Both the position numbers and the translations under genes were made by a program. DNA of 64,000 bases from Actinomycetes bacterium. Its GTDB lineage: Bacteria; Actinomycetota; Acidimicrobiia; Acidimicrobiales; Poriferisodalaceae. A model generated the notes under the pieces. The model saw only the letters and a list, made by a program, of their open reading frames with translations. It was not told the origin of the DNA and did not search any database. How positions within the stretch are numbered: the stretch's first letter is position 1; each line of letters begins with the position of its first letter. The stretch spans positions 1-64,000 of the forward strand of contig JAAETH010000390.1 in assembly GCA_024228575.1 (NCBI GenBank), read 5' to 3'. This document shows, piece after piece, positions 1-64,000 of this stretch.

Positions 1-791
1 GATTCGGCGGCATCCTCCGCGGGATGCACCGATGCGTAGTCGGTCACGAACGCGTCGTTGTCGTCTGAAGCGTTTGGCCCCCAGAAGGTGTCGATGAATG
101 AGCCCAATGCGGAGTCCGGCGTCGCGCAGCCGTTCGGGAAGAGCTCTCGGTCGCCGCACTCGGTCGTATCCCATTCGATGCCGTCGATGTACATGACGAT
201 GTGTCCGACCTCGTGAACCAGTGGGACAAGCGCATCGTCGTCGAAGAGCGTGAGCCCGATCGCCCATTCGCCATTCGGTTCGCCGTCGACAAGGAATGGC
301 CCAACGGCTCCTCCGATGCCACTCTCGACCGGAAAGATATCGATTGCTCCGATTCCTGCGTGGTAGCTCGGAGGTATGAAGTCGAGGATCTGGTCGCGTT
401 TTGTGTCGGTTGCATTCGTGGCCTCACCGATCAAGATGCCGACCTGGGATCCGTCGTTGTATTCGTATCCAACGATCGGCTCCCAGTCGCCGGCGCCGGC
501 TTCGTCCCGATTGGTCCCTTCGTCGTCGGGAAGGGTCGGCTCTGGGGCGGGTGGCGCATCGTCGGGGACGGCTAGCTCGACCTCATCGGGGTTGTGCGGC
601 GCGCTCGTCGGCTCCTGGTCGGTTGGTTGCTCCTCGATGGGATCGGGAACCTCGGGCGCGGTCTCGATGACCGGGGCTGCAACGTCAGGGCGGCCATCGT
701 CGACCGGTGCGCCGATGTGAGGGCTTTGTGTGCAGCCCACGGCTGCGAGGGCAATGGCTAGGGCGGCGGGGGCAATTCGTTTGTTCTGCAT
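1..791 (-). CDS. Putative secreted zinc metalloprotease-like lipoprotein (C-terminus outside window)
   Basis: The reading frame opens at ATG 791 and runs off the window start, giving 263 visible codons. Residues 1-20 form a lipoprotein signal ending in AVGC (Cys20). A proline- and acid-rich linker follows to about residue 85. A globular part then carries HEVGH at residues 193-197, the zincin zinc-binding motif, and a downstream AEDAAE at the window edge could supply the third ligand. The protein is probably an extracytoplasmic zinc peptidase or an inactive relative. It is divergent from the response regulator starting at 887, with 95 bp between, so the pair may share control. The family was not named and the missing C-terminus limits certainty. 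Confidence 0.7.
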   Translation of the reverse strand, partial: MQNKRIAPAALAIALAAVGCTQSPHIGAPVDDGRPDVAAPVIETAPEVPDPIEEQPTDQEPTSAPHNPDEVELAVPDDAPPAPEPTLPDDEGTNRDEAGAGDWEPIVGYEYNDGSQVGILIGEATNATDTKRDQILDFIPPSYHAGIGAIDIFPVESGIGGAVGPFLVDGEPNGEWAIGLTLFDDDALVPLVHEVGHIVMYIDGIEWDTTECGDRELFPNGCATPDSALGSFIDTFWGPNASDDNDAFVTDYASVHPAEDAAE

Positions 792-810
792 GGCTTCACT
801 GTGACGATAC

Positions 811-853
811 GAAACGAAGAGGTCCCTGAGAGAAACGAAGAGAACACGAAGAG
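811..853 (+). promoter_or_regulatory. Direct repeats in divergent promoter region, candidate response-regulator sites
   Basis: Three copies of ACGAAGAG start at 814, 835 and 846. The first two extend to GAAACGAAGAG (811-821 and 832-842). The 21- and 11-bp spacing fits the roughly 11-bp direct-repeat pattern bound by OmpR/PhoB-family regulators. The repeats lie between the lipoprotein start (791) and the response regulator start (887), so autoregulation of both is a reasonable inference. Confidence 0.45.
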
Positions 854-886
854 GCCCATCGCTCGTCCACCCGGTTCTCCTGCACA

Positions 887-1564
887 ATGAACGCGATGAA
901 GGCATTGGTTATCGAGGACGATCACGACATCGCGGAGGGTGTTGCGCGGCTACTGCGTGGCGACGGCTACGCGGTAGCCCATATCGATCGTGGTGATGAC
1001 GGTCTGATCGAGGCACAAGCGGGTGGCTACTCGGTGATCATCCTCGACGTGTTGCTTCCGGGTCTCAACGGTTTCGCGTTGTGTCGCGCCTTGCGCGCCG
1101 GCGGGAGTACCACACCGGTGGTGATGTTGACTGCGAAGGACGGACCGCTCGATGAGGCCGACGGTCTCGATGAGGGAGCCGATGACTATGTGCGAAAGCC
1201 GTTTCACGCCGATGTGCTTCTGGCTCGCGTGCGAGCAGCCGCTCGTCGCGGCGGTGATCGAACCTCATCGATACTCGAAGTGGGCACCCTTTCGCTCGAT
1301 GAGTCCCAGCACGTGTGCAGCCGCGCGGGTCAGGCAATCAGCCTCACCCCCAAAGAGTTTTCATTGCTTCGATTCCTGATGCATCGGTCGCCTGATGTTG
1401 TGACCAAGACAGAGTTGCTAGACGAGGTGTTTGACCCTCACATGGACGCGTCGACAAACGTTGTGCAGGTGTATTGCGGCTACCTCCGCAAGAAGATCGA
1501 TGAGCCATTCGGCACCGAGACCCTTCGAACCGTGCGCGGCGTCGGGTATCAGGTGATCTCGTGA
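887..1564 (+). CDS. OmpR/PhoB-family response regulator
   Basis: A 225-residue protein with an N-terminal receiver domain (about 1-115) and a C-terminal winged-helix DNA-binding domain (about 130-225). The acidic pocket is EDD near residue 9, the phospho-acceptor is Asp54 in ILDVLLPG, and a Lys-Pro pair follows near residue 103. The winged helix ends in the family-typical TVRGVGYQV. A second in-frame ATG lies 9 bp downstream at 896. The stop overlaps the GTG start of the histidine kinase at 1561, so the two are translationally coupled. The signal is unknown; the linked secreted protease-like lipoprotein may be a target. Confidence 0.93.
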   Translation: MNAMKALVIEDDHDIAEGVARLLRGDGYAVAHIDRGDDGLIEAQAGGYSVIILDVLLPGLNGFALCRALRAGGSTTPVVMLTAKDGPLDEADGLDEGADDYVRKPFHADVLLARVRAAARRGGDRTSSILEVGTLSLDESQHVCSRAGQAISLTPKEFSLLRFLMHRSPDVVTKTELLDEVFDPHMDASTNVVQVYCGYLRKKIDEPFGTETLRTVRGVGYQVIS

Positions 1565-2910
1565 ACATCGCGCCGCGCGGTGTCACGGGCCGCGCCGTGC
1601 TCTGGACGTCGGCCATCGCTGTTCTTTTCGCTGTGATCGGGGGGCTCACGCTCCTGCGGTTTCGATGGCAAAGCGAGCGGTCCGCAGAACTCGAGCGGCT
1701 CGTCACGGCTCTCGAGACCGAGACCTTTCAGGTGTCATCGCGTGGAGTCGACGATGCGCCGGTCTTTCGCCCGGACCTTCCGTTTGTGGCGGCGGTAGCC
1801 CTCGTTCCGGATCGCGTCATCGCGTCAACCGGACCAGATGAGCTGATCGCGATCGCTCGTGCGTCGGAGCTGGCCCTGACCGATCCAACCGGCCCGGCTT
1901 CGGTGGTTCGGCGCGAGATCGATGGTGATCTCGGTTTGGTGAGCTTTCCGTGTGGCTACGAGACCGGCGCATGTTCGCGCATCGTTGCCGTTGTGGAATT
2001 CGATTCGTTCCGGTATTACGTCGGCCGACGTCTCGGCTGGCTGGTGTTGGCGACCGCTGGAGTCTCGTTGTTGGTTGGAGGAGCCGTCGCTCTGTCAACA
2101 CGCCGAGCGCTCGGTGATGTCGAGCGGCTCAGATCGGCCGTGGCAGCAATCGATTCGGAGCCACACGGAACACGGGTGCCGGTTTCAGCCACCGGCGATG
2201 AGGTCGAACGACTCGGCAACACGCTGAACGACCTGCTGGGTCGCATCGATGCAGCCATGGTTGCTCAGCGAGAGTTCGTGGCAGACGCATCTCACGAGCT
2301 GCGAACGCCTGTGGCCGCGCTGCGGGCCCAGGTCGAGAGTGCAGCCCGCAACCCCGATGACGTCGATCCGGCCAGGCTCTATCGCCGGCTCGAACCAATC
2401 GCCGATCGTGTGTCGGTCCTCATCGATCAGCTGCTCCTGCTTGCTCGAAGCGACGCGGGCGAGCTCGCAGACATGGGCGAAGACGTCGACCTCGATGATC
2501 TCGTCTTCACCGAGGTTGCGGCGCTTCGGCCCCTGTCAGATACCACGTGGGCTCTCGACAATGTGTACCCCACGCGGGTGAGTGGAAATGTGGAACAGCT
2601 CCGTCGTGTGGTGTCGAATCTGCTGTCGAACGCTGAGCGGCACGCCTCTGGCCAAGTATCGGTGTCGCTGCGACTTCTCGGGGACGAGGCGGTCTTGCGA
2701 GTAGATGATGACGGCGAGGGTGTTCCTGCCGATCTCCGGGAGCGAATCTTTGAGCGATTCGTGAGGGCCGACACATCGAGATCGGCACGCACAGGTGGCG
2801 TCGGTCTCGGCCTGGCAATCGCCGCCGGTGCGGTGGCCGATCATGACGGTTCCGTCGAACTGGTTGGACCTTCGACGTTTGAGGTGCGCCTGCCCCGAGG
2901 GCAGCGATGA
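1561..2910 (+). CDS. Membrane sensor histidine kinase
   Basis: A 449-residue kinase with a GTG start overlapping the regulator stop. A transmembrane segment near residues 10-28 and another near 155-180 bracket an extracytoplasmic sensor of about 125 residues. A HAMP linker follows. The HisKA helix has the phospho-acceptor His245 in SHELRTP, and the ATPase domain shows NLLSNAERHA (N box), DDDGEGVP (G1) and GGVGLGLAIA (G2). It should phosphorylate the regulator encoded just upstream. The sensor domain has no motif I recognise, so the stimulus cannot be named. Confidence 0.93.
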   Translation: MNIAPRGVTGRAVLWTSAIAVLFAVIGGLTLLRFRWQSERSAELERLVTALETETFQVSSRGVDDAPVFRPDLPFVAAVALVPDRVIASTGPDELIAIARASELALTDPTGPASVVRREIDGDLGLVSFPCGYETGACSRIVAVVEFDSFRYYVGRRLGWLVLATAGVSLLVGGAVALSTRRALGDVERLRSAVAAIDSEPHGTRVPVSATGDEVERLGNTLNDLLGRIDAAMVAQREFVADASHELRTPVAALRAQVESAARNPDDVDPARLYRRLEPIADRVSVLIDQLLLLARSDAGELADMGEDVDLDDLVFTEVAALRPLSDTTWALDNVYPTRVSGNVEQLRRVVSNLLSNAERHASGQVSVSLRLLGDEAVLRVDDDGEGVPADLRERIFERFVRADTSRSARTGGVGLGLAIAAGAVADHDGSVELVGPSTFEVRLPRGQR

Positions 2911-3310
2911 TCGGTTCTGTCACCACCCCATAGGGCTCGGAAAGCCCGTCGTGGCTGGACGCTCCCATGGATGCCAAGTGGTGAGATGGCGTGAGTCGAT
3001 GTTGGTGTCGGTGAGGAACCGGCAGAGGACACGAAACACGAGGATTCAGGATGACGGCATCAGGCCTGGTCAACAGCCACGCACGGCTTTCCGGGCGCCA
3101 CACGCCACAGACTGGGATGTGGGTGACCGGTCGGCCCAGCTCGACCAGCTCCGCGGGTTCGGTGTGGATCGCCGTCCTGTTCGCGGTGACTTGTGCGGGT
3201 AGGCCCAGCGCAGTCCCACGAGATCAGTGATGGCTCCGTGCCCAGTTCTGTGCCTGCTGGCAGGTTGTCTACCGAAGTGTGTCAGCTTCGCTACGACTGT
3301 CCCGAGGGTG
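2911..3310. other. 400-bp gap without a convincing gene
   Basis: No frame here combines a start, coding-like codon use and family similarity. It contains copy A (3047-3099) of a degenerate element seen again near 39.93 and 58.82 kb, so it is probably gene or mobile-element debris between the kinase and the carbonic anhydrase. Confidence 0.5.
3047..3099 (-). repeat. Degenerate dispersed element, copy A
   Basis: Matches copy B (39931-39983) closely around CAGGATG..GGCATC..GG and CTGGTCAAC, and copy C (58822-58866) more loosely around TTGGTCAGCGCCCACGC. Read on the minus strand, the copies encode related peptides: RPESRAWLLTRPDA in A, GPKTRTCALTRADA in B and PPDNRAWALTKP in C. This hints at debris of one coding sequence, identity unknown. 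Confidence 0.35.
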
Positions 3311-4213
3311 CTAGCCGATCGGTGCCAGCAGCTCGGGGTTGATGACCAGGTTGCGTACGGCGTGGGCGTGGTCTTCGTCGAACTCGTTGCCCTCGAGCCA
3401 TTCGGCGACGGTGGAGATGTCGACCTTCAGCACATCCGGGCTCACCGACCAGGTGACATTGAATGGTGAAGGTTCTTCGTTGTAGCTCGCGCCCGTGGTG
3501 GAACCTGCATAAGAAACCGGTGTGCCGAGTTCGGTCGGAATGTTCACAGCCTGGTGCAGACCGTTCACCTCGGCGATCTCGGTGAGGGTCATGAAGTCGG
3601 CCGCATTTGCATCGTTCACCAGCACATAGACGTGGGCTTCCACCCGAAGCTGCGGCTGTGGGGCGTCGGCGTCGGCCAGGCATGCGCCGAGGGTCGGGCC
3701 GGGCACGATGGGATCGGCCGAGTGCACGTAGTGGATCTCGATCGTGTCGCCCGGTACGAGGTCACCGTGGTCGGTCTTGCCGACCTCGCCGTCGTAGTTG
3801 GCCGCTTCGGCGTCGGTCAGGTCACCGTCGTAGAGGTAGCCGGTGCCATAACCGTCGCCGTCGCCGTTGCCGGCGAAGGTGGTGTAGTCGCCGCCCTTGT
3901 GCTCAGCGCCTTCGTGAAAATGGATGTTGCACAGGTTCATGTCGGTGTAGGCCGGCGCAGCTTCGAACGCGACCTGGTTGGTGCCTTCCCCGGATTCGAT
4001 GTCGCGTGGAGCTTGCGGGCCGGCATCGATTCCCGCCTGGGCCAACGCGGAACGCTGGGCAGCGATGTCGTCGTCGGAGGCCGAATGAGATGCGGTGTCG
4101 TGCTCATCGGTGGCCACATCGGCCGTGTCCCCGACCGCGTCCTCGTCGCTGCTGGCACAGGCGGCGAGTAGCAATACCAGAACCAGAATCGCCGCGGGAA
4201 GACCTCGTGCCAT
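3311..4213 (-). CDS. Delta-class carbonic-anhydrase-like lipoprotein
   Basis: 300 residues from ATG 4213, the start that gives a clean lipoprotein signal (Leu-rich core, LLAAC, Cys19). The mature part has a CNIHFHEGAEHKG segment, a glycine/aspartate-rich GDGDGYGTGY stretch and a later RVEAHVYVL strand. I recognise these as features of the delta carbonic anhydrase family, known from diatoms and some bacteria, which interconverts CO2 and bicarbonate with zinc. The clustered histidines are the likely metal ligands. It would act outside the membrane. It stands alone, with no transporter or carboxylase beside it. The family call rests on remembered motifs rather than an alignment. Confidence 0.7.
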   Translation of the reverse strand: MARGLPAAILVLVLLLAACASSDEDAVGDTADVATDEHDTASHSASDDDIAAQRSALAQAGIDAGPQAPRDIESGEGTNQVAFEAAPAYTDMNLCNIHFHEGAEHKGGDYTTFAGNGDGDGYGTGYLYDGDLTDAEAANYDGEVGKTDHGDLVPGDTIEIHYVHSADPIVPGPTLGACLADADAPQPQLRVEAHVYVLVNDANAADFMTLTEIAEVNGLHQAVNIPTELGTPVSYAGSTTGASYNEEPSPFNVTWSVSPDVLKVDISTVAEWLEGNEFDEDHAHAVRNLVINPELLAPIG

Positions 4214-4311
4214 GTTCGTGTGCCTCCATGATTTGATCGGCCACAACGATAGGCCGACATTCTCCGTTCTTTGCGTCGCTGCGCCCTTCAGCGGTCTCGC
4301 ATGCGCCACCG

Positions 4312-4620
4312 CTACCCACAGGAATACGTGCGACCGACAGGCCTGGTGAGGGTGCCGCACATTTGTCTGTGTGACCTGACGTGTGGCGGGTCGTCGTTGA
4401 GACCGACTTGCTGATCGGTGATGACAAGGGTCCTGATGATTCGGGCGGCCCGAACTGGAACCGTTCGTGTGACCACTACCTGTTGACTGCCGATGGCGAT
4501 GCCCTCGCGTAGGCTCATCCGATCCTTGCCGACGCCGGGCAGCTGCTCGTCGGTTCGCACCGTCACGGCCCTCTCCGCCAACTTCGATTCCCCCAGATGA
4601 CCCGCCGGCCGAGTCGACAC
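4312..4620 (-). CDS. Hypothetical open frame, possibly a gene remnant
   Basis: A 102-residue frame with strongly G/C-biased third positions, unlike noncoding DNA. It opens with GTG at 4620, directly next to the palindrome at 4624-4640. No family is recognised and the C-terminal part after about residue 80 looks less protein-like. It may be what remains of a gene once controlled by that palindrome. Confidence 0.25.
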   Translation of the reverse strand: MSTRPAGHLGESKLAERAVTVRTDEQLPGVGKDRMSLREGIAIGSQQVVVTRTVPVRAARIIRTLVITDQQVGLNDDPPHVRSHRQMCGTLTRPVGRTYSCG

Positions 4621-4623
4621 TAA

Positions 4624-4640
4624 TTTCGTATACTATGAAA
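4624..4640. promoter_or_regulatory. Operator-like palindrome, copy 1
   Basis: TTTCGTATACTATGAAA is an imperfect palindrome of the form TTTC-N-TA-N3-TA-N-GAAA. It sits in a 23-bp block, 4621-4643, that recurs at 11784-11806 with one mismatch. The size and symmetry fit a TetR-family operator, and a TetR gene lies 60 bp away. Confidence 0.5.
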
Positions 4641-4699
4641 ATAGGTCGTGGCGGTCAACGCCAGCATCAGTGCGTGAGCAATGCACAAGTACCCGGTGA

Positions 4700-5320
4700 T
4701 CAGCGCCTGAGAGCCTGGGTGACAAGGCGGGTCACCAGCTGGCGGCTGCGCTCGACGGGCAGGGACTGCCAGGTTCGCAGCCGTTCCCAGGTGTCCCAGC
4801 TGGTGTGGAGGTCGAGCAGCTCCAGCAACTCGCCTGCGGCTTGTTGCCCGGTGCCGTTCCTGGTCATGGCCTTGCTGGAAAGCGCAGTCAGCTCGGGCTC
4901 GAACGTGCGAACCAGCTGGCGGCGGAAGTGTTCGGCGAAATAGGTCTGTTGGGCCTGGAGCTCGGGTGAGGCGTGCATCCTGACCAGGGCCGAGCGGCGC
5001 GCCGGCGCGACGGTTTCGAACAACTCGGCGCGGTGCGCCACGATGCCGTCGATGCGCTTGGTCCGGCCCCCGGAAATGGGGTGTGCCTCGAACAACTCGC
5101 GGTGTAGTTCGAGTTGCCGCTTGGCCATCGCTGCTGCCAGTGCTTCCTTGTCTTGGAAGTGTTGATAGATGGCGCGGGTCGTCCGCCCGATCCGGTCGGC
5201 AATCTGCTCGATGGTTGGAGTGAGGTTTCCCTCGGCGTAGAGCTCGAAGAGGGTGTCGATCACCGCCTCGCGCGTACGAATGCCGCGCGCTACTCGTCCG
5301 TCTTTCGCTGTCTCGGTCAT
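4700..5320 (-). CDS. TetR-family transcriptional regulator
   Basis: A 206-residue protein. The N-terminal helix-turn-helix (about residues 12-58) shows the family pattern: REAVIDTLFELYAEG, then TIEQIADRIGRTTRAIYQHFQDKEAL. The C-terminal ligand domain is unremarkable. It is the only such regulator near the dehydrogenase/ThDP operon whose promoter carries a palindrome matching the one just downstream of this gene, so it is the obvious candidate to bind both. Effector and regulon are inferred, not shown. Confidence 0.88.
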   Translation of the reverse strand: MTETAKDGRVARGIRTREAVIDTLFELYAEGNLTPTIEQIADRIGRTTRAIYQHFQDKEALAAAMAKRQLELHRELFEAHPISGGRTKRIDGIVAHRAELFETVAPARRSALVRMHASPELQAQQTYFAEHFRRQLVRTFEPELTALSSKAMTRNGTGQQAAGELLELLDLHTSWDTWERLRTWQSLPVERSRQLVTRLVTQALRR

Positions 5321-5340
5321 GCCGTGCCGACGGTAGCCGC

Positions 5341-5730
5341 CAATCCTGTGGTCAGGTGGCCGAGAGCGTCACCGCCGGCGGGGTCACCGACCAGGTTCGT
5401 TGCCTCGTCTGGGTCGGTGTCGAGGTCGAACAGCTCGCTCGCCTCACCGGTGTCGGCGTTGATGGTTGCCCGCCAGTGGCCGTCGGTGAACCGGGGCGTA
5501 TGCGGATCATGCTCACCACATGCTCACGGCTTGTGCCGCTGGCGCCGGTCACGACCGGCACCAGCGATCGTGCGGGCGCTCCGTCGAGTGGGTGCGCTCC
5601 GCCGGCGTCGAGCAGCGTGGCGGCAACGTCCAAGGCCTGGACCGGTGCAGTCTCGACCCGGCCGACCTGACCGTCAGCGCTGGCCGGCGACGACCGATCA
5701 GCGGTACCCGCACCGACGATCACCCCCTGG
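5341..5730 (-). pseudogene. Sulfatase C-terminal remnant (frameshifted)
   Basis: Minus-strand translation gives a type I sulfatase C-terminal region: ALDVAATLLDAGG and a DG..SLVPV segment, then REHVV. A shift to another frame near 5515 continues with FTDGHWRATINADTGE, SELFDLDTDPDE and NLVGDP. The N-terminal catalytic half, including the formylglycine site, is absent. The intact sulfatase at 14264 is a separate gene. The remnant is bounded by the TetR gene and the DUF389 gene. Confidence 0.65.
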
Positions 5731-5743
5731 CAAGGTCGTCACG

Positions 5744-5881
5744 ATGGTCTATGTTCTGGTCGGCATGGGAACCTTCGTCGCCCTGGTCGCCGAGATCGCC
5801 GACAACGTCATCGAGGCCCGAGAATCCAGAGACACAGCCGACGAATCGTCATCCTTCGAAGGCAGACTGGCAGATGACTGA
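5744..5881 (+). CDS. Hypothetical 45-residue protein upstream of DUF389
   Basis: A short frame with a hydrophobic N-terminus (MVYVLVGMGTFVALVAEIAD) and a charged tail. It overlaps the DUF389 start by 8 bp, as coupled genes do. No good ribosome binding site is visible and no family is recognised. It overlaps the sulfatase remnant's edge only, so it may be a chance frame. Confidence 0.25.
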   Translation: MVYVLVGMGTFVALVAEIADNVIEARESRDTADESSSFEGRLADD

Positions 5882-7496
5882 GAACGCGGGGGCGGAATCG
5901 ATCACGGTTGACGACGAGCTGCTGGACAGCTCCGAGGCCACATCGTTCAGGCTTGCGCCGATCGACGTGGGGCTCTTGGCGAGCGCGGCCGTTCTCAAGG
6001 CGTTCGGTGGCTTGGCGATTGGTTTGGCGTTGCTCGTCTGGCCCGATCGAAACGAGATGGTGCTCACTCGGTTGATCGGAATTGGCCTGATCTGGTTGGC
6101 GGTAACCGGCTTTCGGGCTATGAAGCAGCGAGCGGGATTCACCCTCTTTTCGTTGATCGTCCCGGTTGCCGCGCTGGCGGCCGGTCTGGTCTTGGCTGTT
6201 GTCCCGGCCAGGTCAACGAACGTTGTTGGTTGGGTCACCGGGGCGTTGTTGCTTCTGTACGTCGCCCACACGATCCACAAAGTGTGGCGCAGCGATGAAC
6301 GCGACTGGGGTGGGCTGCCGGTTCTTTTTGTGGTCACAACACTCGCCATCGCGCTGTTCTTTGTCACCGGCGCGTTGCTCGGGCTTGTTGTCACGGTCGG
6401 AGCACTCCTCCTGGTCGCGGTGAGTGTGCTGGTGCTCGTCATCTCTCTCGACGGGCGAACCGAGGGGGTGGCCAACTTCCATGACGTCAGCAGTCTCGTT
6501 CATAGCTGGTTGGCGGAGCGGCCGAAGTCGCTCGAGGCCCGCCAGGATCTCTACGGCAAGCTCCTCTATGAGGGCCCGACGACTCGACTGCGGATCATTC
6601 GGTTCTTTGCGCTGATGGGGTTCGCCTCGGTGATTGCCTCGATGGGGGTCATCACCGACTCGACTGCGGTCGTGATCGGCGCCATGCTCGTTGCGCCGTT
6701 GATGAGGCCGTTGATGGGTATGGCGATGAGCCTGGTCATGGGCTGGCCGAACCGGCTGCTTCGGTTCACGACCATTGCGGTTTCGGGAATCGTGTTTGCC
6801 ATCAGCATCGGTGTGCTGCTCGGCCTGTTCATGGGTGCTGACACGGCGACGAACACACAGATCCTTGCCCGTGTCAGCCCGACGACGTTCGATCTGATCA
6901 TCGCGATCGCAGCTGGTGGAGCGGGCGCCTACGGTCTTTCGCGCCCCGACGTGTCGGACTCGTTGCCGGGCGTCGCGATTGCAATCTCGCTCGTTCCGCC
7001 ACTGACCGTTGTCGGCATCGCTTGGTCGCAGGGCGATTTCGACGGCGGAATCGGAGCGTTGCTGCTGTTCGCGACCAACATGGTGGCGATTCTTGTGGTG
7101 GGCGGACTGACGTTCATCCTCACCGGGGTGACTCCGGTCGATCGTGCAGCCAGTAGCCGTGATCGGGTGCGCGTAGGGTTCGGTGCGGTCGCGGTCATGA
7201 CGGCTCTCGTGCTTGGTGGTCTGCTGCTCAACGGACAGCAGATCGCCAGCGATGCCTTGCGAAGGGGCACGGTCGACGACGTCATCGAGGCATGGATTCC
7301 CGACGACAGCGGGCATCGGCTGGTCGAAGCTGATCTGAAGAATGGTGTCGTCTCTGCACTCATAATCGGCCCGTCCGAGGGGTTGCCCGACATTGTCGAA
7401 CTCGCGGATCGACTCAGCGACGAGCTCGACGACACGATCACCGCTCGTGTGAGTCTGGTCGTGGAGGAGCAACTCGTCGCCGTCGGCGGAGATTAG
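5874..7496 (+). CDS. DUF389 membrane protein with HdeD-like N-terminal membrane domain
   Basis: 540 residues from ATG 5874; longer in-frame versions run back into the sulfatase remnant. Residues about 30-185 form several membrane helices resembling the DUF308/HdeD family. A short soluble stretch follows, and then the DUF389 domain with the characteristic STAVVIGAMLVAPLMRP segment and further helices. The soluble C-terminal tail (about 455-540) is acidic. DUF389 proteins are polytopic membrane proteins of unknown function. It lies head-to-tail with a frameshifted SHOCT gene and is not obviously part of the neighbouring dehydrogenase operon. Confidence 0.85.
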   Translation: MTENAGAESITVDDELLDSSEATSFRLAPIDVGLLASAAVLKAFGGLAIGLALLVWPDRNEMVLTRLIGIGLIWLAVTGFRAMKQRAGFTLFSLIVPVAALAAGLVLAVVPARSTNVVGWVTGALLLLYVAHTIHKVWRSDERDWGGLPVLFVVTTLAIALFFVTGALLGLVVTVGALLLVAVSVLVLVISLDGRTEGVANFHDVSSLVHSWLAERPKSLEARQDLYGKLLYEGPTTRLRIIRFFALMGFASVIASMGVITDSTAVVIGAMLVAPLMRPLMGMAMSLVMGWPNRLLRFTTIAVSGIVFAISIGVLLGLFMGADTATNTQILARVSPTTFDLIIAIAAGGAGAYGLSRPDVSDSLPGVAIAISLVPPLTVVGIAWSQGDFDGGIGALLLFATNMVAILVVGGLTFILTGVTPVDRAASSRDRVRVGFGAVAVMTALVLGGLLLNGQQIASDALRRGTVDDVIEAWIPDDSGHRLVEADLKNGVVSALIIGPSEGLPDIVELADRLSDELDDTITARVSLVVEEQLVAVGGD

Positions 7497-7540
7497 TTGC
7501 GGACTCAAACGTCCAACCGGACACCAAATACTAGGAGGAT

Positions 7541-7752
7541 GTGAACTCCTGGGAGCTCGCTGTGCCCTTGTTCGTCTTCATACCAATGGCCATCCTTTGG
7601 TTTCGCACGATCATGGACATCTTGATCACCGGGAGCAGGCGATTGCGGGCTTCAGCATCGCCGACGAGATCGAGAAGCTGGACGGGCTTCGAAGCAAGGG
7701 CGTAGTCACCCAGGACGAGGTCGACCGGCAACGCACCGCCCTGTTGACCTGA
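7541..7752 (+). pseudogene. Frameshifted small membrane SHOCT-domain protein
   Basis: A strong AGGAGG site (7534-7539) precedes GTG 7541. The first frame reads VPLFVFIPMAILWFRTIMDIL, one membrane helix, then is lost. Another frame continues with FSIADEIEKLDGLRSKG and VVTQDEVDRQRTALLT, a typical SHOCT motif, and stops at 7752. Together they make the usual small helix-plus-SHOCT protein, broken near 7625. Either a real mutation or a sequencing/assembly indel would explain it. Confidence 0.6.
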
Positions 7753-7758
7753 GATCGG

Positions 7759-7981
7759 TTGCAATTGAAACAACAGAGACTCTCGAAGTGTCCACGGACC
7801 GCAATCGCGGTGGTGAACCTCGCTGCTGGCTGGGCGGGTCTCGATGCGCTTGTTCATGTCCGCGACGACACGGTCGAGCCGCCGCGTGTCGCCGGCACTG
7901 TCGCTGCATGGGTTGGGTTCGCCGTCAGCCTGATTGTGTTGCGTGTTGTTGGCAGCCTCGCGGTGGGCGTCGTGCTCGGGC
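7759..7981 (+). pseudogene. Small membrane-protein remnant (repeat copy 1)
   Basis: The frame reads TAIAVVNLAAGWAGLDALVHVRDD, then WVGFAVSLIVLRVVGSLAVGVVLG, suggesting a small two-helix membrane protein running into the hydrolase gene on the other strand. The segment 7791-7865 is about 70 percent identical to 11932-12006, where a shorter frame reads LRTGIGAVTLASVSADLDAFVHVRV. Both look like decayed relatives of one gene. Confidence 0.35.
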
Positions 7982-8923
7982 CTAGATGTGGTTCGGGGCA
8001 CCGGCCGGCTCGTCGAGCCGCTCGTAGGTGATGTCGGCGGCTTCGGGAACCTCGTGTCCGTCCAGCCAGGCCGACAGCATCGCGTTGACGGTTTCCGGGG
8101 CTTCCTGTTGGACCCAATGTGAGACATCGGGCAGGAACCGCATCGTGAGGTCGTCGACGTACTCGTCGGTGCCGTCAGTGGTGTGCTTCCCGAGCGCGCT
8201 GTCCTCCAGGCCCCAGAGCATCAACGTCGGTGTCGTGATGACCGGGAACGGCTCGGCCGCAGCCGTGCGGCGTGCGCGGACGGCGGCCCGGTAGTAGTTG
8301 ATCATCGACCTCATCGCGCCAGAGCCGAGCGCAGCTTCTCGGTAGACGTCGGTGACCACGTCTGGAAAACGCGTCTTGTCGACGGCCATGTTGACGAACG
8401 AATTGCGGACCGCCCTGGCGCGCCGCGCGGTGAGAAGCTTCTCCGGCAGCCACGGAATCTGGAACGCGAACACGTACCACGACTTGCGGAGCTGGCGGAA
8501 CGTACGCAGCTCTCGACGCATGCACGCGGGGTGCGGAACGTTCATGATCACGAGGCGTTCGAGCGGCCGAACGTCGCGGATCGCAAACATCCAGGCGAGC
8601 ACAGCGCCCCAGTCGTGGCCGATCAACGTGACCTTGTCGTGGCCGGAGGCGTCGACGAGACCCGCCACGTCGTCGAGCAGCAGATCGAGGTCATAGGCCC
8701 CGACAGGTCGTGGTTTGGACGACGCGCCGTATCCGCGCAGGTTCGGCGCCCACACCTCGTACCCGGCATCGACCAGCGCAGGAATCTGGTAGCGCCACGA
8801 GAACGCCAGCTCGGGGAAGCCGTGCAGCAGGAGGGCCAGGCCCCGTTCGCCTCCCTCGTTCGAGACCGACACCTGAAGCTCGACGGTGTTCACGACGACG
8901 GTCCGATACGTCAGCGGATCCAT
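7982..8923 (-). CDS. Alpha/beta hydrolase, epoxide-hydrolase-like
   Basis: 313 residues with the epoxide hydrolase/haloalkane dehalogenase layout. The oxyanion motif HGFPE is at 34-38, the nucleophile Asp104 lies in GHDWGA, a helical cap follows, and the C-terminal SHWVQQEAPE supplies the catalytic histidine. An aspartate nucleophile points to epoxide or C-halogen hydrolysis rather than serine esterase chemistry. It is the last gene of an operon with the ThDP enzyme 9 bp upstream and the dehydrogenase before it, so it probably acts in the same pathway. Cytoplasmic; no signal peptide. Confidence 0.88.
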   Translation of the reverse strand: MDPLTYRTVVVNTVELQVSVSNEGGERGLALLLHGFPELAFSWRYQIPALVDAGYEVWAPNLRGYGASSKPRPVGAYDLDLLLDDVAGLVDASGHDKVTLIGHDWGAVLAWMFAIRDVRPLERLVIMNVPHPACMRRELRTFRQLRKSWYVFAFQIPWLPEKLLTARRARAVRNSFVNMAVDKTRFPDVVTDVYREAALGSGAMRSMINYYRAAVRARRTAAAEPFPVITTPTLMLWGLEDSALGKHTTDGTDEYVDDLTMRFLPDVSHWVQQEAPETVNAMLSAWLDGHEVPEAADITYERLDEPAGAPNHI

Positions 8924-8932
8924 GCGTCGACT

Positions 8933-10642
8933 CTAGGCGGAGTAGCCGCCCGTGTACCAGGTTGCGAACTCCTCGATGAGGGGAGCATGAAAGGCGTTCA
9001 CCGCGGGATCCACCGCCACTTGAACCACGGCGGGCCGCCCCGAAGCCAGGGCGCGCTCCACGGCGGGTGCGACGTCGGCCGTGCGGTCGACGAACTCGCC
9101 GTGGGCTCCGTAGCCCTCGGCGATCTCGTCGAAGCGGACGTCGCCCCACTTCACCTCCACGTCCCGGTCCATCCCGAAGGCGCCAGCGAAGACCCCGAGT
9201 TCCATGCCCCAAGCCGCGTCGCTGTTCACGATGCAGACGATGGGCAGGTTCTTGCGAACCGCTGTCTCGAGTTCGGAGATGTGGAACTGGAACGCCGAGT
9301 CGCCGGTGATGAGGCAGACGCGGCGCTCCGAACCCACCGCGAGCTGGGCCCCGATGGCGTAGGGAAGCCCAACACCCAGGTGGCCGAACTTGGAGGTCCA
9401 GAGAATGTCGCGGGACGCGTGGGCGCTGTAGAGCCCCGCCCAGAGGCTGGTGCAGCCGCCGTCGCGGACCATGATTGCGTCTTCGGGAAGCACCTGCGTG
9501 GCTTCGAAGACCATGCGCCCCGGGTGAACGGGCGCCGTGTCGGGCGCACTCAGCACCATCTCCATCGCGAAGGCCTCGAAGCCCGCTCGCCACTCGGCCA
9601 GCTTCGCGGGCGCTTGAAAGGACTTGCGCCGCTCCAGGGCTTCGGTGAGCTGGGGCATCACGTCGCGCAGATCGCCCACCAGCGGGATGTCGATGCTCCG
9701 GTTCACCCCGATGGCCCCCGGGTCGCGCTCGATGTGGATCCACCTTCGATCGGTGTTGCCCTTCGCCCAGTGACGGCCCGTGCCGTAGTGGAGCGGCTCG
9801 CCGATGGCCGTGCCCACGGCGAGCACCACGTCGGACTCGGCAACCGCGTCCACCGCTGGCCCCACTGAGTAGGGAAGCACCTGGGGATGGGATATGGGCA
9901 ACACACCGAGGCCACCCCAGGAAGGGATGACCGGGCACTGCAGCACATCGGCCAGTCGCTCCAGCGCGTCGTGCCCCCGCGAGGTGTGGACGCCGGTGCC
10001 AGGGAACAGGATCGGACACTGGGCGCTCGCGAGTAGATCGGCCGCCGCTTCGATGGCGTCGGGGTCCGCCTTCTGATGCACCAGACGGTAGCGCTCGGGC
10101 GGCGCCGCCGGCCCCAGGTCGACGGGGGTGTTGACGTGGTCCTGGGGGAATTCCACATAGACCGGGCCGGGTGTGCCCGTCATGGCCTGGCGGAAGGCCT
10201 CGTGGAGCACTTCGTCGACCTGGTCGGGGAACTCGATCACCCCCACGTACTTCATGGCCGCCTCGAAGAAGCGCGGCTGGGGGGTGTACTGGAACTTGTT
10301 GCGGCGCACCTGGGCGTCGAGCATGCGATGACGTTGGCCGGCCAAGAAGAGCACCGGGATGTGTTCCTTGGCGGCGCAGATGGCGGCGGGCACCAGGTTT
10401 GCCACCCCGGGGCCCTGGTTGCCGACGATCACCTGAATCCGTCCGGTCATGCGCGACAACGCGTCGGCCATGAAGGCCCCGGCCGACTCGTGGTGGGGCG
10501 CGATCACCTGCCAGCCTCGATCGGCGGCGGCCCGGTGCATGCGCGCGAAGCCCGGGTCGGGGATGCCGAAGAGCGTGTTCACACCTTCTGCCTCAAGGAG
10601 CTCGATGATGCGCTCGGAAACGTTGGGGATGGTGTTGGTCAT
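8933..10642 (-). CDS. Thiamine-diphosphate-dependent enzyme (acetolactate synthase-like)
   Basis: 569 residues with the three-domain fold of acetolactate synthase and benzoylformate decarboxylase relatives. The N-terminal pyrimidine domain contains the activating Glu in HHESAGAFMADALSR. The middle domain is present. The C-terminal pyrophosphate domain has GDSAFQFHISELE, ending in NSDAAWG, the Mg-ThDP site. It likely cleaves or joins carbon-carbon bonds next to a carbonyl. There is no regulatory small subunit beside it, which argues against branched-chain amino acid synthesis. It starts 12 bp after the dehydrogenase stop and is followed by the hydrolase. Substrate unknown. Confidence 0.88.
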   Translation of the reverse strand: MTNTIPNVSERIIELLEAEGVNTLFGIPDPGFARMHRAAADRGWQVIAPHHESAGAFMADALSRMTGRIQVIVGNQGPGVANLVPAAICAAKEHIPVLFLAGQRHRMLDAQVRRNKFQYTPQPRFFEAAMKYVGVIEFPDQVDEVLHEAFRQAMTGTPGPVYVEFPQDHVNTPVDLGPAAPPERYRLVHQKADPDAIEAAADLLASAQCPILFPGTGVHTSRGHDALERLADVLQCPVIPSWGGLGVLPISHPQVLPYSVGPAVDAVAESDVVLAVGTAIGEPLHYGTGRHWAKGNTDRRWIHIERDPGAIGVNRSIDIPLVGDLRDVMPQLTEALERRKSFQAPAKLAEWRAGFEAFAMEMVLSAPDTAPVHPGRMVFEATQVLPEDAIMVRDGGCTSLWAGLYSAHASRDILWTSKFGHLGVGLPYAIGAQLAVGSERRVCLITGDSAFQFHISELETAVRKNLPIVCIVNSDAAWGMELGVFAGAFGMDRDVEVKWGDVRFDEIAEGYGAHGEFVDRTADVAPAVERALASGRPAVVQVAVDPAVNAFHAPLIEEFATWYTGGYSA

Positions 10643-10654
10643 GGTGACTCCTGG

Positions 10655-11743
10655 TCAGCTGTCATCGGCCCAGGGGTCGATGAGGATCTTGGCGTGGTCG
10701 TCCGGCTCGGCGAGCGCTTCGAAGGCCGCAGCCACCCCGCCGAGCCCGACTTTGGCGGTGATGAGACCGTCGATGGGGAGATCGCCCTCGGCGATGTGGC
10801 GCAGGGTCGCGGTGAACTCGTCCTGGGAGTGCCCGAACACGAAGCGAACATCGATCTCCTTGTTGATCGCATAGATCGGCTCGAAGTGGTCCTGCTCCAT
10901 GCACACACCGACCACCACGACGCGGGCACCCGCCTCGGCCCCCTCGAACACGCTGGCGAGCACGCCGGGGACACCGACGCACTCGAAGATGACCTGGGGT
11001 CGAAGCGACGGGCCGCTCTGCCAGATGGGACGCGGCGCGGCCTGGGTCGGATCGACCTGGGCCAGATCCTGAAAGCGCTCGTACGGAGAACTCACGGCGG
11101 GATCGACCGCAGCGTCCGCGCCCATGGCCTCGGCCAGAGCGCGCCGCTTCGGCGAGAAGTCGGCGGCTATCACCTGTTGGGCGCCGGCGAGCTTCAATGC
11201 ACCGATCACGGCCAGCCCGACGGGGCCGCAGCCCACCACCAGCACAGCGGCCCCTCGCGGCAGCTCTGCCCTGGCCACCGCGTGCACCCCTACCGCCATG
11301 GGTTCTGTGAGCGCGGCGTGCTCGGCCGAGAGGCCATTGGGGACCGGCAACAGCAGCCCCTCCATCAGCTTCATGTACTGGCCATAGCCGCCGGGGGCAT
11401 GGTTCGAAAAGCCGACGGGCTCGATGCCAGCGGCGCCGACCAGTGCCGGCTGGCTGCAAACCAGGCTACCCACCGGGATCTGGCGCTGTGTGCTGGGTCC
11501 GTAGTCCACCACTTCCGCGCAGAACTCGTGGCCGGGGACCAGGTCGAGGTCGGGATCAGCGGTGAAGAAGCCGCCGGCCCTGCGCATGAGGCCAAGGAGT
11601 CGGCGGCCGTGGTGGAGGGCGTGGATGTCCGAGCCGCAGATCCCGCAGACCCGGGTGCGGACGAGCACCTCTCCGGCCCCTGGCTCAGGGGTCGGGAAGT
11701 CATCCACGACGATCTTCCCTCTCCTGGCGATGGCAGCGCGCAT
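10655..11743 (-). CDS. Zinc-type medium-chain dehydrogenase/reductase
   Basis: 362 residues. The catalytic zinc ligands are visible as CGICGSD near residue 34 and GHEF near 72, with a glutamate downstream. The nucleotide-binding motif is VVGCGPVGLAVIGAL. The four-cysteine lobe that binds structural zinc in classical alcohol dehydrogenases is not evident. It probably oxidises an alcohol or diol with NAD(P). It is first in the operon with the ThDP enzyme and hydrolase. The palindrome at 11787-11803 lies 44 bp upstream, in promoter position. Together the operon suggests catabolism of a hydroxyl- or epoxide-bearing compound. Confidence 0.88.
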   Translation of the reverse strand: MRAAIARRGKIVVDDFPTPEPGAGEVLVRTRVCGICGSDIHALHHGRRLLGLMRRAGGFFTADPDLDLVPGHEFCAEVVDYGPSTQRQIPVGSLVCSQPALVGAAGIEPVGFSNHAPGGYGQYMKLMEGLLLPVPNGLSAEHAALTEPMAVGVHAVARAELPRGAAVLVVGCGPVGLAVIGALKLAGAQQVIAADFSPKRRALAEAMGADAAVDPAVSSPYERFQDLAQVDPTQAAPRPIWQSGPSLRPQVIFECVGVPGVLASVFEGAEAGARVVVVGVCMEQDHFEPIYAINKEIDVRFVFGHSQDEFTATLRHIAEGDLPIDGLITAKVGLGGVAAAFEALAEPDDHAKILIDPWADDS

Positions 11744-11786
11744 GAGTCCCCCTGATCAGCTGGAGCTCGTGGTGGGCTCCAAGTAA

Positions 11787-11803
11787 TTTCGGATACTATG
11801 AAA
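11787..11803. promoter_or_regulatory. Operator-like palindrome, copy 2
   Basis: TTTCGGATACTATGAAA differs from copy 1 (4624-4640) at one base and keeps both TTTC/GAAA arms. It lies 44 bp upstream of the dehydrogenase start on the minus strand, where a repressor would block the operon promoter. Confidence 0.55.
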
Positions 11804-11917
11804 ATACCGTGTCAAGATCAAGTCGGTACCTGGGGCTGGGCTGTCCTCGCGGTTCGGTCCCCAACTGCCACGACGATCCGTGGTGGTTGACGGCACTTCG
11901 TCGAAAGGAACTCAGGC

Positions 11918-12049
11918 ATGAAGCCGCCGGCGTATCTACGGACCGGAATCGGGGCCGTGACCCTGGCGTCTGTTTCGGCGGATCTGGATGCATTCGTTCA
12001 TGTGCGAGTCTCCGATTCTTCGGCTCCGATGACTCATCGTCGGTCGTGA
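11918..12049 (+). pseudogene. Small membrane-protein remnant (repeat copy 2)
   Basis: ATG 11918 opens a 43-residue frame (MKPPAYLRTGIGAVTLASV, then DLDAFVHVRV) that stops early. Its core matches the fragment at 7791-7865. It lacks the second hydrophobic segment seen there, so it appears truncated. Confidence 0.35.
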
Positions 12050-12262
12050 TCTGTGGCCAGAAACGAAGGCTGACGGGTGCGGATCTGTTGGTCCGACGTT
12101 GATGTCACAGGGGGTTTGTAGTGTGGGTGTTGTCGGTCGTGGCAAGTAGCGGGCGGCAGGTGCTCGATTGCCGCACCTTGTTTCTGGCGGTCCTCTCATG
12201 CCCAGGCTTCCCCTTAAACGGGCAGCCCGTGCGCTGTGCACACGCTCACCCGAGGAACCGCC

Positions 12263-13549
12263 ATGTCAGAGACTGCGACCAGGCAAGAAGCGACGACCAC
12301 GAACGACGCAGATCCGCTCTCGACGGGGGAGGAGTTGATGGCGTTGGGCTGGGAGATCAACACCAATCAGTATCGGCTCGTCCACCTCGCTGCTCGGTTC
12401 GACGAGGAGCTCGAGTGGTATCGCCAGGGCCTGAAGAGTGCCTCCCACTGGATCGCGGAGCGGCTCCAGATTCAGTCATCGACAGCGCGAGAGTGGGTTC
12501 GCGTGGGTCACGCACTGCGGCATCTGCCGCTGATCGGAGCGGCGTTGGCGGCCAACGAGATCTCGTATGCGAAAGCTCGGATCCTGACCCGCTGGGCCGA
12601 CGCCGACAGCGAGGAGCGGCTGCTCGTGTTGGCGCGCGAACGCACGGCCAACCGGCTGAGCCCAGCGATCGCGCGAGCTCTGCTCGACGACGGCGAGACC
12701 GACGACGAGCGAGATGCCCGGCTGCACGAGGCACGTTCGGTCACCACCTGGACCGATGGCGATGGCATGGCTGTCGTTCGTATCGTGCTGCCGCCGTCGG
12801 TCGCCAAACCGGTGATTGCCGCCGTCGATGAGCTTGTCCGCCGCATCGCAGAGACACCGAGCGATTGCCCTGCCGATCCGTCCGCGGACGCGTTTGGCGG
12901 ACGGAGCGTGACATCGACGGTAACCGAGAGTGACCGAGATCCGTCCGCGGACGCGACTGGTAGACCCAGTGTGGTCGAGTCATTACCTACCGTGGCGCCG
13001 ACGGGTGGGGAGATGTCCGATTCCTTGCCCACAACACTGCGAGAGTTGCGGCGACGATGGCAGCCCGCCAACGACGACGACTGGATCATTCCCAGCCTGG
13101 CTCAACAGCGTGCCGATGCCTTCGTGGCGCTCTTCATGGGCCTCGACGTCGAGCTGACCACCGAGGTGGTGTTCCACGTTCGCGGCGATGGCGCGACGTT
13201 CGGCGACGGCACACCCACCACCAACAGCGCCATCTTTCGTCTACTCGATCGTGCGTTCATCCGTCTTCTGGTCCACGACGCCGAACGCCGACCAATCAAC
13301 GCCTCGAGCGCGCGACGCCTCCCGACAACCCGCCAAAGGCGCGTGGTGATGGAAGCCCATGGCCACGAGTGCGTCGAATGTCAGAGCACCGACCTGCTTG
13401 TGCTCCACCACGAGCCACCCTACGACCAGACCCTGCACACCGTCACCCACGAACTCGAACCGCGATGTGCGCCCTGCCACCGAGCCCGCCACCGATTCGA
13501 CCCTCAACCAAGCCGCCACAACCCACAACCACACCACCGCGCCGCGTAG
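12263..13549 (+). CDS. DUF222 domain HNH endonuclease-like protein (13E12 family)
   Basis: 428 residues from ATG 12263. Residues about 10-200 form the helical DUF222 region. A variable linker follows in which DPSADA occurs twice. The C-terminal HNH nuclease region has CVECQ, LVLHHEPPYD and CAPCHRARHRFD, giving two CxxC zinc-knuckle pairs around the HNH core. This is the actinobacterial 13E12-repeat family, multicopy in many genomes and suspected to be mobile or homing. The linker DNA carries an 18-bp direct repeat built on a CGTCCGCGGACG palindrome. No partner genes are apparent. Confidence 0.85.
   Translation: MSETATRQEATTTNDADPLSTGEELMALGWEINTNQYRLVHLAARFDEELEWYRQGLKSASHWIAERLQIQSSTAREWVRVGHALRHLPLIGAALAANEISYAKARILTRWADADSEERLLVLARERTANRLSPAIARALLDDGETDDERDARLHEARSVTTWTDGDGMAVVRIVLPPSVAKPVIAAVDELVRRIAETPSDCPADPSADAFGGRSVTSTVTESDRDPSADATGRPSVVESLPTVAPTGGEMSDSLPTTLRELRRRWQPANDDDWIIPSLAQQRADAFVALFMGLDVELTTEVVFHVRGDGATFGDGTPTTNSAIFRLLDRAFIRLLVHDAERRPINASSARRLPTTRQRRVVMEAHGHECVECQSTDLLVLHHEPPYDQTLHTVTHELEPRCAPCHRARHRFDPQPSRHNPQPHHRAA
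12875..12955 (+). repeat. 18-bp direct repeats with palindromic core inside the HNH gene
   Basis: GATCCGTCCGCGGACGCG occurs at 12875-12892 and 12938-12955, encoding DPSADA in frame. Its core CGTCCGCGGACG is itself palindromic and recurs in the 20-bp palindrome at 56903-56922. Confidence 0.6.
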
Positions 13550-13690
13550 TCATGGACGCTCGGACGAGCGAGGTGTCCGTGTCGCTGTCGGGGCCTGTGA
13601 GGTCGTCGCCGAAGGCGGGGCCGGTGAGCGACTCGCGGATGATCTGGTTTGTTTGAGGCAGCGGTTGCTGCTTGCTCAGTGCTATCTAAC

Positions 13691-13705
13691 TTCATGTTCC
13701 ATGAA
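13691..13705. promoter_or_regulatory. Palindrome upstream of MBL-fold/sulfatase genes
   Basis: TTCATGTTCCATGAA has perfect 6-bp arms around a 3-bp spacer. It lies 55 bp before the MBL-fold start. Its ATGAAAA flank resembles the two TetR-type operator candidates, but the spacing differs, so a shared regulator is only a possibility. Confidence 0.35.
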
Positions 13706-13759
13706 AAATTGATTGGTAGGGTTCAGTCCAACTGGCCGGACAAAGGACTTGCTCGACCG

Positions 13760-14203
13760 ATGGATGTCATCTTGATTGGAACCGGAGCGCCGATTCCGGA
13801 CCCGAACCGTGCCGGCCCCTCGACACCCGTGAAGACGGGTGACACGCACATCCTCGTCGAAGCCGGTCGAGGTGTCGTGATGCCGATGGCGGCCGCGGGA
13901 TCACTGCCTGGCCTCCCCAGCGGTGCGCTGATCGCCCACCTGTACAGCGATCACGTCTGTGCGCTCAACGACGTGGTCACCGCCGACTGGATCAGAACCC
14001 GAGAGCAGAAGGCCCGGCAGATCTACGGACCAACCGGCACCGTGCGGTTCATCGAGCGTCAGATCCATGCGCTGGAGGAAGACATCGGCTATCACATCGA
14101 GCACCATGACGCGCTCACGGAGGGCCCGCAGGTCGAGGCCACCGAGTTGCAGCCCGGGAATGTGTTTCGCATCGGCGATGACCTGACCACCATCACCGTC
14201 TGA
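13760..14203 (+). pseudogene. Truncated metallo-beta-lactamase-fold hydrolase
   Basis: A 147-residue frame that begins like an arylsulfatase/RNase Z-type MBL-fold enzyme (ILIGTGAPIPDPNRAGPS) and covers only about half the normal length of roughly 300 residues. The metal motif reads HLYSDHVCALND, so the second histidine of HxHxDH is replaced by Tyr. The C-terminal half, with the remaining metal ligands, is missing and the frame ends in three 16-bp tandem repeats. It is probably non-functional. It directly precedes the sulfatase and may once have been co-transcribed with it. Confidence 0.65.
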
Positions 14204-14249
14204 GACACCGCCCACCCGAGACAACGTCTACGCGAGACAACGTCCACCC
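14202..14249 (+). repeat. Three 16-bp tandem repeats
   Basis: Units at 14202-14217, 14218-14233 and 14234-14249 follow the pattern GAGACAACGTCYACSC; the first is more diverged. They start on the MBL-fold stop codon and end just before the sulfatase ribosome binding site. Confidence 0.7.
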
Positions 14250-14263
14250 GACGAGGAGTACAC

Positions 14264-16543
14264 ATGCCAGGACCAAACAACGAGGGGTTCAAGGGAACGA
14301 TCGGGCGCACGCTGGCCGATTCCGAACCACATTTTGAGGAACTGCCGCACCCTGGGAAAGGTGCGCCGAACGTTGTCTTCGTGTTGCTCGACGACACTGG
14401 GTTCGCACAGTTCGGCTGCTATGGGTCCGACATCGACACGCCGAACATCGATGCCCTGGCGGCCGACGGGGTGCAGTTCACGAACTTCCACGTCACGCCG
14501 GTGTGCTCGCCGACACGAGCAGCACTCTTGACGGGTCGGTCCCAGCACGAGGTCGGCATGAGAGGCCTCGCCGGCTGGATCACGGGCTTCCCGAATACCC
14601 TCGGACACATCTCGAACGAAGCGGCGACGGTCGCCGAGGTGCTGCGCGACGAGGGGTACGCCACATTGTGTGCGGGCAAGTGGCACCTGATGCCGGGTAC
14701 CGCCATCTCCGCGGCCGGTCCGTTCGACCAGTGGCCATTGGGTCGTGGGTTCGAACGCTTCTACGGGTTCTTGCCAGGGGAGACCGATCAGTTCTACCCC
14801 GACCTGGTGCGCGACAACACCCATATCGATCCGCCAGCGACGCCGGAAGAGGGCTACCACCTCTCCGAGGACTTGGTCGACCAGTTGTTGCTGATGATCA
14901 ACGACAACAAGGGGATACGCCCGGATCGCCCATTCTTTGCGTACCTGCCCTTCGGAGCGACTCACGCCCCGCACCAAGCGCCCCAGGAGTACCTGGAGAA
15001 GTATCGCGGTCGCTACGACGAGGGTTGGGATGTGGTGCGCCAGCGCTGGTTCGAACGCCAGATCGAACTCGGCGTGATCGAACCCGAGACGATCCTCGCG
15101 CCCCGCAACTCCGGTGTCGACGCATGGGATGACCTGTCCGACAACCAACAGCGTTTCGCGGCACGGCTCCAGGAGGCGTTTGCCGCGTTCTTGGATCACA
15201 CCGACGACCAGATCGGCCGCTTCATCGACGGGCTCCGGGCCATGGGCGAGTTGGACAACACGATCCTTGTGCTGCTGTCGGACAACGGTGCCTCACAAGA
15301 GGGTGGCGCCGCCGGGACACTGCACGAGATGAAGCACTTCAACGGCATCCGCGAGACGCCAGACGAAGCGATCAAGCGGGTCGACTACATCGGTGGGCCA
15401 CACAGCCACACGAACTACCCGTGGGGCTGGGCCCAGTGCGGCAACTCGCCGTTCCGGTGGTACAAGACGCTCACCCACGAGGGTGGCGTGCATGTGCCGA
15501 TGATCGTGCACTGGCCACGTGGTCTCGGCGACGTGCATGCCGGGACCAAGCGAGACCAGTTCGCCTACGTGTCCGACATCGTGCCGACCATCTACGAGCT
15601 GTTGGGCGTGTCGCCCCCCGAGACGTATCGGGGCATCGACCAGATGCCGGTGACCGGGCACTCGTTCGTGTCGGTGCTCGACGATGCTGACGCGCCGGCG
15701 ACCAACACCAGGCAGTACTTCGAGTTCGGCGGCCATCGAGCGCTCGTCGCCGAAGTGGATGGCGTGTGGTGGAAGGCCGTCACCCGACATCTCCCGGGCA
15801 CAGACTTCGACGACGATCGTTGGGAGCTGTACGAACTCTCGGCCGATCCATCGGAATGCAACGACATGGCCGAGGCCGAACCGGAGCGACTCGCTCAGAT
15901 GATCGACCTGTGGTGGCAGGAGGCAGAAACCCACGGTGTGTTGCCCCTCGACGAGCGTCGCCTCGAACTGTTCATCCCTCGGATCGGCGATCGCGAGGTC
16001 CACCGACCCACCCGTCGATACACCTACCGGCCCCCGATGACGCAGATTCCGACGAGAACGGCTGCGTCGCTCACCGACTCCGTCGTAGACATCACCGCGC
16101 GGGTCACCGGGGTCGCAGGCGACGAAGGGGTGCTGATCGCGACCGGCAACGCGACCTGCGGCTGCACGGTGTTCGTGCAGAACGGCCATCTCGTCGTCGA
16201 CTACAACGCCTTCGACGACCACACCATTGTCGAGTCGAGCATCGAGGTACCAGCCGGTGACTGCACCGTTGCCGTGCACCTGGAACGCGAAGGGACTGCG
16301 GGCTGGGCGGAGGTGTCGGTCGACGGCATGTCGTGTGGGCGAGCGGAGATCCCGCTCTACCTATCGACGTTCACCTCCACGGGCGCCAGTGTCGGAATGG
16401 ATCACGGCTCGGCCGTGTCGGCCAGGTACGCCGCTCCGTTTGTGTTCACCGGCACACTCCACGACGTCACCGTCCAACTCCCCGGTGGTCGCGACCCGCT
16501 GAGTGACGAGGCGATGGCCGAGGGCGAATGGTCGCGGCAGTGA
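14264..16543 (+). CDS. Type I formylglycine-dependent sulfatase
   Basis: 759 residues, the long arylsulfatase form. LLDDTGFAQFG near residue 40 gives metal-binding aspartates. CSPTR with Cys81 is the signature for conversion to formylglycine, and GKWH follows near residue 145. A DNGA segment near 344 and a C-terminal beta-rich region (about 600-750) complete it. It hydrolyses a sulfate ester; substrate unknown. No signal peptide is visible, unlike many marine polysaccharide sulfatases, so it may act inside the cell. Start chosen at ATG 14264 with GAGGAG 10 bp upstream. No formylglycine-generating enzyme is encoded in the window. Confidence 0.92.
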   Translation: MPGPNNEGFKGTIGRTLADSEPHFEELPHPGKGAPNVVFVLLDDTGFAQFGCYGSDIDTPNIDALAADGVQFTNFHVTPVCSPTRAALLTGRSQHEVGMRGLAGWITGFPNTLGHISNEAATVAEVLRDEGYATLCAGKWHLMPGTAISAAGPFDQWPLGRGFERFYGFLPGETDQFYPDLVRDNTHIDPPATPEEGYHLSEDLVDQLLLMINDNKGIRPDRPFFAYLPFGATHAPHQAPQEYLEKYRGRYDEGWDVVRQRWFERQIELGVIEPETILAPRNSGVDAWDDLSDNQQRFAARLQEAFAAFLDHTDDQIGRFIDGLRAMGELDNTILVLLSDNGASQEGGAAGTLHEMKHFNGIRETPDEAIKRVDYIGGPHSHTNYPWGWAQCGNSPFRWYKTLTHEGGVHVPMIVHWPRGLGDVHAGTKRDQFAYVSDIVPTIYELLGVSPPETYRGIDQMPVTGHSFVSVLDDADAPATNTRQYFEFGGHRALVAEVDGVWWKAVTRHLPGTDFDDDRWELYELSADPSECNDMAEAEPERLAQMIDLWWQEAETHGVLPLDERRLELFIPRIGDREVHRPTRRYTYRPPMTQIPTRTAASLTDSVVDITARVTGVAGDEGVLIATGNATCGCTVFVQNGHLVVDYNAFDDHTIVESSIEVPAGDCTVAVHLEREGTAGWAEVSVDGMSCGRAEIPLYLSTFTSTGASVGMDHGSAVSARYAAPFVFTGTLHDVTVQLPGGRDPLSDEAMAEGEWSRQ

Positions 16544-16556
16544 CTGCGGTCATCCA

Positions 16557-17003
16557 GTGAAGGTGGACGACAACCAAGTGCTGAACCTCGTACAGGACTC
16601 GCTCGTGCGGCGAATGCGGACGATGTTCTCGCCCTACCTCGCTGGTGACCGGGCTGGCGCGCTCGAAGCGTTGGATCGGTTCACCGATCTCAACGCCACC
16701 GGAGAGCTCAGCGAGTTCACGAACCCCGACGGCATCGCCGCATATAGCCACCAAGGCGATTGGAGGGCGATGACATCGATTGGCTGGCGGCTAGTTCGTC
16801 GAGACTGTCGGGTCAGAGATCATTGCTCAAACGACCCATCGGTACTCGATCGCCAGAAACAAACCGAAACCAATCACGGCTCCACCAAACCCGATAGCGA
16901 GGCTCCACGCTGGGGCAGACCCCCGGTGCGCACAGCGGACAGACTGGACCAGGGCGCCCAGCTGAATCAGGGGGGCCAGCAAGGATATCCAGAAGAACAG
17001 TAG
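16557..17003 (+). CDS. Hypothetical frame downstream of the sulfatase, possibly truncated
   Basis: From GTG 16557 the first 75 or so codons read like a protein (VLNLVQDSLVRRMRTMFSPY, GALEALDRFTDLNATGEL). After about 16795 the composition changes and the frame runs across the minus-strand membrane gene. No family is recognised. It may be the 5' part of a gene cut by rearrangement. Confidence 0.25.
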   Translation: MKVDDNQVLNLVQDSLVRRMRTMFSPYLAGDRAGALEALDRFTDLNATGELSEFTNPDGIAAYSHQGDWRAMTSIGWRLVRRDCRVRDHCSNDPSVLDRQKQTETNHGSTKPDSEAPRWGRPPVRTADRLDQGAQLNQGGQQGYPEEQ

Positions 17004-17087
17004 GGAAAGGACCCCGAGGACGACGGCGGATATCCAACCCGACCGTGGAGTATCCCCGTTTTCTGGAACATCGTCTTCTTCGATCAC
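16827..17087 (-). CDS. Small two-helix membrane protein
   Basis: 86 residues from GTG 17087. After a charged N-terminus (MIEEDDVPENG), there is a long hydrophobic segment (about 18-47) and another near 60-82. The arrangement resembles small DUF4190-like proteins, but no firm family can be given. It starts 6 bp after the FAD oxidoreductase stop on the same strand, so the two are probably co-transcribed. Role unknown. Confidence 0.6.
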   Translation of the reverse strand: MIEEDDVPENGDTPRSGWISAVVLGVLSLLFFWISLLAPLIQLGALVQSVRCAHRGSAPAWSLAIGFGGAVIGFGLFLAIEYRWVV

Positions 17088-17093
17088 GTTTCG

Positions 17094-18260
17094 TTACCCC
17101 CAGAATCCGAGATTCACGAGGTTTATGGCACTGTTGACACCGATGTATCGCAGTGGTTCCCTCGGAAAGTGGAACGTGTTGCGGAAGAGCCAGTCGGGAG
17201 GTGTGGCACCCTCCAGCATTCCGGCCAACCATTGTCCCGCGCGCGTTCCCATAGCGAGCCCGAGAGCCGTATACCCACCGCAGTAGAGGATGTTGTCATC
17301 CCTGCCCTCGGTGCCGATCACCGGCTCTTGATCTCCGGTCATGCCCAAGGGCCCGGTCCAAGTGAACTCGTATGGATAGTTGGACAACTCGGGATACTCA
17401 CCTGCCACGGATCGTCGTAGCGCCCGGAGATTGTGGCTATGTCGCGTATCGTAGAGGCCGTTGTCGTAGTAGTACTCCGCTCCCGCGCCCATGAGCATTC
17501 GTTTCCCGGGAACCACTCGACCCCACACGGACGACCCTGTGTTGGCCAAGACGTCGAGAAAGGCGGAAGCCACCTCATCGGGAGCCGGGGTGGTGACTGC
17601 AACGCCGGTGTGTACCGGGCAGATGCGTTCGTCGGCGACACCGAGCTTGGGCATGTAGCCGTTCGTGGCGACGATGACGCGCGGGGCCTTCAGGCTGAAC
17701 CCATCACCGGCCATCTGGACCGGATTTCCCTTGTCGATATCGACGACCCGTGTGCCCTCGAATACCTGAGCCCCGGCCCGCTCGGCCGCAGCCTTCAATC
17801 CGACGGCGTACTTGTATGGATCGAACTCGTCGTTCACTCGGTCGAGATCACATTCGATGCCGAGGCGATCGATGAGCCTGGTGGTGAACCCCACGGTGTC
17901 TTCAGCGCCACTTCGAGCGCCCACCCACGTGCCGTTGCTCAAGATGCCACCGCTGCGGCCGGTGGCTCCGTAGCCGACGTACTCGGCTTCAACGAGAGCG
18001 ACTCGGAGGCTCGGCATCATCTCCCGCGCATGGATGGCGGTGGAGAGACCGGTGACACCTCCACCTATCACGGCCAGGTCCACGGAGTGGTCCCCTTGCA
18101 TGGGAGGGTTCACAGGGGCCCGACCGCGCGACACCCAATACGATTCATTGGGTGTCCATCGTTCGTCTGAGAGATACAGATGGGTGCCACCGAAGTAGGC
18201 GGCCCCCGTGGCCGCCAACGCTCCCGTCTTCAAGAACTGACGTCGATCCATGCGGTCCAT
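17094..18260 (-). CDS. Tat-exported FAD-dependent oxidoreductase (DAO family)
   Basis: 388 residues. The N-terminus carries a twin-arginine signal (RRQFLKTGALAATGAAYFGG). The FAD-binding Rossmann motif VIGGGVTGLSTAIHA lies near residue 63, and YGATGRSGG is typical of the glycine/D-amino-acid oxidase and gamma-glutamylputrescine oxidoreductase group. The C-terminal region has a GYTALGLAMGTRAGQWLAG flavin-closing motif. It likely oxidises an amine or amino acid outside the cytoplasm, folded and flavinylated before export. ATG 18251 is an alternative start. The small membrane protein follows it. Confidence 0.85.
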   Translation of the reverse strand: MDRMDRRQFLKTGALAATGAAYFGGTHLYLSDERWTPNESYWVSRGRAPVNPPMQGDHSVDLAVIGGGVTGLSTAIHAREMMPSLRVALVEAEYVGYGATGRSGGILSNGTWVGARSGAEDTVGFTTRLIDRLGIECDLDRVNDEFDPYKYAVGLKAAAERAGAQVFEGTRVVDIDKGNPVQMAGDGFSLKAPRVIVATNGYMPKLGVADERICPVHTGVAVTTPAPDEVASAFLDVLANTGSSVWGRVVPGKRMLMGAGAEYYYDNGLYDTRHSHNLRALRRSVAGEYPELSNYPYEFTWTGPLGMTGDQEPVIGTEGRDDNILYCGGYTALGLAMGTRAGQWLAGMLEGATPPDWLFRNTFHFPREPLRYIGVNSAINLVNLGFWG

Positions 18261-18841
18261 CTTCAGCTAGTTGGTTCTCGGTGAGAAGTGTCGATCAACA
18301 CTGTCGAGCGGCACTTTCTGGTGACTTCGAGGCTCGCTGCAGTCGAAGTGCGACATCAGCTTGGCGCGTCGAAAGTAGCGGCTCGTGGTTTGTCCTGTGT
18401 TGCGGCTGGCGATCGGATCTCGCCTGGGATGGACGTTCGGTCGGTTCAACAAGCCGCTGGCTGTTCGTTGTCGATCTCGTCGTGGTCGTGTCACGGTCGT
18501 GGCCGCACAGTAGCGAAGGCACGGGACTGGCGCGGGTGAGGGCGTCGACCTCGAGGACTTTCCGAGAGGCCGGTCTGCGAGGATGACACCACGCCCGGAC
18601 GGATTCGCCGGAGCTGGGTGAGGAGCTGGCTTCCATCATCGCCACGGAGGAGCGCGATGACCGGGTAGCTCGCATGGAGGGTCGGAACACGTGTGTTCAC
18701 TCAGCGCTCGCTCTCGACGAGGCGCCTTGTCAGCTGCACGCCGACCGAGGTCGCCCGCGAACCGTCAAGACCTGGCCTGCGAACTCGGGGGTTTCGACGT
18801 CGAGGTCTGGGGAGGATCCCGATCTACGCGAGACTCTCGCC
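18261..18841. other. 580-bp divergent intergenic region
   Basis: It separates the FAD oxidoreductase (minus) from the acyl-CoA ligase (plus). Frames extending the ligase upstream have no similarity to the family, so they were not used. I see no RNA gene, repeat or gene remnant that can be defended. Confidence 0.45.
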
Positions 18842-20212
18842 ATGGGGAACGGTCTGTACGGGATGGACACCGGCTTCGCTGACAGACAAGCGCTCGACGA
18901 GGCGAAGCTGGCGAAGCTGAAGACACAGCTGCGACGGGTCTACGACCAGTCTCGGTTCCACGGGGACCGCTTTGACGCTGTCGGCTTCGACCCGGGTCGA
19001 CTCCAGACACTCGATGATCTGAAGCACGCCCCGTTCATGGACAAGATCCAAGAACGTGCGAGTCAGGCCGAGTCGCAGGCGGCGGGCATCACCTCGCTGG
19101 GTATGCACATCGTCTGCGACCCGCGCGACGTTGTGCGGATCAGCTCGACCTCTGGCACCACCGGCACACCGACGTTCACCGGCTATACAGCGGCAGACAC
19201 CGAGGTCACGGCCGAGATCATGAGGCGTTCCATGCCGATCACGGGTGCCTCGCACGGAGATGTTGTTCTGCACGCGTTCGTGATGTCGATGTGGATCGCG
19301 GGCTTGCCCGTTGCCGATGTCTTGCAGATGGCGGGTTTCACGGTCGTCCCGATCGGTGGTCAGAGTGGCCCCGAGAGGTTCGCCGTCACCGCGCGGGCGG
19401 TCATGCCGGTTCAGATGAACTGCACTCCGTCGTATGCGAGGTGGATGGCCGACACGCTGAGAGATGACTTCGGTATCGATGCGGCCGAGTTCGGAATCCG
19501 GCGGTTGGTGTTCAGCGGCGAACCGGGGGGATCGATTCCCGAGATCCGAGACAGGCTGTCCGAGTTGTGGGGCGGTGCCGACATCTTCGATGGGATAGGC
19601 GCCTCGCACTCGAGCTTCTTCGCGTCGATCAACTGCCAGCACAACGTGGGGTTGCACTGGTTGGCCGACGACTACGTACATCTCGAGGTGCTCGACCCGA
19701 CAACAGGCGAGTCGTTGCCGCTCGACGATGGTGTGACGGGTGAGGCGGTCTATACAGCGCTCGAGAAGGAGTGCGCGCCGGCCATTCGGTTCCGTTCGGG
19801 TGACAGGATCGTGGTCCGCAGGGGTCGTTGCCAGTGTGGGCGCGACACGATTCGATACAGCATCGAGGGCCGTGTCGACGACATGTTGCTGGTTCGAGGG
19901 GTGAACGTCTTCCCGGCCGCTGTTCAGGCGGTGGTGAACCGTTTCGGTGACAAGGGGGTCGGCTCGACCATGCGAATCGTGTTGAACTCACCCCCGCCCG
20001 TCCAAGAACCGCCGCTGCCGGTGCGAGTCGAACTGGTGGACGCCATCGACCCCGCCTCGAATGCAGCGCTGGCGGCCGAGATCTCCGAGGCGGTGTCACG
20101 AGAGTTGCGATTCAGGTGTGCCGTCGAGCTGGTTCCGCCTGGAACTCTGGCTGCCTTCCAGACAGACAAGAACCAGAAGCAGCAGATCTTCGAGAGGGCG
20201 TACGAGTCATGA
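18842..20212 (+). CDS. Phenylacetate-CoA ligase-family acyl-CoA synthetase
   Basis: 456 residues from ATG 18842, where similarity to the family begins. The AMP/ATP motif is SSTSGTTGTPTFTGY (about residues 99-113). A later GASHSSFFASINCQ stretch, RSGDRIVVRRGRCQCGR with two cysteines, and EGRVDDMLLVRGVNVFP mark the hinge and C-terminal domain typical of PaaK-like enzymes. It should activate an organic acid to its CoA thioester using ATP. The stop overlaps the crotonase start (ATGA), and the giant activase follows, so its product probably feeds those enzymes. Substrate unknown; aromatic acid is only one possibility. Confidence 0.87.
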   Translation: MGNGLYGMDTGFADRQALDEAKLAKLKTQLRRVYDQSRFHGDRFDAVGFDPGRLQTLDDLKHAPFMDKIQERASQAESQAAGITSLGMHIVCDPRDVVRISSTSGTTGTPTFTGYTAADTEVTAEIMRRSMPITGASHGDVVLHAFVMSMWIAGLPVADVLQMAGFTVVPIGGQSGPERFAVTARAVMPVQMNCTPSYARWMADTLRDDFGIDAAEFGIRRLVFSGEPGGSIPEIRDRLSELWGGADIFDGIGASHSSFFASINCQHNVGLHWLADDYVHLEVLDPTTGESLPLDDGVTGEAVYTALEKECAPAIRFRSGDRIVVRRGRCQCGRDTIRYSIEGRVDDMLLVRGVNVFPAAVQAVVNRFGDKGVGSTMRIVLNSPPPVQEPPLPVRVELVDAIDPASNAALAAEISEAVSRELRFRCAVELVPPGTLAAFQTDKNQKQQIFERAYES

Positions 20213-20988
20213 GTGAGCCGGCGGTCCGATACGACCTCGACGAGGGTATTGCGACGATCACTCTGAACCGTCCCGACAACATGAATGCCTTCGATCAGGC
20301 CATGTTCGGTGGGCTCAACTCGGCTGTCGCTCGGTTCCGTGACGATCCCGCGGCGCAGGTGTGCATCGTCACCGCGGCGGGCGACGGTCCGTTCAGCGCG
20401 GGGCTCGACATCGATGCCGCACACGCGCTGCTCGCAGACGGCGACATGTCGAAGTCCAAGGAGTTCCTGCTGGATTTCGAACGCGACGATCTCGGCGGCA
20501 AGCCTGTGATCGTCGCCTGTTTCGGGCACTGTGTGGGGCAAGGGCTCGCCCTCGCCGGCTGGGGTGACATCCGAATTGCCGCTACCGATACGCGGTTCTC
20601 CATTCCCGAGGCCAAGATCGGTATCTCCGCAGTGTCGCTGCCGGCGATGCTGGTTGGCCTCATCGGCGCCTCCCACGCGACCTACGCCCTGTTGTACGGC
20701 GGATCGCTCGATGCAGAGTGGGGGCTCCGATCCGGTTTCATCCACGAGGTGGTCGACCGCCAGGACCTCCAGAAGCGTGCTCGCGAGATCGCCTGTGAGA
20801 TGATGCGACAGGCACCACTTGCCTTGCGGGCGCACAAGAAGTTGTCGCGTGCGGTCAAACACACGAGCCTCGACGAGGCCATCGAGTTGGGCCAGACGTT
20901 CCGGAAGACGACCCTTCGGTCCGCCGACTTCCGCGAGGGCATTCAGGCCTTCCGCGACAAACGCCCGCCCCAGTTCAAGGGCGAGTAA
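20209..20988 (+). CDS. Enoyl-CoA hydratase/isomerase family protein (crotonase fold)
   Basis: 259 residues. The first oxyanion-hole segment is FSAGLDIDAAHALL near 62-75, the second is FGHCVGQGLALAGWGDIRIA near 104-123, and IPEAKIGISAVSLPAML follows. The two catalytic-glutamate positions of classical hydratases are not clearly conserved, so it might be a hydrolase, isomerase or lyase instead. Its start overlaps the acyl-CoA ligase stop, and the activase begins 28 bp downstream. All three form an operon acting on one acyl-CoA. Confidence 0.85.
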   Translation: MSEPAVRYDLDEGIATITLNRPDNMNAFDQAMFGGLNSAVARFRDDPAAQVCIVTAAGDGPFSAGLDIDAAHALLADGDMSKSKEFLLDFERDDLGGKPVIVACFGHCVGQGLALAGWGDIRIAATDTRFSIPEAKIGISAVSLPAMLVGLIGASHATYALLYGGSLDAEWGLRSGFIHEVVDRQDLQKRAREIACEMMRQAPLALRAHKKLSRAVKHTSLDEAIELGQTFRKTTLRSADFREGIQAFRDKRPPQFKGE

Positions 20989-21016
20989 CACACGAACCCA
21001 CGATCGGAAGTGAAAC

Positions 21017-24000
21017 GTGAGAATCGCTGCATGTGACCTTGGCAAGGCGTCTGTGCGCTTCGTCACCCTCACCGTGGATGACCAGGGCTCTCTCTCGGTG
21101 GAACACACAGACCATCAGCCTCATGATGGTGATCCGTTCGGCTTGTTCCGGCGCTGGTACGTCGACAACGACATCGCCTCGTGCACTGCGTTGGCTGCCA
21201 CCGGTGTCTACGCGGACGAGTTGTCCGACCCCGTGCTGGTGCTGCCGGAGGATTCGTGCCAGGAGGCCGCCCTCGAGTTCACGCCGGGCCTCGACGACGC
21301 CCTCAACCTCGTTTCGGTCGGTGCCAGGGGCTACGGCGTGCTCAGCCGCGAGCCGGTCGGTGGGGCCTCGAGCGGTTCAGCGACGAGGTATCTCTATCAA
21401 TATCTCGAGAACGACAAGTGCTCCTCAGGCAGCGGCGAGAACATCCAGAAGATCGCCGATCGATTCGGTCTGGGCATCGAGGAGGCCGACAGATCTGCCA
21501 TCGCTGCCGAACAAGACATCCCCATCACCGCTCGATGTTCGGTGTTCGCGAAGAGCGAGATGACCCATTTTGCGAACCAGGGAAAGCCGACCGGCGAGCT
21601 GTTCAAGGGCTATTTCGGATCGGTGGCACGCAATACCCACTCCCTGCTGGCGCGCAATCGAGTCAGCGGTCCCGTCTACCTGATCGGCGGCCCAGCACGG
21701 ATCGAGTCGTTTCGCCGGTCGTTTGAGGAGTTGTTGGGACAAGACGTCGAGGTGCCACCCTTCGCCGATTGCTTCGAGGCCTTGGGCGCCGCCGTCATCG
21801 CTTCGCAGCTGGCCGAGCCGACCATGCTCGAGCCCCTGCCGGCAGATCCCTCGGGGCTGATCGTGCCGACCGAGAGTCGTTTTGCAGTGAACGAACCGGC
21901 CTACGCATGGCGGGACCAGGTCACCATGATGGCCGAGCCCGAGATTCCCGAAGATGCTGCACAGGCCCCCACCGTTCTCGGTCTGGATCTGGGCTCGACC
22001 GGAGCCAAGGCTGTGTTGACCTCGATCGAGACGGGCGAGATCGTGCTCGACGTCTACGACCGCACCCGCGGCAACCCTGTCGACGCCGCACACCGCCTCG
22101 TCGACACCATCTTGAAACGGGTTCGTTGCGACGTGCGTGCCATCGGGGTGACGGGCTCGGGGCGTGAAGCGGTTGCGACCCTGCTGAGAGCCGTCTACCC
22201 CGGAAGCGACAGGATCATCGTCTTGAACGAGATCGTCGCCCACGCCAAGGCTGCGACTCGCTGCGACGTTGACGGAGGGGCCGATCTTTCCGTGATCGAG
22301 ATCGGTGGTCAGGACGCCAAGTACATCCGAGTCCAGGGTGGTCGCATCGTCGAGAGCGACATGAACAAGGCGTGCAGCGCAGGCACCGGCTCCTTTCTCG
22401 AGGAACAGGCCACGATCTATGACATCGAGGACATAGAGGACTTCGTCGAGCTCGCATCAAGGGCCGAACGCCCGCCCGATCTGGGGATGTTGTGCACGGT
22501 ATTTGTGGCAGAAGCCGCTTCCCAGGCTGCCAACGAAGGCTTCGGGCGTGACGACATCTTCGCCGGTTTCCAGTACTCGATCATCCACAACTACCTCAAT
22601 CGGGTGATGGGCCAGCGCACGCCGGGGGAACGGATCTTTTTCCAAGGCAAGCCGGCCAGCAATCCCTCGCTGGCGTGGACCCTTGCCTCTGTCACCGGAC
22701 GCGAGATCGTCGTGCCTCCCAATCCGGGAGCGATGGGCGCGTGGGGCATCGGGCTGTGTGCAATAGATGAGATCGGTGGCGATGCACTCGGTACAAGCCC
22801 GGTGCTGGACCTGTCGGGTTTGGAAGAGGCGGAGATCACCGAACGATCCGAGTTCCGTTGTCGCGACTCGAGATGCCAGACCTTGTGCCCGATCGAGCGC
22901 ACCACGATCAGGGTCGGTGATGAGACTCGCAAGGCCCTGTCGGGTGGGGCGTGCCCGAAGTTCGAGGTCTCCACCGCGACCCAACCGAAGCTGGCGAAGG
23001 ACGCACCCAATCCCTTCGAACGGCGCGAAGCCCTCATCGACAGTTTCATCGTCGAACGCGACGACTTGCCAACGCTGGCGGTCCCCGCTCTCGGCGCGTT
23101 GGCAGGTCACATCCCCTGGCTGGCCACGTTCGCCAGCGAGATCGGGTTCTCGGTCGAGCTGCTTCGCTCGGCCGGCGACTCGCTGGCCGCCGGCGAGCAG
23201 CTCTGCAACAGCTTCGATTCCTGCGGCCCGGTGAAGATCGCTCACGCGGTCTGCGATCTCGATGACGGCGTGTTGTTGTTCCCGAAGATCTTCCGGATCT
23301 CCGACGTCCACGGTCAAGGTGGCCAGACGTGCTTGACCGAGCAGGCCATGCCCGACATGATCGAGCAGTCGCTGTTGGCTCGAGCGCGGGGCGCGAAGGT
23401 AATTCGTCCACGACTCTCGTTTGGCGACGGGCTCGACACCGATGAGCTTGTGGAGGAGATGATCATTGTCGCGGGCCGGCTAGGTGTCGATCCGGACAAG
23501 GTCGCCCCGGCCGTCAAGGCGGCGGCTGCCGCCCAGCTTCGATACGAGGATGGGCTGATGGAGATCGGGCGCGAGGCGCTCGACTACGCCAGAGCGAACG
23601 ACCTTCCGGCGGTGTTGCTCGTCGGGCATTTGCACGTGATCAACGACCGGGCGATCAACGCCAACATCCCCCACCTCGTGCGGCGCAACGGTGCAATGGC
23701 GATTCCCGTCGACTGCTTCGAGGTTCACCCCGACACACCCACCATGTGGAAGGCCTACTGGGGAGACGACAACCGAGCGCTCCGGGCCGCTGCATTCGCA
23801 CGTGAGCTGGGCGATGTCTTCCCGGTCTTCTTGGCCTCATTCGGGTGCGGGCCGAGCTCCTTCGTCGAGCAGATCTTCCAGTCGTTGATGCAGGGCCATC
23901 CCCACACGATCCTCGAGAGCGATGGTCACGGCGGCGAGGCGGGGTTCGTCACGCGCATCCAGGCCTTCCTGCAATCGGTGGAGCAGTTCATTGCCGAGGG

Positions 24001-25276
24001 CGACCGGTGGGCTGTGCCCGACAATGAGGTGGCGATCTCTCACGTGAGTCCTTCGGGGCAGCGAGGTGCCTACATGGACCCCGAGGCTCACTATGTCGTC
24101 ATGGCAGCGTCGGACTACCTGGGGCCTGCGTTCGCCGCGGCATATCGCGCCTATGGCTTCGACGCCGTCGCCGCGCCGGAGATCACCGAAGCCACGCTGC
24201 GATGCGGGAAGTCGGACTGTTCGGGCAAGGAGTGCATGTCCTACCAGCAGATCTGGGGTGCTTTCAGATCGTACCTGGAGACGAATCCGCCGGACAGGAA
24301 GACCGAGCTGTTGCAGCTCACCGGGCGTATGTGCCGGGGAGGTGTTTATGACGTCAAGGATCGCATCACGATCGAGAGGATGGGACTCAGCGCCGAGGTC
24401 AGCGTCGGTAGCCTGAAGTTCGGGAGCGAGCCCACCATGGCCGTCCTGATCTGGTTGGGGCTCAGCTCGCTCGACATCCTCCGCCAGCTCTACGTCTACC
24501 ACCTGCCCGTGCAGTCCGAACCCGGCCGGTCGCGCACGATGTTCGAGAGGGCCGCGGAGCGCCTGATCGAGATCATCGAGGTCCCGATGGACAATATCGA
24601 CCAGGCCGGGGACGAACTCGAGCGCAAGATCGTCGAGGCGAGCGCTCTCTTGCGTCACACCGCCGAGGGCTACGCCGAGCTCGAAGCCGCCTGGCCGGGT
24701 GGACGGACCCTGCGGAACGTCTTCGTATCCGGCGATGCGCTCACCAAGGGCAACGACGCAGCCAGCGCCGGCCTGTTCCTTCGCATGAGTGAACATGGTC
24801 TTCGACTCACCGTCGAGCCAATGACGGACTTCTTCGAGTATCTCGGGAGACGGCACCCACATCTCCTCTTTGGTCGACGGGCGACGATCGAGTTGGTCGC
24901 GCCCCTGGTCGATATGCAAGCGCAGTTGCGCGCTCGGCTCCACGCTGCGGTCGCGGACCTGCATCCCTGGATCCCAGCCCCAGCCGTCGAGGCGTCGGCC
25001 ATCAAGGCCGAGGAGCTGATCGATCCCACGACCTACGGTCCGACCGCTTTTGAGATCGGCAGCGTGTTGCGACACTGGGAGACGGGGACCTACGACGGCA
25101 TGGCCCTCACCAGCTGCTGGGGTTGCGACAGCAGCCTCATCTCCGAGGCCCTGTTGCGGTACCGCAGGGACATCCCGCTCTTCTTCTTCTACGACGACGG
25201 TTCACCCCTCGACGAACGTCGCGTCCGGGGCTTCTCCCACCGGCTTCATCGCAGCGCGATGGTCGCCTCGGTCTGA
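21017..25276 (+). CDS. Tandem acyl-CoA dehydratase activase (BadF/HgdC type) fused to dehydratase-like region
   Basis: 1,419 residues from GTG 21017. Residues about 1-275 are a divergent ASKHA ATPase ([21 protein letters not shown]). About 320-600 is a canonical activase ([41 protein letters not shown] with the cluster cysteine). A cysteine-rich segment follows near 614-650 ([11 protein letters not shown]), then a DUF2229-like region. Further on is a part with [16 protein letters not shown] near 1062. In the family, activases use ATP to fire a low-potential electron from a [4Fe-4S] cluster into a dehydratase or reductase. Fusion suggests one polypeptide does both. Oxygen sensitivity is expected, so it implies low-oxygen metabolism. 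Confidence 0.85.
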
Positions 25277-25401
25277 AGCCACCGTATTCCGGCTCCACAC
25301 GGCCAAGCCCGGTTGGTCGCGTGTTCTGCGTGCGGAGCGAGTCCTCCATGTGGTGCCGCAACGTGTGGGGTGCGGAATCTCTGTCGCGGCGAGTGAGGCC
25401 G

Positions 25402-26760
25402 TCACACAGATTCGAGTCCGGCGGCGAGCGCATCGACGATCCGCGCCACGTGATCTGGCCCGATGATCAGTGCAGGCGAGAGGATGATCTTGTTGCCGCT
25501 GAGCCGCACCGCCACACCCGCGTCGAAGACCGCCTCATGAATCCTCGCCATCGTGGTGCCGTCGAGCGGGGTCTTGGCCGGTCGATCCGAGACCAGTTCG
25601 AGAGCGATCGCAAGACCGTGGCCACCGCGCACATCGCCGACCACGTCGAAACGGTCGGCGAGACCTGTGACACCCTCGAACAGCTGAGAGCCGCGGCTCG
25701 CGGCATTGTCGACAACTCCCAGCCGCGCGGTTTCTTCCAACGTGGCAAGGCCTGCTGCGGCACCGACGGGATGACCGGAGTAGGTGTAGCCGTGCATGAC
25801 GGCGCCGAGACCGTCGTCGTTGGACTCGAACTCCTCGGCGACCTCGTGGGAGATCAAGGTTGCCCCGAGGGGGAAATAGCCGGTGGTCAGGGCCTTGGCG
25901 ATAGTCATCATGTCGGGCTGAACGCCCCAGAGGCGCGACCCGAACCACGCCCCGGAGCGCCCGAATCCGGTGATCACTTCATCGGCGATGAGCAACACGC
26001 CATGTCGGCTGCAGATATCGCGCACGCCGGGCATGAAGGACTCGTGGGGCACGTAGACGCCGCCAGCGCCTTGTATCGGTTCCATGATGAAGGCGGCAAC
26101 GGTTTGGGGCCCCTGAAACACGATCTGGCTTTCGAGAGCCGTCAGGCAGCGTGCCGCCAGCCGGGCCGGATCGGCCTCGTCGAAGTCGTTGCGGTAGGTG
26201 TTCGGTCCAGGGATGTGGAACGTGCCCGGCAGCAGGGGTTCATAGGGAGTCCGGAACCGCGCATTGCCGGTCACAGATGCGCCTCCGAAGTGTGTCCCAT
26301 GGTAGGAACCGGTGAGGCTGAGGAACTTCACGCGACCGGGCCGGCCTCGCAGCTTGTGGTACTGACGCGCCAGTCGGAGCGCGGTCTCGACGCTGTCTGA
26401 GCCACCGGACGTGAAGAACACCCGGCCCATGCCCTCCGGTGAAGTCCATTCGATGATCCGTTCAGCGAGTTCCACGGCTGGGGCGGCGACAGTGCCGCGA
26501 AACGCCGAGTAGTACGGCAACACATCGAGCTGGTTGGCGATCGCCCGCTTGACCGGTTCGCACGAGAACCCCAGGTTGACGTTCCACAACCCACCGGCGA
26601 GGGCATCCAGATAGCGGCGCCCCTCAGCATCGGTGACATGGACGCCCTCGCCAGCAACGATCGTGCGGGGAGGGTGTTGAATGGCCTCACCGGGGTGGGT
26701 CATGGGCTGCCACAACGGGCCCGGCCGGGGGGAGCTTCGTTCATCGTTGGGTGTGTTCAT
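25402..26760 (-). CDS. Class III pyridoxal-phosphate aminotransferase
   Basis: 452 residues from ATG 26760. SGGSDSVETALRLARQYH marks the cofactor phosphate region, SYHGTHFGGASVTGN and IMEPIQGAGGVYVP are family blocks, and DEVITGFGRSG precedes the cofactor lysine in MTIAKALTTGYFPLGA. This is the omega-aminotransferase layout (beta-alanine:pyruvate, taurine or polyamine transaminases). Its start overlaps the stop of the HAD gene (ATGA), which overlaps the Tm-1-like gene, so three genes form one operon. It likely transfers an amino group from a terminal amine. Substrate unknown. Confidence 0.9.
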   Translation of the reverse strand: MNTPNDERSSPRPGPLWQPMTHPGEAIQHPPRTIVAGEGVHVTDAEGRRYLDALAGGLWNVNLGFSCEPVKRAIANQLDVLPYYSAFRGTVAAPAVELAERIIEWTSPEGMGRVFFTSGGSDSVETALRLARQYHKLRGRPGRVKFLSLTGSYHGTHFGGASVTGNARFRTPYEPLLPGTFHIPGPNTYRNDFDEADPARLAARCLTALESQIVFQGPQTVAAFIMEPIQGAGGVYVPHESFMPGVRDICSRHGVLLIADEVITGFGRSGAWFGSRLWGVQPDMMTIAKALTTGYFPLGATLISHEVAEEFESNDDGLGAVMHGYTYSGHPVGAAAGLATLEETARLGVVDNAASRGSQLFEGVTGLADRFDVVGDVRGGHGLAIALELVSDRPAKTPLDGTTMARIHEAVFDAGVAVRLSGNKIILSPALIIGPDHVARIVDALAAGLESV

Positions 26761-27410
26761 GGGTGTGGTCCCTCCAGCAGTGAGATGACACGATCGAAAC
26801 CGGCGGTCGGATCTGTCACGTCGAACCAAACCGTCTGCATGTTGGCCTTCGTTGCTCCCGCGATGTTCCGCATCTGGTCGTCGACCATCAGGCATGCAGC
26901 CGGCGGCAGGCCGAGAGCGCTGCACACGAGTTCGTAAGCACGCGGGTCAGGCTTCAGGATTTCGGTGTAGGTGCCATCGACGATGCAGGTGATTCGGTCG
27001 AGAAACGGCAGGCTCGCTCGAAACCTTGGGCCGTAGAAGAGGTCGAGTTCATTGGACAGGATCGCTACGGGTCGACCCCGATCGGCCCAGCGGTCGATTG
27101 CACGTAGCGCTTCGGGGCGGAGGAAGTCGTCGACCGCTCCCGAGCGGGCGGCCTGCAGAAGGTCCGACATCATCGTCCAGTCCTCTCCGATGAGCTGCCC
27201 GGTTTCGCGTGTTCGGAGCATCCAGTAGTCCCGCTCGGTCATCTCGCCGGCCTGCATCGCCCGCCACTCGGGATCCGACTCCGGATCGAAAGGCCCCCTC
27301 CAGGTCAAGGTCCCGGCGGCCAAGCCGAGTGCCTGCTCGGTGAGCGCGTGGGTTTCGAACAGTGTCTTTGTGACGACGCCACCGAAGTCGAGCACGAGCG
27401 CCTCAACCAT
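26757..27410 (-). CDS. HAD-superfamily hydrolase
   Basis: 217 residues from ATG 27410. Motif I is LVLDFGGVVTKT, with a single aspartate followed by Phe-Gly rather than DxD, as in many haloacid-dehalogenase-type members. Motif II is ILSNE, motif III lysine is in EILKPDPRAYELVC and motif IV is MVDDQMRNI. The cap is helical (about 15-95). It could be a phosphatase, phosphonatase or dehalogenase; the missing second aspartate makes dehalogenation or a structural role possible. It overlaps the upstream gene by 8 bp and the aminotransferase by 4 bp. Confidence 0.85.
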   Translation of the reverse strand: MVEALVLDFGGVVTKTLFETHALTEQALGLAAGTLTWRGPFDPESDPEWRAMQAGEMTERDYWMLRTRETGQLIGEDWTMMSDLLQAARSGAVDDFLRPEALRAIDRWADRGRPVAILSNELDLFYGPRFRASLPFLDRITCIVDGTYTEILKPDPRAYELVCSALGLPPAACLMVDDQMRNIAGATKANMQTVWFDVTDPTAGFDRVISLLEGPHP

Positions 27411-28656
27411 GGGAGGGGACCGCCACCACACCCGATTCGAGCCACGCGTCGAACACTTCCATCGCGGTCTGTGTGTACAAAGGATCGTTGATGTGGCAGT
27501 CGAGATCGATGAGTTCCACCGGAGGACCTATGTGCACCGCGAGCGCCTCGGCCAAGGCTGCGATGGCCTCCGGTTCGTGCAGCGGGCCGCCGGGACGATC
27601 CCACTCGCCCACACCGCGGCGCGGCAGCAGGAACGCCGTCGGAGCGTCCGACTCTGCCAGAAGTCCAGCGATGTGTTCGGCCACGCGCCGCCGGTCATCG
27701 ACGCTTGCTTTGGCGCTCGTGATGAGGCGGTTGTGCTGGTGGAACTCGTATCCGGCGATCGGAGAGGGAATCGGTTGATGGGCGACGGCATCGATCATGT
27801 CGACACCCCCGGGACCGATCAGGCGTGGCACACCCGGCGCTGAAAGCCGGCCCGGCCCCGACACGACCTGCGAGCCGAAGAAGTCGTTGGCGACCTCCTG
27901 CAGACAGAGGTCGAAGACGGCGGCCAACCGGCCTTGTTGCGCCATCTGTGCGAGCGCCCGGCCACCCATGCCTGTGCTGTGGAACACGGCTGCCTCAAAA
28001 CCGCGTGCCTCCAGAGCGGGCACGAGATCGACGATGTAGCGCAGTGCGGTCGTTCCGAGTGAGGAGATGGCGACGATCGGCCTGTCCACCGTGTCCGAGG
28101 CCTCGAACCTGCCGGCCCCCACAGCCGCTCCTACGGCCTGCCTGATCGACACCTTTGACATCTCGTTCAGGCCATAGAGACCACCTGCCCACAGCACCAT
28201 GATGAGATCGGTCGGGACACGATCAGACGGGATCAGAGGCGAGAACGCCACCGTCGACAGAACCACTTTCGGGATACCAAAAGGCACGACACTGGCGACG
28301 TCGAGTGCCAGGTCGGTTCCCATGGTCCCCCCGAGGATCACGACACCGTCGACTCGGCCGTCATCGACGAGCTGACGCGCCAGGGCTCCTGCCCCTCGGG
28401 CTGTCGCTGCCATTGCGTGATTCTCGTCGCCGAGAGCGATGATCTCCGCATTGGTGGTTCCGGCCGCCGCTGCCACATCGTGCTTCGACACGTCCGTCGG
28501 TATCGGTGCCTCACCGAGCACGCCGACGTCCATGACCATCGGTTCAGCGCCGAGCGCCCGCACACACTGAACCATGTAGTCGATCTCGGGAGACTTGGTA
28601 TCGCAGGTTCCGATCACGAGAACCCGAGACACCTCAGAGGTTGGTCGTACCTTCAT
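27403..28656 (-). CDS. Tm-1-like ATP-binding (UPF0261) family protein
   Basis: 417 residues from ATG 28656; a start 21 bp upstream is also possible. The N-terminal half begins VLVIGTCDTKSPEIDYMVQ, typical of UPF0261, whose best-known member is the ATP-binding inhibitor domain of tomato Tm-1. VILGGTMGTDLALDV and a later STGMGGRALAQ and GPGGVDMIDAV are conserved glycine-rich blocks. Bacterial function is not established. It is the first gene of the operon with HAD and aminotransferase, so it may act in the same amine-linked pathway. Confidence 0.85.
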   Translation of the reverse strand: MKVRPTSEVSRVLVIGTCDTKSPEIDYMVQCVRALGAEPMVMDVGVLGEAPIPTDVSKHDVAAAAGTTNAEIIALGDENHAMAATARGAGALARQLVDDGRVDGVVILGGTMGTDLALDVASVVPFGIPKVVLSTVAFSPLIPSDRVPTDLIMVLWAGGLYGLNEMSKVSIRQAVGAAVGAGRFEASDTVDRPIVAISSLGTTALRYIVDLVPALEARGFEAAVFHSTGMGGRALAQMAQQGRLAAVFDLCLQEVANDFFGSQVVSGPGRLSAPGVPRLIGPGGVDMIDAVAHQPIPSPIAGYEFHQHNRLITSAKASVDDRRRVAEHIAGLLAESDAPTAFLLPRRGVGEWDRPGGPLHEPEAIAALAEALAVHIGPPVELIDLDCHINDPLYTQTAMEVFDAWLESGVVAVPSHG

Positions 28657-28866
28657 TGCACCACCATAAGTTCGCAAACGAACCAGGTCTCAACTCTCAG
28701 CAGATTCGCTGGGCAAACCCAACTTCTTGTGGCGCCCGGAGAGCCTGTCGTTGGAAGGCAGGGTCACCTGTGAAGAGCTCGGACGCGACTGCTTCCATGG
28801 GTCTTCTCATTGGTCCTTAATTCGAGGTTTCTTACGCTGGAGGTCACCGGATCGAGGAGCTTGCAG

Positions 28867-31800
28867 ATGAGATGGCAAAGAGCCACAACGGCGATCGTGG
28901 CGTTGACGCTTTTGTTGGCGGCGTGTAGTCAGGCGTCGGAGTCGCGTGACGACGATCGCGGCGACAGCACCCGAGCTTCTGACCCGTCCGGTTCCGTCAT
29001 CGGGGGCGATTCGGGAACCCAGTCCAGTGCGGTCGGGGATGTATCGGCCCGTGACGAATGCCTGGCCCCGAGTGAACCTCCGGCCAACCCGGTGGACAGC
29101 GAGGAGCTGGTCTACGACGCTCATGACGCTCGGGAGGTCGGCGCGGAACCGCCGCCCATGGGCGAGTTCGTGGCCTTCCACACCAGGCTTCCCTACGCCG
29201 ACCGTGCCGTGGATCCACGCCAGGAGTCGATGCACCCCATCTCCGGGGAATTGGCGGACGTCGTGGTCAATCTGCCGGACCTCGGGAGGCTCGAATTCGC
29301 TCGGAGGACCAGCTATCGACCGGTGTGGGTGCCGCTCGCCGGGTCCACTTCTGTGTTGCCAGAGGTTGTAGCCCACGTTGGTGATGGGGATGCCCATTGG
29401 CCGGATCGCCTCAACCGGTACAGCTACGCGCGGGTTGTGGAGGCTGGTGCATCGGAGATCGTCGTGCATTGGCGCTATGTGCCGGACTTCTGTGATCCAA
29501 CCCCGAGCGGGGTCGTGCACGAACTCTTCTCCATCCAGTCTGACGGCGCCGTTGCTCGGACGGTCCACATCGGCGCCGACACGCTGGAGCGGTCAGCCGA
29601 TGTCGAGCACAATCTGCAGCAGGACCTGACCCTCGATGCCAGCGGGCTTGCTGCGGGCGCTTTGACCGGTGTGGCTGCTGGACTGACGTCACCGGATACG
29701 TTGCCGTCCGCTCTCGACGCCCACCCCGTGACGAACCCGGTGATCGACGTTCGTCTGGACGACGGGATCGATTCGGTGGCCCGGATCGCTCTCGAAGCAG
29801 CGTCTGGCGCAGAAGGTGTTGTCGGTGGTCGCTTTCCGAACTGGATGCCTGGGGTATCGGGGACAGCGCTGGCCTTCGACGGCTACACGACCGAGGTGGC
29901 GTTGCCTGCCTCCCAAACCCCAGTGCCAGGCGACTCGTTCTCCGTCGAAGCGTGGGTGTCGCTCGCCGCGTACCCGTTCGGCACCGTTCAGGTAGCGGGC
30001 CAGGCGACCACCGATGGGAACGATGCCTTCACACCGGACCCGCTCCTCGAGATCATCGACGAAGGCGAAGAACTCGAGGAAGGCGACGAAGAAGACGAAG
30101 GCGAAGAACTCGAGGAAGGCGACGAAGAAGAAGAAGGCGACGAGGACGAGGACGAAGGGGATGAGGAAGGCGGTGAGACGGTGGGCGTCTACGACAGTGT
30201 GGATCCGATCTCGGGCATGCCCCAGGCCCGACCGGTGACAGCGGGTGGGCTGGGCTACCTACTCGCAGTCGACGCACTCGGGAAGCCACAGATGCTTGGC
30301 AATTTCGGCGGGTCCTGGACGGCGGTGGGTGGCCCGGCGACCCTGTCGCTCCACGAGTGGCATCACCTCGCCGGTGTCTACGATGCCTCGGCGGGTCGAT
30401 TGGCTCTCTACGTCGACGGTATCGAGGTCGCCGTGCAGCCGGTGTCCGGTCCTCTTCGGTCGGCAGCGACACGAGACTTCGTGATCGGGCTCAATCGTGA
30501 TCCGGTCTGGAATGTCGGGGGTTCGGAGATGCATACCGAGGCCTTCGCCCGGAGCCTCTTCGGGATCGAAGGGTTGATCGATGAGGTCCGCCTCTACGAT
30601 CGTGGCCTTTCCGCTGCAGAGGTACGCGCGGCTGCCTCCCGCCCGGGTGCGGCAAACGCTCCGGTCTTGGCTTCCAGGGAGTTGCCGGATCTCTCGGGCA
30701 CTGGCTTCGCGGCAATACGAGCGACCCTCGACTACCACCCCCTCTGGGACCAGCTGTTCCACGACAGCGGCTACGACGACGTTGTTGTGTCCTTCGATTC
30801 GCTTCCGACGAGCGTGGTGTTCTGGAAGGGGATGACCTACGGCCCCGCCTGGGTCTCGGGCAACGGTGTGTGGGCCCACGACCAGAGCATGGAGTTTGGG
30901 GATAGTCAGGGGCTCGTCGAGCACATGGGAGACAAGCAGGTGCGCTACGCCCACGCTCGGGTCGTCGAGGCAACCGATGCTCGTATCGTGGTCCACTGGC
31001 GTTATGCGCCGGTCGCCGTCAGCTATCGGCTGTTCGAGACAGCGGGCGAGCTCGGCTGGGTCGATGAGTACTACACGATCTATCCGGATGGAACCACGGT
31101 GCGGTTCGTCGACGACTGGTTCGGTTCCCAGGAAGGCGGCCCGCCGGCCGGATGGCAGGGTACCTACGTCCTCACACCTCCAGGAGCCGACTGGTCCGAG
31201 ATCTACAACCCCGTTGTGGCGTCGGTGATGACCGCTGACGGAAAGCGCGGCGACCTCGATGTTGTCGAGCCGACCGATTCGAGTGCCTTTCTTTCCGGTG
31301 CCGCTGTCATCTGGACCAATACTCGGTCTGAGTACCGCCTCTACCGTGGCGTCACCGGCGGGAGCGAAGTCGTCTATCACGAAGATCTGCTCGCCGGCGA
31401 CTGGGCCCCGTTCGAGCCGGAGGTTCCCGAGGACTACTTCTTCTCGGTCAGTCCGCTGGGATTGGGCAACCACTGGCCGGTCGCCCAGGCGCCAAACGAC
31501 GGCCGAGGGGCGTTCTTCAACGATCGGCTCAGCCACTCCGAGGGCTTCGCCGGCATCGAGGTTGACGCTGCTCAGAAGTCGATGCTGTACGGGTTCTCCC
31601 GGTCGCCCGAAGCAGCGCTCCCGATGGTCAACGGCTGGAACGATCCACCGGATGTGATCGCCTCATCGCTCCCGTCGGAGGGTTTCGAGCGAGGTGAGCA
31701 CGCCTACCACTTCAGCGGGGCCGCAACCACGCTGTCGTTCACCTTGTCGGGATCCACCACTATCCACAATCCCGGGATCGTGGTGCGCGGTTGGACCGGG

Positions 31801-31947
31801 AGCGCGACACCCACCGTCACAGTCGACGGGGCTTCAGTTCCCGCCTTGAGCGGTCTCCACTTCAACCGAGGGGAACGGACCCTGGTCGTCTGGGTGCCAT
31901 TCGATGCCGCCACAGCGGAACTCGTGATCGACGGGCGATCGGCATGA
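28867..31947 (+). CDS. Large LamG-domain lipoprotein with acidic insert and duplicated flanking domains
   Basis: 1,026 residues from ATG 28867, with a lipoprotein signal (ALTLLLAACS). A LamG/concanavalin-like domain spans about 345-590 (SFSVEAWVSL, HEWHHLAGVYD, LYVDGIEVAVQ, IDEVRLYDRGLS). It is interrupted near 396-440 by a run of Glu/Asp/Gly. Two related blocks flank it: YSYARVVEA..IVVHWRY near 185-204 and YAHARVVEA..IVVHWRY near 694-713. LamG domains bind glycans or proteins. The protein is surface-anchored, and the SGNH hydrolase gene overlaps its stop, so a role in binding or processing an extracellular polysaccharide is likely. Catalytic activity is not evident. Confidence 0.8.
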   Translation: MRWQRATTAIVALTLLLAACSQASESRDDDRGDSTRASDPSGSVIGGDSGTQSSAVGDVSARDECLAPSEPPANPVDSEELVYDAHDAREVGAEPPPMGEFVAFHTRLPYADRAVDPRQESMHPISGELADVVVNLPDLGRLEFARRTSYRPVWVPLAGSTSVLPEVVAHVGDGDAHWPDRLNRYSYARVVEAGASEIVVHWRYVPDFCDPTPSGVVHELFSIQSDGAVARTVHIGADTLERSADVEHNLQQDLTLDASGLAAGALTGVAAGLTSPDTLPSALDAHPVTNPVIDVRLDDGIDSVARIALEAASGAEGVVGGRFPNWMPGVSGTALAFDGYTTEVALPASQTPVPGDSFSVEAWVSLAAYPFGTVQVAGQATTDGNDAFTPDPLLEIIDEGEELEEGDEEDEGEELEEGDEEEEGDEDEDEGDEEGGETVGVYDSVDPISGMPQARPVTAGGLGYLLAVDALGKPQMLGNFGGSWTAVGGPATLSLHEWHHLAGVYDASAGRLALYVDGIEVAVQPVSGPLRSAATRDFVIGLNRDPVWNVGGSEMHTEAFARSLFGIEGLIDEVRLYDRGLSAAEVRAAASRPGAANAPVLASRELPDLSGTGFAAIRATLDYHPLWDQLFHDSGYDDVVVSFDSLPTSVVFWKGMTYGPAWVSGNGVWAHDQSMEFGDSQGLVEHMGDKQVRYAHARVVEATDARIVVHWRYAPVAVSYRLFETAGELGWVDEYYTIYPDGTTVRFVDDWFGSQEGGPPAGWQGTYVLTPPGADWSEIYNPVVASVMTADGKRGDLDVVEPTDSSAFLSGAAVIWTNTRSEYRLYRGVTGGSEVVYHEDLLAGDWAPFEPEVPEDYFFSVSPLGLGNHWPVAQAPNDGRGAFFNDRLSHSEGFAGIEVDAAQKSMLYGFSRSPEAALPMVNGWNDPPDVIASSLPSEGFERGEHAYHFSGAATTLSFTLSGSTTIHNPGIVVRGWTGSATPTVTVDGASVPALSGLHFNRGERTLVVWVPFDAATAELVIDGRSA
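30052..30180 (+). repeat. Acidic low-complexity tract inside the LamG domain
   Basis: GAAGGCGACGAAGAA-type units repeat several times and encode alternating Glu/Asp/Gly. The longest unit (about 45 bp, containing GAACTCGAGGAAGGCGACGA) occurs twice at 30067-30132. The tract keeps the frame open and looks like a slippage-driven expansion. Confidence 0.8.
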
Positions 31948-32804
31948 ACACGCGACGACGTGCATTTCTTCTGGCTGTCCAGCTCACCCTGGGCGCCATC
32001 GCCTTGAGCGCTTGCGGCGACCAACTCAGCACACGTCCCGGAGCCGATCCGGTCACAGCGACACCAACCTCCCAGGCCACTACCGGCTCCGCAACCTCAG
32101 ACGCGGAGGATCGGGGCGATCCGCTCGTGGGGAACTCCGCCACGACCACTACCGCCGATGACAACGCAGTGACCCGGATTCATCTGATCGGGGACTCCAT
32201 CACGGAGGGCGGGTACCGCTACGAGCTGTTCAAGCTGATGGTCGATTCCGACGTGCGGTTCGACTTCGTAGGGTCCCTCGGCGATCCTCCTGAGGTGATC
32301 GCCGATGAGTATCCCTCGTACCGCGGCCAAACGTTCGACTCCGATCACGACGGTCATCCCGACCTCACGACACAGGCGGTCGCCGATCGGATGCCGATGA
32401 TCATGGCGAACATCGAGACACCCGACATGGCGCTGATCCATCTGGGAACCAACGACTACGAGGGTCTGCCGATCGACGAGATCGACAGCATCATCCCCAC
32501 GAGCCTGGCGGCCATGCGCACCATCGTGTCGGAACTGCGTGAGGCCAATCCCGATGTACAGATCTTCATCGCTCAGATCATCCCCATGATCAGCGAGTTC
32601 GGCCCACAGAACGACTATGTCCGCAGCCTGAACGCAGAGCTGGCGGTGCTGGCGAGCACCGAGACATCGTCGGCTTCACCGATTCTCATAGTCGACATGA
32701 ACACCGGGTTCGACGACGGGCATCTTGGGGACCCCTGGCATCCGAATCGGTCCGGTGCCATCGAGATCGCCCAGCGATGGCTGGCTGCGATACGACCCCG
32801 TTGA
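31944..32804 (+). CDS. SGNH/GDSL hydrolase lipoprotein
   Basis: 286 residues from ATG 31944, overlapping the LamG stop. A lipoprotein signal ends at Cys24 (IALSAC), followed by a Thr/Ser-rich linker to about residue 75. The four SGNH blocks are visible: GDSITEG with the nucleophile serine, a glycine in block II, GTNDYEG with asparagine, and DPWHPNRSG with the Asp-His pair. The family includes esterases that remove acetyl or acyl groups from sugars and lipids. Coupled to the LamG lipoprotein, it is probably a surface esterase acting on the same polymer. Confidence 0.9.
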   Translation: MNTRRRAFLLAVQLTLGAIALSACGDQLSTRPGADPVTATPTSQATTGSATSDAEDRGDPLVGNSATTTTADDNAVTRIHLIGDSITEGGYRYELFKLMVDSDVRFDFVGSLGDPPEVIADEYPSYRGQTFDSDHDGHPDLTTQAVADRMPMIMANIETPDMALIHLGTNDYEGLPIDEIDSIIPTSLAAMRTIVSELREANPDVQIFIAQIIPMISEFGPQNDYVRSLNAELAVLASTETSSASPILIVDMNTGFDDGHLGDPWHPNRSGAIEIAQRWLAAIRPR

Positions 32805-32883
32805 TCGAGCGATCCCACGCTCGACGAGTCCCGCGGCCGCACGGATCACCACGATGAGAGTCGGGCCAAGATCGACCGTTTTG

Positions 32884-33303
32884 TCAGCTGATGCTCTTCA
32901 GGTAGGCGACGATGTTGTTGATGTCGTCGTCGCCCAGGGCTGGGTTCCCGCCCTTGACGGGCATGTCCAGGCCAGTGGTGTTGTCCGGATCCGAGCTGAG
33001 GCGACCAGCCTTGATAAAGGCCGCGAGTTCCTCTGGTGACGTCGAGGCGACGAAACCACCGTCGGCTCCCGGCAGCTCGGGACCAATGGTCCCGTCGGCT
33101 CCGTGACACGACTGGCAGGAGGCGACGTACAGCTCCTGGCCCGCTTCGACCGACGCGGTTGCCTCCTCCGAGGTGGAGTCTGTTTCCGCGCTGGACGTCG
33201 TGGCCGGCTCGCCTTCGTCTGTGCCGTCGTCGCCCCCGCCGCACGCGCTGGCCACGAGTGCCAACACCGCTAGGAGGAGCGCGATCGTTCTGTTTGCCTT
33301 CAT
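32884..33303 (-). CDS. Class I c-type cytochrome lipoprotein, likely NosZ electron donor
   Basis: 139 residues. Lipoprotein signal with Cys21 (VASAC), an acidic/Thr linker (24-52), then one heme domain: CQSCH at 63-67 binds heme covalently, and Met114 in GLDMPVKGG is the likely sixth ligand. It resembles small cytochrome c6/c551 carriers. It is the last gene of the nos operon, 26 bp after nosL. It is therefore the likely membrane-tethered donor of electrons to the N2O reductase, as cytochromes c do in other clade II nos clusters. Confidence 0.9.
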   Translation of the reverse strand: MKANRTIALLLAVLALVASACGGGDDGTDEGEPATTSSAETDSTSEEATASVEAGQELYVASCQSCHGADGTIGPELPGADGGFVASTSPEELAAFIKAGRLSSDPDNTTGLDMPVKGGNPALGDDDINNIVAYLKSIS

Positions 33304-33329
33304 TGGTTTCCCTTTCGAGGGGACTCGTT

Positions 33330-33827
33330 CTATTCGTGGAGGCCGGGAAGGACCAGCTCGCCCTCGGCCACTGCGTGCAACAGATCGGACCAGCTGAGCA
33401 CGCTGGTGCCGTGTGTGTCGGCCTGTCGATGGGCCTCGTCTGCCGAGCGGAATGCGAGGATGCCCCAGCCCATCGGTGTCATGATGTCATCGGATATGAC
33501 GAAGGTCGCCTCGGCCACGGCCAGAGGTTCACCGGACTCGTAGTCGTGGACCCAGATTTCAGCCGTTTCGAGAAGGCCGTTGCGTTGGCCCTGGGTGAGC
33601 ATCCCCCCGATGTCGTCGAAACGCCGCTCCTGCCCGTCTGGGGTGCGATAGCTCGCTGCGAATCGAACGTCGTCGATGAGCATGCCGCATTCGTCGCACA
33701 TCGTACGTCCTTCGACGATCTCGGGGGCCCCCGAGTCCCCATCGTCGGAACCGCATGCTCCGGCGAGGATCACCATCGCCACCAGAAAAAGATGCCACCT
33801 GATCCCTCGATGGTTTCTTGTTGTCAT
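33330..33827 (-). CDS. nosL: NosL copper chaperone lipoprotein
   Basis: 165 residues from ATG 33827, coupled to the nosY stop. Signal peptide ends at Cys25 (LAGAC). The NosL copper-binding signature CDECGM lies at 44-49, followed by a small alpha/beta domain with RRFDDIGGML and MGWGILAFRSADEA. NosL is a membrane-anchored Cu(I) carrier thought to deliver copper to apo-NosZ. Its place after nosDFY matches other nos operons. Confidence 0.9.
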   Translation of the reverse strand: MTTRNHRGIRWHLFLVAMVILAGACGSDDGDSGAPEIVEGRTMCDECGMLIDDVRFAASYRTPDGQERRFDDIGGMLTQGQRNGLLETAEIWVHDYESGEPLAVAEATFVISDDIMTPMGWGILAFRSADEAHRQADTHGTSVLSWSDLLHAVAEGELVLPGLHE

Positions 33828-34702
33828 AGGTCCGCTCCTCTCCTGAAAACCAGCCACGCGAGAGTCAGCGGTGCGACTACCCACGCCACAAGTACACCAA
33901 CACCAATCAGGCCCACGCGATCGCCGTAGGTGTCAACGGCGTAGGTTCCCGCGGGCCCCAGGGCGTCGAGCGAGCCGTCCAGGGCAACGATTGCCGCCAC
34001 GCGGAAGGCTTCGACGGGGTTGAGGACCGCCGCCAAGAACAAGGACTCCACCGGTAGACGGGACGCCAAGACCGAACCCATGATGCCCAGATCGCCGAGG
34101 AAGACCAGCACGAACCACACAAAAAGTGCGGTGCTGGTCGCCGCCCCCACCTTGCGTTGGCTGACACCGATGACCAGCCCGATCGCGACGGCGCACAGCG
34201 AGAGCAGCCATGACAGCCCGGTCAAGCGGATCAGCACCGATGCGCTGACGGAGGCATCCCGCAGGGTGCTGAGCACACCCGCAACGCCGAAGCCTGCCGC
34301 GAGGGCCGCGAGGAGGGCCCCTCCGAGGCCAACGAACGTTCCGAGCAAGACCTCCGTGCGACCGATCGGTTGGCTGAGAACGAACGCGAGCGACCCGGAC
34401 TCCCTCTCCGAAGGGAGCACCCTCGCCCCGAGGCTGATCGCCATGAGTACCACGACGAGTTGCACTAGAGCGACGAGCGCGGCCCCGGTCCGGCCGAACC
34501 CGCCGCTCAGGACCACGGACGAATCAGGGATGGCCACGAGGGTCAGCGAGGCGGCCAGCGCGGCGAAACCGATCGTGTACAGCCAGAACCAGCGGTCGCG
34601 AAGTGACTCCTGCAGAACTTTCACGACGATCACGCGGATGAGCCGGAACTCCACTCCCTCGCCGCCCACCTGCTCCTCGACTCCCGTATCTACTTCGCTC
34701 AT
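33824..34702 (-). CDS. nosY: NosY-type ABC transporter permease
   Basis: 292 residues from ATG 34702, with the ATGA overlap to nosF choosing the start. Six or so hydrophobic segments (near 42-62, 70-95, 115-140, 155-178, 185-215 and 255-280) match the ABC-2 type NosY permease. LPSERESGSLAFVLSQPIGRTEVLLG is the conserved cytoplasmic loop, shown here in part as ERESGSLAFVLSQP. With NosF it forms the membrane transporter that works with NosD in building the copper-sulfide centre of NosZ. Confidence 0.88.
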   Translation of the reverse strand: MSEVDTGVEEQVGGEGVEFRLIRVIVVKVLQESLRDRWFWLYTIGFAALAASLTLVAIPDSSVVLSGGFGRTGAALVALVQLVVVLMAISLGARVLPSERESGSLAFVLSQPIGRTEVLLGTFVGLGGALLAALAAGFGVAGVLSTLRDASVSASVLIRLTGLSWLLSLCAVAIGLVIGVSQRKVGAATSTALFVWFVLVFLGDLGIMGSVLASRLPVESLFLAAVLNPVEAFRVAAIVALDGSLDALGPAGTYAVDTYGDRVGLIGVGVLVAWVVAPLTLAWLVFRRGADL

Positions 34703-35556
34703 CGTCTCCACACCTCGAAGTCGAGTACCTCGACACCCGATTCGCTCAGGTGGCCGAGCGCGACCGCCTTGCGCTGGGCCGAGACCTCTACGAGTACGCC
34801 GTGCCCGTTCAGCCGTGCATTGAAGCCCTTCGCTGCGAGCAGCTCATGGGCACGGGCTTCGTCGCCTCCTGCAACCGACAGGTGTAGCCAGGAGCTGAGC
34901 CCGAGCCGGTCGGCGAGCTGTGATGGAGGGCACTCCTCCACGACCCGCCCGTTGTCGAGGGCGACCACTCTGTCGACGAGCATGGCGAGCTCCTCGAGGT
35001 TGTGCGAGCACAACAGGAGGACCCGGCCCTCGCCTCGGAGGTCCTCAAGCTGTCGGACCATCAGCTCGCGAGACGCCAGGTCGAGGCTCGAGGTGGGTTC
35101 GTCCAGCAGCAGCACCGGTGGATCGTCCAGCAGGGCGAGGGCGAGGGCAAGCCGCTGCTTCATTCCACCGGACAGCTCGCGGACCCGCTTGGCAGCGTGC
35201 TGCTCGAGCCCGACCTGCTCGATCACCAGAGGGAGCCTCTCCGCGGGCGCACGGCGGAGCCGGCGGGTGAGTTGGAGGGTCTCGCGGATCGTAAGGTCGT
35301 CGTAGAAGCCCAGCTCCTGGGGAACAGTGCCGATCAAGCGACGCGTGGCTTTGGGCCGACGTTTCGCATCGATGCCGTGCACACGGATCGAGCCCTCGTA
35401 GCGGACCAGGCCGAGAATGCAGCGCATGATCGTGGTCTTGCCCGCCCCGTTGGGGCCCCACAGGCCGACGGACTCACCGTCCGCGATCTCGATGTCGACC
35501 CCGTCGAGTACGGCTGTGCGGCCGTAGTGTTTCACCAGGTTCTCGATGGTGATCAT
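34699..35556 (-). CDS. nosF: NosF-type ABC transporter ATPase
   Basis: 285 residues with all ATPase motifs: Walker A GPNGAGKTT near 35, signature LSGGMKQRLALA near 130, Walker B VLLLDEPTSSLD near 152 and the H-loop in LLCSHNLEE. The C-terminal domain of about 75 residues is typical of NosF. Start and stop overlap nosD and nosY by 4 bp each, so the three are made together. It powers the NosDFY system. Confidence 0.9.
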   Translation of the reverse strand: MITIENLVKHYGRTAVLDGVDIEIADGESVGLWGPNGAGKTTIMRCILGLVRYEGSIRVHGIDAKRRPKATRRLIGTVPQELGFYDDLTIRETLQLTRRLRRAPAERLPLVIEQVGLEQHAAKRVRELSGGMKQRLALALALLDDPPVLLLDEPTSSLDLASRELMVRQLEDLRGEGRVLLLCSHNLEELAMLVDRVVALDNGRVVEECPPSQLADRLGLSSWLHLSVAGGDEARAHELLAAKGFNARLNGHGVLVEVSAQRKAVALGHLSESGVEVLDFEVWRR

Positions 35557-36929
35557 GCGACCCTTCCGATGCCTCGCGGTCGTGCAGCGGCCACGATGGC
35601 CCCGGCCACCAGGAGCAGGATCGCCGAGGCGGCGAGAACGGTGAGGCGGGAGGGTTCTCCTCTTGCCGACGGAGCTTCGGGGAAGTCGGGAGTCGAAACC
35701 AGGGGGGCTGTGTCGATCAGCTTAGGCTCAGGCCGCAGATTTGGAAAGGCCTCACCGGCCATGTCGATGGCTCGGGCCGCCGGCGTGCCCAACAGGAAGC
35801 GCAGCTCGGGGTGGCGGTCGGTGAGGTCGGAGAAGAGATCGTCGAGTCGGTAGGGCAGATCGCCGACACCGTCGTCATCGGCGTCGTAGCCCGCATAGTC
35901 ACTCCAGTGATTGCCTATACCGGCGATTGTCCACACGTTCTCGTCGATCTGTCCGCCTCCGTCGATGGACACGTGTTCGGTGTTGTCGATGAAGGCGTTC
36001 TCGGAGAACGAGTTGCGCTTGACCGAGGGCCGGAACATGACCCCTGTGTCGTTGAACGCGAAGACATTGTTGAGGACGGTGTGGTTCATGTCGACCCGAC
36101 TCGGCGAGTTGTCGAGGTACAGCCCGATGCGATTGCCCTCGAACCGGTTGCCGGATACTTCGACACCGTCCATGTCCTTGAGCCCGAGCCCGTATCCGCT
36201 CGGTCCCCGGCTATCGACCACGGTGTTCCTTCGCACCGTCAAGTTGGTGCTGTACATGAGAAACGCACCGACGGAGTTGTCCGTAATCAGATTCCCCTCG
36301 ACCACGGCGTTGTCGGAGTACATGAAGTGCAGGCCGTACCGTCCATTCGAAATGGAGTTGTCGCGGACCGTGATGTCGTCGGTGAACCAGAACACGGTGT
36401 CGCGGCCGTCGCCGATCTCGTTGCCTTCGATCAAGGCCCCAGAGCTCTGCCAGAGGCGAATGCCGTCACCGCGCCGGGCGACGAACAGGTCCTTGCTGCC
36501 GATGACGTTGCCGACGACGGCCACGTCCCTGGAGCTCCGGATGAACATCCCAAAGAGGACGTCCTCGAACACGTTGTCGACCACCCGCAGGCCGTCGGCG
36601 TCGTCGGCGGAAACCCCCGCATGTTCCTTGTCGAGCCGGTCCCCGCTGTTGCGAATCACGACGCCCTCGATTGTGACGCCGGATGCATTCACTTCGATGA
36701 CGTTACCGATTCCCTCGCCGTCGATGACCGTTCCCTCGACTCCTCGCAAGGTCACGGGCTTGTCGATCGTCACAGGACCCGTGTACACCGCGGCATCGAG
36801 GGTGACGACGCCGCCCGATGGGGTGGCGTCGACGATGTCTTGAAGCGGCACACCCTCCGCCGCCTCCGCGGTGGGCACAACAAGGGCCACGAGGCCGACA
36901 ATGAGCCCCGCGAACCACAGCCGGATCAT
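35553..36929 (-). CDS. nosD: NosD periplasmic right-handed beta-helix protein
   Basis: 458 residues from ATG 36929, which overlaps the preceding membrane-protein gene by 4 bp. A signal peptide (about 1-24, VVPTAEAAEG) precedes repeated beta-helix coils, seen as recurring IEGN/VEGN/VSGN-type turns at 22-24 residue spacing (pectate-lyase-like repeats). The C-terminus has a membrane helix (about 425-450). NosD works with NosFY in CuZ centre assembly. NHWSDYAGYDADDDGVGDLPY is a family hallmark; it is present around residue 335-355. Confidence 0.92.
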   Translation of the reverse strand: MIRLWFAGLIVGLVALVVPTAEAAEGVPLQDIVDATPSGGVVTLDAAVYTGPVTIDKPVTLRGVEGTVIDGEGIGNVIEVNASGVTIEGVVIRNSGDRLDKEHAGVSADDADGLRVVDNVFEDVLFGMFIRSSRDVAVVGNVIGSKDLFVARRGDGIRLWQSSGALIEGNEIGDGRDTVFWFTDDITVRDNSISNGRYGLHFMYSDNAVVEGNLITDNSVGAFLMYSTNLTVRRNTVVDSRGPSGYGLGLKDMDGVEVSGNRFEGNRIGLYLDNSPSRVDMNHTVLNNVFAFNDTGVMFRPSVKRNSFSENAFIDNTEHVSIDGGGQIDENVWTIAGIGNHWSDYAGYDADDDGVGDLPYRLDDLFSDLTDRHPELRFLLGTPAARAIDMAGEAFPNLRPEPKLIDTAPLVSTPDFPEAPSARGEPSRLTVLAASAILLLVAGAIVAAARPRGIGRVA

Positions 36930-37585
36930 GCAGCCCCGGCCTCTTCGGCCGGTTTGTATGCCTTTCGGTGGAACCAGAGCCCTGCGCCGACGAAACCAAC
37001 CGCCACCACGGAGAGCATGAGGCCCACGCCCGGCCACGCCGCCGTTTCGAACTGGGCTATCTTCCCCGGCCCGAAGACCGGCGGCGTGAACTCCCCGACG
37101 GCACCCGACAAGGGGGCCCTCGGGTCGAGACTGTGACCGTAGTTCCACAACCAGTACTGCAGATCGATGACGAAGACGATCGGGAACACGAGGGTGGGCA
37201 GGGCGACGAGCAGCACCTTCCTCGAATGGATGAACCAGCTGGCGAACAGCAGCGCTGCAAGCATGAGGATTCCGAAGATCGACACCGCTCGTTCCAGCGT
37301 CGCTCCATCGTCGAACGATGGGAGGCCGACATAGTGGTTCAGCCCCTCGAGTTCCTGGACGTCGCCCGCGAGACGGTTCACATAGGCGCTGACATTAAGC
37401 CCGCTTGGGAACTGTGGTGCGGTCAGTTTCAGATGCCAGTACGGGAAGAGGATGGAGGCTGCCAGAGCCAGAGCCGCCGCTGCGAACAGTTGCTTCGCAC
37501 GCTTTTGGGCTCGTTGCCTAGCCGACTCCGGGGTTTGCACCCCAGGCCGATCGAACTGCTCATCGGTGTTCACAGCAGCCTCCAT
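36926..37585 (-). CDS. Integral membrane protein in NosB position
   Basis: 219 residues with four hydrophobic segments (near 33-50, 105-125, 128-150 and 178-200) and a cytoplasmic Arg/Lys-rich N-terminus. The large loop after helix 1 contains FPYWHLKLTAPQFP. Clade II nos operons place a membrane protein of unknown function (NosB) between nosZ and nosD, and this gene sits exactly there: 23 bp after nosZ and overlapping nosD. I call it NosB-like by position and topology; I could not check sequence similarity. Confidence 0.75.
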   Translation of the reverse strand: MEAAVNTDEQFDRPGVQTPESARQRAQKRAKQLFAAAALALAASILFPYWHLKLTAPQFPSGLNVSAYVNRLAGDVQELEGLNHYVGLPSFDDGATLERAVSIFGILMLAALLFASWFIHSRKVLLVALPTLVFPIVFVIDLQYWLWNYGHSLDPRAPLSGAVGEFTPPVFGPGKIAQFETAAWPGVGLMLSVVAVGFVGAGLWFHRKAYKPAEEAGAA

Positions 37586-37608
37586 TCTCTACCTCGTCAA
37601 CCATTTCC

Positions 37609-39624
37609 TCAGCCGTCTTCCGGCGCAATCAGTAGATACCCGACCATCTCGAGGTGGAGTGCCGAGCAGAACTCGGAGCAGTAGTAGCTGAATACACCAC
37701 TGCTCGTCGCGTCGAACTCGACCGTGGCCGTCTCGCCCGCTTCCAGACTCAGGTTGATGTTGTAGCCAGGCACGCTGAACCCGTGTGTCGCGTCGAGTGA
37801 CTGCTCGACGTTCGTGAGGTTCCAGGTGACATGGTCACCCTGCTTGATCTCTACGCGCTCCGGCGTGAAGTGGCTCCGCACCAACGTCATGTTGATGGTG
37901 ACGTTGTTCCCGTCACGGATCACTCCCTCTTCACCCACCTTGGGTGCGTCGGGATCGACCGCCATCGCCACAGGATCCCAGCCAACCTCGGGATAGACGT
38001 CCCATGGATCGAGCTTGTCCGCCTTGATGATCTGGGCGTAGTGAGGTTCACCGATGCCGATGGGCATGTCGTACAGCAGCTGCATGTCCGGGCCTTGCCC
38101 GTCGATGTCGATCAGCTGGAAGTTCTGCGGAAGCAGCGGACCTGTCGGTGCAAACCGATCGATTGCCCACTTGTTCAGGGCCACGAGGTAGCCACCGTCA
38201 GGGCTGACAGTGTCGCCCTCGGCTGCGGCCAGGTGACCGATGTTGTAGTGGACCCCGATGGTGCCCTCGAGCTTCCAGCCGTCATCGTTGTACGGCGCGC
38301 CCAGGCTCCACCGCGCCACTGCCGAGTCGAGGAACAGGCTTGTGTAGGCGTAGCCCTGGTCGTCGAACTGGGTGTGGAGCGGGCCGAGACCGAGCTCGAC
38401 CTGCGCCTCGACAACATCGTCGAAAGCCAGAACCGGCACGCCGTAGTCGTCGGTCTCATATCCACCGGCGGCGATTGCGGCCATCACCTTCTCGAACGAA
38501 TAGACCGTGACATGAGGATCGAGCTTGCCGGAGACGACCATGTACTCGCCGCCGGGTGTGACGTCGACACCGTGGGGGCTCTTGGGCTCCGGGAGGAAGT
38601 ACAGCAGCTCTTCCTCGACCGCCGTGTCCAGCATGATCACCGGGAAGCCGTTGATGTCGGTGGTTCCGCCGTTCGCAGCGACCGCCACGGCCGCCTCGAG
38701 GTTGATGACGTGCATGTAGTCGTTCTCGCCGGCGCTCACACCGGCTTCGAACACCTCGGTGTTCTCGGGGTCGTCGGGATCGAGGCCAGTGGCCATCTCG
38801 ACGTTGAACGAGTTGCAGAAGATCCAACCCTCCGACACCAACTTGCCAGCATCGCAGAGATCCTGCCAGTACGGCGGCAGCTCCATTGCGAAGGACGCGT
38901 CGGGGTCGATACGGCCGCTGTCGCGGTCGAACTTCCACAGGGTCACCATGCCGCGGTAGTCGGACTCGTAAGAGTCGAGATCGGCGTACTCGCCGCCCAG
39001 TGGGGCTGCGTACTGACCGCCCTCGATCACCCACTCGCTGTCGGGCGTGACCATGGCACCGCCGTGGTCGTTGACGGCGATCGGGTTGTTCACGATCTGC
39101 TTCGTCTCGAAGTCGCGCAGGTCGATGGTGGCAAGGCGAGCGTTCGCCTTGTCGTTGATGAAGAGGAACTCACCGTCGTAGTCACCTGCCGTCTCAGACA
39201 GTGCCGGGTGGTGGGTGTCTCCCCATGTGAGGGGCTCACCGTCGATGCCGGCTGAGCCGGCGGCGAAGATCTCCTCTTGACCCGTCTCGCCGTAGCCCCA
39301 GCCCTGCCAGGGCTCGGGGGTGAAGACACCGATCACGCGCAACAGACGCATCGATGGCATGCCGATCACCAGCACCTGGCCGCCGTGACCGCCGGAGGAG
39401 AACATGATGTACTCGTCGGTGACTCCCGACGGTTGGTATGTCTTCAGAGCCGCGGTCACGTCATCTGGGCTCAAACCGCGAGCCTCGGCGATCTCGTCGG
39501 CCCCTAGGCCGGCGGACGACGAGTCCGACTCGTCGTCACTACTCGTACACGCCGCGGCTAGTAGAGCAACCGCTGCGATGATGGCTACGACGATGAACCG
39601 CCGTGTAGTCGATTTGGGTCTCAT
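37609..39624 (-). CDS. nosZ: Nitrous oxide reductase, clade II (Sec/lipoprotein type)
   Basis: 671 residues, reducing N2O to N2 outside the membrane. A good AGAAGGAG site sits 6 bp before ATG 39624. The signal peptide is Sec-type and ends in LLAAAC, a lipobox; there is no twin-arginine motif. The CuZ histidines are visible in DTHHP (138-139), NDHGGAM, SPHGVDV, PLHTQFD, HYNIGH and EPHYAQ. The C-terminal cupredoxin domain has CSEFCSALHLEM with C649, C653, H657 and M660 for CuA. All ligands needed for activity appear intact. First gene of the seven-gene nos operon; no nosR or regulator is adjacent. Confidence 0.96.
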   Translation of the reverse strand: MRPKSTTRRFIVVAIIAAVALLAAACTSSDDESDSSSAGLGADEIAEARGLSPDDVTAALKTYQPSGVTDEYIMFSSGGHGGQVLVIGMPSMRLLRVIGVFTPEPWQGWGYGETGQEEIFAAGSAGIDGEPLTWGDTHHPALSETAGDYDGEFLFINDKANARLATIDLRDFETKQIVNNPIAVNDHGGAMVTPDSEWVIEGGQYAAPLGGEYADLDSYESDYRGMVTLWKFDRDSGRIDPDASFAMELPPYWQDLCDAGKLVSEGWIFCNSFNVEMATGLDPDDPENTEVFEAGVSAGENDYMHVINLEAAVAVAANGGTTDINGFPVIMLDTAVEEELLYFLPEPKSPHGVDVTPGGEYMVVSGKLDPHVTVYSFEKVMAAIAAGGYETDDYGVPVLAFDDVVEAQVELGLGPLHTQFDDQGYAYTSLFLDSAVARWSLGAPYNDDGWKLEGTIGVHYNIGHLAAAEGDTVSPDGGYLVALNKWAIDRFAPTGPLLPQNFQLIDIDGQGPDMQLLYDMPIGIGEPHYAQIIKADKLDPWDVYPEVGWDPVAMAVDPDAPKVGEEGVIRDGNNVTINMTLVRSHFTPERVEIKQGDHVTWNLTNVEQSLDATHGFSVPGYNINLSLEAGETATVEFDATSSGVFSYYCSEFCSALHLEMVGYLLIAPEDG

Positions 39625-40030
39625 GACATGCTCCTTCTGACGTAAGACACCGAGACGTCCTTTTCCTTGTTCAAGATCCTTCAGACCTGGTGTGACCGAC
39701 AGGGGCTTTGTGCCCAACAACCCTCACGATCGAGGAGGGAAAGGTGGCCGATCTTGCACGGCTATCGCTCTTGTGGATCGGGAGCGGTCGGGGATGTGCT
39801 GGTGGCGAAGATCGCGGATCTCGGTGTCACGGTCTTCGCCAGGGATCAGCCACAGAACCAGTGGCAGCACCCGCTTGACTCAGGTGACCGAGAACCCTCT
39901 CCCATCAGGGGCGATGATGAGCCGACACCCCCAGGATGCAGGGCATCGGCCCTGGTCAACGCGCATGTGCGCGTTTTCGGGCCCTACGTCCAGAAGCTCA
40001 TTCGATCTGCCATTGGACCCTTTTCGTCGG
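39625..40030. other. Intergenic region upstream of nosZ
   Basis: It should contain the nosZ promoter on the minus strand. I see no clear FNR/CRP-type TTGAT-N4-ATCAA box. Copy B of the dispersed degenerate element lies at 39931-39983. Confidence 0.45.
39931..39983 (-). repeat. Degenerate dispersed element, copy B
   Basis: Most similar to copy A at 3047-3099 over about 35 bp (CAGGATG, GGCATC, CTGGTCAAC blocks, then GCGCGTTTTCGGGC against GCACGGCTTTCCGGGC). Confidence 0.35.
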
Positions 40031-40537
40031 TCATGGCTGAGTTCCGTTCGAGCGACGAGCGGCCCGAGTGGCGATCACCACGAGCGCGACCAACCCTGTC
40101 GCAACCGCAGCGATGCCCAAGATCTTGCCGCGATCCCTGCTCTTGCCGTAGTAGGAGGCCGGCACCGAGAGCACGAAGCCTGCCGCCGCCAGCGTGTCGA
40201 GACGCGTGGTCGGTCCGACGTGGAGTTCTCGGCGGACGATGGCGCGCACCGGTGACACCTCGCCGCTGCACAGGTCGGCCATGGTGAGCCACGGCCCTGC
40301 GAGAAACGGAATCCCCGGGATGCTGCCGTCGGCGATCGTGATGTCGCTGCGACCGAACGTGATCGTGACCGCTACGTCGCGATCGCTGGCCGCGAGCACG
40401 ACGGAGCCGCTGGCCCGCGACGCCGCCCAGGCCCGACCGCGATAGTCCGCCACGTTGGCGGCCAGCACCTCGGCGAGCATCGACGCAAAACCCGATGCTT
40501 CCTCACCACCGACGACAGTGATCGTTGGGGGTCCCAT
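40031..40537 (-). CDS. SCP2-like lipid-binding protein with C-terminal membrane anchor
   Basis: 168 residues from ATG 40537. The N-terminal about 110 residues alternate short strands (SGSVVLAASDRDVAVTITFG, ADGSIPGIPFLAGPW) in the manner of SCP2/sterol-carrier domains. A membrane helix (about 140-158, ILGIAAVATGLVALVVIA) and a basic tail follow. It begins 11 bp after the phytoene-desaturase-like gene on the same strand. It may present a hydrophobic substrate to the flavoproteins at the membrane. The domain call is tentative because no fixed motif defines the family. Confidence 0.55.
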   Translation of the reverse strand: MGPPTITVVGGEEASGFASMLAEVLAANVADYRGRAWAASRASGSVVLAASDRDVAVTITFGRSDITIADGSIPGIPFLAGPWLTMADLCSGEVSPVRAIVRRELHVGPTTRLDTLAAAGFVLSVPASYYGKSRDRGKILGIAAVATGLVALVVIATRAARRSNGTQP

Positions 40538-40548
40538 GGGGGAGCCGC

Positions 40549-42144
40549 TCAGATGTTTTGCCACCAGGGATCGATGTCGAGGTCGGCCGCGATCTCCTGG
40601 AGGGCGTTGTAGGCGGGACCGAAAGTGATGAACCCGTGGGGGTGTTGGGTCGAGCCGGCGAGGTACAGACCCTCGATCGGCGTCCGGTACTGACCCAGTT
40701 CGCGGAGGGGACGTTCGTCGAGCATGTTGTCGAGGGTGATCTCGCCCATCATCCAGTCGCCCCTGACCATGTTCTTCATCTTCTGAGAGATCTCGAGCGG
40801 CGTGAACGGCACCCAGTCGATGATCGCGTCGTCGTTCATGTTCGGGGCGAACCGTCGCCAGGCCTCGATGCAGCGTTCGCCGTAGTGCCGGCCGATGCCC
40901 TCCCAGCCGCCGGGACCGGATCCCGCCAGTGAGAACGGGGCGAACTGACGGAGCAACCCGGTGTAACAACCCTCTGGCGCGTCGGTGGGGTCGTAGAGCG
41001 AGTTCACTGCGGCGTTGGGTCGCGGAACGGGCAGGCCCCCTCCGCGGACGGTCCGCCAGTCGTCGTTGAGGTCGTCGAGTGATCCGTAGCCCAGGTTCAC
41101 AACCCACGCCCGGTCGACATCGGGTTCGAAGGCGGCCGCTTCGTACTGCGGAGCCTCGGCCATGGCGAGGTGTACCGAGAACAAGGTCCAGTCCTTGTGC
41201 TGGATCTCGTTGCTGACCTTCGAGTGGAGCTCGGCGGGGATCTCGCTGGGTTCGACGAACTCGAGCAATGTCTGTTCCACATCGACTGTTGATGCAACCA
41301 GCTTGCGGGCGGTGAGCTCCTCGCCAGAGGAGAGCCTCACCCCCACGGCCCGGCCGTCGTCGACCACGATCCGAGACACCTCGGCGTCGCTGATCATCGT
41401 GCCGCCGTGCTGGGCCAGATCGCGCCACAACGCATGGGCGAGCCGATGCGACCCACCGACACACAGGTGCCAGTTGTCGATCTTGCCAACCAGGAGCGGG
41501 TAGCCGATCGCCAGTCCCGAAACGTCGTTTGTGTAGCCGCAGATCGCCCCGTGGAAGGCGAGGTGAGCCTTGATGCGGGGATCGGTGAAGTGCTGGTCGA
41601 GGAACTCGTTGATCGACTCGCGGCGCAGCTTCACCGAAAGGAACTCTGTCTTGTCCTCGACCCCGAACGTGGCCAGCGCTCGCGTCAGCTCCTTCACCGA
41701 CATCGGTGGCCGATACATGAGGGTGCCGAGGAGCAGGTCGACGAACCCGTGGGCCTCGGTGTACAGGCGGCGGAACGTCTCGGCGTCCTCGGCCGAGAAG
41801 CGACTCATCGACTCGCAGGTCCGGTCGAGGTCGTCGTAGATGAGCAACGCCGTGCCGTCGTCGTAGATCGACGCCATCTGGACCTCTGGCCGTACGTACT
41901 CGACACCGTGACCGCGCACGTCGAGATCGGCGACCGGTGGCGCCAGGTCGACGAACGTGTGGTAGTTCGCATGGACGTTGTGGAGGAATCCCTCGCGGGT
42001 GAGCTCCTCTGTGCAGAGACCGCCACCCTCTTCGTGACGGCGTTCGAGCACGACGACGTCGAGCCCACTCCGCGCCAGGTACGCGCCGAGCGTCAGGCCG
42101 TTGTGGCCAGCCCCGATGATGATTGCGTCGTATTCCTTTCGCAC
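40549..42144 (-). CDS. Phytoene-desaturase-like FAD/NAD(P) oxidoreductase, copy 1
   Basis: 531 residues from GTG 42144. The dinucleotide-binding motif is IIIGAGHNGLTLGAYLARSG near residues 7-24, followed by the RRHEEGGG motif of the phytoene-desaturase/CrtO group. The C-terminal FAD motif is GLYLAGSTQHPHGF near 495. These enzymes oxidise, desaturate or ketolate hydrophobic molecules such as carotenoids. There is no carotenoid synthase here, so the substrate could be another isoprenoid or sterol-like lipid. It is 2 bp from the SCP2 gene upstream and paralogous to the gene at 42605. Confidence 0.87.
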   Translation of the reverse strand: MRKEYDAIIIGAGHNGLTLGAYLARSGLDVVVLERRHEEGGGLCTEELTREGFLHNVHANYHTFVDLAPPVADLDVRGHGVEYVRPEVQMASIYDDGTALLIYDDLDRTCESMSRFSAEDAETFRRLYTEAHGFVDLLLGTLMYRPPMSVKELTRALATFGVEDKTEFLSVKLRRESINEFLDQHFTDPRIKAHLAFHGAICGYTNDVSGLAIGYPLLVGKIDNWHLCVGGSHRLAHALWRDLAQHGGTMISDAEVSRIVVDDGRAVGVRLSSGEELTARKLVASTVDVEQTLLEFVEPSEIPAELHSKVSNEIQHKDWTLFSVHLAMAEAPQYEAAAFEPDVDRAWVVNLGYGSLDDLNDDWRTVRGGGLPVPRPNAAVNSLYDPTDAPEGCYTGLLRQFAPFSLAGSGPGGWEGIGRHYGERCIEAWRRFAPNMNDDAIIDWVPFTPLEISQKMKNMVRGDWMMGEITLDNMLDERPLRELGQYRTPIEGLYLAGSTQHPHGFITFGPAYNALQEIAADLDIDPWWQNI

Positions 42145-42146
42145 GG

Positions 42147-42602
42147 TCAGTCTCCGCCTTCGTAGGGGGGTCGGCCCTCGGGCCACGTGGTGTCGACGCC
42201 CTGGGCGTAGGCCTCGAGCAGTACGGCGACGTGGCGAGCGTGCCGCATGAGCAAACGCATGTCGCCCTTGACCTTGATCTCTCCGGACAGCGCCGCGTCG
42301 ATCGGGTCGACGAGTGAATCGGCGATCCCGTCGAACGTGCTGGCCGACCCACGGAATCGGTAGTTCAACCGCACGCCCTCCTCGTCGCCGTCGACCTCGC
42401 GATACCAGTCGCAGCGACCCTCGTCGATCCGGATCAGGAAGTGCCGCTCGTCGCCCTCGGCCACGTAGGGGGAGGTCCCGTCGCCGACGATCTCGACCTT
42501 GACCATCCAGTCGCCATCGGGCAGGTCGGCGAGATCGGAAACCGCATCGTTGATGGCGGTGCGCACCGCCGCGTACCAATCCGGTGTGTATACGTCGGCC
42601 AT
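42147..42602 (-). CDS. SCP2 sterol-carrier domain protein
   Basis: 151 residues from ATG 42602. The beta-rich part (DGDWMVKVEIVGDG, HFLIRIDEGRCDWYREVD) and the final helix region with SGEIKVKGDMRLLMRHARHVAVLLEAY match SCP2-type domains; the KVKGDM..LM segment is the common end. It probably binds a lipid or acyl-CoA in the cytoplasm. It is inserted with 2-bp gaps between two paralogous flavoprotein genes, so it is surely co-expressed with both. Confidence 0.8.
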   Translation of the reverse strand: MADVYTPDWYAAVRTAINDAVSDLADLPDGDWMVKVEIVGDGTSPYVAEGDERHFLIRIDEGRCDWYREVDGDEEGVRLNYRFRGSASTFDGIADSLVDPIDAALSGEIKVKGDMRLLMRHARHVAVLLEAYAQGVDTTWPEGRPPYEGGD

Positions 42603-42604
42603 GG

Positions 42605-44212
42605 TCAATAACCCCTCTCGGGAACCGTCGGAGAGGGTAGGGCGAGGTCTTCGGCCACCGCTTTGAACGCGTTGTACCCACAGGCCGCGTGGGCACCTCC
42701 GCCGGGGAACGACGACGGTCCGCAGAGATAGAGGCCCTCGACCTCTGTCCGGTAGTTCGAGGCCTCTGGGAAGGGACGGTTGGCTCCGAGCTGGTCGAGG
42801 GCGAACTCACCGTTGGAGAAGTCGCCCTCGCGCATGAGGTTCTTGCGCTCCATCTGATCCGGTGTGTAGAGCCGGTGGGCGATCACGTTGTCGGCGGTCA
42901 TGTTGGGGGCCGCCGCGGCCCAATTCGCGAGGAAGCGATCGTTGTAGGTGGCCCGGACCTCCTCCCACTCCTGGGCGCTCAGCGCGCTTGCCGGCGGGAA
43001 GAAGTACCAGCCGGTGGCGGCGTGACGTCCGGCTGGCGCCTGCGCCCGGTCCCAGAGGCTGTTGACCCAGGTTCCCGCAGCCGGCGCGGGTAGCCGCCCC
43101 ATGAAGGCGTCGCGGATGTAGCGAAGCGTGTCCTCCGGACCGTCGAACCCGACCATCGTGTAGAAACAACGGTCGATTTCGGGGTCCCAGCGCGCAGATG
43201 TGTAGGCAGGTGGGTCGTGAAGGCAGAACATGGGCGTGCCGAGCACGTGACTGGGACCGTAGCGGTAGTTCTCGGCCCGCCGGACCCACTGAGGACTGAG
43301 GTGATCGCGGCCAACCAGGTCCAGGAGCGTCTGACGCAGATCGGCGTTGGATGCCACGAGACGTTCGGCGCGGACCGTCCGGCCGCCGCGGACCTCCACC
43401 CCGACGGCGCGGCCGTCCTCCACCACCACCGACTCGACGGCCGTGTTCTCGATGAGGTCGACCCCTTCGCGGTAGCAGGCCTGGGTCATGGCTTTGGCCA
43501 GGGTGTGTGTGCCGCCGAGGCACAACTTCCAGTTGGCCAGGGTCCAGAAGATGAACGAGAGGAAGACGGCGCCGGTCCCGGCCTCGTCGATCGGGTATCC
43601 CCACTCGACCGTGGTGCGGTACAGCAGCGCTCGCATCTCGGGGGACTCGAACAGCTCGTCGATGACGTTCGTCGGGCTCTTCAGGGCGAAGTTGCCCGTG
43701 ATGCCCAGATCTCCGAACACCGTCTCGAGCATCAGCTCCTGTGTGCCGGGCTCCGAAACGCTCGGGATCGAGTAGAGGCCCGAGGCGAGCACCGGCTCGA
43801 GCATGGCAGCCCGCTGCTTGAGCTCGACGTACATGTCGGCGTCGCGCTTCGAGTAACGAGCGATGCTCGCGTGCGATCGGTCGATGAGGTCGGGGCGGTG
43901 CAGCACGATCGGTGGGCGCCCGTCGGCGAAGGCGATGCCGGCCTGCGCCTCTGGCATCACCGTCCGCAAGCCGAGATCTTCGAGACCGAAGTCGGTGATC
44001 ATCGGCATGATGTCGAAGAACTCCATGTACTGGGCATGGAGGTTGAACCGGTAGCCAGGGAGCAGGGGTTCCTCGGTGTTGATCCCGCCCCCCTCTTCGT
44101 GGCGGCGTTCGAACACCGCAGTGGAGAGGCCGGCCCGTTGCAGGTAGGCCGCGAGGCAGAGTCCGTTGTGGCCCGCTCCGATCACAATCGCGTCGTAGCT
44201 GTTCGCAGGCAT
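42605..44212 (-). CDS. Phytoene-desaturase-like FAD/NAD(P) oxidoreductase, copy 2
   Basis: 535 residues, paralogous to the gene at 40549. IVIGAGHNGLCLAAYLQRAG gives the Rossmann motif near 9-28, followed by RRHEEGGGINTEE. The C-terminus has GLYLCGPSSFPGGGAHAACGYNAF. The FAD sites look intact. As first gene of the operon (flavoprotein, SCP2, flavoprotein, SCP2-like), it sets the pattern of a doubled flavoprotein/lipid-carrier pair. Substrate unknown; the two paralogues may act one after the other. Confidence 0.88.
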   Translation of the reverse strand: MPANSYDAIVIGAGHNGLCLAAYLQRAGLSTAVFERRHEEGGGINTEEPLLPGYRFNLHAQYMEFFDIMPMITDFGLEDLGLRTVMPEAQAGIAFADGRPPIVLHRPDLIDRSHASIARYSKRDADMYVELKQRAAMLEPVLASGLYSIPSVSEPGTQELMLETVFGDLGITGNFALKSPTNVIDELFESPEMRALLYRTTVEWGYPIDEAGTGAVFLSFIFWTLANWKLCLGGTHTLAKAMTQACYREGVDLIENTAVESVVVEDGRAVGVEVRGGRTVRAERLVASNADLRQTLLDLVGRDHLSPQWVRRAENYRYGPSHVLGTPMFCLHDPPAYTSARWDPEIDRCFYTMVGFDGPEDTLRYIRDAFMGRLPAPAAGTWVNSLWDRAQAPAGRHAATGWYFFPPASALSAQEWEEVRATYNDRFLANWAAAAPNMTADNVIAHRLYTPDQMERKNLMREGDFSNGEFALDQLGANRPFPEASNYRTEVEGLYLCGPSSFPGGGAHAACGYNAFKAVAEDLALPSPTVPERGY

Positions 44213-44289
44213 GGCCGGAGACTAGTTGCAGCGACCGCGGTCGGCCGAATCGGGCCCTTCGATCGAAGCCAGTTCACCCTGCGAGCCTT

Positions 44290-44880
44290 CCCGACTTCGT
44301 CGACTTCCTCGCACCCATCTCGGGCGTCGGCGTTCACGCGACCCGGATTCCGTTCACGACGTTGGCGACGCCAGAGACGCTCGCCACCTTGGCGGGTGAC
44401 CTGGCCGGCGCAGCGCGACTCCTCGTACCGGGCCAACCACTCGACTCCATCAGCTATTCGTGCACGTCGGGGACGATCGCGATCGGTGAGGAGGTGGTGG
44501 CGAGCGAGATCCACAACGCCCGACCCGGGGTGCCGGTGGTTGCGCCCATCGGTGCTGCGTTCGATGGGTTGCGAGGGCTCGGTTGCGAGCGAATCTCGCT
44601 GCTCGTGCCCTATGTTCTTGAGACCACCGAGATGGTTGCGGCCCAGTTCGACGCGGCCGGGTTCACGCTCGACCGAATTGCGACCTTCGACTTGGAGGGT
44701 GATCCGGACATGAATCGAGTCGATCCGCGGCGAATCGTCGAGGCAGCGCTGGGTCGGCCCGTCGTGACGAGCAATCACGCGCTGGCGCTGCAGGCGGCGC
44801 GCGCCGCAGGCGTCGACGCGTCGTGTGCGGGGGCAGAGGCCGGCTGTTTCGGGATCTGTAGTCACTGCCCCTGGCCGCTG
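44290..44880 (+). pseudogene. Asp/Glu racemase/maleate isomerase-family pseudogene
   Basis: One frame reads PDFVDFLAPISGVGVHATRIP, SYSCTSGTIAIGEEVVASEI with the first catalytic cysteine, and later GRPVVTSNHALALQAARAAGV. The N-terminal strand (normally IGxIVPSSNT) is lost to a frameshift before 44290. The segment that should carry the second catalytic cysteine has been deleted between RRIVEAAL and GRPVV. It cannot be active. An intact family member lies at 49630-50436, but this remnant is not a close copy of it. Confidence 0.7.
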
Positions 44881-45861
44881 TCACCTCCTGATGAGCGTGA
44901 GGTCGACCACGATCTTGGATCTCGGGTCGGCGAAGCCGTGCACTGGGACGCCTGTGCTCGCGGGGCCCGGTGACCGGTAGTAGGCGTTTCGGACCGACAT
45001 GTTGTCGTGGAGTTCTTCGGCGGTGTTCCCGCCGATGTAGTGCGTGGTCGACTTGACGACGTCGGTGAACTCGTAGCCGTGTGTGGCCAGCACCTCGGCG
45101 AGACGCCGCATCAGCGCTTCTGTCTGCGCGACGAGGCTCTTGCCCTCGTCGGTCGAGCGGCCCTGGAGCCACAAGAAGGGCTCCGATCGACGAGACACGA
45201 CCGAGACACTATCGGTGATGCCGACGTCGGAGCGCACGACACCATCGGCCACGTCGACGCCGATCCACCGTGTTTCGGTCAGGTGAGGTCCGCCATCGAT
45301 CACCGCCCCGGGGTCGAGAGCCTCGACATGATCGGTGAGCGAATCAGAGGGAGACACGATGTGTTCGCTGAGCCGTGAGCGTCCTCCTGGCCCGTGCACC
45401 CACCGAAGCTCGGCCGCCGGCCCACCCCAGAACACATCGACCTCTAGGACGACACCGTCGTAGTAGAAGTGGGGCACGGCCAAAGGGACCAGGTCCACAG
45501 ATGATCCCAGCCGATCGGTGATGACATCGAGCATGGCAGCGATCGCATCGTCGGGGGAGTTGGCGTGATAGAGATACAGGCGTTGCACTCCGTGCCGAGA
45601 CAACCCAGCTCGCTCGAGTATCGCGTCGACGTGGTCGCAAACGACCGACGACTGGGCGGCCAGATCACCGTTGTGGATGGCGTTCGCCTCGGAGTCAAGC
45701 GCCAGTTGACCACAGGTCCAGGCGAGATCTCCGTCCCGCAGCAGGTAGCTGTAGGGGACGTCGATCGCCATCGACCAGAGGCCTGCAAACGAGACGTGGG
45801 ACCGTGTCACGTTGGGATTGTCGCGCTGGCGAGACGCTCGTGGCAACGGCGAATTGAGCAT
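44881..45861 (-). CDS. Tandem RidA/YjgF-domain protein
   Basis: 326 residues from ATG 45861; GTG 45810 is an alternative start closer to the conserved part. Two RidA-like domains are seen: the first (about 30-140) with GDLAWTCGQLALD and ILERAGLSRHGVQRLYLY; the second (about 190-320) with EPFLWLQGRS, LAEVLATHGYEFTDVVKSTTHYIGG and the C-terminal RSKIVVDLTLIRR containing the arginine typical of imine deaminases. RidA proteins hydrolyse reactive enamines/imines. A fused pair may be a detoxifier or a pathway enzyme. It reads toward the racemase pseudogene. Confidence 0.75.
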   Translation of the reverse strand: MLNSPLPRASRQRDNPNVTRSHVSFAGLWSMAIDVPYSYLLRDGDLAWTCGQLALDSEANAIHNGDLAAQSSVVCDHVDAILERAGLSRHGVQRLYLYHANSPDDAIAAMLDVITDRLGSSVDLVPLAVPHFYYDGVVLEVDVFWGGPAAELRWVHGPGGRSRLSEHIVSPSDSLTDHVEALDPGAVIDGGPHLTETRWIGVDVADGVVRSDVGITDSVSVVSRRSEPFLWLQGRSTDEGKSLVAQTEALMRRLAEVLATHGYEFTDVVKSTTHYIGGNTAEELHDNMSVRNAYYRSPGPASTGVPVHGFADPRSKIVVDLTLIRR

Positions 45862-46060
45862 GGCGTTGAGCCTGTGGGGTTCGGAGACCCTGCCGTGGCA
45901 GGTTCCGCACGTCCTGGTGTTCGTCGATGAGGCTCTCGCATCGCGCAGCGCAACCGGCATCATCGCGGACTGCCCTTCGACCCTGGCCTGGCGCCGGTCT
46001 GGGGCGTAGGCATGTCTGTGGGACCCAGGTCCCTGTGCCTGGGGACTCCACGGTGAGGTG

Positions 46061-47317
46061 ATGGTGATGGTGAAGAGGGGAGACGAGTCGGGGACGGTGG
46101 CAGTCGTGCTCTCGGGTGCAGCCGCGCGCGGGGCCTTTCAGGCCGGGGCGCTCGCCGAACTGCTGCCCGCCTTGGAACGCGACGGCATCAGGCCCCAGAT
46201 CCTGCTCGGTACCAGCGCCGGCGCCATCAACGCCGCGTTGTGGGCCGCCAAGTGCCACCTGGGCGCTGACCGGGCAGCAGAAGACCTGTGCGAACTCTGG
46301 CGCGAGATGAGCCACACAAATGTGTTCGAGTCGCTGTTGCCTGGATCGGTCGGCGCCGGGATCGACTTCCTGGCCGGAGCCGTGCTCAATCGGGGGCGCG
46401 GGACCACGAGCCTGCTCGATACCGCTCCCCTGCATGACACTGCGGTGGAGAAGCTCGACATCGGGCAGATCACCGAGAACATCACCAGTGGACACCCGAC
46501 GAAGCTGGGTGTGATCGCCACCCGCGTTCCGCCGGCCGACGCCGACTCCCCGGAGGGGACTGCCAGTGGCCGCAGCGTTCTGTTCTTGCACGAGAAGGAA
46601 GTCAGCGATTACCCGGGCAAGCCGGAACGAGCCCTCGACGTCGTCCGATGCCCCTCGGCGGTCGAGCAGGTTCTTGCATCGGCTGCCATCCCCATGGCGT
46701 TTCCGGCCCAACGCGTCAGTGAGCCGCCCGACGCCGCGGGGTGGTACGTCGACGGCGGGGTGCGGCTGAACGCTCCGCTGGGTCCGGCGGTCGAACTGGG
46801 TGCCACCCGGATCATCGTCATCTCGGCCACGAGCACCGTCTACGGCTTGCCCCTGCCTCCCGACGATTGCCTCGAACCGCCCGATCTGGCCGACTCGGGT
46901 GCTCAAGCGCTCCACGCAGTACTTGCCGACAGGATGGTCGAAGATCTCCTCGCTCTCCAACGAACCAACCGGATGATCCACCAGCTGGCGAGAGATTCGC
47001 CATCCTCGGTCCTGCTGCGAAAGGACGGCAAAACACCCTATGCGAGCGTTGAATTCTTGACGGTTTCACCGCCACCGGGCGAGATGGGCCGGCTCGCAGC
47101 CAAGGTGTACGAGCAGAAGATCGCGGGAGCCGGTGCGCTTCGAGAGCCCGACAACTGGCTGCTCGGCCGGATGCTTCGAGGGGCCGGAGATGCAAGCGGA
47201 CGTCGCGAGCTGCTGAGCTACCTGCTGTTCGACGAGGACTACTTCGCCTTGTGCATCGAGCTCGGCCGAGAGCAGGCTGCGCGCCACGTTTCGGCGACTC
47301 GAGAGTGGAACACCTAG
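46061..47317 (+). CDS. Patatin-like phospholipase
   Basis: 418 residues from ATG 46061. LSGAAARGAFQAGAL gives the glycine-rich oxyanion loop, LGTSAG holds the nucleophile Ser52, and YVDGGVRLNAP holds Asp231, completing the Ser-Asp dyad. The C-terminal part (about 290-418) is helical. It likely hydrolyses acyl chains from membrane lipids in the cytoplasm. It is transcribed alone; a GC-rich hairpin follows at 47342-47354. Confidence 0.9.
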   Translation: MVMVKRGDESGTVAVVLSGAAARGAFQAGALAELLPALERDGIRPQILLGTSAGAINAALWAAKCHLGADRAAEDLCELWREMSHTNVFESLLPGSVGAGIDFLAGAVLNRGRGTTSLLDTAPLHDTAVEKLDIGQITENITSGHPTKLGVIATRVPPADADSPEGTASGRSVLFLHEKEVSDYPGKPERALDVVRCPSAVEQVLASAAIPMAFPAQRVSEPPDAAGWYVDGGVRLNAPLGPAVELGATRIIVISATSTVYGLPLPPDDCLEPPDLADSGAQALHAVLADRMVEDLLALQRTNRMIHQLARDSPSSVLLRKDGKTPYASVEFLTVSPPPGEMGRLAAKVYEQKIAGAGALREPDNWLLGRMLRGAGDASGRRELLSYLLFDEDYFALCIELGREQAARHVSATREWNT

Positions 47318-47478
47318 TACCTCATTGTTCCTTGCGGCTCCGCCGCGGGACCCTCTGCTCTTGTGTGGAGCTTGATGAAATCTTGATGTTCGGCGCGATC
47401 GGGGCTTCATGAACGATTGGTTGTCTTGGATCAGCGCCGGTGAATCCTTCGTCGGTGTGTGACCCGAAAGGACACATC

Positions 47479-47784
47479 ATGTTGCTGGCCGCCTTGGACC
47501 TTCTCGCCCACGGGGGAGCACGTGGCCCCCGTATTCTCTTCCCGCTCCTCATGCTCCTGTTGTTTGGTTTGGTCATCGGCTGGCTGATCCGTCGCCGGCG
47601 GGGCGGGAGCCTCCGAGGGCACGCCTACGGATCGCCGATGCAGACGCTCCAGGAGCGCTTCGCCCGAGGCGAGATCGACCGCGCCGAGTTCGAACACCGC
47701 AAAGCCGTCCTCGTTGGCGCCGATGTCGTTCCTCCAGCGCCCGACTCGTCCACACCGTCCGAACCCGAAGAGTTCACGGACTAG
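47479..47784 (+). CDS. Small membrane protein with SHOCT domain
   Basis: 101 residues from ATG 47479 with GAAAGGA upstream. One membrane helix (about 18-36, ILFPLLMLLLFGLVIGWLI) is followed by an Arg cluster and the SHOCT motif PMQTLQERFARGEIDRAEFEHRK. The tail is Pro/Ser-rich. SHOCT proteins are often small oligomerisation or targeting modules. It lies 62 bp upstream of the second response regulator but is separated from it by a terminator hairpin, so co-transcription is not assured. Confidence 0.8.
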   Translation: MLLAALDLLAHGGARGPRILFPLLMLLLFGLVIGWLIRRRRGGSLRGHAYGSPMQTLQERFARGEIDRAEFEHRKAVLVGADVVPPAPDSSTPSEPEEFTD

Positions 47785-47788
47785 CGTC

Positions 47789-47817
47789 GGTGGGGCCGAC
47801 CCTGGGTCGGCCCCACC
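47789..47817 (+). terminator. Strong hairpin, probable terminator
   Basis: GGTGGGGCCGACCC (47789-47802) pairs with GGGTCGGCCCCACC (47804-47817). It sits between the SHOCT stop and the response regulator start. There is no long T tract, as is common in high-GC actinobacteria. Confidence 0.7.
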
Positions 47818-47846
47818 GCTGTCTCCATGTCGACTAGTGCTGAACC

Positions 47847-48536
47847 ATGCCCCCACGCATCCTGATCGTCGATGATGAACGAGAGATACGACGCCTTGTG
47901 GCGTCCTATCTGATCGACGACGGTTTCCACGTCGAGGAGCTCGACAACGGTCGAGCCGTCCTCGAACGGCTACATCGTCAGCCGGCCATCGATCTGATCA
48001 TCCTCGACGTGCGTATGCCAGAACTCGACGGCATCGACACCTTGCGAGAGCTGCGCCGGTTCTGCGATGTGCACGTCATCATGTTGACGGCGGCAGCCGA
48101 GGAGACCGACCGGCTGATCGGCTTGTCCGTCGGTGCCGATGACTACGTCACAAAACCCTTCTCTCCTCGCGAAGTTGTCGCTCGGGTGAAGGCAGTATTG
48201 CGTCGAACGCGGACCTCTGAGGCTGAATCCTTGGCCGAACCACTCCGCTATGCGGGCATCACTGTTGATATCGACCGGCACGTCGTGTCGGTCGATGGTG
48301 CTCCCGTGGATCTCTCCGCACTGCAGTTCAGCCTCTTGTGTGCGCTGGCCGAGAGTCCGGGCCGCGTCTTCGCCAGGCATCAGCTCATCGATCGGGTGTG
48401 GGGACGCGACTTCTACGGGGAGGAGCGGATCGTCGATGTACACGTCGGCAACCTGCGCAAGGCGTTGGGCGACTCGGCCATCGAACCCCGCTTCATCGAG
48501 ACCGTGCGCGGTGTCGGGTACCGGTTCATCGCATGA
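47847..48536 (+). CDS. OmpR/PhoB-family response regulator
   Basis: 229 residues: receiver domain with DDE near residue 9-11, Asp54 in ILDVRMPELDG and Lys in VTKPFSPRE; winged helix (about 130-229) ending TVRGVGYRFIA. The stop overlaps the start of the sensor kinase (ATGA at 48533). It resembles regulators of envelope or metal stress, but the target is unknown. Confidence 0.93.
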   Translation: MPPRILIVDDEREIRRLVASYLIDDGFHVEELDNGRAVLERLHRQPAIDLIILDVRMPELDGIDTLRELRRFCDVHVIMLTAAAEETDRLIGLSVGADDYVTKPFSPREVVARVKAVLRRTRTSEAESLAEPLRYAGITVDIDRHVVSVDGAPVDLSALQFSLLCALAESPGRVFARHQLIDRVWGRDFYGEERIVDVHVGNLRKALGDSAIEPRFIETVRGVGYRFIA

Positions 48537-49612
48537 CCGACGCTCGTTTCGGGACAAGGTCGTTGCGGCGTCAACTGTTCGGCTCGCATCTGATCGTGAT
48601 GGTCGTGGCTCTTGTCGTCTTTGGGTTGGTCGTCGGCCTGCTCGAGCTGCTCGGCGAGGGACGGGTCCTGGGGGCGAGGCGGCGAGACGAACAGAACCCG
48701 TCCAGTGTGATTGTCGGGATCTCAGCTGCCGCTACGGCATCCGCGATCGTGTCATGGCGCATGTCAAAGCGGCTCGCGGAACCACTGGAGGAGATCAGCG
48801 CTGCCACGCGCGAGCTGGCCGCTGGTCGATACGACGTCCGATTGCCCGGAGCAGATACCGTCGAACTCGATGCGCTCGCTTCTGACGTGAACCGGCTCGC
48901 CTACGAACTCGAGACGACCGAGCAGCGGCGGCTCAGACTCATAGGTGATGTCGCCCACGAACTCCGCAATCCCCTGAGCACCATCGAGGGCACGATGGAG
49001 GCCTTGCTCGACGGTGTGATACCTGCCGAGGACGACACCTATGCGCGGATCGGCCGCGAGGCTGCGCGGTTGCGTCGCTTGGCAGAGGACCTTTCGTCTC
49101 TATCTGCTGCCGGAGAGTTCGGCCTGTTCGACCGTGAACTGGTCGATCTGGTGGCCGTGGCAGCCGATGTGGTCCACCAGCTCGAGTCCCAGGCAGCGGC
49201 CAACGGGTTGACCCTCGAGTTGCAGGCATCGTCGGTTCCGGTCGCACTTGGGGACCGGGACAGGCTCACCCAGGTGCTCCTGAATGTTGTGGGCAATGCG
49301 GTTCAATACACCGATGAAGGTGGGGTCGTGGTCCGGCTGGCCGATGTTGATGGATTTGTGCGTATCGATGTCGTCGACACCGGTCGGGGTCTCGCCGGCG
49401 AGGATCGATCCCGGATCTTCGAACGTTTCCATCGGGTCGACAGGCAGTTCTCCGACGGCACGGGCGTCGGGCTCGCGATCGCCAAACTGATCGTCGAGGC
49501 ACACGGCGGCCGCATCACAGCCGACAGCGAAGGGCTCGGGTGTGGTACCTGTGTCCGGATCGACGTGCCAACCCGGAGTGACCGAACAGGCCCCGACGAG
49601 GGAACCGGATAG
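48533..49612 (+). CDS. Membrane sensor histidine kinase
   Basis: 359 residues. Two membrane segments (about 18-40 and 60-76) are separated by a very short loop, so it lacks a large extracytoplasmic sensor; stress in the membrane itself may be detected. A HAMP linker leads to His142 in GDVAHELRNPLSTIEG. The ATPase domain has LNVVGNAVQYT (N box), DVVDTGRGL (G1) and GTGVGLAIAKLIV (G2). It partners with the overlapping upstream regulator. Confidence 0.93.
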   Translation: MTDARFGTRSLRRQLFGSHLIVMVVALVVFGLVVGLLELLGEGRVLGARRRDEQNPSSVIVGISAAATASAIVSWRMSKRLAEPLEEISAATRELAAGRYDVRLPGADTVELDALASDVNRLAYELETTEQRRLRLIGDVAHELRNPLSTIEGTMEALLDGVIPAEDDTYARIGREAARLRRLAEDLSSLSAAGEFGLFDRELVDLVAVAADVVHQLESQAAANGLTLELQASSVPVALGDRDRLTQVLLNVVGNAVQYTDEGGVVVRLADVDGFVRIDVVDTGRGLAGEDRSRIFERFHRVDRQFSDGTGVGLAIAKLIVEAHGGRITADSEGLGCGTCVRIDVPTRSDRTGPDEGTG

Positions 49613-49629
49613 TCCCAGTGCCGCACGGG

Positions 49630-50436
49630 CTACTCGGATTGGCCCCAGCCCATGTGGAAGAGCTGGCCGTACCCCTCGATCACGTCGTCGATGTCTGCCC
49701 GGCGTAGGCAGTCCCACATCATTGCCTGGTTGGAGCTCACCACAGGTTTGCCGGCTGCATCCTCGATCTCCTGCAGCACATCGAGCGTGCGGATGCCGCC
49801 ACAGCTGACAAAGATCGCGTCGGCGTCCTCGCGGTCGATGCTGAGCGCAAAGTCGCGGATGAACGACGGCTTGATGCGGCCCATCGCCTCGCAGTCTTCG
49901 ATGTTCAGACCCTGGATGTCGAGCACATCGAAGCCCTTGTCTCGAAGAAACGCGGCTTCCATCGTGTTGATCTCATCGAGGTAGGGAGTGGCGACAACGA
50001 TCTTGTGAGCATCCAATCGACGCAGAGCGTTGACCGCACCGGTGACCAACGTCGACGGTTTGGCCCATGGGGCGCCGCGCCGAATCTCGGCTCTGACCTC
50101 GTCCTCGCCGATGACAATCGATCCGGAGGTGCAGGCGTAACAAACGACAGCGGGTCGTGCCTGTGGCTGCAGGATCGATGCGGCCTCGGCCATGCCGTCG
50201 ATCTGGGCCGCCAGGGTCGCGACATTGCAGTCGTTGGGGCTGTTGAGCCGGGTGACGCTGGGACCCACACCCTCTGGCGAGAGACGGTAGATGTTCTCCT
50301 CCATGACGAGGTCCATCGAGATGATGATGAAACCGAGCAAGGCACGCCAATGGGTGCCGTTGTCGTAGGGCACCGTGCGGGGAGTGGATCTGACGACGGA
50401 TTCGGATGCGCCTTCTGGTGTTGCTGCTTGAGACAT
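49630..50436 (-). CDS. Asp/Glu racemase-superfamily enzyme (maleate isomerase/arylmalonate decarboxylase-like)
   Basis: 268 residues. The two catalytic cysteines are in VVCYACTSGSIVIG and DAIFVSCGGIRTLDVL, and the C-terminal PVVSSNQAMMWDCLRRA is a family block. Members isomerise maleate, decarboxylate malonates or racemise acidic amino acids through a two-cysteine mechanism. It is the last of four minus-strand genes with two M24 proteins and a 92-residue protein, beside a divergent corrinoid methyltransferase pair. A role in handling a dicarboxylate or amino acid released by those enzymes is inferred. Confidence 0.85.
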   Translation of the reverse strand: MSQAATPEGASESVVRSTPRTVPYDNGTHWRALLGFIIISMDLVMEENIYRLSPEGVGPSVTRLNSPNDCNVATLAAQIDGMAEAASILQPQARPAVVCYACTSGSIVIGEDEVRAEIRRGAPWAKPSTLVTGAVNALRRLDAHKIVVATPYLDEINTMEAAFLRDKGFDVLDIQGLNIEDCEAMGRIKPSFIRDFALSIDREDADAIFVSCGGIRTLDVLQEIEDAAGKPVVSSNQAMMWDCLRRADIDDVIEGYGQLFHMGWGQSE

Positions 50437-50476
50437 ACTCCTCGACCTCTCCTCGATTTCTTGTGTGTGCGGGGTG

Positions 50477-51403
50477 TCAGATGATGACCAGCGGCTCGAT
50501 CCAGGACGGCGGGAAAGCCGCTCCTACCGCACAACCGGTCATGTGCAACCGGTAGGCGTCCAACCCGGCGTCTGCGATGACCTTTTTCGCCACCTCGTGT
50601 GGGACCTTGGCCGACACTCCGGCCCGTATCTCACCCAGGCACAGCTGTCGCCCGATGGTCACGCAGTAGCGTCGATAGTGCGCTCCGAACTGGATGTGCA
50701 TGAAGTCGCCGGGTTCGAGCACACGATCGGTCGGCTCGCCGTGGGCGAAGGCCGAGCGTGGACCGGATAGGAAGTTCATCGGGCTGGCCGGAATGTCGCT
50801 GCCCGCGGAGAGGAGTGTGTGATGGATATCGGCCGAGACCTCGCGTTCCGATCTCCCGGCGGCCAGCGATGAACGACAGGTTTCCATGCCACGGTCCAGG
50901 ATCGCTCCGGCCTGGCGTACATATTCGATCTCCGCCGCGGACTTGACCAGCTTGATATCGCCGATCAGGCTCGTTGCGTCCATCACCAGATCGTCGCCGA
51001 GTACGTCGACCACTCGTTGGTAGTCGTGGGGATGCAGGTAGTAGAGCGGCACCTCGAGCCCGGTTCTCAGCCCCTTGAATCCGTGCGAGCGCACGATCTC
51101 CTCGAAGACCTCGACTGGGTCCTCCGGCTCGCGCCCACCCCAGCCCCGAACCTCATCGGCAAACGAATCGGCCTCGAGCATCGGCGTTTCCGGTCGCCGG
51201 CTCTGGATCACCAGTGGTCCTGGCTGGAGCGGGAAGAACAGGACCTGGAACTCCTGGTACCCCTTGGCGGTCGCTCCGATGAGGTAGTTGATGTGAACAG
51301 GGGAGACGACCAGCAATAGGTCGATTCCTGCGGCCTCCATCGCTTCGCGCACCTTGAGCTGACGTTGGGTGAACTCTTCTTGACTGAAGAACTGTTTCGA
51401 CAT
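50477..51403 (-). CDS. M24/creatinase-family protein, C-terminally short
   Basis: 308 residues. The N-terminal creatinase-type domain (about 1-150) has GIDLLLVVSPVHINYLIG. The pita-bread domain starts near VKSAAEIEYVRQAG and ends soon after GCAVGAAFPPSWIEP. Family members run about 70-90 residues further, so the end of the catalytic domain is missing. The positions that hold metal in aminopeptidases are not acidic here (FMHIQFGAHYRRY), as in creatinase and ectoine hydrolase, which cut C-N bonds without metal. It is 40 bp upstream of the racemase gene and 5 bp after the small gene. Confidence 0.75.
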   Translation of the reverse strand: MSKQFFSQEEFTQRQLKVREAMEAAGIDLLLVVSPVHINYLIGATAKGYQEFQVLFFPLQPGPLVIQSRRPETPMLEADSFADEVRGWGGREPEDPVEVFEEIVRSHGFKGLRTGLEVPLYYLHPHDYQRVVDVLGDDLVMDATSLIGDIKLVKSAAEIEYVRQAGAILDRGMETCRSSLAAGRSEREVSADIHHTLLSAGSDIPASPMNFLSGPRSAFAHGEPTDRVLEPGDFMHIQFGAHYRRYCVTIGRQLCLGEIRAGVSAKVPHEVAKKVIADAGLDAYRLHMTGCAVGAAFPPSWIEPLVII

Positions 51404-51408
51404 CGTGC

Positions 51409-51687
51409 CTACCCGAGAACCGAGAATGTGCTGTCTTGATCGATCTCACGCAACCGCGAGAACGTCGCGAGGTTGATCGTGTGGTCCACATCCTCGAGCT
51501 CGCAGTGCACGGGTCGGGCATCGTGGTCGGCCCCCGACTTGCAGAACTCGATCAGCTCGGCCATCACCTCGCCCGCGACCGGTGCATTCTCGAACTGGTT
51601 CCCACTGCTTGCACAGGCCATGTGGAAGCCCTCGGCACACGAACGGTCGAAGAGGGGTATCCAGTCTTCGGTGACCTTGTTACTCAT
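51409..51687 (-). CDS. Small protein of unknown function in the creatinase-like operon
   Basis: 92 residues. No family is recognised. It has three cysteines (in RSCAEG, MACASS and VHCELED, with another in EFCKSG) and several His/Asp residues, so metal binding is conceivable. The composition and codon use match its neighbours. It lies 5 bp before the truncated M24 gene and 78 bp after the other M24 gene, making it part of the operon. It could be an accessory subunit. Confidence 0.6.
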   Translation of the reverse strand: MSNKVTEDWIPLFDRSCAEGFHMACASSGNQFENAPVAGEVMAELIEFCKSGADHDARPVHCELEDVDHTINLATFSRLREIDQDSTFSVLG

Positions 51688-51765
51688 TTCTGGCGACTGT
51701 CCTCTTGTCCTTGGTGTGGGTCGAGTTGAACACGCTTGGCTGCTTTCCTCTACACAACCCGCTTG

Positions 51766-52959
51766 CTAGACGACCTGCAGGTCGCGCGGGTATTCGGTTG
51801 CGATCTCGATGCCGTCGTCGGTGACGATCACGGTGTCGCCGACTCGGGCGCCAAATACGTGCGGAACGGTCACCCCGCCGTCCACAGCGAACACCATGCC
51901 GGCTTGAAGCGGTGTGCGGTCGCCGTACTTCAGCTCTGGTAGTTCAAGCGACGAGTATCCAAGTGCTCGGCCCGTTCGGTACGACGGTGCGAACCCGTTC
52001 GATCGGTAGACATCGTCGGCCGCCTTGTGCACGTCCTCGGCTGCAACCCCGGGCCGCATCTCTCGAAACGCCGCCGCCTGAGCCTCGATCGCAGTGTTGT
52101 AGGTGCGAGCCGTCTCGTCATCAACCGACCCCACGAAGTACTGACGGTCGTACCCGATCTTGAGCTGCTTGAAATGACAGATCGAGCAGAAGCACATATA
52201 GATCGGGTCGCCGTGGGCGATCTCCTTCACCCTCGGATGCAGATGTGTGTAGCTGGTGAAGTGACCGGAATTGAGCGCCTGGAGGTTGTGGATCATGGGG
52301 CTCATCAAGGCATCGGGGTCTTCGGCCGCGATGATCTCCGCCGCTTTGCGCGTACCGGCCACCACACACGCGAGCGAGATCTCGTACTCGGGAACCCCCA
52401 CCGCCATGGCGTCGCGTCCGGCGATACCCATGGCGATAGCGACCTGGCCGGCCTGGCGGATCATGTTGAGCTCATCGGCTGTCTTGATGACCCGCATCGA
52501 GGCGATGATCGGTGTGGCATCGACCGGTTCGTTCAAGCCGTATTCGTGGCGCAGGAAGTCTGATATCACCGCAGGGATGTCGTTCCTCTCGATCGCGATG
52601 CGCTTGTTGTCCACGCCCCGCAGTGCGGTCCGAAGCGGGTCGCGCCACTCCTCGCCGACCCCATCGGAATAGAAGCCGAGATCGTCCACCCAGGTCATGG
52701 CTTCGGCCATGAGCGACTCGGATCCCGGCGTGATCAAGGTGACGGCGCCATCGCTTGCGATTGCCAGCAGTGTCGGGCGGCCGAACTCCAACCCGAGATC
52801 CCCCCAGTAGGCACTGAAGTAGTAGATCGAATCGACATTGGTGACGATGAGCACGTCGATGTCATCGTCGGCCAGGCGCCGCTGCAACTCGGCTGTGCGT
52901 CCCCGGAAGAGCGGCAACATCGCGGCCTCGGTGCTCATGGGGTGGGGAGTCACTGGCAT
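51766..52959 (-). CDS. M24/creatinase-family protein, full length
   Basis: 397 residues from ATG 52959 (ATG 52938 also possible). The creatinase-type N-domain (about 20-155) contains DDIDVLIVTNVDSIYYFSAYWG. The C-domain follows MRVIKTADELNMIRQAG. Where peptidases have metal-binding His and Glu, it reads GRALGYSSLELP, FAVDGGVTVP and ARVGDTVIVT, so the site is degenerate. That points to creatinase/ectoine-hydrolase-like C-N hydrolysis rather than proline peptidase activity. It is first in its operon and divergent from the methyltransferase at 53266, about 300 bp apart. Confidence 0.82.
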   Translation of the reverse strand: MPVTPHPMSTEAAMLPLFRGRTAELQRRLADDDIDVLIVTNVDSIYYFSAYWGDLGLEFGRPTLLAIASDGAVTLITPGSESLMAEAMTWVDDLGFYSDGVGEEWRDPLRTALRGVDNKRIAIERNDIPAVISDFLRHEYGLNEPVDATPIIASMRVIKTADELNMIRQAGQVAIAMGIAGRDAMAVGVPEYEISLACVVAGTRKAAEIIAAEDPDALMSPMIHNLQALNSGHFTSYTHLHPRVKEIAHGDPIYMCFCSICHFKQLKIGYDRQYFVGSVDDETARTYNTAIEAQAAAFREMRPGVAAEDVHKAADDVYRSNGFAPSYRTGRALGYSSLELPELKYGDRTPLQAGMVFAVDGGVTVPHVFGARVGDTVIVTDDGIEIATEYPRDLQVV

Positions 52960-53265
52960 CTGGTCGGCCTCCGGTTGTTTGTCGACGATCCTGGTCGTGC
53001 TGATGTTGAGCCGATTGGCAGGCGAGCGCTGCTTCAATTCGAGGCCGGAGCCTGGTCGAGGCAATCGACGAGATCGTCGCGTCCTCGGCGCCCGCAGACT
53101 AGTGGTTGGTCCCCTGAGATGCCGGAGAGAACGCTTTCCCCGGTGGTAGCGGCGGCTATCATCGGCGATCCGGGAATGAGTCGTTCGTGCGATCGCCCTG
53201 CAGCCCGATGTGTTTGTCGGCGCCCGGTGTCATACGACTCGTCGAGCTGGGGATCTGGAGGTGTC

Positions 53266-54288
53266 GTGACCCCTTCTGAGATGACATCAAGACAGAGGGT
53301 GATGACCGTTCTCGACGGTGGGGTGCCAGACCGCGTCCCCTTCTTCGACTGGGTCGACGCGGGCTTCCGAGACAAGCTGGCCGCACACCTGGGAAGGGAC
53401 ACTCTCGACAATCTCGAGTGTGTGAGGGTGCTGGGGATGGACGCCTTGTACTACGAGCGTCCCTATTCGATGACCCCGATCAGCGACGAGACCTCGGCCG
53501 ACGACACAGGCAGGGTCCACTACCTGGGTCACGGCCTGATCAAGACCCCCGAGGATCTCGCCGAAATGGTGTTCCCCGACCCGGCAACACCAGGCTATTT
53601 CGACGACGCCAAACGTTTCGTCGATAGCCACGGCGACGAGGACCTCGCTCTCTACGCGGGTCTTCGGCCTGGAATCCAGCCAACCATCCTTTCACTGGGA
53701 TGGAAGGGTTTCTCGCGTTCGGTCGTCAAGAAGACGGGCATGGTCGAAAGACTCTTCGCTCGTTATGTCGAGTGGTGCCAAGCCAATCTCGAAGGGCTAC
53801 AGGAACTCGGCTTCGACTTCCTCGTCCTCTACGACGATATGGCCTTCAAATCGGGGATGATGTTCGCCCCCGACGTGTACCGCGAGGTGTTCCTGCCGGG
53901 CTATCGCGAGCTGGTCGATGCCATCAAGATCCCGTGGGGATATCACAGCGATGGCGACCTCAACCCGGTACTCGACGACCTCTTGTCGTTGGGCATGAAC
54001 ATGCTCAATCCTGTCGAACCACCCTGTATGGACATCGACGAGGTCAAGCGCGTCCATGGCCACCGCGTTGCCCTCTGGGGCAACATCGACATGGTCCACA
54101 CGCTCTACGACAGCCCGCTCGAGGTAGTCGACGCGGAGGTCAAGCAGAGGATCGAGGAGATCGGAGTCGGCGGTGGTTATGTCTGTGCCAGTGCCAACAG
54201 CATCGCCGACTACCTCTCCGTCGAGAACGTGCTGTGTATGGCCGAGGCCGTCAAGAAGTACGGGAAATACCCACTGAACGGAAGCTGA
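53266..54288 (+). CDS. UroD-fold corrinoid methyltransferase (MtaA/MtbA superfamily)
   Basis: 340 residues from GTG 53266, with GGAGG just upstream. The UroD barrel is seen in RQRVMTVLDGGVPDRVPFFDW and FDFLVLYDDMAFKSGMMF. In MtaA/MtbA the catalytic zinc uses His-x-Cys plus a later Cys. Here the first site is His227-Ser-Asp229 and the later is Cys307 in YVCASANSI. The altered ligand set may indicate a different acceptor or substrate. It is followed 21 bp later by a corrinoid protein, making a two-gene methyl-transfer unit. No MttB-like or MtbB-like enzyme is present, so this protein may itself attack the methyl donor. Confidence 0.85.
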   Translation: MTPSEMTSRQRVMTVLDGGVPDRVPFFDWVDAGFRDKLAAHLGRDTLDNLECVRVLGMDALYYERPYSMTPISDETSADDTGRVHYLGHGLIKTPEDLAEMVFPDPATPGYFDDAKRFVDSHGDEDLALYAGLRPGIQPTILSLGWKGFSRSVVKKTGMVERLFARYVEWCQANLEGLQELGFDFLVLYDDMAFKSGMMFAPDVYREVFLPGYRELVDAIKIPWGYHSDGDLNPVLDDLLSLGMNMLNPVEPPCMDIDEVKRVHGHRVALWGNIDMVHTLYDSPLEVVDAEVKQRIEEIGVGGGYVCASANSIADYLSVENVLCMAEAVKKYGKYPLNGS

Positions 54289-54309
54289 CTCAGCGAGCGA
54301 GGTTCGACA

Positions 54310-54936
54310 ATGTCGGTAGAGGACATCTTCGATGCGGTGCTGGACTACGAAGACGAGGAGATAGCGGCTCTGGTGAGATCGGAGCTCGAGAACGGAACAC
54401 CCGTGGACACCATCCTCGACACGGGTCTCATCCAGGCCATGACACATATCGGCCAGGAGTTCAGCGAGGGCACGATCTTCGTTCCAGAGATGCTCATGGC
54501 TGCCGAGACCATGAAGGCCGGCCTCGATGTCCTTCGTCCCCTCCTCACCGATGGGTCCTCACAAGCCAGAGGCCTGGTTGTGATCGGAAGTGTCAAAGGC
54601 GACATCCACGACATCGGAAAGAACCTCTTCGGCATGATGCTGGAAGGAAGCGGGTTCGAGGTGGTCGATCTCGGAGTCAACGTGGGTGCCGACGATTTCC
54701 TCTCCGCCATCGACACCCACCGTGCAGACGTCGTGGGCCTCTCTGCCATGCTCACCACCACCATGACCAACATGGCGAGCACGGTCGGCTCTATCCGAGA
54801 AAGTGGCACCGGCGTGCACGTCATGGTGGGAGGCGCGCCGGTCACCCAGGAGTTCGCCAGCGACATCGGAGCCGACGGCTTCGGCAAGGACGGCCCAACA
54901 GGAGCCGCAACAGCAATGGCGCTACTCGGCCGCTAG
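54310..54936 (+). CDS. Corrinoid (cobalamin-binding) methyl-carrier protein
   Basis: 208 residues. Helical cap domain about 1-85 (SEGTIFVPEMLMAAETMKAGL) and a Rossmann domain with GDIHDIGKNL, where His100 is the lower cobalt ligand of the DxHxxG motif. SAMLTTTM and GGAPVT complete the B12 site. This is the MtbC/MtaC type of carrier used in anaerobic or facultative demethylation of methanol, methylamines and methoxy compounds. It pairs with the UroD-fold enzyme before it. No RamA-like reactivation protein is in the window. Confidence 0.9.
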   Translation: MSVEDIFDAVLDYEDEEIAALVRSELENGTPVDTILDTGLIQAMTHIGQEFSEGTIFVPEMLMAAETMKAGLDVLRPLLTDGSSQARGLVVIGSVKGDIHDIGKNLFGMMLEGSGFEVVDLGVNVGADDFLSAIDTHRADVVGLSAMLTTTMTNMASTVGSIRESGTGVHVMVGGAPVTQEFASDIGADGFGKDGPTGAATAMALLGR

Positions 54937-55761
54937 CACCATGACCTCCCACACATCGTGGCCCGACGGCGTTCTACCTGGTCAGGGGCGTGTATTGGGC
55001 CGGGTCGTACCATCTGCGTGCCAGTGGCGGAGGCGACTGGCGGTACCTGGGGGATACGGATTGACCGTTGGTCGTTGCGCCAAAGACTGGCGGTGAAGGA
55101 GCGCGCGGCCTTCCGCGCGCGAGTATCTGTGCTGAGACAGATCCTGACCTTGAAGCTGCCGAGAATTCGTAGGTGGTGCTGGCGAGGCCTCGGTGGAGGA
55201 TTTCGGGGTGTGGGTCTGGATGCGTCGGCTGTTTCTGGGAGCGTCGGGTTCGCGGAGTGGGTGGCGATGAAGGTCTCGGTGGGGCACGTGGGGTTCATGC
55301 GGCGTGGCGGTATTGGTTGATGAGTCCGCCGCAGATAGGGATGCGTGTGATCGGTCGGTCTGCATCGACCGGTTCAGCCATCTCGGTGTCGTCGGGGGCG
55401 CGTTGGTCGATGCCTTGATGCGGCCGTTCGTGTTGTAGTGCGCCACATACTCATCGAGGAGCAGTTGGAGTTGTCGACGGTTCCAGATCAGCGTGCGGTC
55501 GAGCAGTTCGTGGCCTGCTTTGCGCCGGATCGACCAAACGGCCGAGGCGGCCGTGGACGGGGCGTCTCGTGCGTGAGGTCTTGTGTGGGTAGGTCTAGCC
55601 GCGGGCGACAAGGCGCCGATGCCGACCGATCACCGTCTCGGGCTTGATGATCAACATCACCTGCGCGAGCCGCTTTCGGTCGAAGGCTCGAAACAGAACG
55701 GCGAGAACGGCACGATCCGCGGGTGTGAATCTCGGCCCACACAGGAGAGTCAGCACCGTGC
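54937..55761. other. IS-debris region
   Basis: No intact gene. The part 55310-55725 is transposase debris. The part 54937-55310 has open frames on both strands but none with recognisable similarity. Confidence 0.5.
55317..55725 (-). mobile_element. IS481-like transposase remnant
   Basis: Read on the minus strand: IIKPETVIGRHRRLVARG followed by a stop (start of the integrase region), then, in shifted frames, LIWNRRQLQLLLDEYVAHYN and QGIDQRAPDDTEMAEPV, ending in CGGLINQYRHAA and a stop near 55317. This order is that of the integrase core and C-terminus of IS481-type transposases. At least two frameshifts and a nonsense codon make it dead. No terminal repeats were identified. Confidence 0.65.
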
Positions 55762-55800
55762 TGCTACTGGGGTAGCAATCTGATTGCTACCCCAGTAGCA
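55762..55800. promoter_or_regulatory. Perfect 39-bp inverted repeat upstream of the toxin-antitoxin genes
   Basis: TGCTACTGGGGTAGCAATC (55762-55780) and its exact reverse complement (55782-55800) flank one base. Each arm is itself a partial palindrome (GCTAC-N4-GTAGC), giving four half-sites. It ends 7 bp before the antitoxin start, so it is the likely autoregulatory operator for the antitoxin/toxin complex. Confidence 0.8.
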
Positions 55801-55807
55801 TTTCTGC

Positions 55808-56020
55808 ATGAAGGTCAGTGTGAGCATCCCAGACGAAGACGTCGAGTTCCTCGACCATTACGCCGAGACTCACCAGGTCGCCTCCCGGTCCGCAGCACTT
55901 CACCGCGCCATCCGCTTGCTGCGCGCCTCCGAACTCAGCCAAGACTACGCCGCAGCGTTCACCGAATGGACAGACGACCCAGCCAACGACGCGTGGGACA
56001 ACGCCGTCGCCGACAGCTGA
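55808..56020 (+). CDS. Ribbon-helix-helix antitoxin (MazE-type)
   Basis: 70 residues. VSVSIPDEDVEFLDHYAETH, then ASRSAALHRAIRLLRASE is a ribbon-helix-helix DNA-binding fold. The acidic C-terminal tail (about 48-70, TEWTDDPANDAWD) would wrap the toxin. The stop overlaps the toxin start. It probably binds the inverted repeat immediately upstream and neutralises the MazF-type toxin. Confidence 0.88.
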   Translation: MKVSVSIPDEDVEFLDHYAETHQVASRSAALHRAIRLLRASELSQDYAAAFTEWTDDPANDAWDNAVADS

Positions 56021-56367
56021 TGCGTCGCGGCGAGATCCGACTCGTCAATCTCGATCCGGTGCTCGGCAACGAAGCCGCGCACACCCGACCCGGAGTGATC
56101 GTGAGCAATGACGGGGCGAACACCACCGCAGCACGCCTCGGGCGCGGCGTAGTCACCCTTGTCCCAGTCGCTTCCAATATCGATCGTGTCTATGCGTTCC
56201 AGGTCCTCCTACCAGCAACCGAGACCGGACTCGACGCCGACTCCAAAGCACAGGCTGAACAGGTTCGTTCCGTTGCGATCGAGCGCCTTGGCCCAGTCGT
56301 CGGCACCCTCGGATTTGAACTCATGGACCAACTTGACGACGCGCTCCGACTTCATCTCGACCTCTGA
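56020..56367 (+). CDS. mazF: MazF/PemK-family endoribonuclease toxin
   Basis: 115 residues from ATG 56020, overlapping the antitoxin stop. It opens MRRGEIRLVNLDPVLGNEA with the family Gly-Glu/Arg region, then RPGVIVSNDGANT and VTLVPVASN, and ends with VRSVAIERLGPVVGTLG, which holds the conserved Arg-Ser segment. Family members cleave mRNA at short sequences and slow growth. The frame and key blocks are intact, so the module may be functional even though its surroundings are decayed. Confidence 0.9.
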   Translation: MRRGEIRLVNLDPVLGNEAAHTRPGVIVSNDGANTTAARLGRGVVTLVPVASNIDRVYAFQVLLPATETGLDADSKAQAEQVRSVAIERLGPVVGTLGFELMDQLDDALRLHLDL

Positions 56368-56763
56368 GGCATCGCTGGCGTTTCTTGGGACCGCTGCGGC
56401 GTCTGTGGGGCCCCGAAACTCGTCGGTGGGCTGGGATCGGGGTCGGGTCTGTCGGATCGTGTGTGCAAGTGGTGTGGCTGTCGGGTGCGGTGAGGGAACG
56501 CGGGTGGTGGGTGCTGAGGAACTCTTCGACTGCAGACTTGGCAACGATGAGGCAGGCCGGCTTGTACGATCTCCCATCGCAAGCGAGCGCTCTGGGCGTT
56601 TGACTCGCGTCTCGTAGTTCGGCAACGAACACGTACAGTGCTTGCGACGCGTCCGCGGGCGTGTCGTTGATCTCCGCGCATGGCCCACGTGCGAAATGGA
56701 GAAGCCGCTACGGCGCCGCTCGGCTGGGTGCCTTGCCGCAAGAAAGGTTGCCCAAACGGGGAA

Positions 56764-56816
56764 CCTGGGCTTTCGAACCATCGCCCCTTCGGGCTACGTT
56801 CGAAAGCCTACCCAGG
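56764..56816. other. Long imperfect hairpin
   Basis: GGCTTTCGAAC (56768-56778) pairs perfectly with GTTCGAAAGCC (56798-56808). The outer CCTGG (56764-56768) can pair with CCAGG (56812-56816). The loop holds a smaller hairpin, GCCC-CTTC-GGGC (56783-56794). It may be an RNA structure, terminator or recombination site; no tRNA cloverleaf fits. Confidence 0.45.
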
Positions 56817-56902
56817 GGGTGGGACGGTGATACCGAGCGCAGCGGGCATGTCCCTGCGTCTGCGTCACTGTCGGCGGTGACAGGCCTGCGGTGAGTGATC
56901 TT

Positions 56903-56922
56903 CACGCGTCCGCGGACGCGTG
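56903..56922. repeat. Perfect 20-bp palindrome
   Basis: CACGCGTCCGCGGACGCGTG is its own reverse complement. A degenerate copy is at 56647-56664, and the 12-bp core occurs twice in the DUF222/HNH gene (12879-12890, 12942-12953). Confidence 0.6.
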
Positions 56923-56989
56923 GGCCGCGCAGACTCCGGCCCGTTCCGTACCCGGTTCGGCGATGCACAAGTAGTCACGCGCGGAAGTG

Positions 56990-57300
56990 GTGTGGCTGTC
57001 GGGTTCGCGCGGTGAGACCTGGCATCAACACACGGCCCCACGCCGCTCGGGAGACAACCGGCCGATCGCCCAGCCCGTCGAGCCCTTCATCTCGGCAGCG
57101 GCATCTCCAAACGTCGACCTGGTCTCGGTTCACGCCCACCACCGCAGCGATCTTCGGCGACGAAACCACCTCTGCGGCCATCGCCACGATCTTGACTCGC
57201 TACCAATCGCGGCGCTGTGTCATAGACCCCGTCACGCGCCTCTCCAGCACCGCCCTATCGGCATCCGAAACGGCCACAACCACACGATCAACCCACAGCC
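56990..57300 (-). mobile_element. IS630-like transposase N-terminal remnant
   Basis: On the minus strand, DADRAVLERRVTGSMTQRRDW, a stop codon, then RVKIVAMAAEVVSSPKIAAV and VWRCRCRDEGLDGLGDRPV. This follows the helix-turn-helix start of IS630-family transposases. The catalytic DDE part is absent. Confidence 0.6.
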
Positions 57301-57871
57301 ACATCACTTCCGCGAGCGCGCACTAGCCCGCCGCCGGACAAAGCGATGAGCATCGCGAAAGGCTCGCCGACGAATGTGCAGAGGTGGGGGATGTGGCCCC
57401 CGACGAAGTTGACGAACACGATGGCGAACACGAGAGGCATCCCGAGCGCAGTAGCGGCCGGAGCGACAATGATCCCGACGATGGCCGCCAGCACGCTTCA
57501 TCCCCGAAATGGGCCCGGATGCTGGTGGCCGAGTTGCGGGCAACAACGTCGACGATGCCTTGATGCTCCAAACCCCGGCGAGCCGCGAACGATCGGACGA
57601 GCCTCGCGCCGTCCTTCAGCAGGTAGTCGAGCATCACGACGCTCAGGATCGGGCCTGCCATGAGGCCGGGGTTGATGTCGAAGTCGTCGAGCCAGCCACC
57701 GATCTTGTCCACGGCAATGTCCAAGCTGGTCGAGAGCTCGGATCTCTGGTCGGCGAGCCCTGACGCGATGACCTCAACTGCCCCGATGGCGCCAGCGGCG
57801 AGCGTCGCTAGAAGGGCAACCGCGGCGCCAAACCCGAGCAGGTACCAACTTCCCATGCCCACGCGGCGCAT
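57288..57871 (-). pseudogene. Frameshifted polytopic membrane protein
   Basis: From ATG 57871 the frame reads GMGSWYLLGFGAAVALLATL, a middle part with INPGLMAGPILSVVMLDYLL and RNSATSIRAHFGD. A shift near 57500 continues in another frame with LAAIVGIIVAPAATALGMPL and VFVNFVGGHIPHLCTFVGEP, stopping at 57288. Joined, it would be about 190 residues with four helices. No family was recognised. The break may be natural or an assembly indel. Confidence 0.6.
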
Positions 57872-58124
57872 CGACCGGGGGAGGTCCCAGGGTTGTTGGT
57901 TTGGTTCCCGCTCATGACTCCTCACGGGTGCTCGCGTGAACAGCAATCTGGCGCGAGCGGTTGGCGCGGGCGGCGGCCTCACGCCGCCCGTGTCTCGGGT
58001 GCGGTCCGGATCCGATGCCTCGTTGAAGGCACCTCTGTCGCTACGACTGATCTAGCGACGGTAGGAACCAGTCGGGTAGCGTCGACGACGGTTGCTGTTG
58101 CGTGGTGCTGCCACGCAGAGAGAA

Positions 58125-58313
58125 ATGGGAAAGCCAATGATCAAGTTGCTACTCAGTTTCGCCGTCGTCTTTCTGGTCGCGACCTTTCCCGCGACCTGGC
58201 TGCTCATGCTCTTCATGGGCAACGTTGGGCTCGCCGTCGGCTACTGGGGTGCCCTCCCTCTCGGGATCCTGGTCTCCGCTCTGCTGGGCAGCGCCTCCGC
58301 CTCGACCTACTGA
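58125..58313 (+). CDS. Small two-helix membrane protein
   Basis: 62 residues from ATG 58125 (ATG 58137 is possible). Two hydrophobic segments fill most of it (LLLSFAVVFLVATFPATWLL and GYWGALPLGILVSALLG). It has no recognised family and no obvious partner. Codon use matches real genes and the frame is clean, so it is likely expressed. Confidence 0.6.
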   Translation: MGKPMIKLLLSFAVVFLVATFPATWLLMLFMGNVGLAVGYWGALPLGILVSALLGSASASTY

Positions 58314-58578
58314 GTCCCCGAAGTAGTCCGAGACGAGGCAATCGGGTTGGCGTTGGCAGGGCATCATCGTGGGCGGGCAGGGTTGGGACCGGACGCTCCA
58401 GCGATGACCTCGACGTAGACGATGACGAATCCGGACAGCGCGCTCGGGGCCGAGAACGACACCTCGCTACGGGCGTTGCTGTCGGATGTCCGCACCAAAT
58501 CGGCGCGGAACGTGGTCTTCGCTGCCCCTGCTGACGATCCCCGGGCCCGGTGGGGCTCGGAAACTTTGTTGCGCCTGG

Positions 58579-58660
58579 TCAGGCCACGTATCGATGCTGG
58601 TTGATGAGTCCGGCGCGTCGGGTCGTTCGGAGCACGGTGCCGGTCGCTGTTGGAGGGATT
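58579..58660 (-). mobile_element. IS481-like transposase C-terminal remnant
   Basis: Minus-strand reading TGTVLRTTRRAGLINQHRYVA followed by a stop matches the end of the copy at 55317 (GGLINQYRHAA, stop). Further upstream the frame is lost. Together with 59590-59905 it could be the two ends of one element split by the gene at 58898-59395. Confidence 0.5.
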
Positions 58661-58821
58661 GGTGGGAGCAACCCCTTGGGGTTGCTCGGTGCCGGTTGTC
58701 GAGTCGGCCAGGAGCGCGCTTTCCACGTTTCTGCCGGTGGGTTTCTCCCGGCGCCTCGCCGAACCGGACGTGCTTGTCTCCGAGCAACGGGCTCTCGCCG
58801 AGTTCATGCTGTTGGGTTTGT

Positions 58822-58866
58822 GTGACCAATCGGCTTGGTCAGCGCCCACGCGCGGTTATCAGGGCG
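58822..58866 (-). repeat. Degenerate dispersed element, copy C
   Basis: GGCTTGGTCAGCGCCCACGC followed by GCGGTTATCAGGGCGG aligns with copies A and B around the GGTCAAC and CGGGCG blocks. Confidence 0.3.
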
Positions 58867-58897
58867 GCAGACGCTCACATCGCCTGAGTCGCCGACT

Positions 58898-59395
58898 TCA
58901 GAGCCATCTCGTTGTGGCCTGTCCATTGTCTCGCGGTCCGACAGAAGTCGTCCCCGCGTCGAGGGTTCGTCTCACACCCTCAAGGACTCCCGCTGCGCGG
59001 GGCTTGGCTCGGAGGGCTCGACGGCGACCCTCGCTCCAGACAACCTCCAGTGCGAGTAATGATGAGAAACCGGACCCTACTTCGACAACCTCGCTGGAGA
59101 TCACCGACGTTCTGGACACAGCAAGGGGCCGGAGCAGTCGGCCGAACACGATGCAATCCTCCTCAACTAGCACCCAGTCGGTGAACGCGGACCTCAAGAA
59201 GAAGCCGAAGAGGGCCGCCATAATGGCCGTTAGGCCGATTGAGTCGTTGGCCGTGACAACGATCAACGCCAGCACGGCGTAGGCGCCAGATGCAGCGAGG
59301 CCATTTGCCCGCGAAAAGCGACTTCGATATCTCAAGGTGAGGTGACCCCTATCCGGTGAGTGTTGAGAAGACCGTTCCTGTTGCCAACGCCCCAC
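58898..59395 (-). CDS. Small membrane protein, PH-like
   Basis: 165 residues; the apparent start is GTG 59395, but an internal start is possible. Two hydrophobic segments (about 33-50 and 55-70, GAYAVLALIVVTAND and GLTAIMAALFGFFLR) are followed by a beta-rich stretch (DWVLVEEDCIVFGRLLRPLAV) and a final helix. This resembles actinobacterial bacterial-PH-domain membrane proteins. It lies among IS remnants, and its function is unknown. Confidence 0.5.
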   Translation of the reverse strand: MGRWQQERSSQHSPDRGHLTLRYRSRFSRANGLAASGAYAVLALIVVTANDSIGLTAIMAALFGFFLRSAFTDWVLVEEDCIVFGRLLRPLAVSRTSVISSEVVEVGSGFSSLLALEVVWSEGRRRALRAKPRAAGVLEGVRRTLDAGTTSVGPRDNGQATTRWL

Positions 59396-59589
59396 AAACG
59401 ATCATGACCGAGCGCCCGCGATCGCTCTGTTGGCTTTCAGGTAGTCAGTCTCACGATGAACGAAGCTGACTGACCCGCTCGGTACGCCGGCCGCGCAACT
59501 GCGAAACCATTATACCCGTGCCTCGCGATCGAGAGTGGTGCTCGGAGTGGTTCGAGTGTCGTGACTGTCAGCACGGCGTCCGCGAAGAA

Positions 59590-59905
59590 CTCGCCATCGA
59601 TTGCCCCGCGCTACCAGGTGCGGGCCGCCAGGGCACCTCCGCGCACAGCCTTGATACCCGCGATCGCGGACCAGGCCCGAGCTCTTCGAGCCGGTCGCTG
59701 CGGTGCACGAACAGGTTGCAGGCGGCCTTGGTGGTCTGTGCGCCGGTCGGGTTCGCCGTGTATCCGCCGGTAGCCCCATGTCGGGTTCTCGTTGGCGAGA
59801 CGCACGATTGGGTGCTGAGAGTCGGTAGCGGTGGGTGATCTGCCGTGCCGCGCCCGGGGAGTCTGCGTCCGGTGTTGCACGATGCGCTTTCGGTGCCAGC
59901 GCAAC
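59590..59905 (-). mobile_element. IS481-like transposase N-terminal remnant
   Basis: Minus strand: ETLRWHRKRIVQHRTQTP, then PIVRLANENPTWGYRRIHGE, the conserved region before the integrase core of IS481/IS3-type transposases. Later parts continue in shifted frames. No intact catalytic triad. Confidence 0.6.
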
Positions 59906-60078
59906 GTCTCGGGAGTAGTGATCCAGCCGTGCCTCAGCGGGCGGGGACAGCGGCGCCGATTTCTCGGAGAAGGATCCGGTCGTCGTCGTTGACTTCAGCG
60001 CGGCCGACCTGGCGGTGAAGGGACCGTGCCTGGTCCGCACCCACACGTGAGTTTCCGAGCCCCACAGGGCCCAGGTGC

Positions 60079-60909
60079 CTACTCGGATGGGAGCGCTGAC
60101 GGTGGGGTGAAGTGGAGAGGTAGGCCGTGGGCCTTCCATATGTTTGGACCGTTCATGGCCTGGATGTGGAGGTGGGGTTCTGTCGAGTTGCCAGAGTTGC
60201 CACAGCGGGCGACGAGTTGTCCCTCGATGACCCAGTCGCCGGCCGCGACCTCACACGAACCTCGTTGTAGATGGGCGAGGAGGAGGTATCGATCCTCGGT
60301 ATTGATGATGAGGTGGTTGCCGAGAATCCCTCGAGCCCCGAGGAACGAGCGGGGAACGAATTGCTGGATGCTCCATAGAAGAAGGCCAAGGAGTGAGGCG
60401 TAGGCCCTGTGGTCGCGCAGAACATCGACGGCGGAGGTGACCTGGCCGGCCGCTGGTGCATGCAGGGGGGAACCGAACGCTGCAAAGCGATCCGGGGAGG
60501 GAAGTCCGACGAGGCGATTGTGTCGATGTGTCGATCGTGTGGCAGACAGCCGTTCGGCCGGCAGAAGGTCCATGGCGTAGGTCTGGGCGAGAAGGTGGGT
60601 TGTGTGGGGGCGCAGGCCGGGCAGCGGGCCTCGCACGACCGTCCAGCCGGGTCCCACGGGACTGGACGTGGTCAGCGGGTGGCCCTGATCTTGTCGAGGC
60701 CGTTGGCGCCAGCTCGCCCAACGACCGACGGACATGACGAAGATGAGCGATGCAGGTACGGCCAGGAGTGCGGGAAGAACGATGTGTGGGGTGATGATCG
60801 AAGCCAGGAGCAGGACCGGGATGGCAAATGGCTCCCACGTCCACCGCGATGGTGTCAGAAGGCCCGTCGCTCCGGAAATCTCGGGCCGTCGTTGCCGATC
60901 GAGTGTCAT
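60079..60909 (-). CDS. M23-family (LytM-like) peptidase with membrane anchor
   Basis: 276 residues from ATG 60909, the start just before the membrane segment (about 25-55). The C-terminal domain has SPLHAPAAGQVTSAVD, then GNHLIIN, LLLAHLQRG and the zinc/catalytic HxH motif in EPHLHIQ. The first histidine, in GNH, and the HLH pair are present, so activity is plausible. M23 enzymes cut peptidoglycan cross-links or act as regulators. A longer version upstream has no family similarity. No neighbours suggest a specific role. Confidence 0.78.
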   Translation of the reverse strand: MTLDRQRRPEISGATGLLTPSRWTWEPFAIPVLLLASIITPHIVLPALLAVPASLIFVMSVGRWASWRQRPRQDQGHPLTTSSPVGPGWTVVRGPLPGLRPHTTHLLAQTYAMDLLPAERLSATRSTHRHNRLVGLPSPDRFAAFGSPLHAPAAGQVTSAVDVLRDHRAYASLLGLLLWSIQQFVPRSFLGARGILGNHLIINTEDRYLLLAHLQRGSCEVAAGDWVIEGQLVARCGNSGNSTEPHLHIQAMNGPNIWKAHGLPLHFTPPSALPSE

Positions 60910-61129
60910 CCCTGTCTCCGATGCGGCTTGGCCGATCACAAGTGGTTGCGGTGTTTGGGGGATCGGTGGATTCGATAGCTGTTGTAGCAAACGACGGTAA
61001 CCGCGGGCGGAAACTATATGGCCGGCTGGCGACGCAACAGCAGAACGCCCCAACAAGTTGAGGCGCTCTGCTGGAGTTGGGTTGTGTCGAGGCCCTGATC
61101 TGGGCCGACGATGCGGAGCCTGGGCAATC

Positions 61130-62653
61130 TCAGGAAACGAAGAACCCGTCTGTGCTGTCGATGTCTGGTGTGTCGATCGCATGGGAGTACAGGTAGGCGA
61201 GATCGTCGGGGCTGAGACTGCAAGGATCGTCGATGAGTCCCAGGTGTTCAGCGTCCTCGCGGAAGCTCCACAGCGTCGAGACCTGATCCGAGCTCAGGCT
61301 GTCGTAGACCTCTTCGAAGGCCGATGCGTACATCGCGACTACCTGCCCGTCGAGTTCTCCGTAGCGTGCGGACAATGTCGCCACTTCGGATTCAACCGCC
61401 TGCTGGTCGACATTCGGCTCGTCCCAGAGCCGGCGGAGTTGGGTTGCGATCGCCTCGCGTGTCGCCACGAGTTCCTCCATCAACGGCCGCTGGTTGTCGG
61501 CAAGTCCCTCGATGAGGGCCCGTTGGTCGGTGCTGAGGACATCGAGGAACCGGTCGCCGTAGGCACCTGTGAGGTTCTCGTTGATCGTCACATCGGAGCC
61601 GGCCTGCTGAGACAACATCGCTGGGATGTCCTTCATGTAGAAGGACCCGAAGTAGGTGCCGTGACGCTCAGGGCAGAAGTAGGTATCGGCTTCGATCCCG
61701 CCGGAATACCAGCTGTACAACTGTCCCGCGATGGTCATGAGGGCGACGTGTGACTCCGGATCGAGCTGCCGTTTCCATGCCTCGACCTCGGCGTCTTGGC
61801 CGCGGTCGGGCCACTGAGCCACTCCGGTCGCAGCGAGTGCAGCGAGCTGCTCTGCCTGGGCTGGCGTCAGGTCGTTGAGAATGTCGGCGATGACAGAAGC
61901 CCGCTCGAAGCTGATCTGACCGTCGAGGCCATACACCTCAGCCGAGTAGTCCGCGACGGCCGATGTCGACAGACCACTGCTCCCTTCGGGGAGCTCGTCG
62001 TCGAGGAGACGCCGAAACGCATCGATGATCGGGAAGCGCGCATAGGCGTACTCGTTGATGTCCGCGATCTGCACGGTGGCAAGTTCGACGAGCTGGCCGA
62101 CCTGCTCGTCGTCGAGCAGATAGAGGATGTTCTCGCCAACGGTGGCGGCGAAGGCGGTGTTGTGGCCGAACGCATCCGGCTCATTGTCACGGAGGTACTG
62201 GAATCCGAAGAAGTCGGAGACCTTTCCCGGTGGAAAGAACGAGTCGGTGCAGAGGTTCCCGGTCATGAACGCCAGCGCGTCGAAGGCGATGGTTGTGACC
62301 TGGGCCTGATCGCTCAGCGTGTTCTCGATATTCATCACACGGGCAGACGGCCCGTCTGGTCTGGTGTCTGTTGCCGGCGGCGGGTCGGACTCGGTCTCTT
62401 CAGTCGGGATGGACGGAACATCTGCGGTGTTCTCGGTTGTCTGAGCGACGGATGTTGTGGTCTCGGGTTGGGTCGACGACACCTCGGAATCGTCGACAGC
62501 CTGGATGGCGCTCGACGCTCCATCCGGAGCGGTCGAACAGGCAGCGAGGCTGAGTGTGACGAAGGCTGCGAGGATCGCTGCCGGACGCACGATGAGGCTC
62601 CGTGACCTTCTTGGGGGCCTTGGTGTTTGGTTGGGGTTCTGGGTATTGCTCAT
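61130..62653 (-). CDS. Large lipoprotein of unknown function
   Basis: 507 residues from ATG 62653. Signal peptide with TLSLAAC lipobox after a long basic N-region (SNTQNPNQTPRPPRRSRS), then a Ser/Thr/Glu-rich linker to about residue 105. The rest is helical with repeated Leu-Ser/Thr-x-x-Gln motifs (LTPAQAEQLAAL, LSTDQRALIEGL, LSSDQVSTLW), reminiscent of Spy/CpxP-like periplasmic helices but much longer. Cysteines near residues 136 and 340 might pair. No family recognised; surface-exposed role inferred from the signal. Confidence 0.7.
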   Translation of the reverse strand: MSNTQNPNQTPRPPRRSRSLIVRPAAILAAFVTLSLAACSTAPDGASSAIQAVDDSEVSSTQPETTTSVAQTTENTADVPSIPTEETESDPPPATDTRPDGPSARVMNIENTLSDQAQVTTIAFDALAFMTGNLCTDSFFPPGKVSDFFGFQYLRDNEPDAFGHNTAFAATVGENILYLLDDEQVGQLVELATVQIADINEYAYARFPIIDAFRRLLDDELPEGSSGLSTSAVADYSAEVYGLDGQISFERASVIADILNDLTPAQAEQLAALAATGVAQWPDRGQDAEVEAWKRQLDPESHVALMTIAGQLYSWYSGGIEADTYFCPERHGTYFGSFYMKDIPAMLSQQAGSDVTINENLTGAYGDRFLDVLSTDQRALIEGLADNQRPLMEELVATREAIATQLRRLWDEPNVDQQAVESEVATLSARYGELDGQVVAMYASAFEEVYDSLSSDQVSTLWSFREDAEHLGLIDDPCSLSPDDLAYLYSHAIDTPDIDSTDGFFVS

Positions 62654-62798
62654 CGTCAGCGCCTTTCCTGTCGTGATCTGACCGATGAGTACAAGGTGCC
62701 GATCCCGTCTCAGGATCAACTGGTCCCAGGCTGAGGGATTCCTCAGGATCGGGGCCTCTTCGGGGTTTGCCGACGGTGCGGCTGATCGGAGCCGGTTG

Positions 62799-64000
62799 TC
62801 AGGCGTTGAACGTGAGGGTCACCGAGTCGATGACGGTCACCGATTCGAGCGACTCGACGAGCACCTCCCAATCGATGGTGAGGCTGTCCTGCTGGGGCAG
62901 TGTCGGAGGTGTGTCGCTCAGGGCGTAGAGGGTGATGGTGTACTCGTGGGAGCCGTTGTTGTTGGGCGAACACGGCGATGTATAGGAGATCGCTGTTCCG
63001 TCCTTGTTCGAGCCCTGAAACCAGTCGCCTTCGCCGGCTTGGCCGTGGGCGATCTCGCTCACCGAAGGATCGATATCCCAAAGTGTCAGATACGAATTGG
63101 CCCTTGCTGCGTCGTCGGCATTGGGGAAGTGGTGCATCGTGATGGCGAGCGAGGTGGCCTCGGCCGGAACACCACTCCAGGCGAGTGGGATCGAGGCCTC
63201 CATCCCATTGTCCTTTGGTTCGCATGCGAACTCGGCGAGCAGTGCTCCGTCGGCGACTGCTGGGCTCGTGATCTCCATCGTTCCGCTGCTCGGACTCGCT
63301 GAGCTGTCGTCGGCGAGATCGTCAGTATCGTCGTCGCTGTCCTGAGTTTCAGATCCCTGAGCCGACTCGGTAGCGGTTGCACCAACCGACGAGCGCAGCA
63401 AGATGGTGTTGTCGATCTCCAGATCCGGGCCCCAGATCAACTCGGCTGAGGTGTCCCAGCTGATCTGGTCGTACCCATCCTTTGGGGAGACATCGGCTTC
63501 GGTCCACTCGGTCGCCGTGCCCCAGCTGCTGTCGTCGAAGCCGACCGCAGTCCAGTTGGCAGGAGCATCGATGATCTCCGATCTGCAGGTGGAGCTGGGG
63601 TCGGCGTCCTTGGCGCACTCCGGGTTGACCGGCGCCTGGTGGATCACCAGCGCCGACCAGGTGCCGTCGGTCACCGCGACGATCTCAGAAGTGTTTGTGT
63701 CGGTGATCTGGGCGATGATGCCACCGTCGCCCATCTGTTGATTGGGTTCGCCGATGTACTCGAGGCCAGTGTCGTTCTCCTTGAAGTCCTTGGCCTCGAT
63801 GGCGATTGTGAGCGGATAGGACGCTTCGAACGTGAACGTCTCGCTGTTGAAGGACCGCTCGGTGGTGATCGGCACCGAGTCCTCGCCTATCAGCTCACCA
63901 TTGGCATACAGGGCGAACCAGTTGTCGGCCCATACCTCGACCTCGAACCCGGTGGTACCGGTTTGGGGCGTGTTCGCAGCATCCTCGGGCGCGGAGGTTG
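62799..64000 (-). CDS. Secreted PEBP (YbhB/Raf-kinase-inhibitor-like) protein, N-terminus outside window
   Basis: About 400 C-terminal residues are visible; the frame stays open to the window edge. The first part (to about 63350) is beta-rich with DNWFALYANGELIGED and VGFDDSSWGTATEW, resembling a carbohydrate-binding jelly-roll. After an acidic Ser/Asp linker comes a PEBP domain: PLAWSGVPAEATSLAITMHH, SPCSPNN and YTITLYALSD. Such fusions occur in secreted proteins of marine bacteria; ligand binding rather than catalysis is usual for PEBP. The gene is 145 bp from the lipoprotein gene, on the same strand. Confidence 0.75.
   Translation of the reverse strand, partial: TSAPEDAANTPQTGTTGFEVEVWADNWFALYANGELIGEDSVPITTERSFNSETFTFEASYPLTIAIEAKDFKENDTGLEYIGEPNQQMGDGGIIAQITDTNTSEIVAVTDGTWSALVIHQAPVNPECAKDADPSSTCRSEIIDAPANWTAVGFDDSSWGTATEWTEADVSPKDGYDQISWDTSAELIWGPDLEIDNTILLRSSVGATATESAQGSETQDSDDDTDDLADDSSASPSSGTMEITSPAVADGALLAEFACEPKDNGMEASIPLAWSGVPAEATSLAITMHHFPNADDAARANSYLTLWDIDPSVSEIAHGQAGEGDWFQGSNKDGTAISYTSPCSPNNNGSHEYTITLYALSDTPPTLPQQDSLTIDWEVLVESLESVTVIDSVTLTFNA

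Follow-up and report, generated by a model that had tools for sequence, protein, structure and literature searches.

A metal-free M24-EutA gene pair facing a UroD-corrinoid unit in a Poriferisodalaceae genome: a possible breakdown route for N-methylated nitrogen compounds

Gene content and gene damage at the locus

The locus lies on contig JAAETH010000390.1 of a 960-contig MAG from the Poriferisodalaceae, within a window (the whole stretch of DNA analyzed) of 64,000 nt. A minus-strand operon faces a plus-strand pair of genes:

49630..50436, minus strand: intact EutA-like two-cysteine enzyme (Pfam Amdase, 113.7 bits; TIGR02990)
50477..51403, minus strand: M24_1, a damaged metal-less DoeA/creatinase-like protein (aligned as DNA and as protein with 384-aa relatives)
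51409..51687, minus strand: remnant of a FAD-dependent sarcosine-oxidase-like amine oxidase, C-terminal ~88 residues (identity to the tail)
51766..52959, minus strand: M24_2, an intact, putative metal-less creatinase-like hydrolase (profile match to 1CHM, invariant residues)
52960..53232, no strand: intergenic region separating the divergent M24 operon and corrinoid unit (ORF coordinates)
53233..54288, plus strand: UroD-fold methyltransferase of the MtaA/CmuA-like superfamily (Pfam URO-D, 72.8 bits)
54310..54936, plus strand: corrinoid carrier, MtgC/MtbC/MtaC-like (B12-binding and B12-binding_2)

The start of M24_2 was set at ATG 52959, not at TTG 53064, on the basis of its relatives. At the positions of the prolidase metal ligands (D209/D220/H284/E313/E327), an alignment places C256, G269, R331, D360, and G374 in M24_2 and Q/T/Y/E/I in the full-length relatives of M24_1. 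Neither thus displays the five ligands (D, D, H, E, E) of M24 metallopeptidases, in agreement with the first-pass annotation, which had described two M24/creatinase-like proteins with replaced metal ligands; both are M24/Creatinase_N proteins. It had also likened them to creatinase and ectoine hydrolase, and indeed the best PDB match of the M24_2 family profile is creatinase (1CHM, E 5.5e-40), ahead of DoeA (E 2.5e-16). Going by its sequence, M24_2 would be an M24 pita-bread homolog that, like creatinase, lacks metal ligands. Invariant across its family are an FGRP motif (F59/R61), H239, D271, and D360, which align to Phe62/Arg64, His232, Glu262, and Glu358 of creatinase, with both of the glutamates being aspartate in M24_2; we take His232, Glu262, and Glu358 to be the catalytic residues of creatinase and Phe62/Arg64 to bind its substrate. 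The M24_2 position aligned to creatinase Arg335 has no arginine. Searched alone, M24_2 scores 79.7 bits against 1CHM versus 599 bits for a true creatinase in L017, where a member of the M24_2 family lies divergent from that creatinase. Against the DoeA_2/EutD models of NCBIfam, with cut-offs of 575/613 bits, M24_1 scores 123/82 and M24_2 70/52. The AlphaFold model of M24_2 is poor (pLDDT 55, pTM 0.49), and we drew no conclusion from it. A genome search recovered no second intact copy of M24_2.

The two-cysteine racemase-family enzyme of the earlier annotation proved to belong to the EutA/arylmalonate-decarboxylase family: C102 and C212 are invariant in the 8 aligned relatives, giving it the pair of catalytic cysteines of the Amdase/EutA branch of the Asp/Glu racemase superfamily. 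Its TIGR02990 score (170 bits) lies under the cut-off of 318 for the EutA of ectoine utilization. A further EutA-like gene, at 44182-44973, is devoid of the second cysteine region.

The 92-residue ORF, earlier listed as a separate gene of unknown function, is instead the tail end, ~88 residues long, of a FAD oxidase of 435 aa whose N-terminal ~345 residues have been deleted. It is 65-73% identical to the tail of DAO-family proteins in L010, L011, L012, L013, and L016, where the complete 435-aa oxidase follows M24_2. The genome has no intact ortholog of the lost oxidase, only two full-length paralogs (54% and 47% identity), each adjoining an MttB gene. M24_1 is likewise damaged: at 308 aa, as against 384 aa in L006, L007, L011, L012, and L013, it has suffered an internal in-frame loss of 66 nt (22 residues) and further lacks ~54 codons near the C-terminus, among them that for one catalytic acid. 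The retained parts of the operon show dN of about 0.06-0.09 and dS of about 0.6-0.9, which argues that purifying selection acted on them until recently.

The M24_2-EutA pair and its demethylation neighbors

M24_2 and the EutA-like protein are 86% and 89% identical, respectively, to their counterparts in L006, and the pair is retained across the 11 closest operon relatives (L006-L016). Its hosts include marine gammaproteobacteria, Acidimicrobiia, Roseovarius, and rhizobial and Paraburkholderia plasmids; of the 13 plasmid records with an M24_2 at least 36% identical, 11 have EutA within ~2 kb of it. The pair also occurs without M24_1 or the FAD oxidase in L019, Roseovarius, and Aminobacter.

The demethylation enzyme beside the pair varies by genome, being the FAD oxidase, SoxBDAG with a Rieske enzyme, or MttB. 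Thus, the FAD oxidase is found in L010-L013 and L016, SoxBDAG with a GbcA-like Rieske enzyme in Roseovarius, and SoxB/D in Aminobacter, while MttB occurs with a DMGDH-like enzyme near the pair in L018 and close to an EutA-M24 pair in L096. Some relatives additionally carry DoeB, DoeB2-like, Lrp, SSADH, and aminotransferase genes.

The corrinoid unit and its recurrence in the genome

The first-pass annotation of the divergent unit as a UroD-fold methyltransferase with a corrinoid carrier is borne out on the opposite strand from the M24 operon, with both families scoring above their Pfam cut-offs. URO-D reaches 72.8 bits (cut-off 23.9), and the carrier matches B12-binding at 94.8 bits and B12-binding_2 at 69.3 bits, so that a UroD-type methyltransferase adjoins a two-domain corrinoid protein, as in known corrinoid systems. 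The sole solved structure matched by the UroD profile in the PDB is the methylcobalamin:CoM methyltransferase 4AY7 (E 1.2e-11). All the NCBIfam equivalog cut-offs are missed (score/cut-off in bits: MtaA 64/400; MtgC_2 189.5/370; MtaC 111/420; MtbC 157/350). No methyl-acceptor methyltransferase of the MtrH/MtgA or MtaA type was seen at the locus itself. Elsewhere, the genome encodes a RACo activase (PF14574, 274 bits, on contig C539), adjoining an MttB gene, and nine MttB genes in all.

Co-occurrence of the six genes in other genomes, which the first-pass annotation had named as a check, did not hold, as none of the 11 closest operon relatives has a UroD or corrinoid gene beside the operon. Among 247 genomes of the class, the window UroD has no relative besides itself; 296 genomes of the phylum yielded two weaker ones (42% and 34% identical), and plasmids none. 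The nearest (L045) is accompanied by a corrinoid gene and an ABC transporter, with no M24 gene. In genome G297 (L076), a creatinase gene lies ~1.2 kb from a UroD gene, on the opposite strand and with one gene between them, an observation that we do not count as evidence.

Within the window's own genome, an independently assembled contig (C128) carries genes for a DoeA-like M24 protein, UroD, a corrinoid protein, a further M24 protein, and EutA, with the UroD-corrinoid pair directly following an M24 gene. As the UroD proteins of the window and C128 fall in different 100/100 clades of the tree, their association with M24/EutA arose at least twice. Of the only three corrinoid genes (PF02607) that the genome contains, two lie directly beside M24 genes (P about 3e-4 in a simple random-placement simulation). 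The recurrence within this genome points to an undescribed breakdown route for N-methylated nitrogen compounds. UroD and corrinoid genes are, however, both missing from L095, which is closely related to the C128 cluster.

A possible pathway, its rivals, and known systems

We tentatively propose, at slightly less than even confidence, that the locus serves the catabolism of N-methylated creatine- or ectoine-like amidines, with M24_2/EutA as the core and the corrinoid unit as the demethylation module, maybe replacing the FAD oxidase. Through its conserved His and pair of Asp residues, M24_2 would hydrolyze a C-N bond at an amidine- or guanidine-like carbon of a substrate whose carboxylate the conserved Arg would hold. 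The Cys pair of EutA may then adjust the stereochemistry of an intermediate or decarboxylate it. A separate module would strip the N-methyl groups: relatives would use the FAD oxidase, SoxBDAG with the Rieske oxygenase, or MttB, and in the window the divergent UroD-corrinoid pair may stand in for the deleted oxidase, passing the methyl to the corrinoid. Here, we infer which class of substrate is degraded, in what order the steps run, and that the UroD/corrinoid pair acts on the same compound as M24_2/EutA. Favoring the proposal are the conserved M24_2-EutA pairing, the demethylation neighbors, the C128 cluster, the creatinase-type residues, the RACo gene, and the creatinase divergent from a family member in L017. 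Weighing against it are the absence of UroD and corrinoid genes beside the operon in all close relatives and in L095, the lack of a terminal acceptor methyltransferase gene at the locus, and the non-conservation of creatinase Arg335 in M24_2. The earlier suggestion of methylated-compound breakdown thus survives in part: the N-demethylation links and the twofold UroD-corrinoid/M24/EutA association favor it, but a stepwise pathway of six products is unlikely in this genome because the 92-residue ORF is a remnant and one M24 protein is truncated.

The UroD-corrinoid pair could be an unrelated neighbor (an O-demethylase, a dehalogenase, or some other methyl donor system lying next to the operon by chance), because characterized UroD-family enzymes also act on aryl methyl ethers, as O-demethylases, and on haloalkanes, as dehalogenases (PMC13222342). 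The absence of such genes from all 11 close operon relatives and the company kept by the L045 homolog fit this reading; the second, phylogenetically distinct pair on C128 and the low probability in the simulation speak against it, and we regard it as rather unlikely. No more probable, and compatible with either view of the UroD pair, is a decaying relic, namely an M24_2-FAD oxidase-M24_1-EutA cluster that arrived by horizontal transfer and is now losing its function, leaving this genome without a working pathway. Given the damage to the FAD oxidase and M24_1, the pathway may indeed be non-functional in this genome; the 88-residue oxidase stump, the two deletions in M24_1, the want of a second intact M24_2 or oxidase ortholog, and the extra EutA-like gene lacking its second cysteine region all suit decay. 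Against it, M24_2 and EutA are full length, the dN/dS values indicate purifying selection until recently, the pair occurs elsewhere without M24_1 and the oxidase, and the deletions could be assembly faults of the fragmented MAG.

An ectoine/5-hydroxyectoine cluster of the Eut/Doe type, suggested by EutA, the DoeA-like M24 proteins, and the DoeB-to-aminotransferase gene set of some relatives, appears improbable. M24_1, M24_2, and EutA all fall far short of the ectoine equivalog cut-offs, on which ground we dismissed a plain ectoine pathway as the best reading; DoeB and EutB/EutC were not found in the window set, M24_2 is nearer creatinase than DoeA, and ectoine bears no N-methyl group, leaving the demethylases unexplained. 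In databases, names like 'Xaa-Pro peptidase family protein' evoke ordinary metallo-aminopeptidases or prolidases, but the ligand replacements predicted from the alignments of both M24 proteins would rule these out and the neighbors are small-molecule catabolic genes, making this reading exceedingly improbable.

Parallels to known systems are partial. Creatine catabolism by creatinase and sarcosine oxidase shares the metal-free M24 fold with aligned substrate-binding and catalytic residues, as well as sarcosine-oxidase-type enzymes near M24_2 in relatives; however, M24_2 is remote from creatinase and lacks its Arg335, so that it is not a creatinase, and known creatine pathways have neither an EutA partner nor corrinoid genes. 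Ectoine/hydroxyectoine catabolism (EutABCDE/DoeABCDX) shares an EutA homolog, a DoeA-like M24 protein, and, in several relatives, DoeB/DoeB2-like enzymes, but differs in the sub-cut-off scores and in the N-demethylation enzymes of the relatives. The corrinoid systems (MtaABC, MtgBC, MttB; the UroD-family OdmB/MtvB/MtoB/CdmB; CmuA) share the UroD-fold methyltransferase and two-domain carrier, and RACo and the nine MttB genes also fit; yet we found none described with a metal-free M24 protein and EutA, and our locus is without an acceptor methyltransferase. Betaine demethylation (GbcAB, DgcAB, SoxBDAG) is joined to M24_2-EutA in Roseovarius, but neither M24 nor EutA catalyzes a step of the known glycine-betaine pathway, and the window has only the oxidase stump and corrinoid unit. 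The first-pass annotation could name no known pathway with this exact set, and in the papers that we searched we found no description of one, nor a matching pathway joining M24 with corrinoid proteins or homarine with creatinase or an operon.

More speculatively, and with less confidence than in the pathway itself, M24_2 and EutA could form an undescribed, widely transferred core for N-methylated amidine/guanidine-type osmolytes that swaps demethylation modules: the FAD oxidase, Sox/Rieske, MttB, and, twice independently here, a UroD corrinoid N-demethylase. Since the pair is conserved, this lends itself to direct testing in strains held in culture, namely Roseovarius pelagicus, Aminobacter sp. 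SR38, Rhizobium, and Paraburkholderia. If true, it would give EutA a natural role, one in ectoine operons having been proposed with no demonstration that we found in the literature; it would add amine demethylation, in an actinobacterium, to the reactions of the UroD-family corrinoid enzymes; and it would represent a new route for the breakdown of methylated nitrogen osmolytes in marine and soil bacteria.

The gene set and its damaged members

The window covers the first 64,000 bases of a 69,753-bp contig (C390) from a draft genome of 6.15 Mb in 960 contigs. Domain searches recovered, on the plus strand, a member of the UroD family together with a corrinoid carrier and, on the minus strand, two Creatinase_N/Peptidase_M24 proteins and one protein from the Asp/Glu racemase superfamily (Amdase/EutA branch). 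All six reading frames claimed in the first-pass annotation are present:

49630-50436, minus strand: EutA-like protein (EutA)
50477-51403, minus strand: creatinase-like protein M24_1
51409-51687, minus strand: 92-residue reading frame
51766-52959, minus strand: creatinase-like protein M24_2
53233-54288, plus strand: UroD-fold methyltransferase
54310-54936, plus strand: corrinoid carrier

What that annotation observed was mostly right, and its core claim, that metal-less creatinase-like enzymes adjoin a corrinoid methyl-transfer unit, holds. Its 92-residue "unknown" is the C-terminal stump of an FAD oxidase: the match is limited to the final 88 residues of a 435-aa FAD-dependent oxidase of the N-methyltryptophan/sarcosine oxidase type (Pfam DAO, 164 bits), encoded directly after M24_2 in the related loci L010-L013 and L016. 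M24_2 and EutA are full length; M24_1, compared with its 384-aa relatives, carries an internal deletion of 66 nt and a second one of about 54 codons towards the C-terminus. As both deletions are in frame and the remaining sequence has a dN of about 0.09 against a dS of 0.9, they are either recent or assembly faults.

The M24_1 deletions are flanked by short direct repeats (GAG; ATC-type). A second EutA-like gene (44182-44973, plus strand) matches TIGR02990 only over model positions 23-174, apparently owing to an in-frame deletion, and lacks the region of the second catalytic cysteine; together with a RidA-like gene (44881-45963, minus strand) and a CrtO-like FAD gene (42605-44212, minus strand) it resembles another compared locus, L098. 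Several in-frame deletions within one window of a 960-contig MAG could reflect either recent decay or faulty assembly. The sequence to the right of the corrinoid gene contains what look like pieces of transposase/integrase genes and a small toxin-antitoxin-like pair (54982-56367 and 59510-60139; translations read by eye), which suggests the edge of a mobile region.

M24_2 as a creatinase-like protein

A profile built from 11 M24_2 relatives and searched against solved structures retrieved creatinase (1CHM) as its top match (E 5.5e-40), with DoeA a weaker one (2.5e-16). In our reading of the alignment, prolidase D209, D220, H284, E313 and E327, which we take to be metal ligands, correspond to C256, G269, R331, D360 and G374 of M24_2. 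Presumed functional residues of creatinase are matched as follows: Phe62 and Arg64 by F59 and R61 of an invariant FGRP motif, and His232, Glu262 and Glu358 by H239, D271 and D360, all invariant. On these alignments, M24_2 is predicted to be metal-free and creatinase-like. As for creatinase itself, an M24_2-family member at L017 lies beside a genuine creatinase gene, the two being transcribed divergently; this stretch (L017:1997-4636, Hyphomicrobiales MAG), which also encodes an ABC transporter and a nitrilase-like protein, is a possible creatine utilisation locus.

Neighbours of the M24_2-EutA pair and the corrinoid unit

EutA is adjacent or nearly so to M24_2 in most MAG loci and in 11 of 13 plasmid records with an M24_2 at least 36% identical. 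The company of the pair varies by lineage and is repeatedly of N-demethylation type.

Genes accompanying the M24_2-EutA pair
Marine gammaproteobacteria: FAD oxidase beside the pair
Roseovarius: SoxBDAG and a GbcA-like Rieske protein beside the pair
Aminobacter: SoxB/D beside the pair
Rhizobium, Mesorhizobium: SoxBDA(G) further along
Locus L018: MttB and a dehydrogenase with a GcvT domain

Rhizobial versions additionally carry an AtzE-type amidase, and among these neighbourhoods there are also ectoine-type genes (DoeB, DoeB2-like, diaminopropionate ammonia-lyase, Ehu-type transporter). Related-looking HD-domain-like proteins lie near a marine M24_2/EutA cluster (L013:13601-14194) and near a cluster on contig C128 of the window's own genome (L059, about 11200-11800).

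For every gene of the set other than the UroD and corrinoid genes, 11 loci supply close relatives, mostly at 62-89% identity, the nearest in MAGs labelled Acidimicrobiaceae and Candidatus Microthrix. Since these loci belong to both Acidimicrobiia-type and marine proteobacterial MAGs, the operon has probably been transferred between phyla. In none of the 11 does the operon adjoin a UroD or corrinoid gene; the six genes do not co-occur conservedly, and their interpretation as one pathway is not upheld.

The C128 cluster holds, within 7 kb, a DoeA-like M24 gene, UroD, a corrinoid gene, a further M24 gene and EutA. Its UroD and that of the window fall in separate, strongly supported clades of the tree, so this arrangement was reached twice. 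Among 11 M24 matches and only three PF02607 corrinoid genes in this genome, two of the latter abut M24 genes, an outcome of about 3 in 10,000 random-placement trials under a coarse model that takes no account of gene clustering. The third corrinoid gene accompanies MttB and a RACo activase. Of the genome's nine MttB genes, two lie next to complete paralogs of the FAD oxidase that the window retains as a stump. At L050 (G000:C903) and L051 (G000:C308), MttB and an adjacent full-length FAD amine oxidase from the stump's subfamily likely form two-step quaternary-amine demethylation units.

L095, which is closely related to the C128 cluster, keeps M24 and EutA and has a hydantoinase/oxoprolinase-like gene (named by eye from its translation) in place of UroD and the corrinoid gene; this makes the corrinoid unit an optional module. 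In this orthologous stretch (L095:5170-9138, G239:C78; M24 72%, EutA 64-74%), M24 is separated from EutA by the fused 5-oxoprolinase/N-methylhydantoinase-like gene, a hint of hydantoin or lactam chemistry. A HyuA-like hydantoinase gene also adjoins MttB and a corrinoid gene at L078:2716-8280 and L079, two loci from the genomes that also hold L010 and L009.

A predicted pathway with exchangeable demethylation

In the best reading, M24_2 would cleave an amidine- or guanidine-type C-N bond in a carboxylated substrate, EutA would act on an intermediate, and N-methyl groups would be removed by whatever exchangeable demethylase module each genome carries; in the window's genome the oxidase has been lost, the divergent UroD-corrinoid pair being its candidate replacement. 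The sequences show which genes are present and which of them co-occur, that the ligands are gone and which residues are conserved; the substrate, the reaction order and this replacement are inferred. Guessed candidates for the substrate are creatine derivatives, N-methylated ectoine-like compounds and amidine-ring amino-acid betaines such as hercynine. What merits pursuit is the conserved pairing of M24_2 and EutA together with its exchangeable demethylation modules, of which we found no description in the literature searched (largely outside subscription journals).
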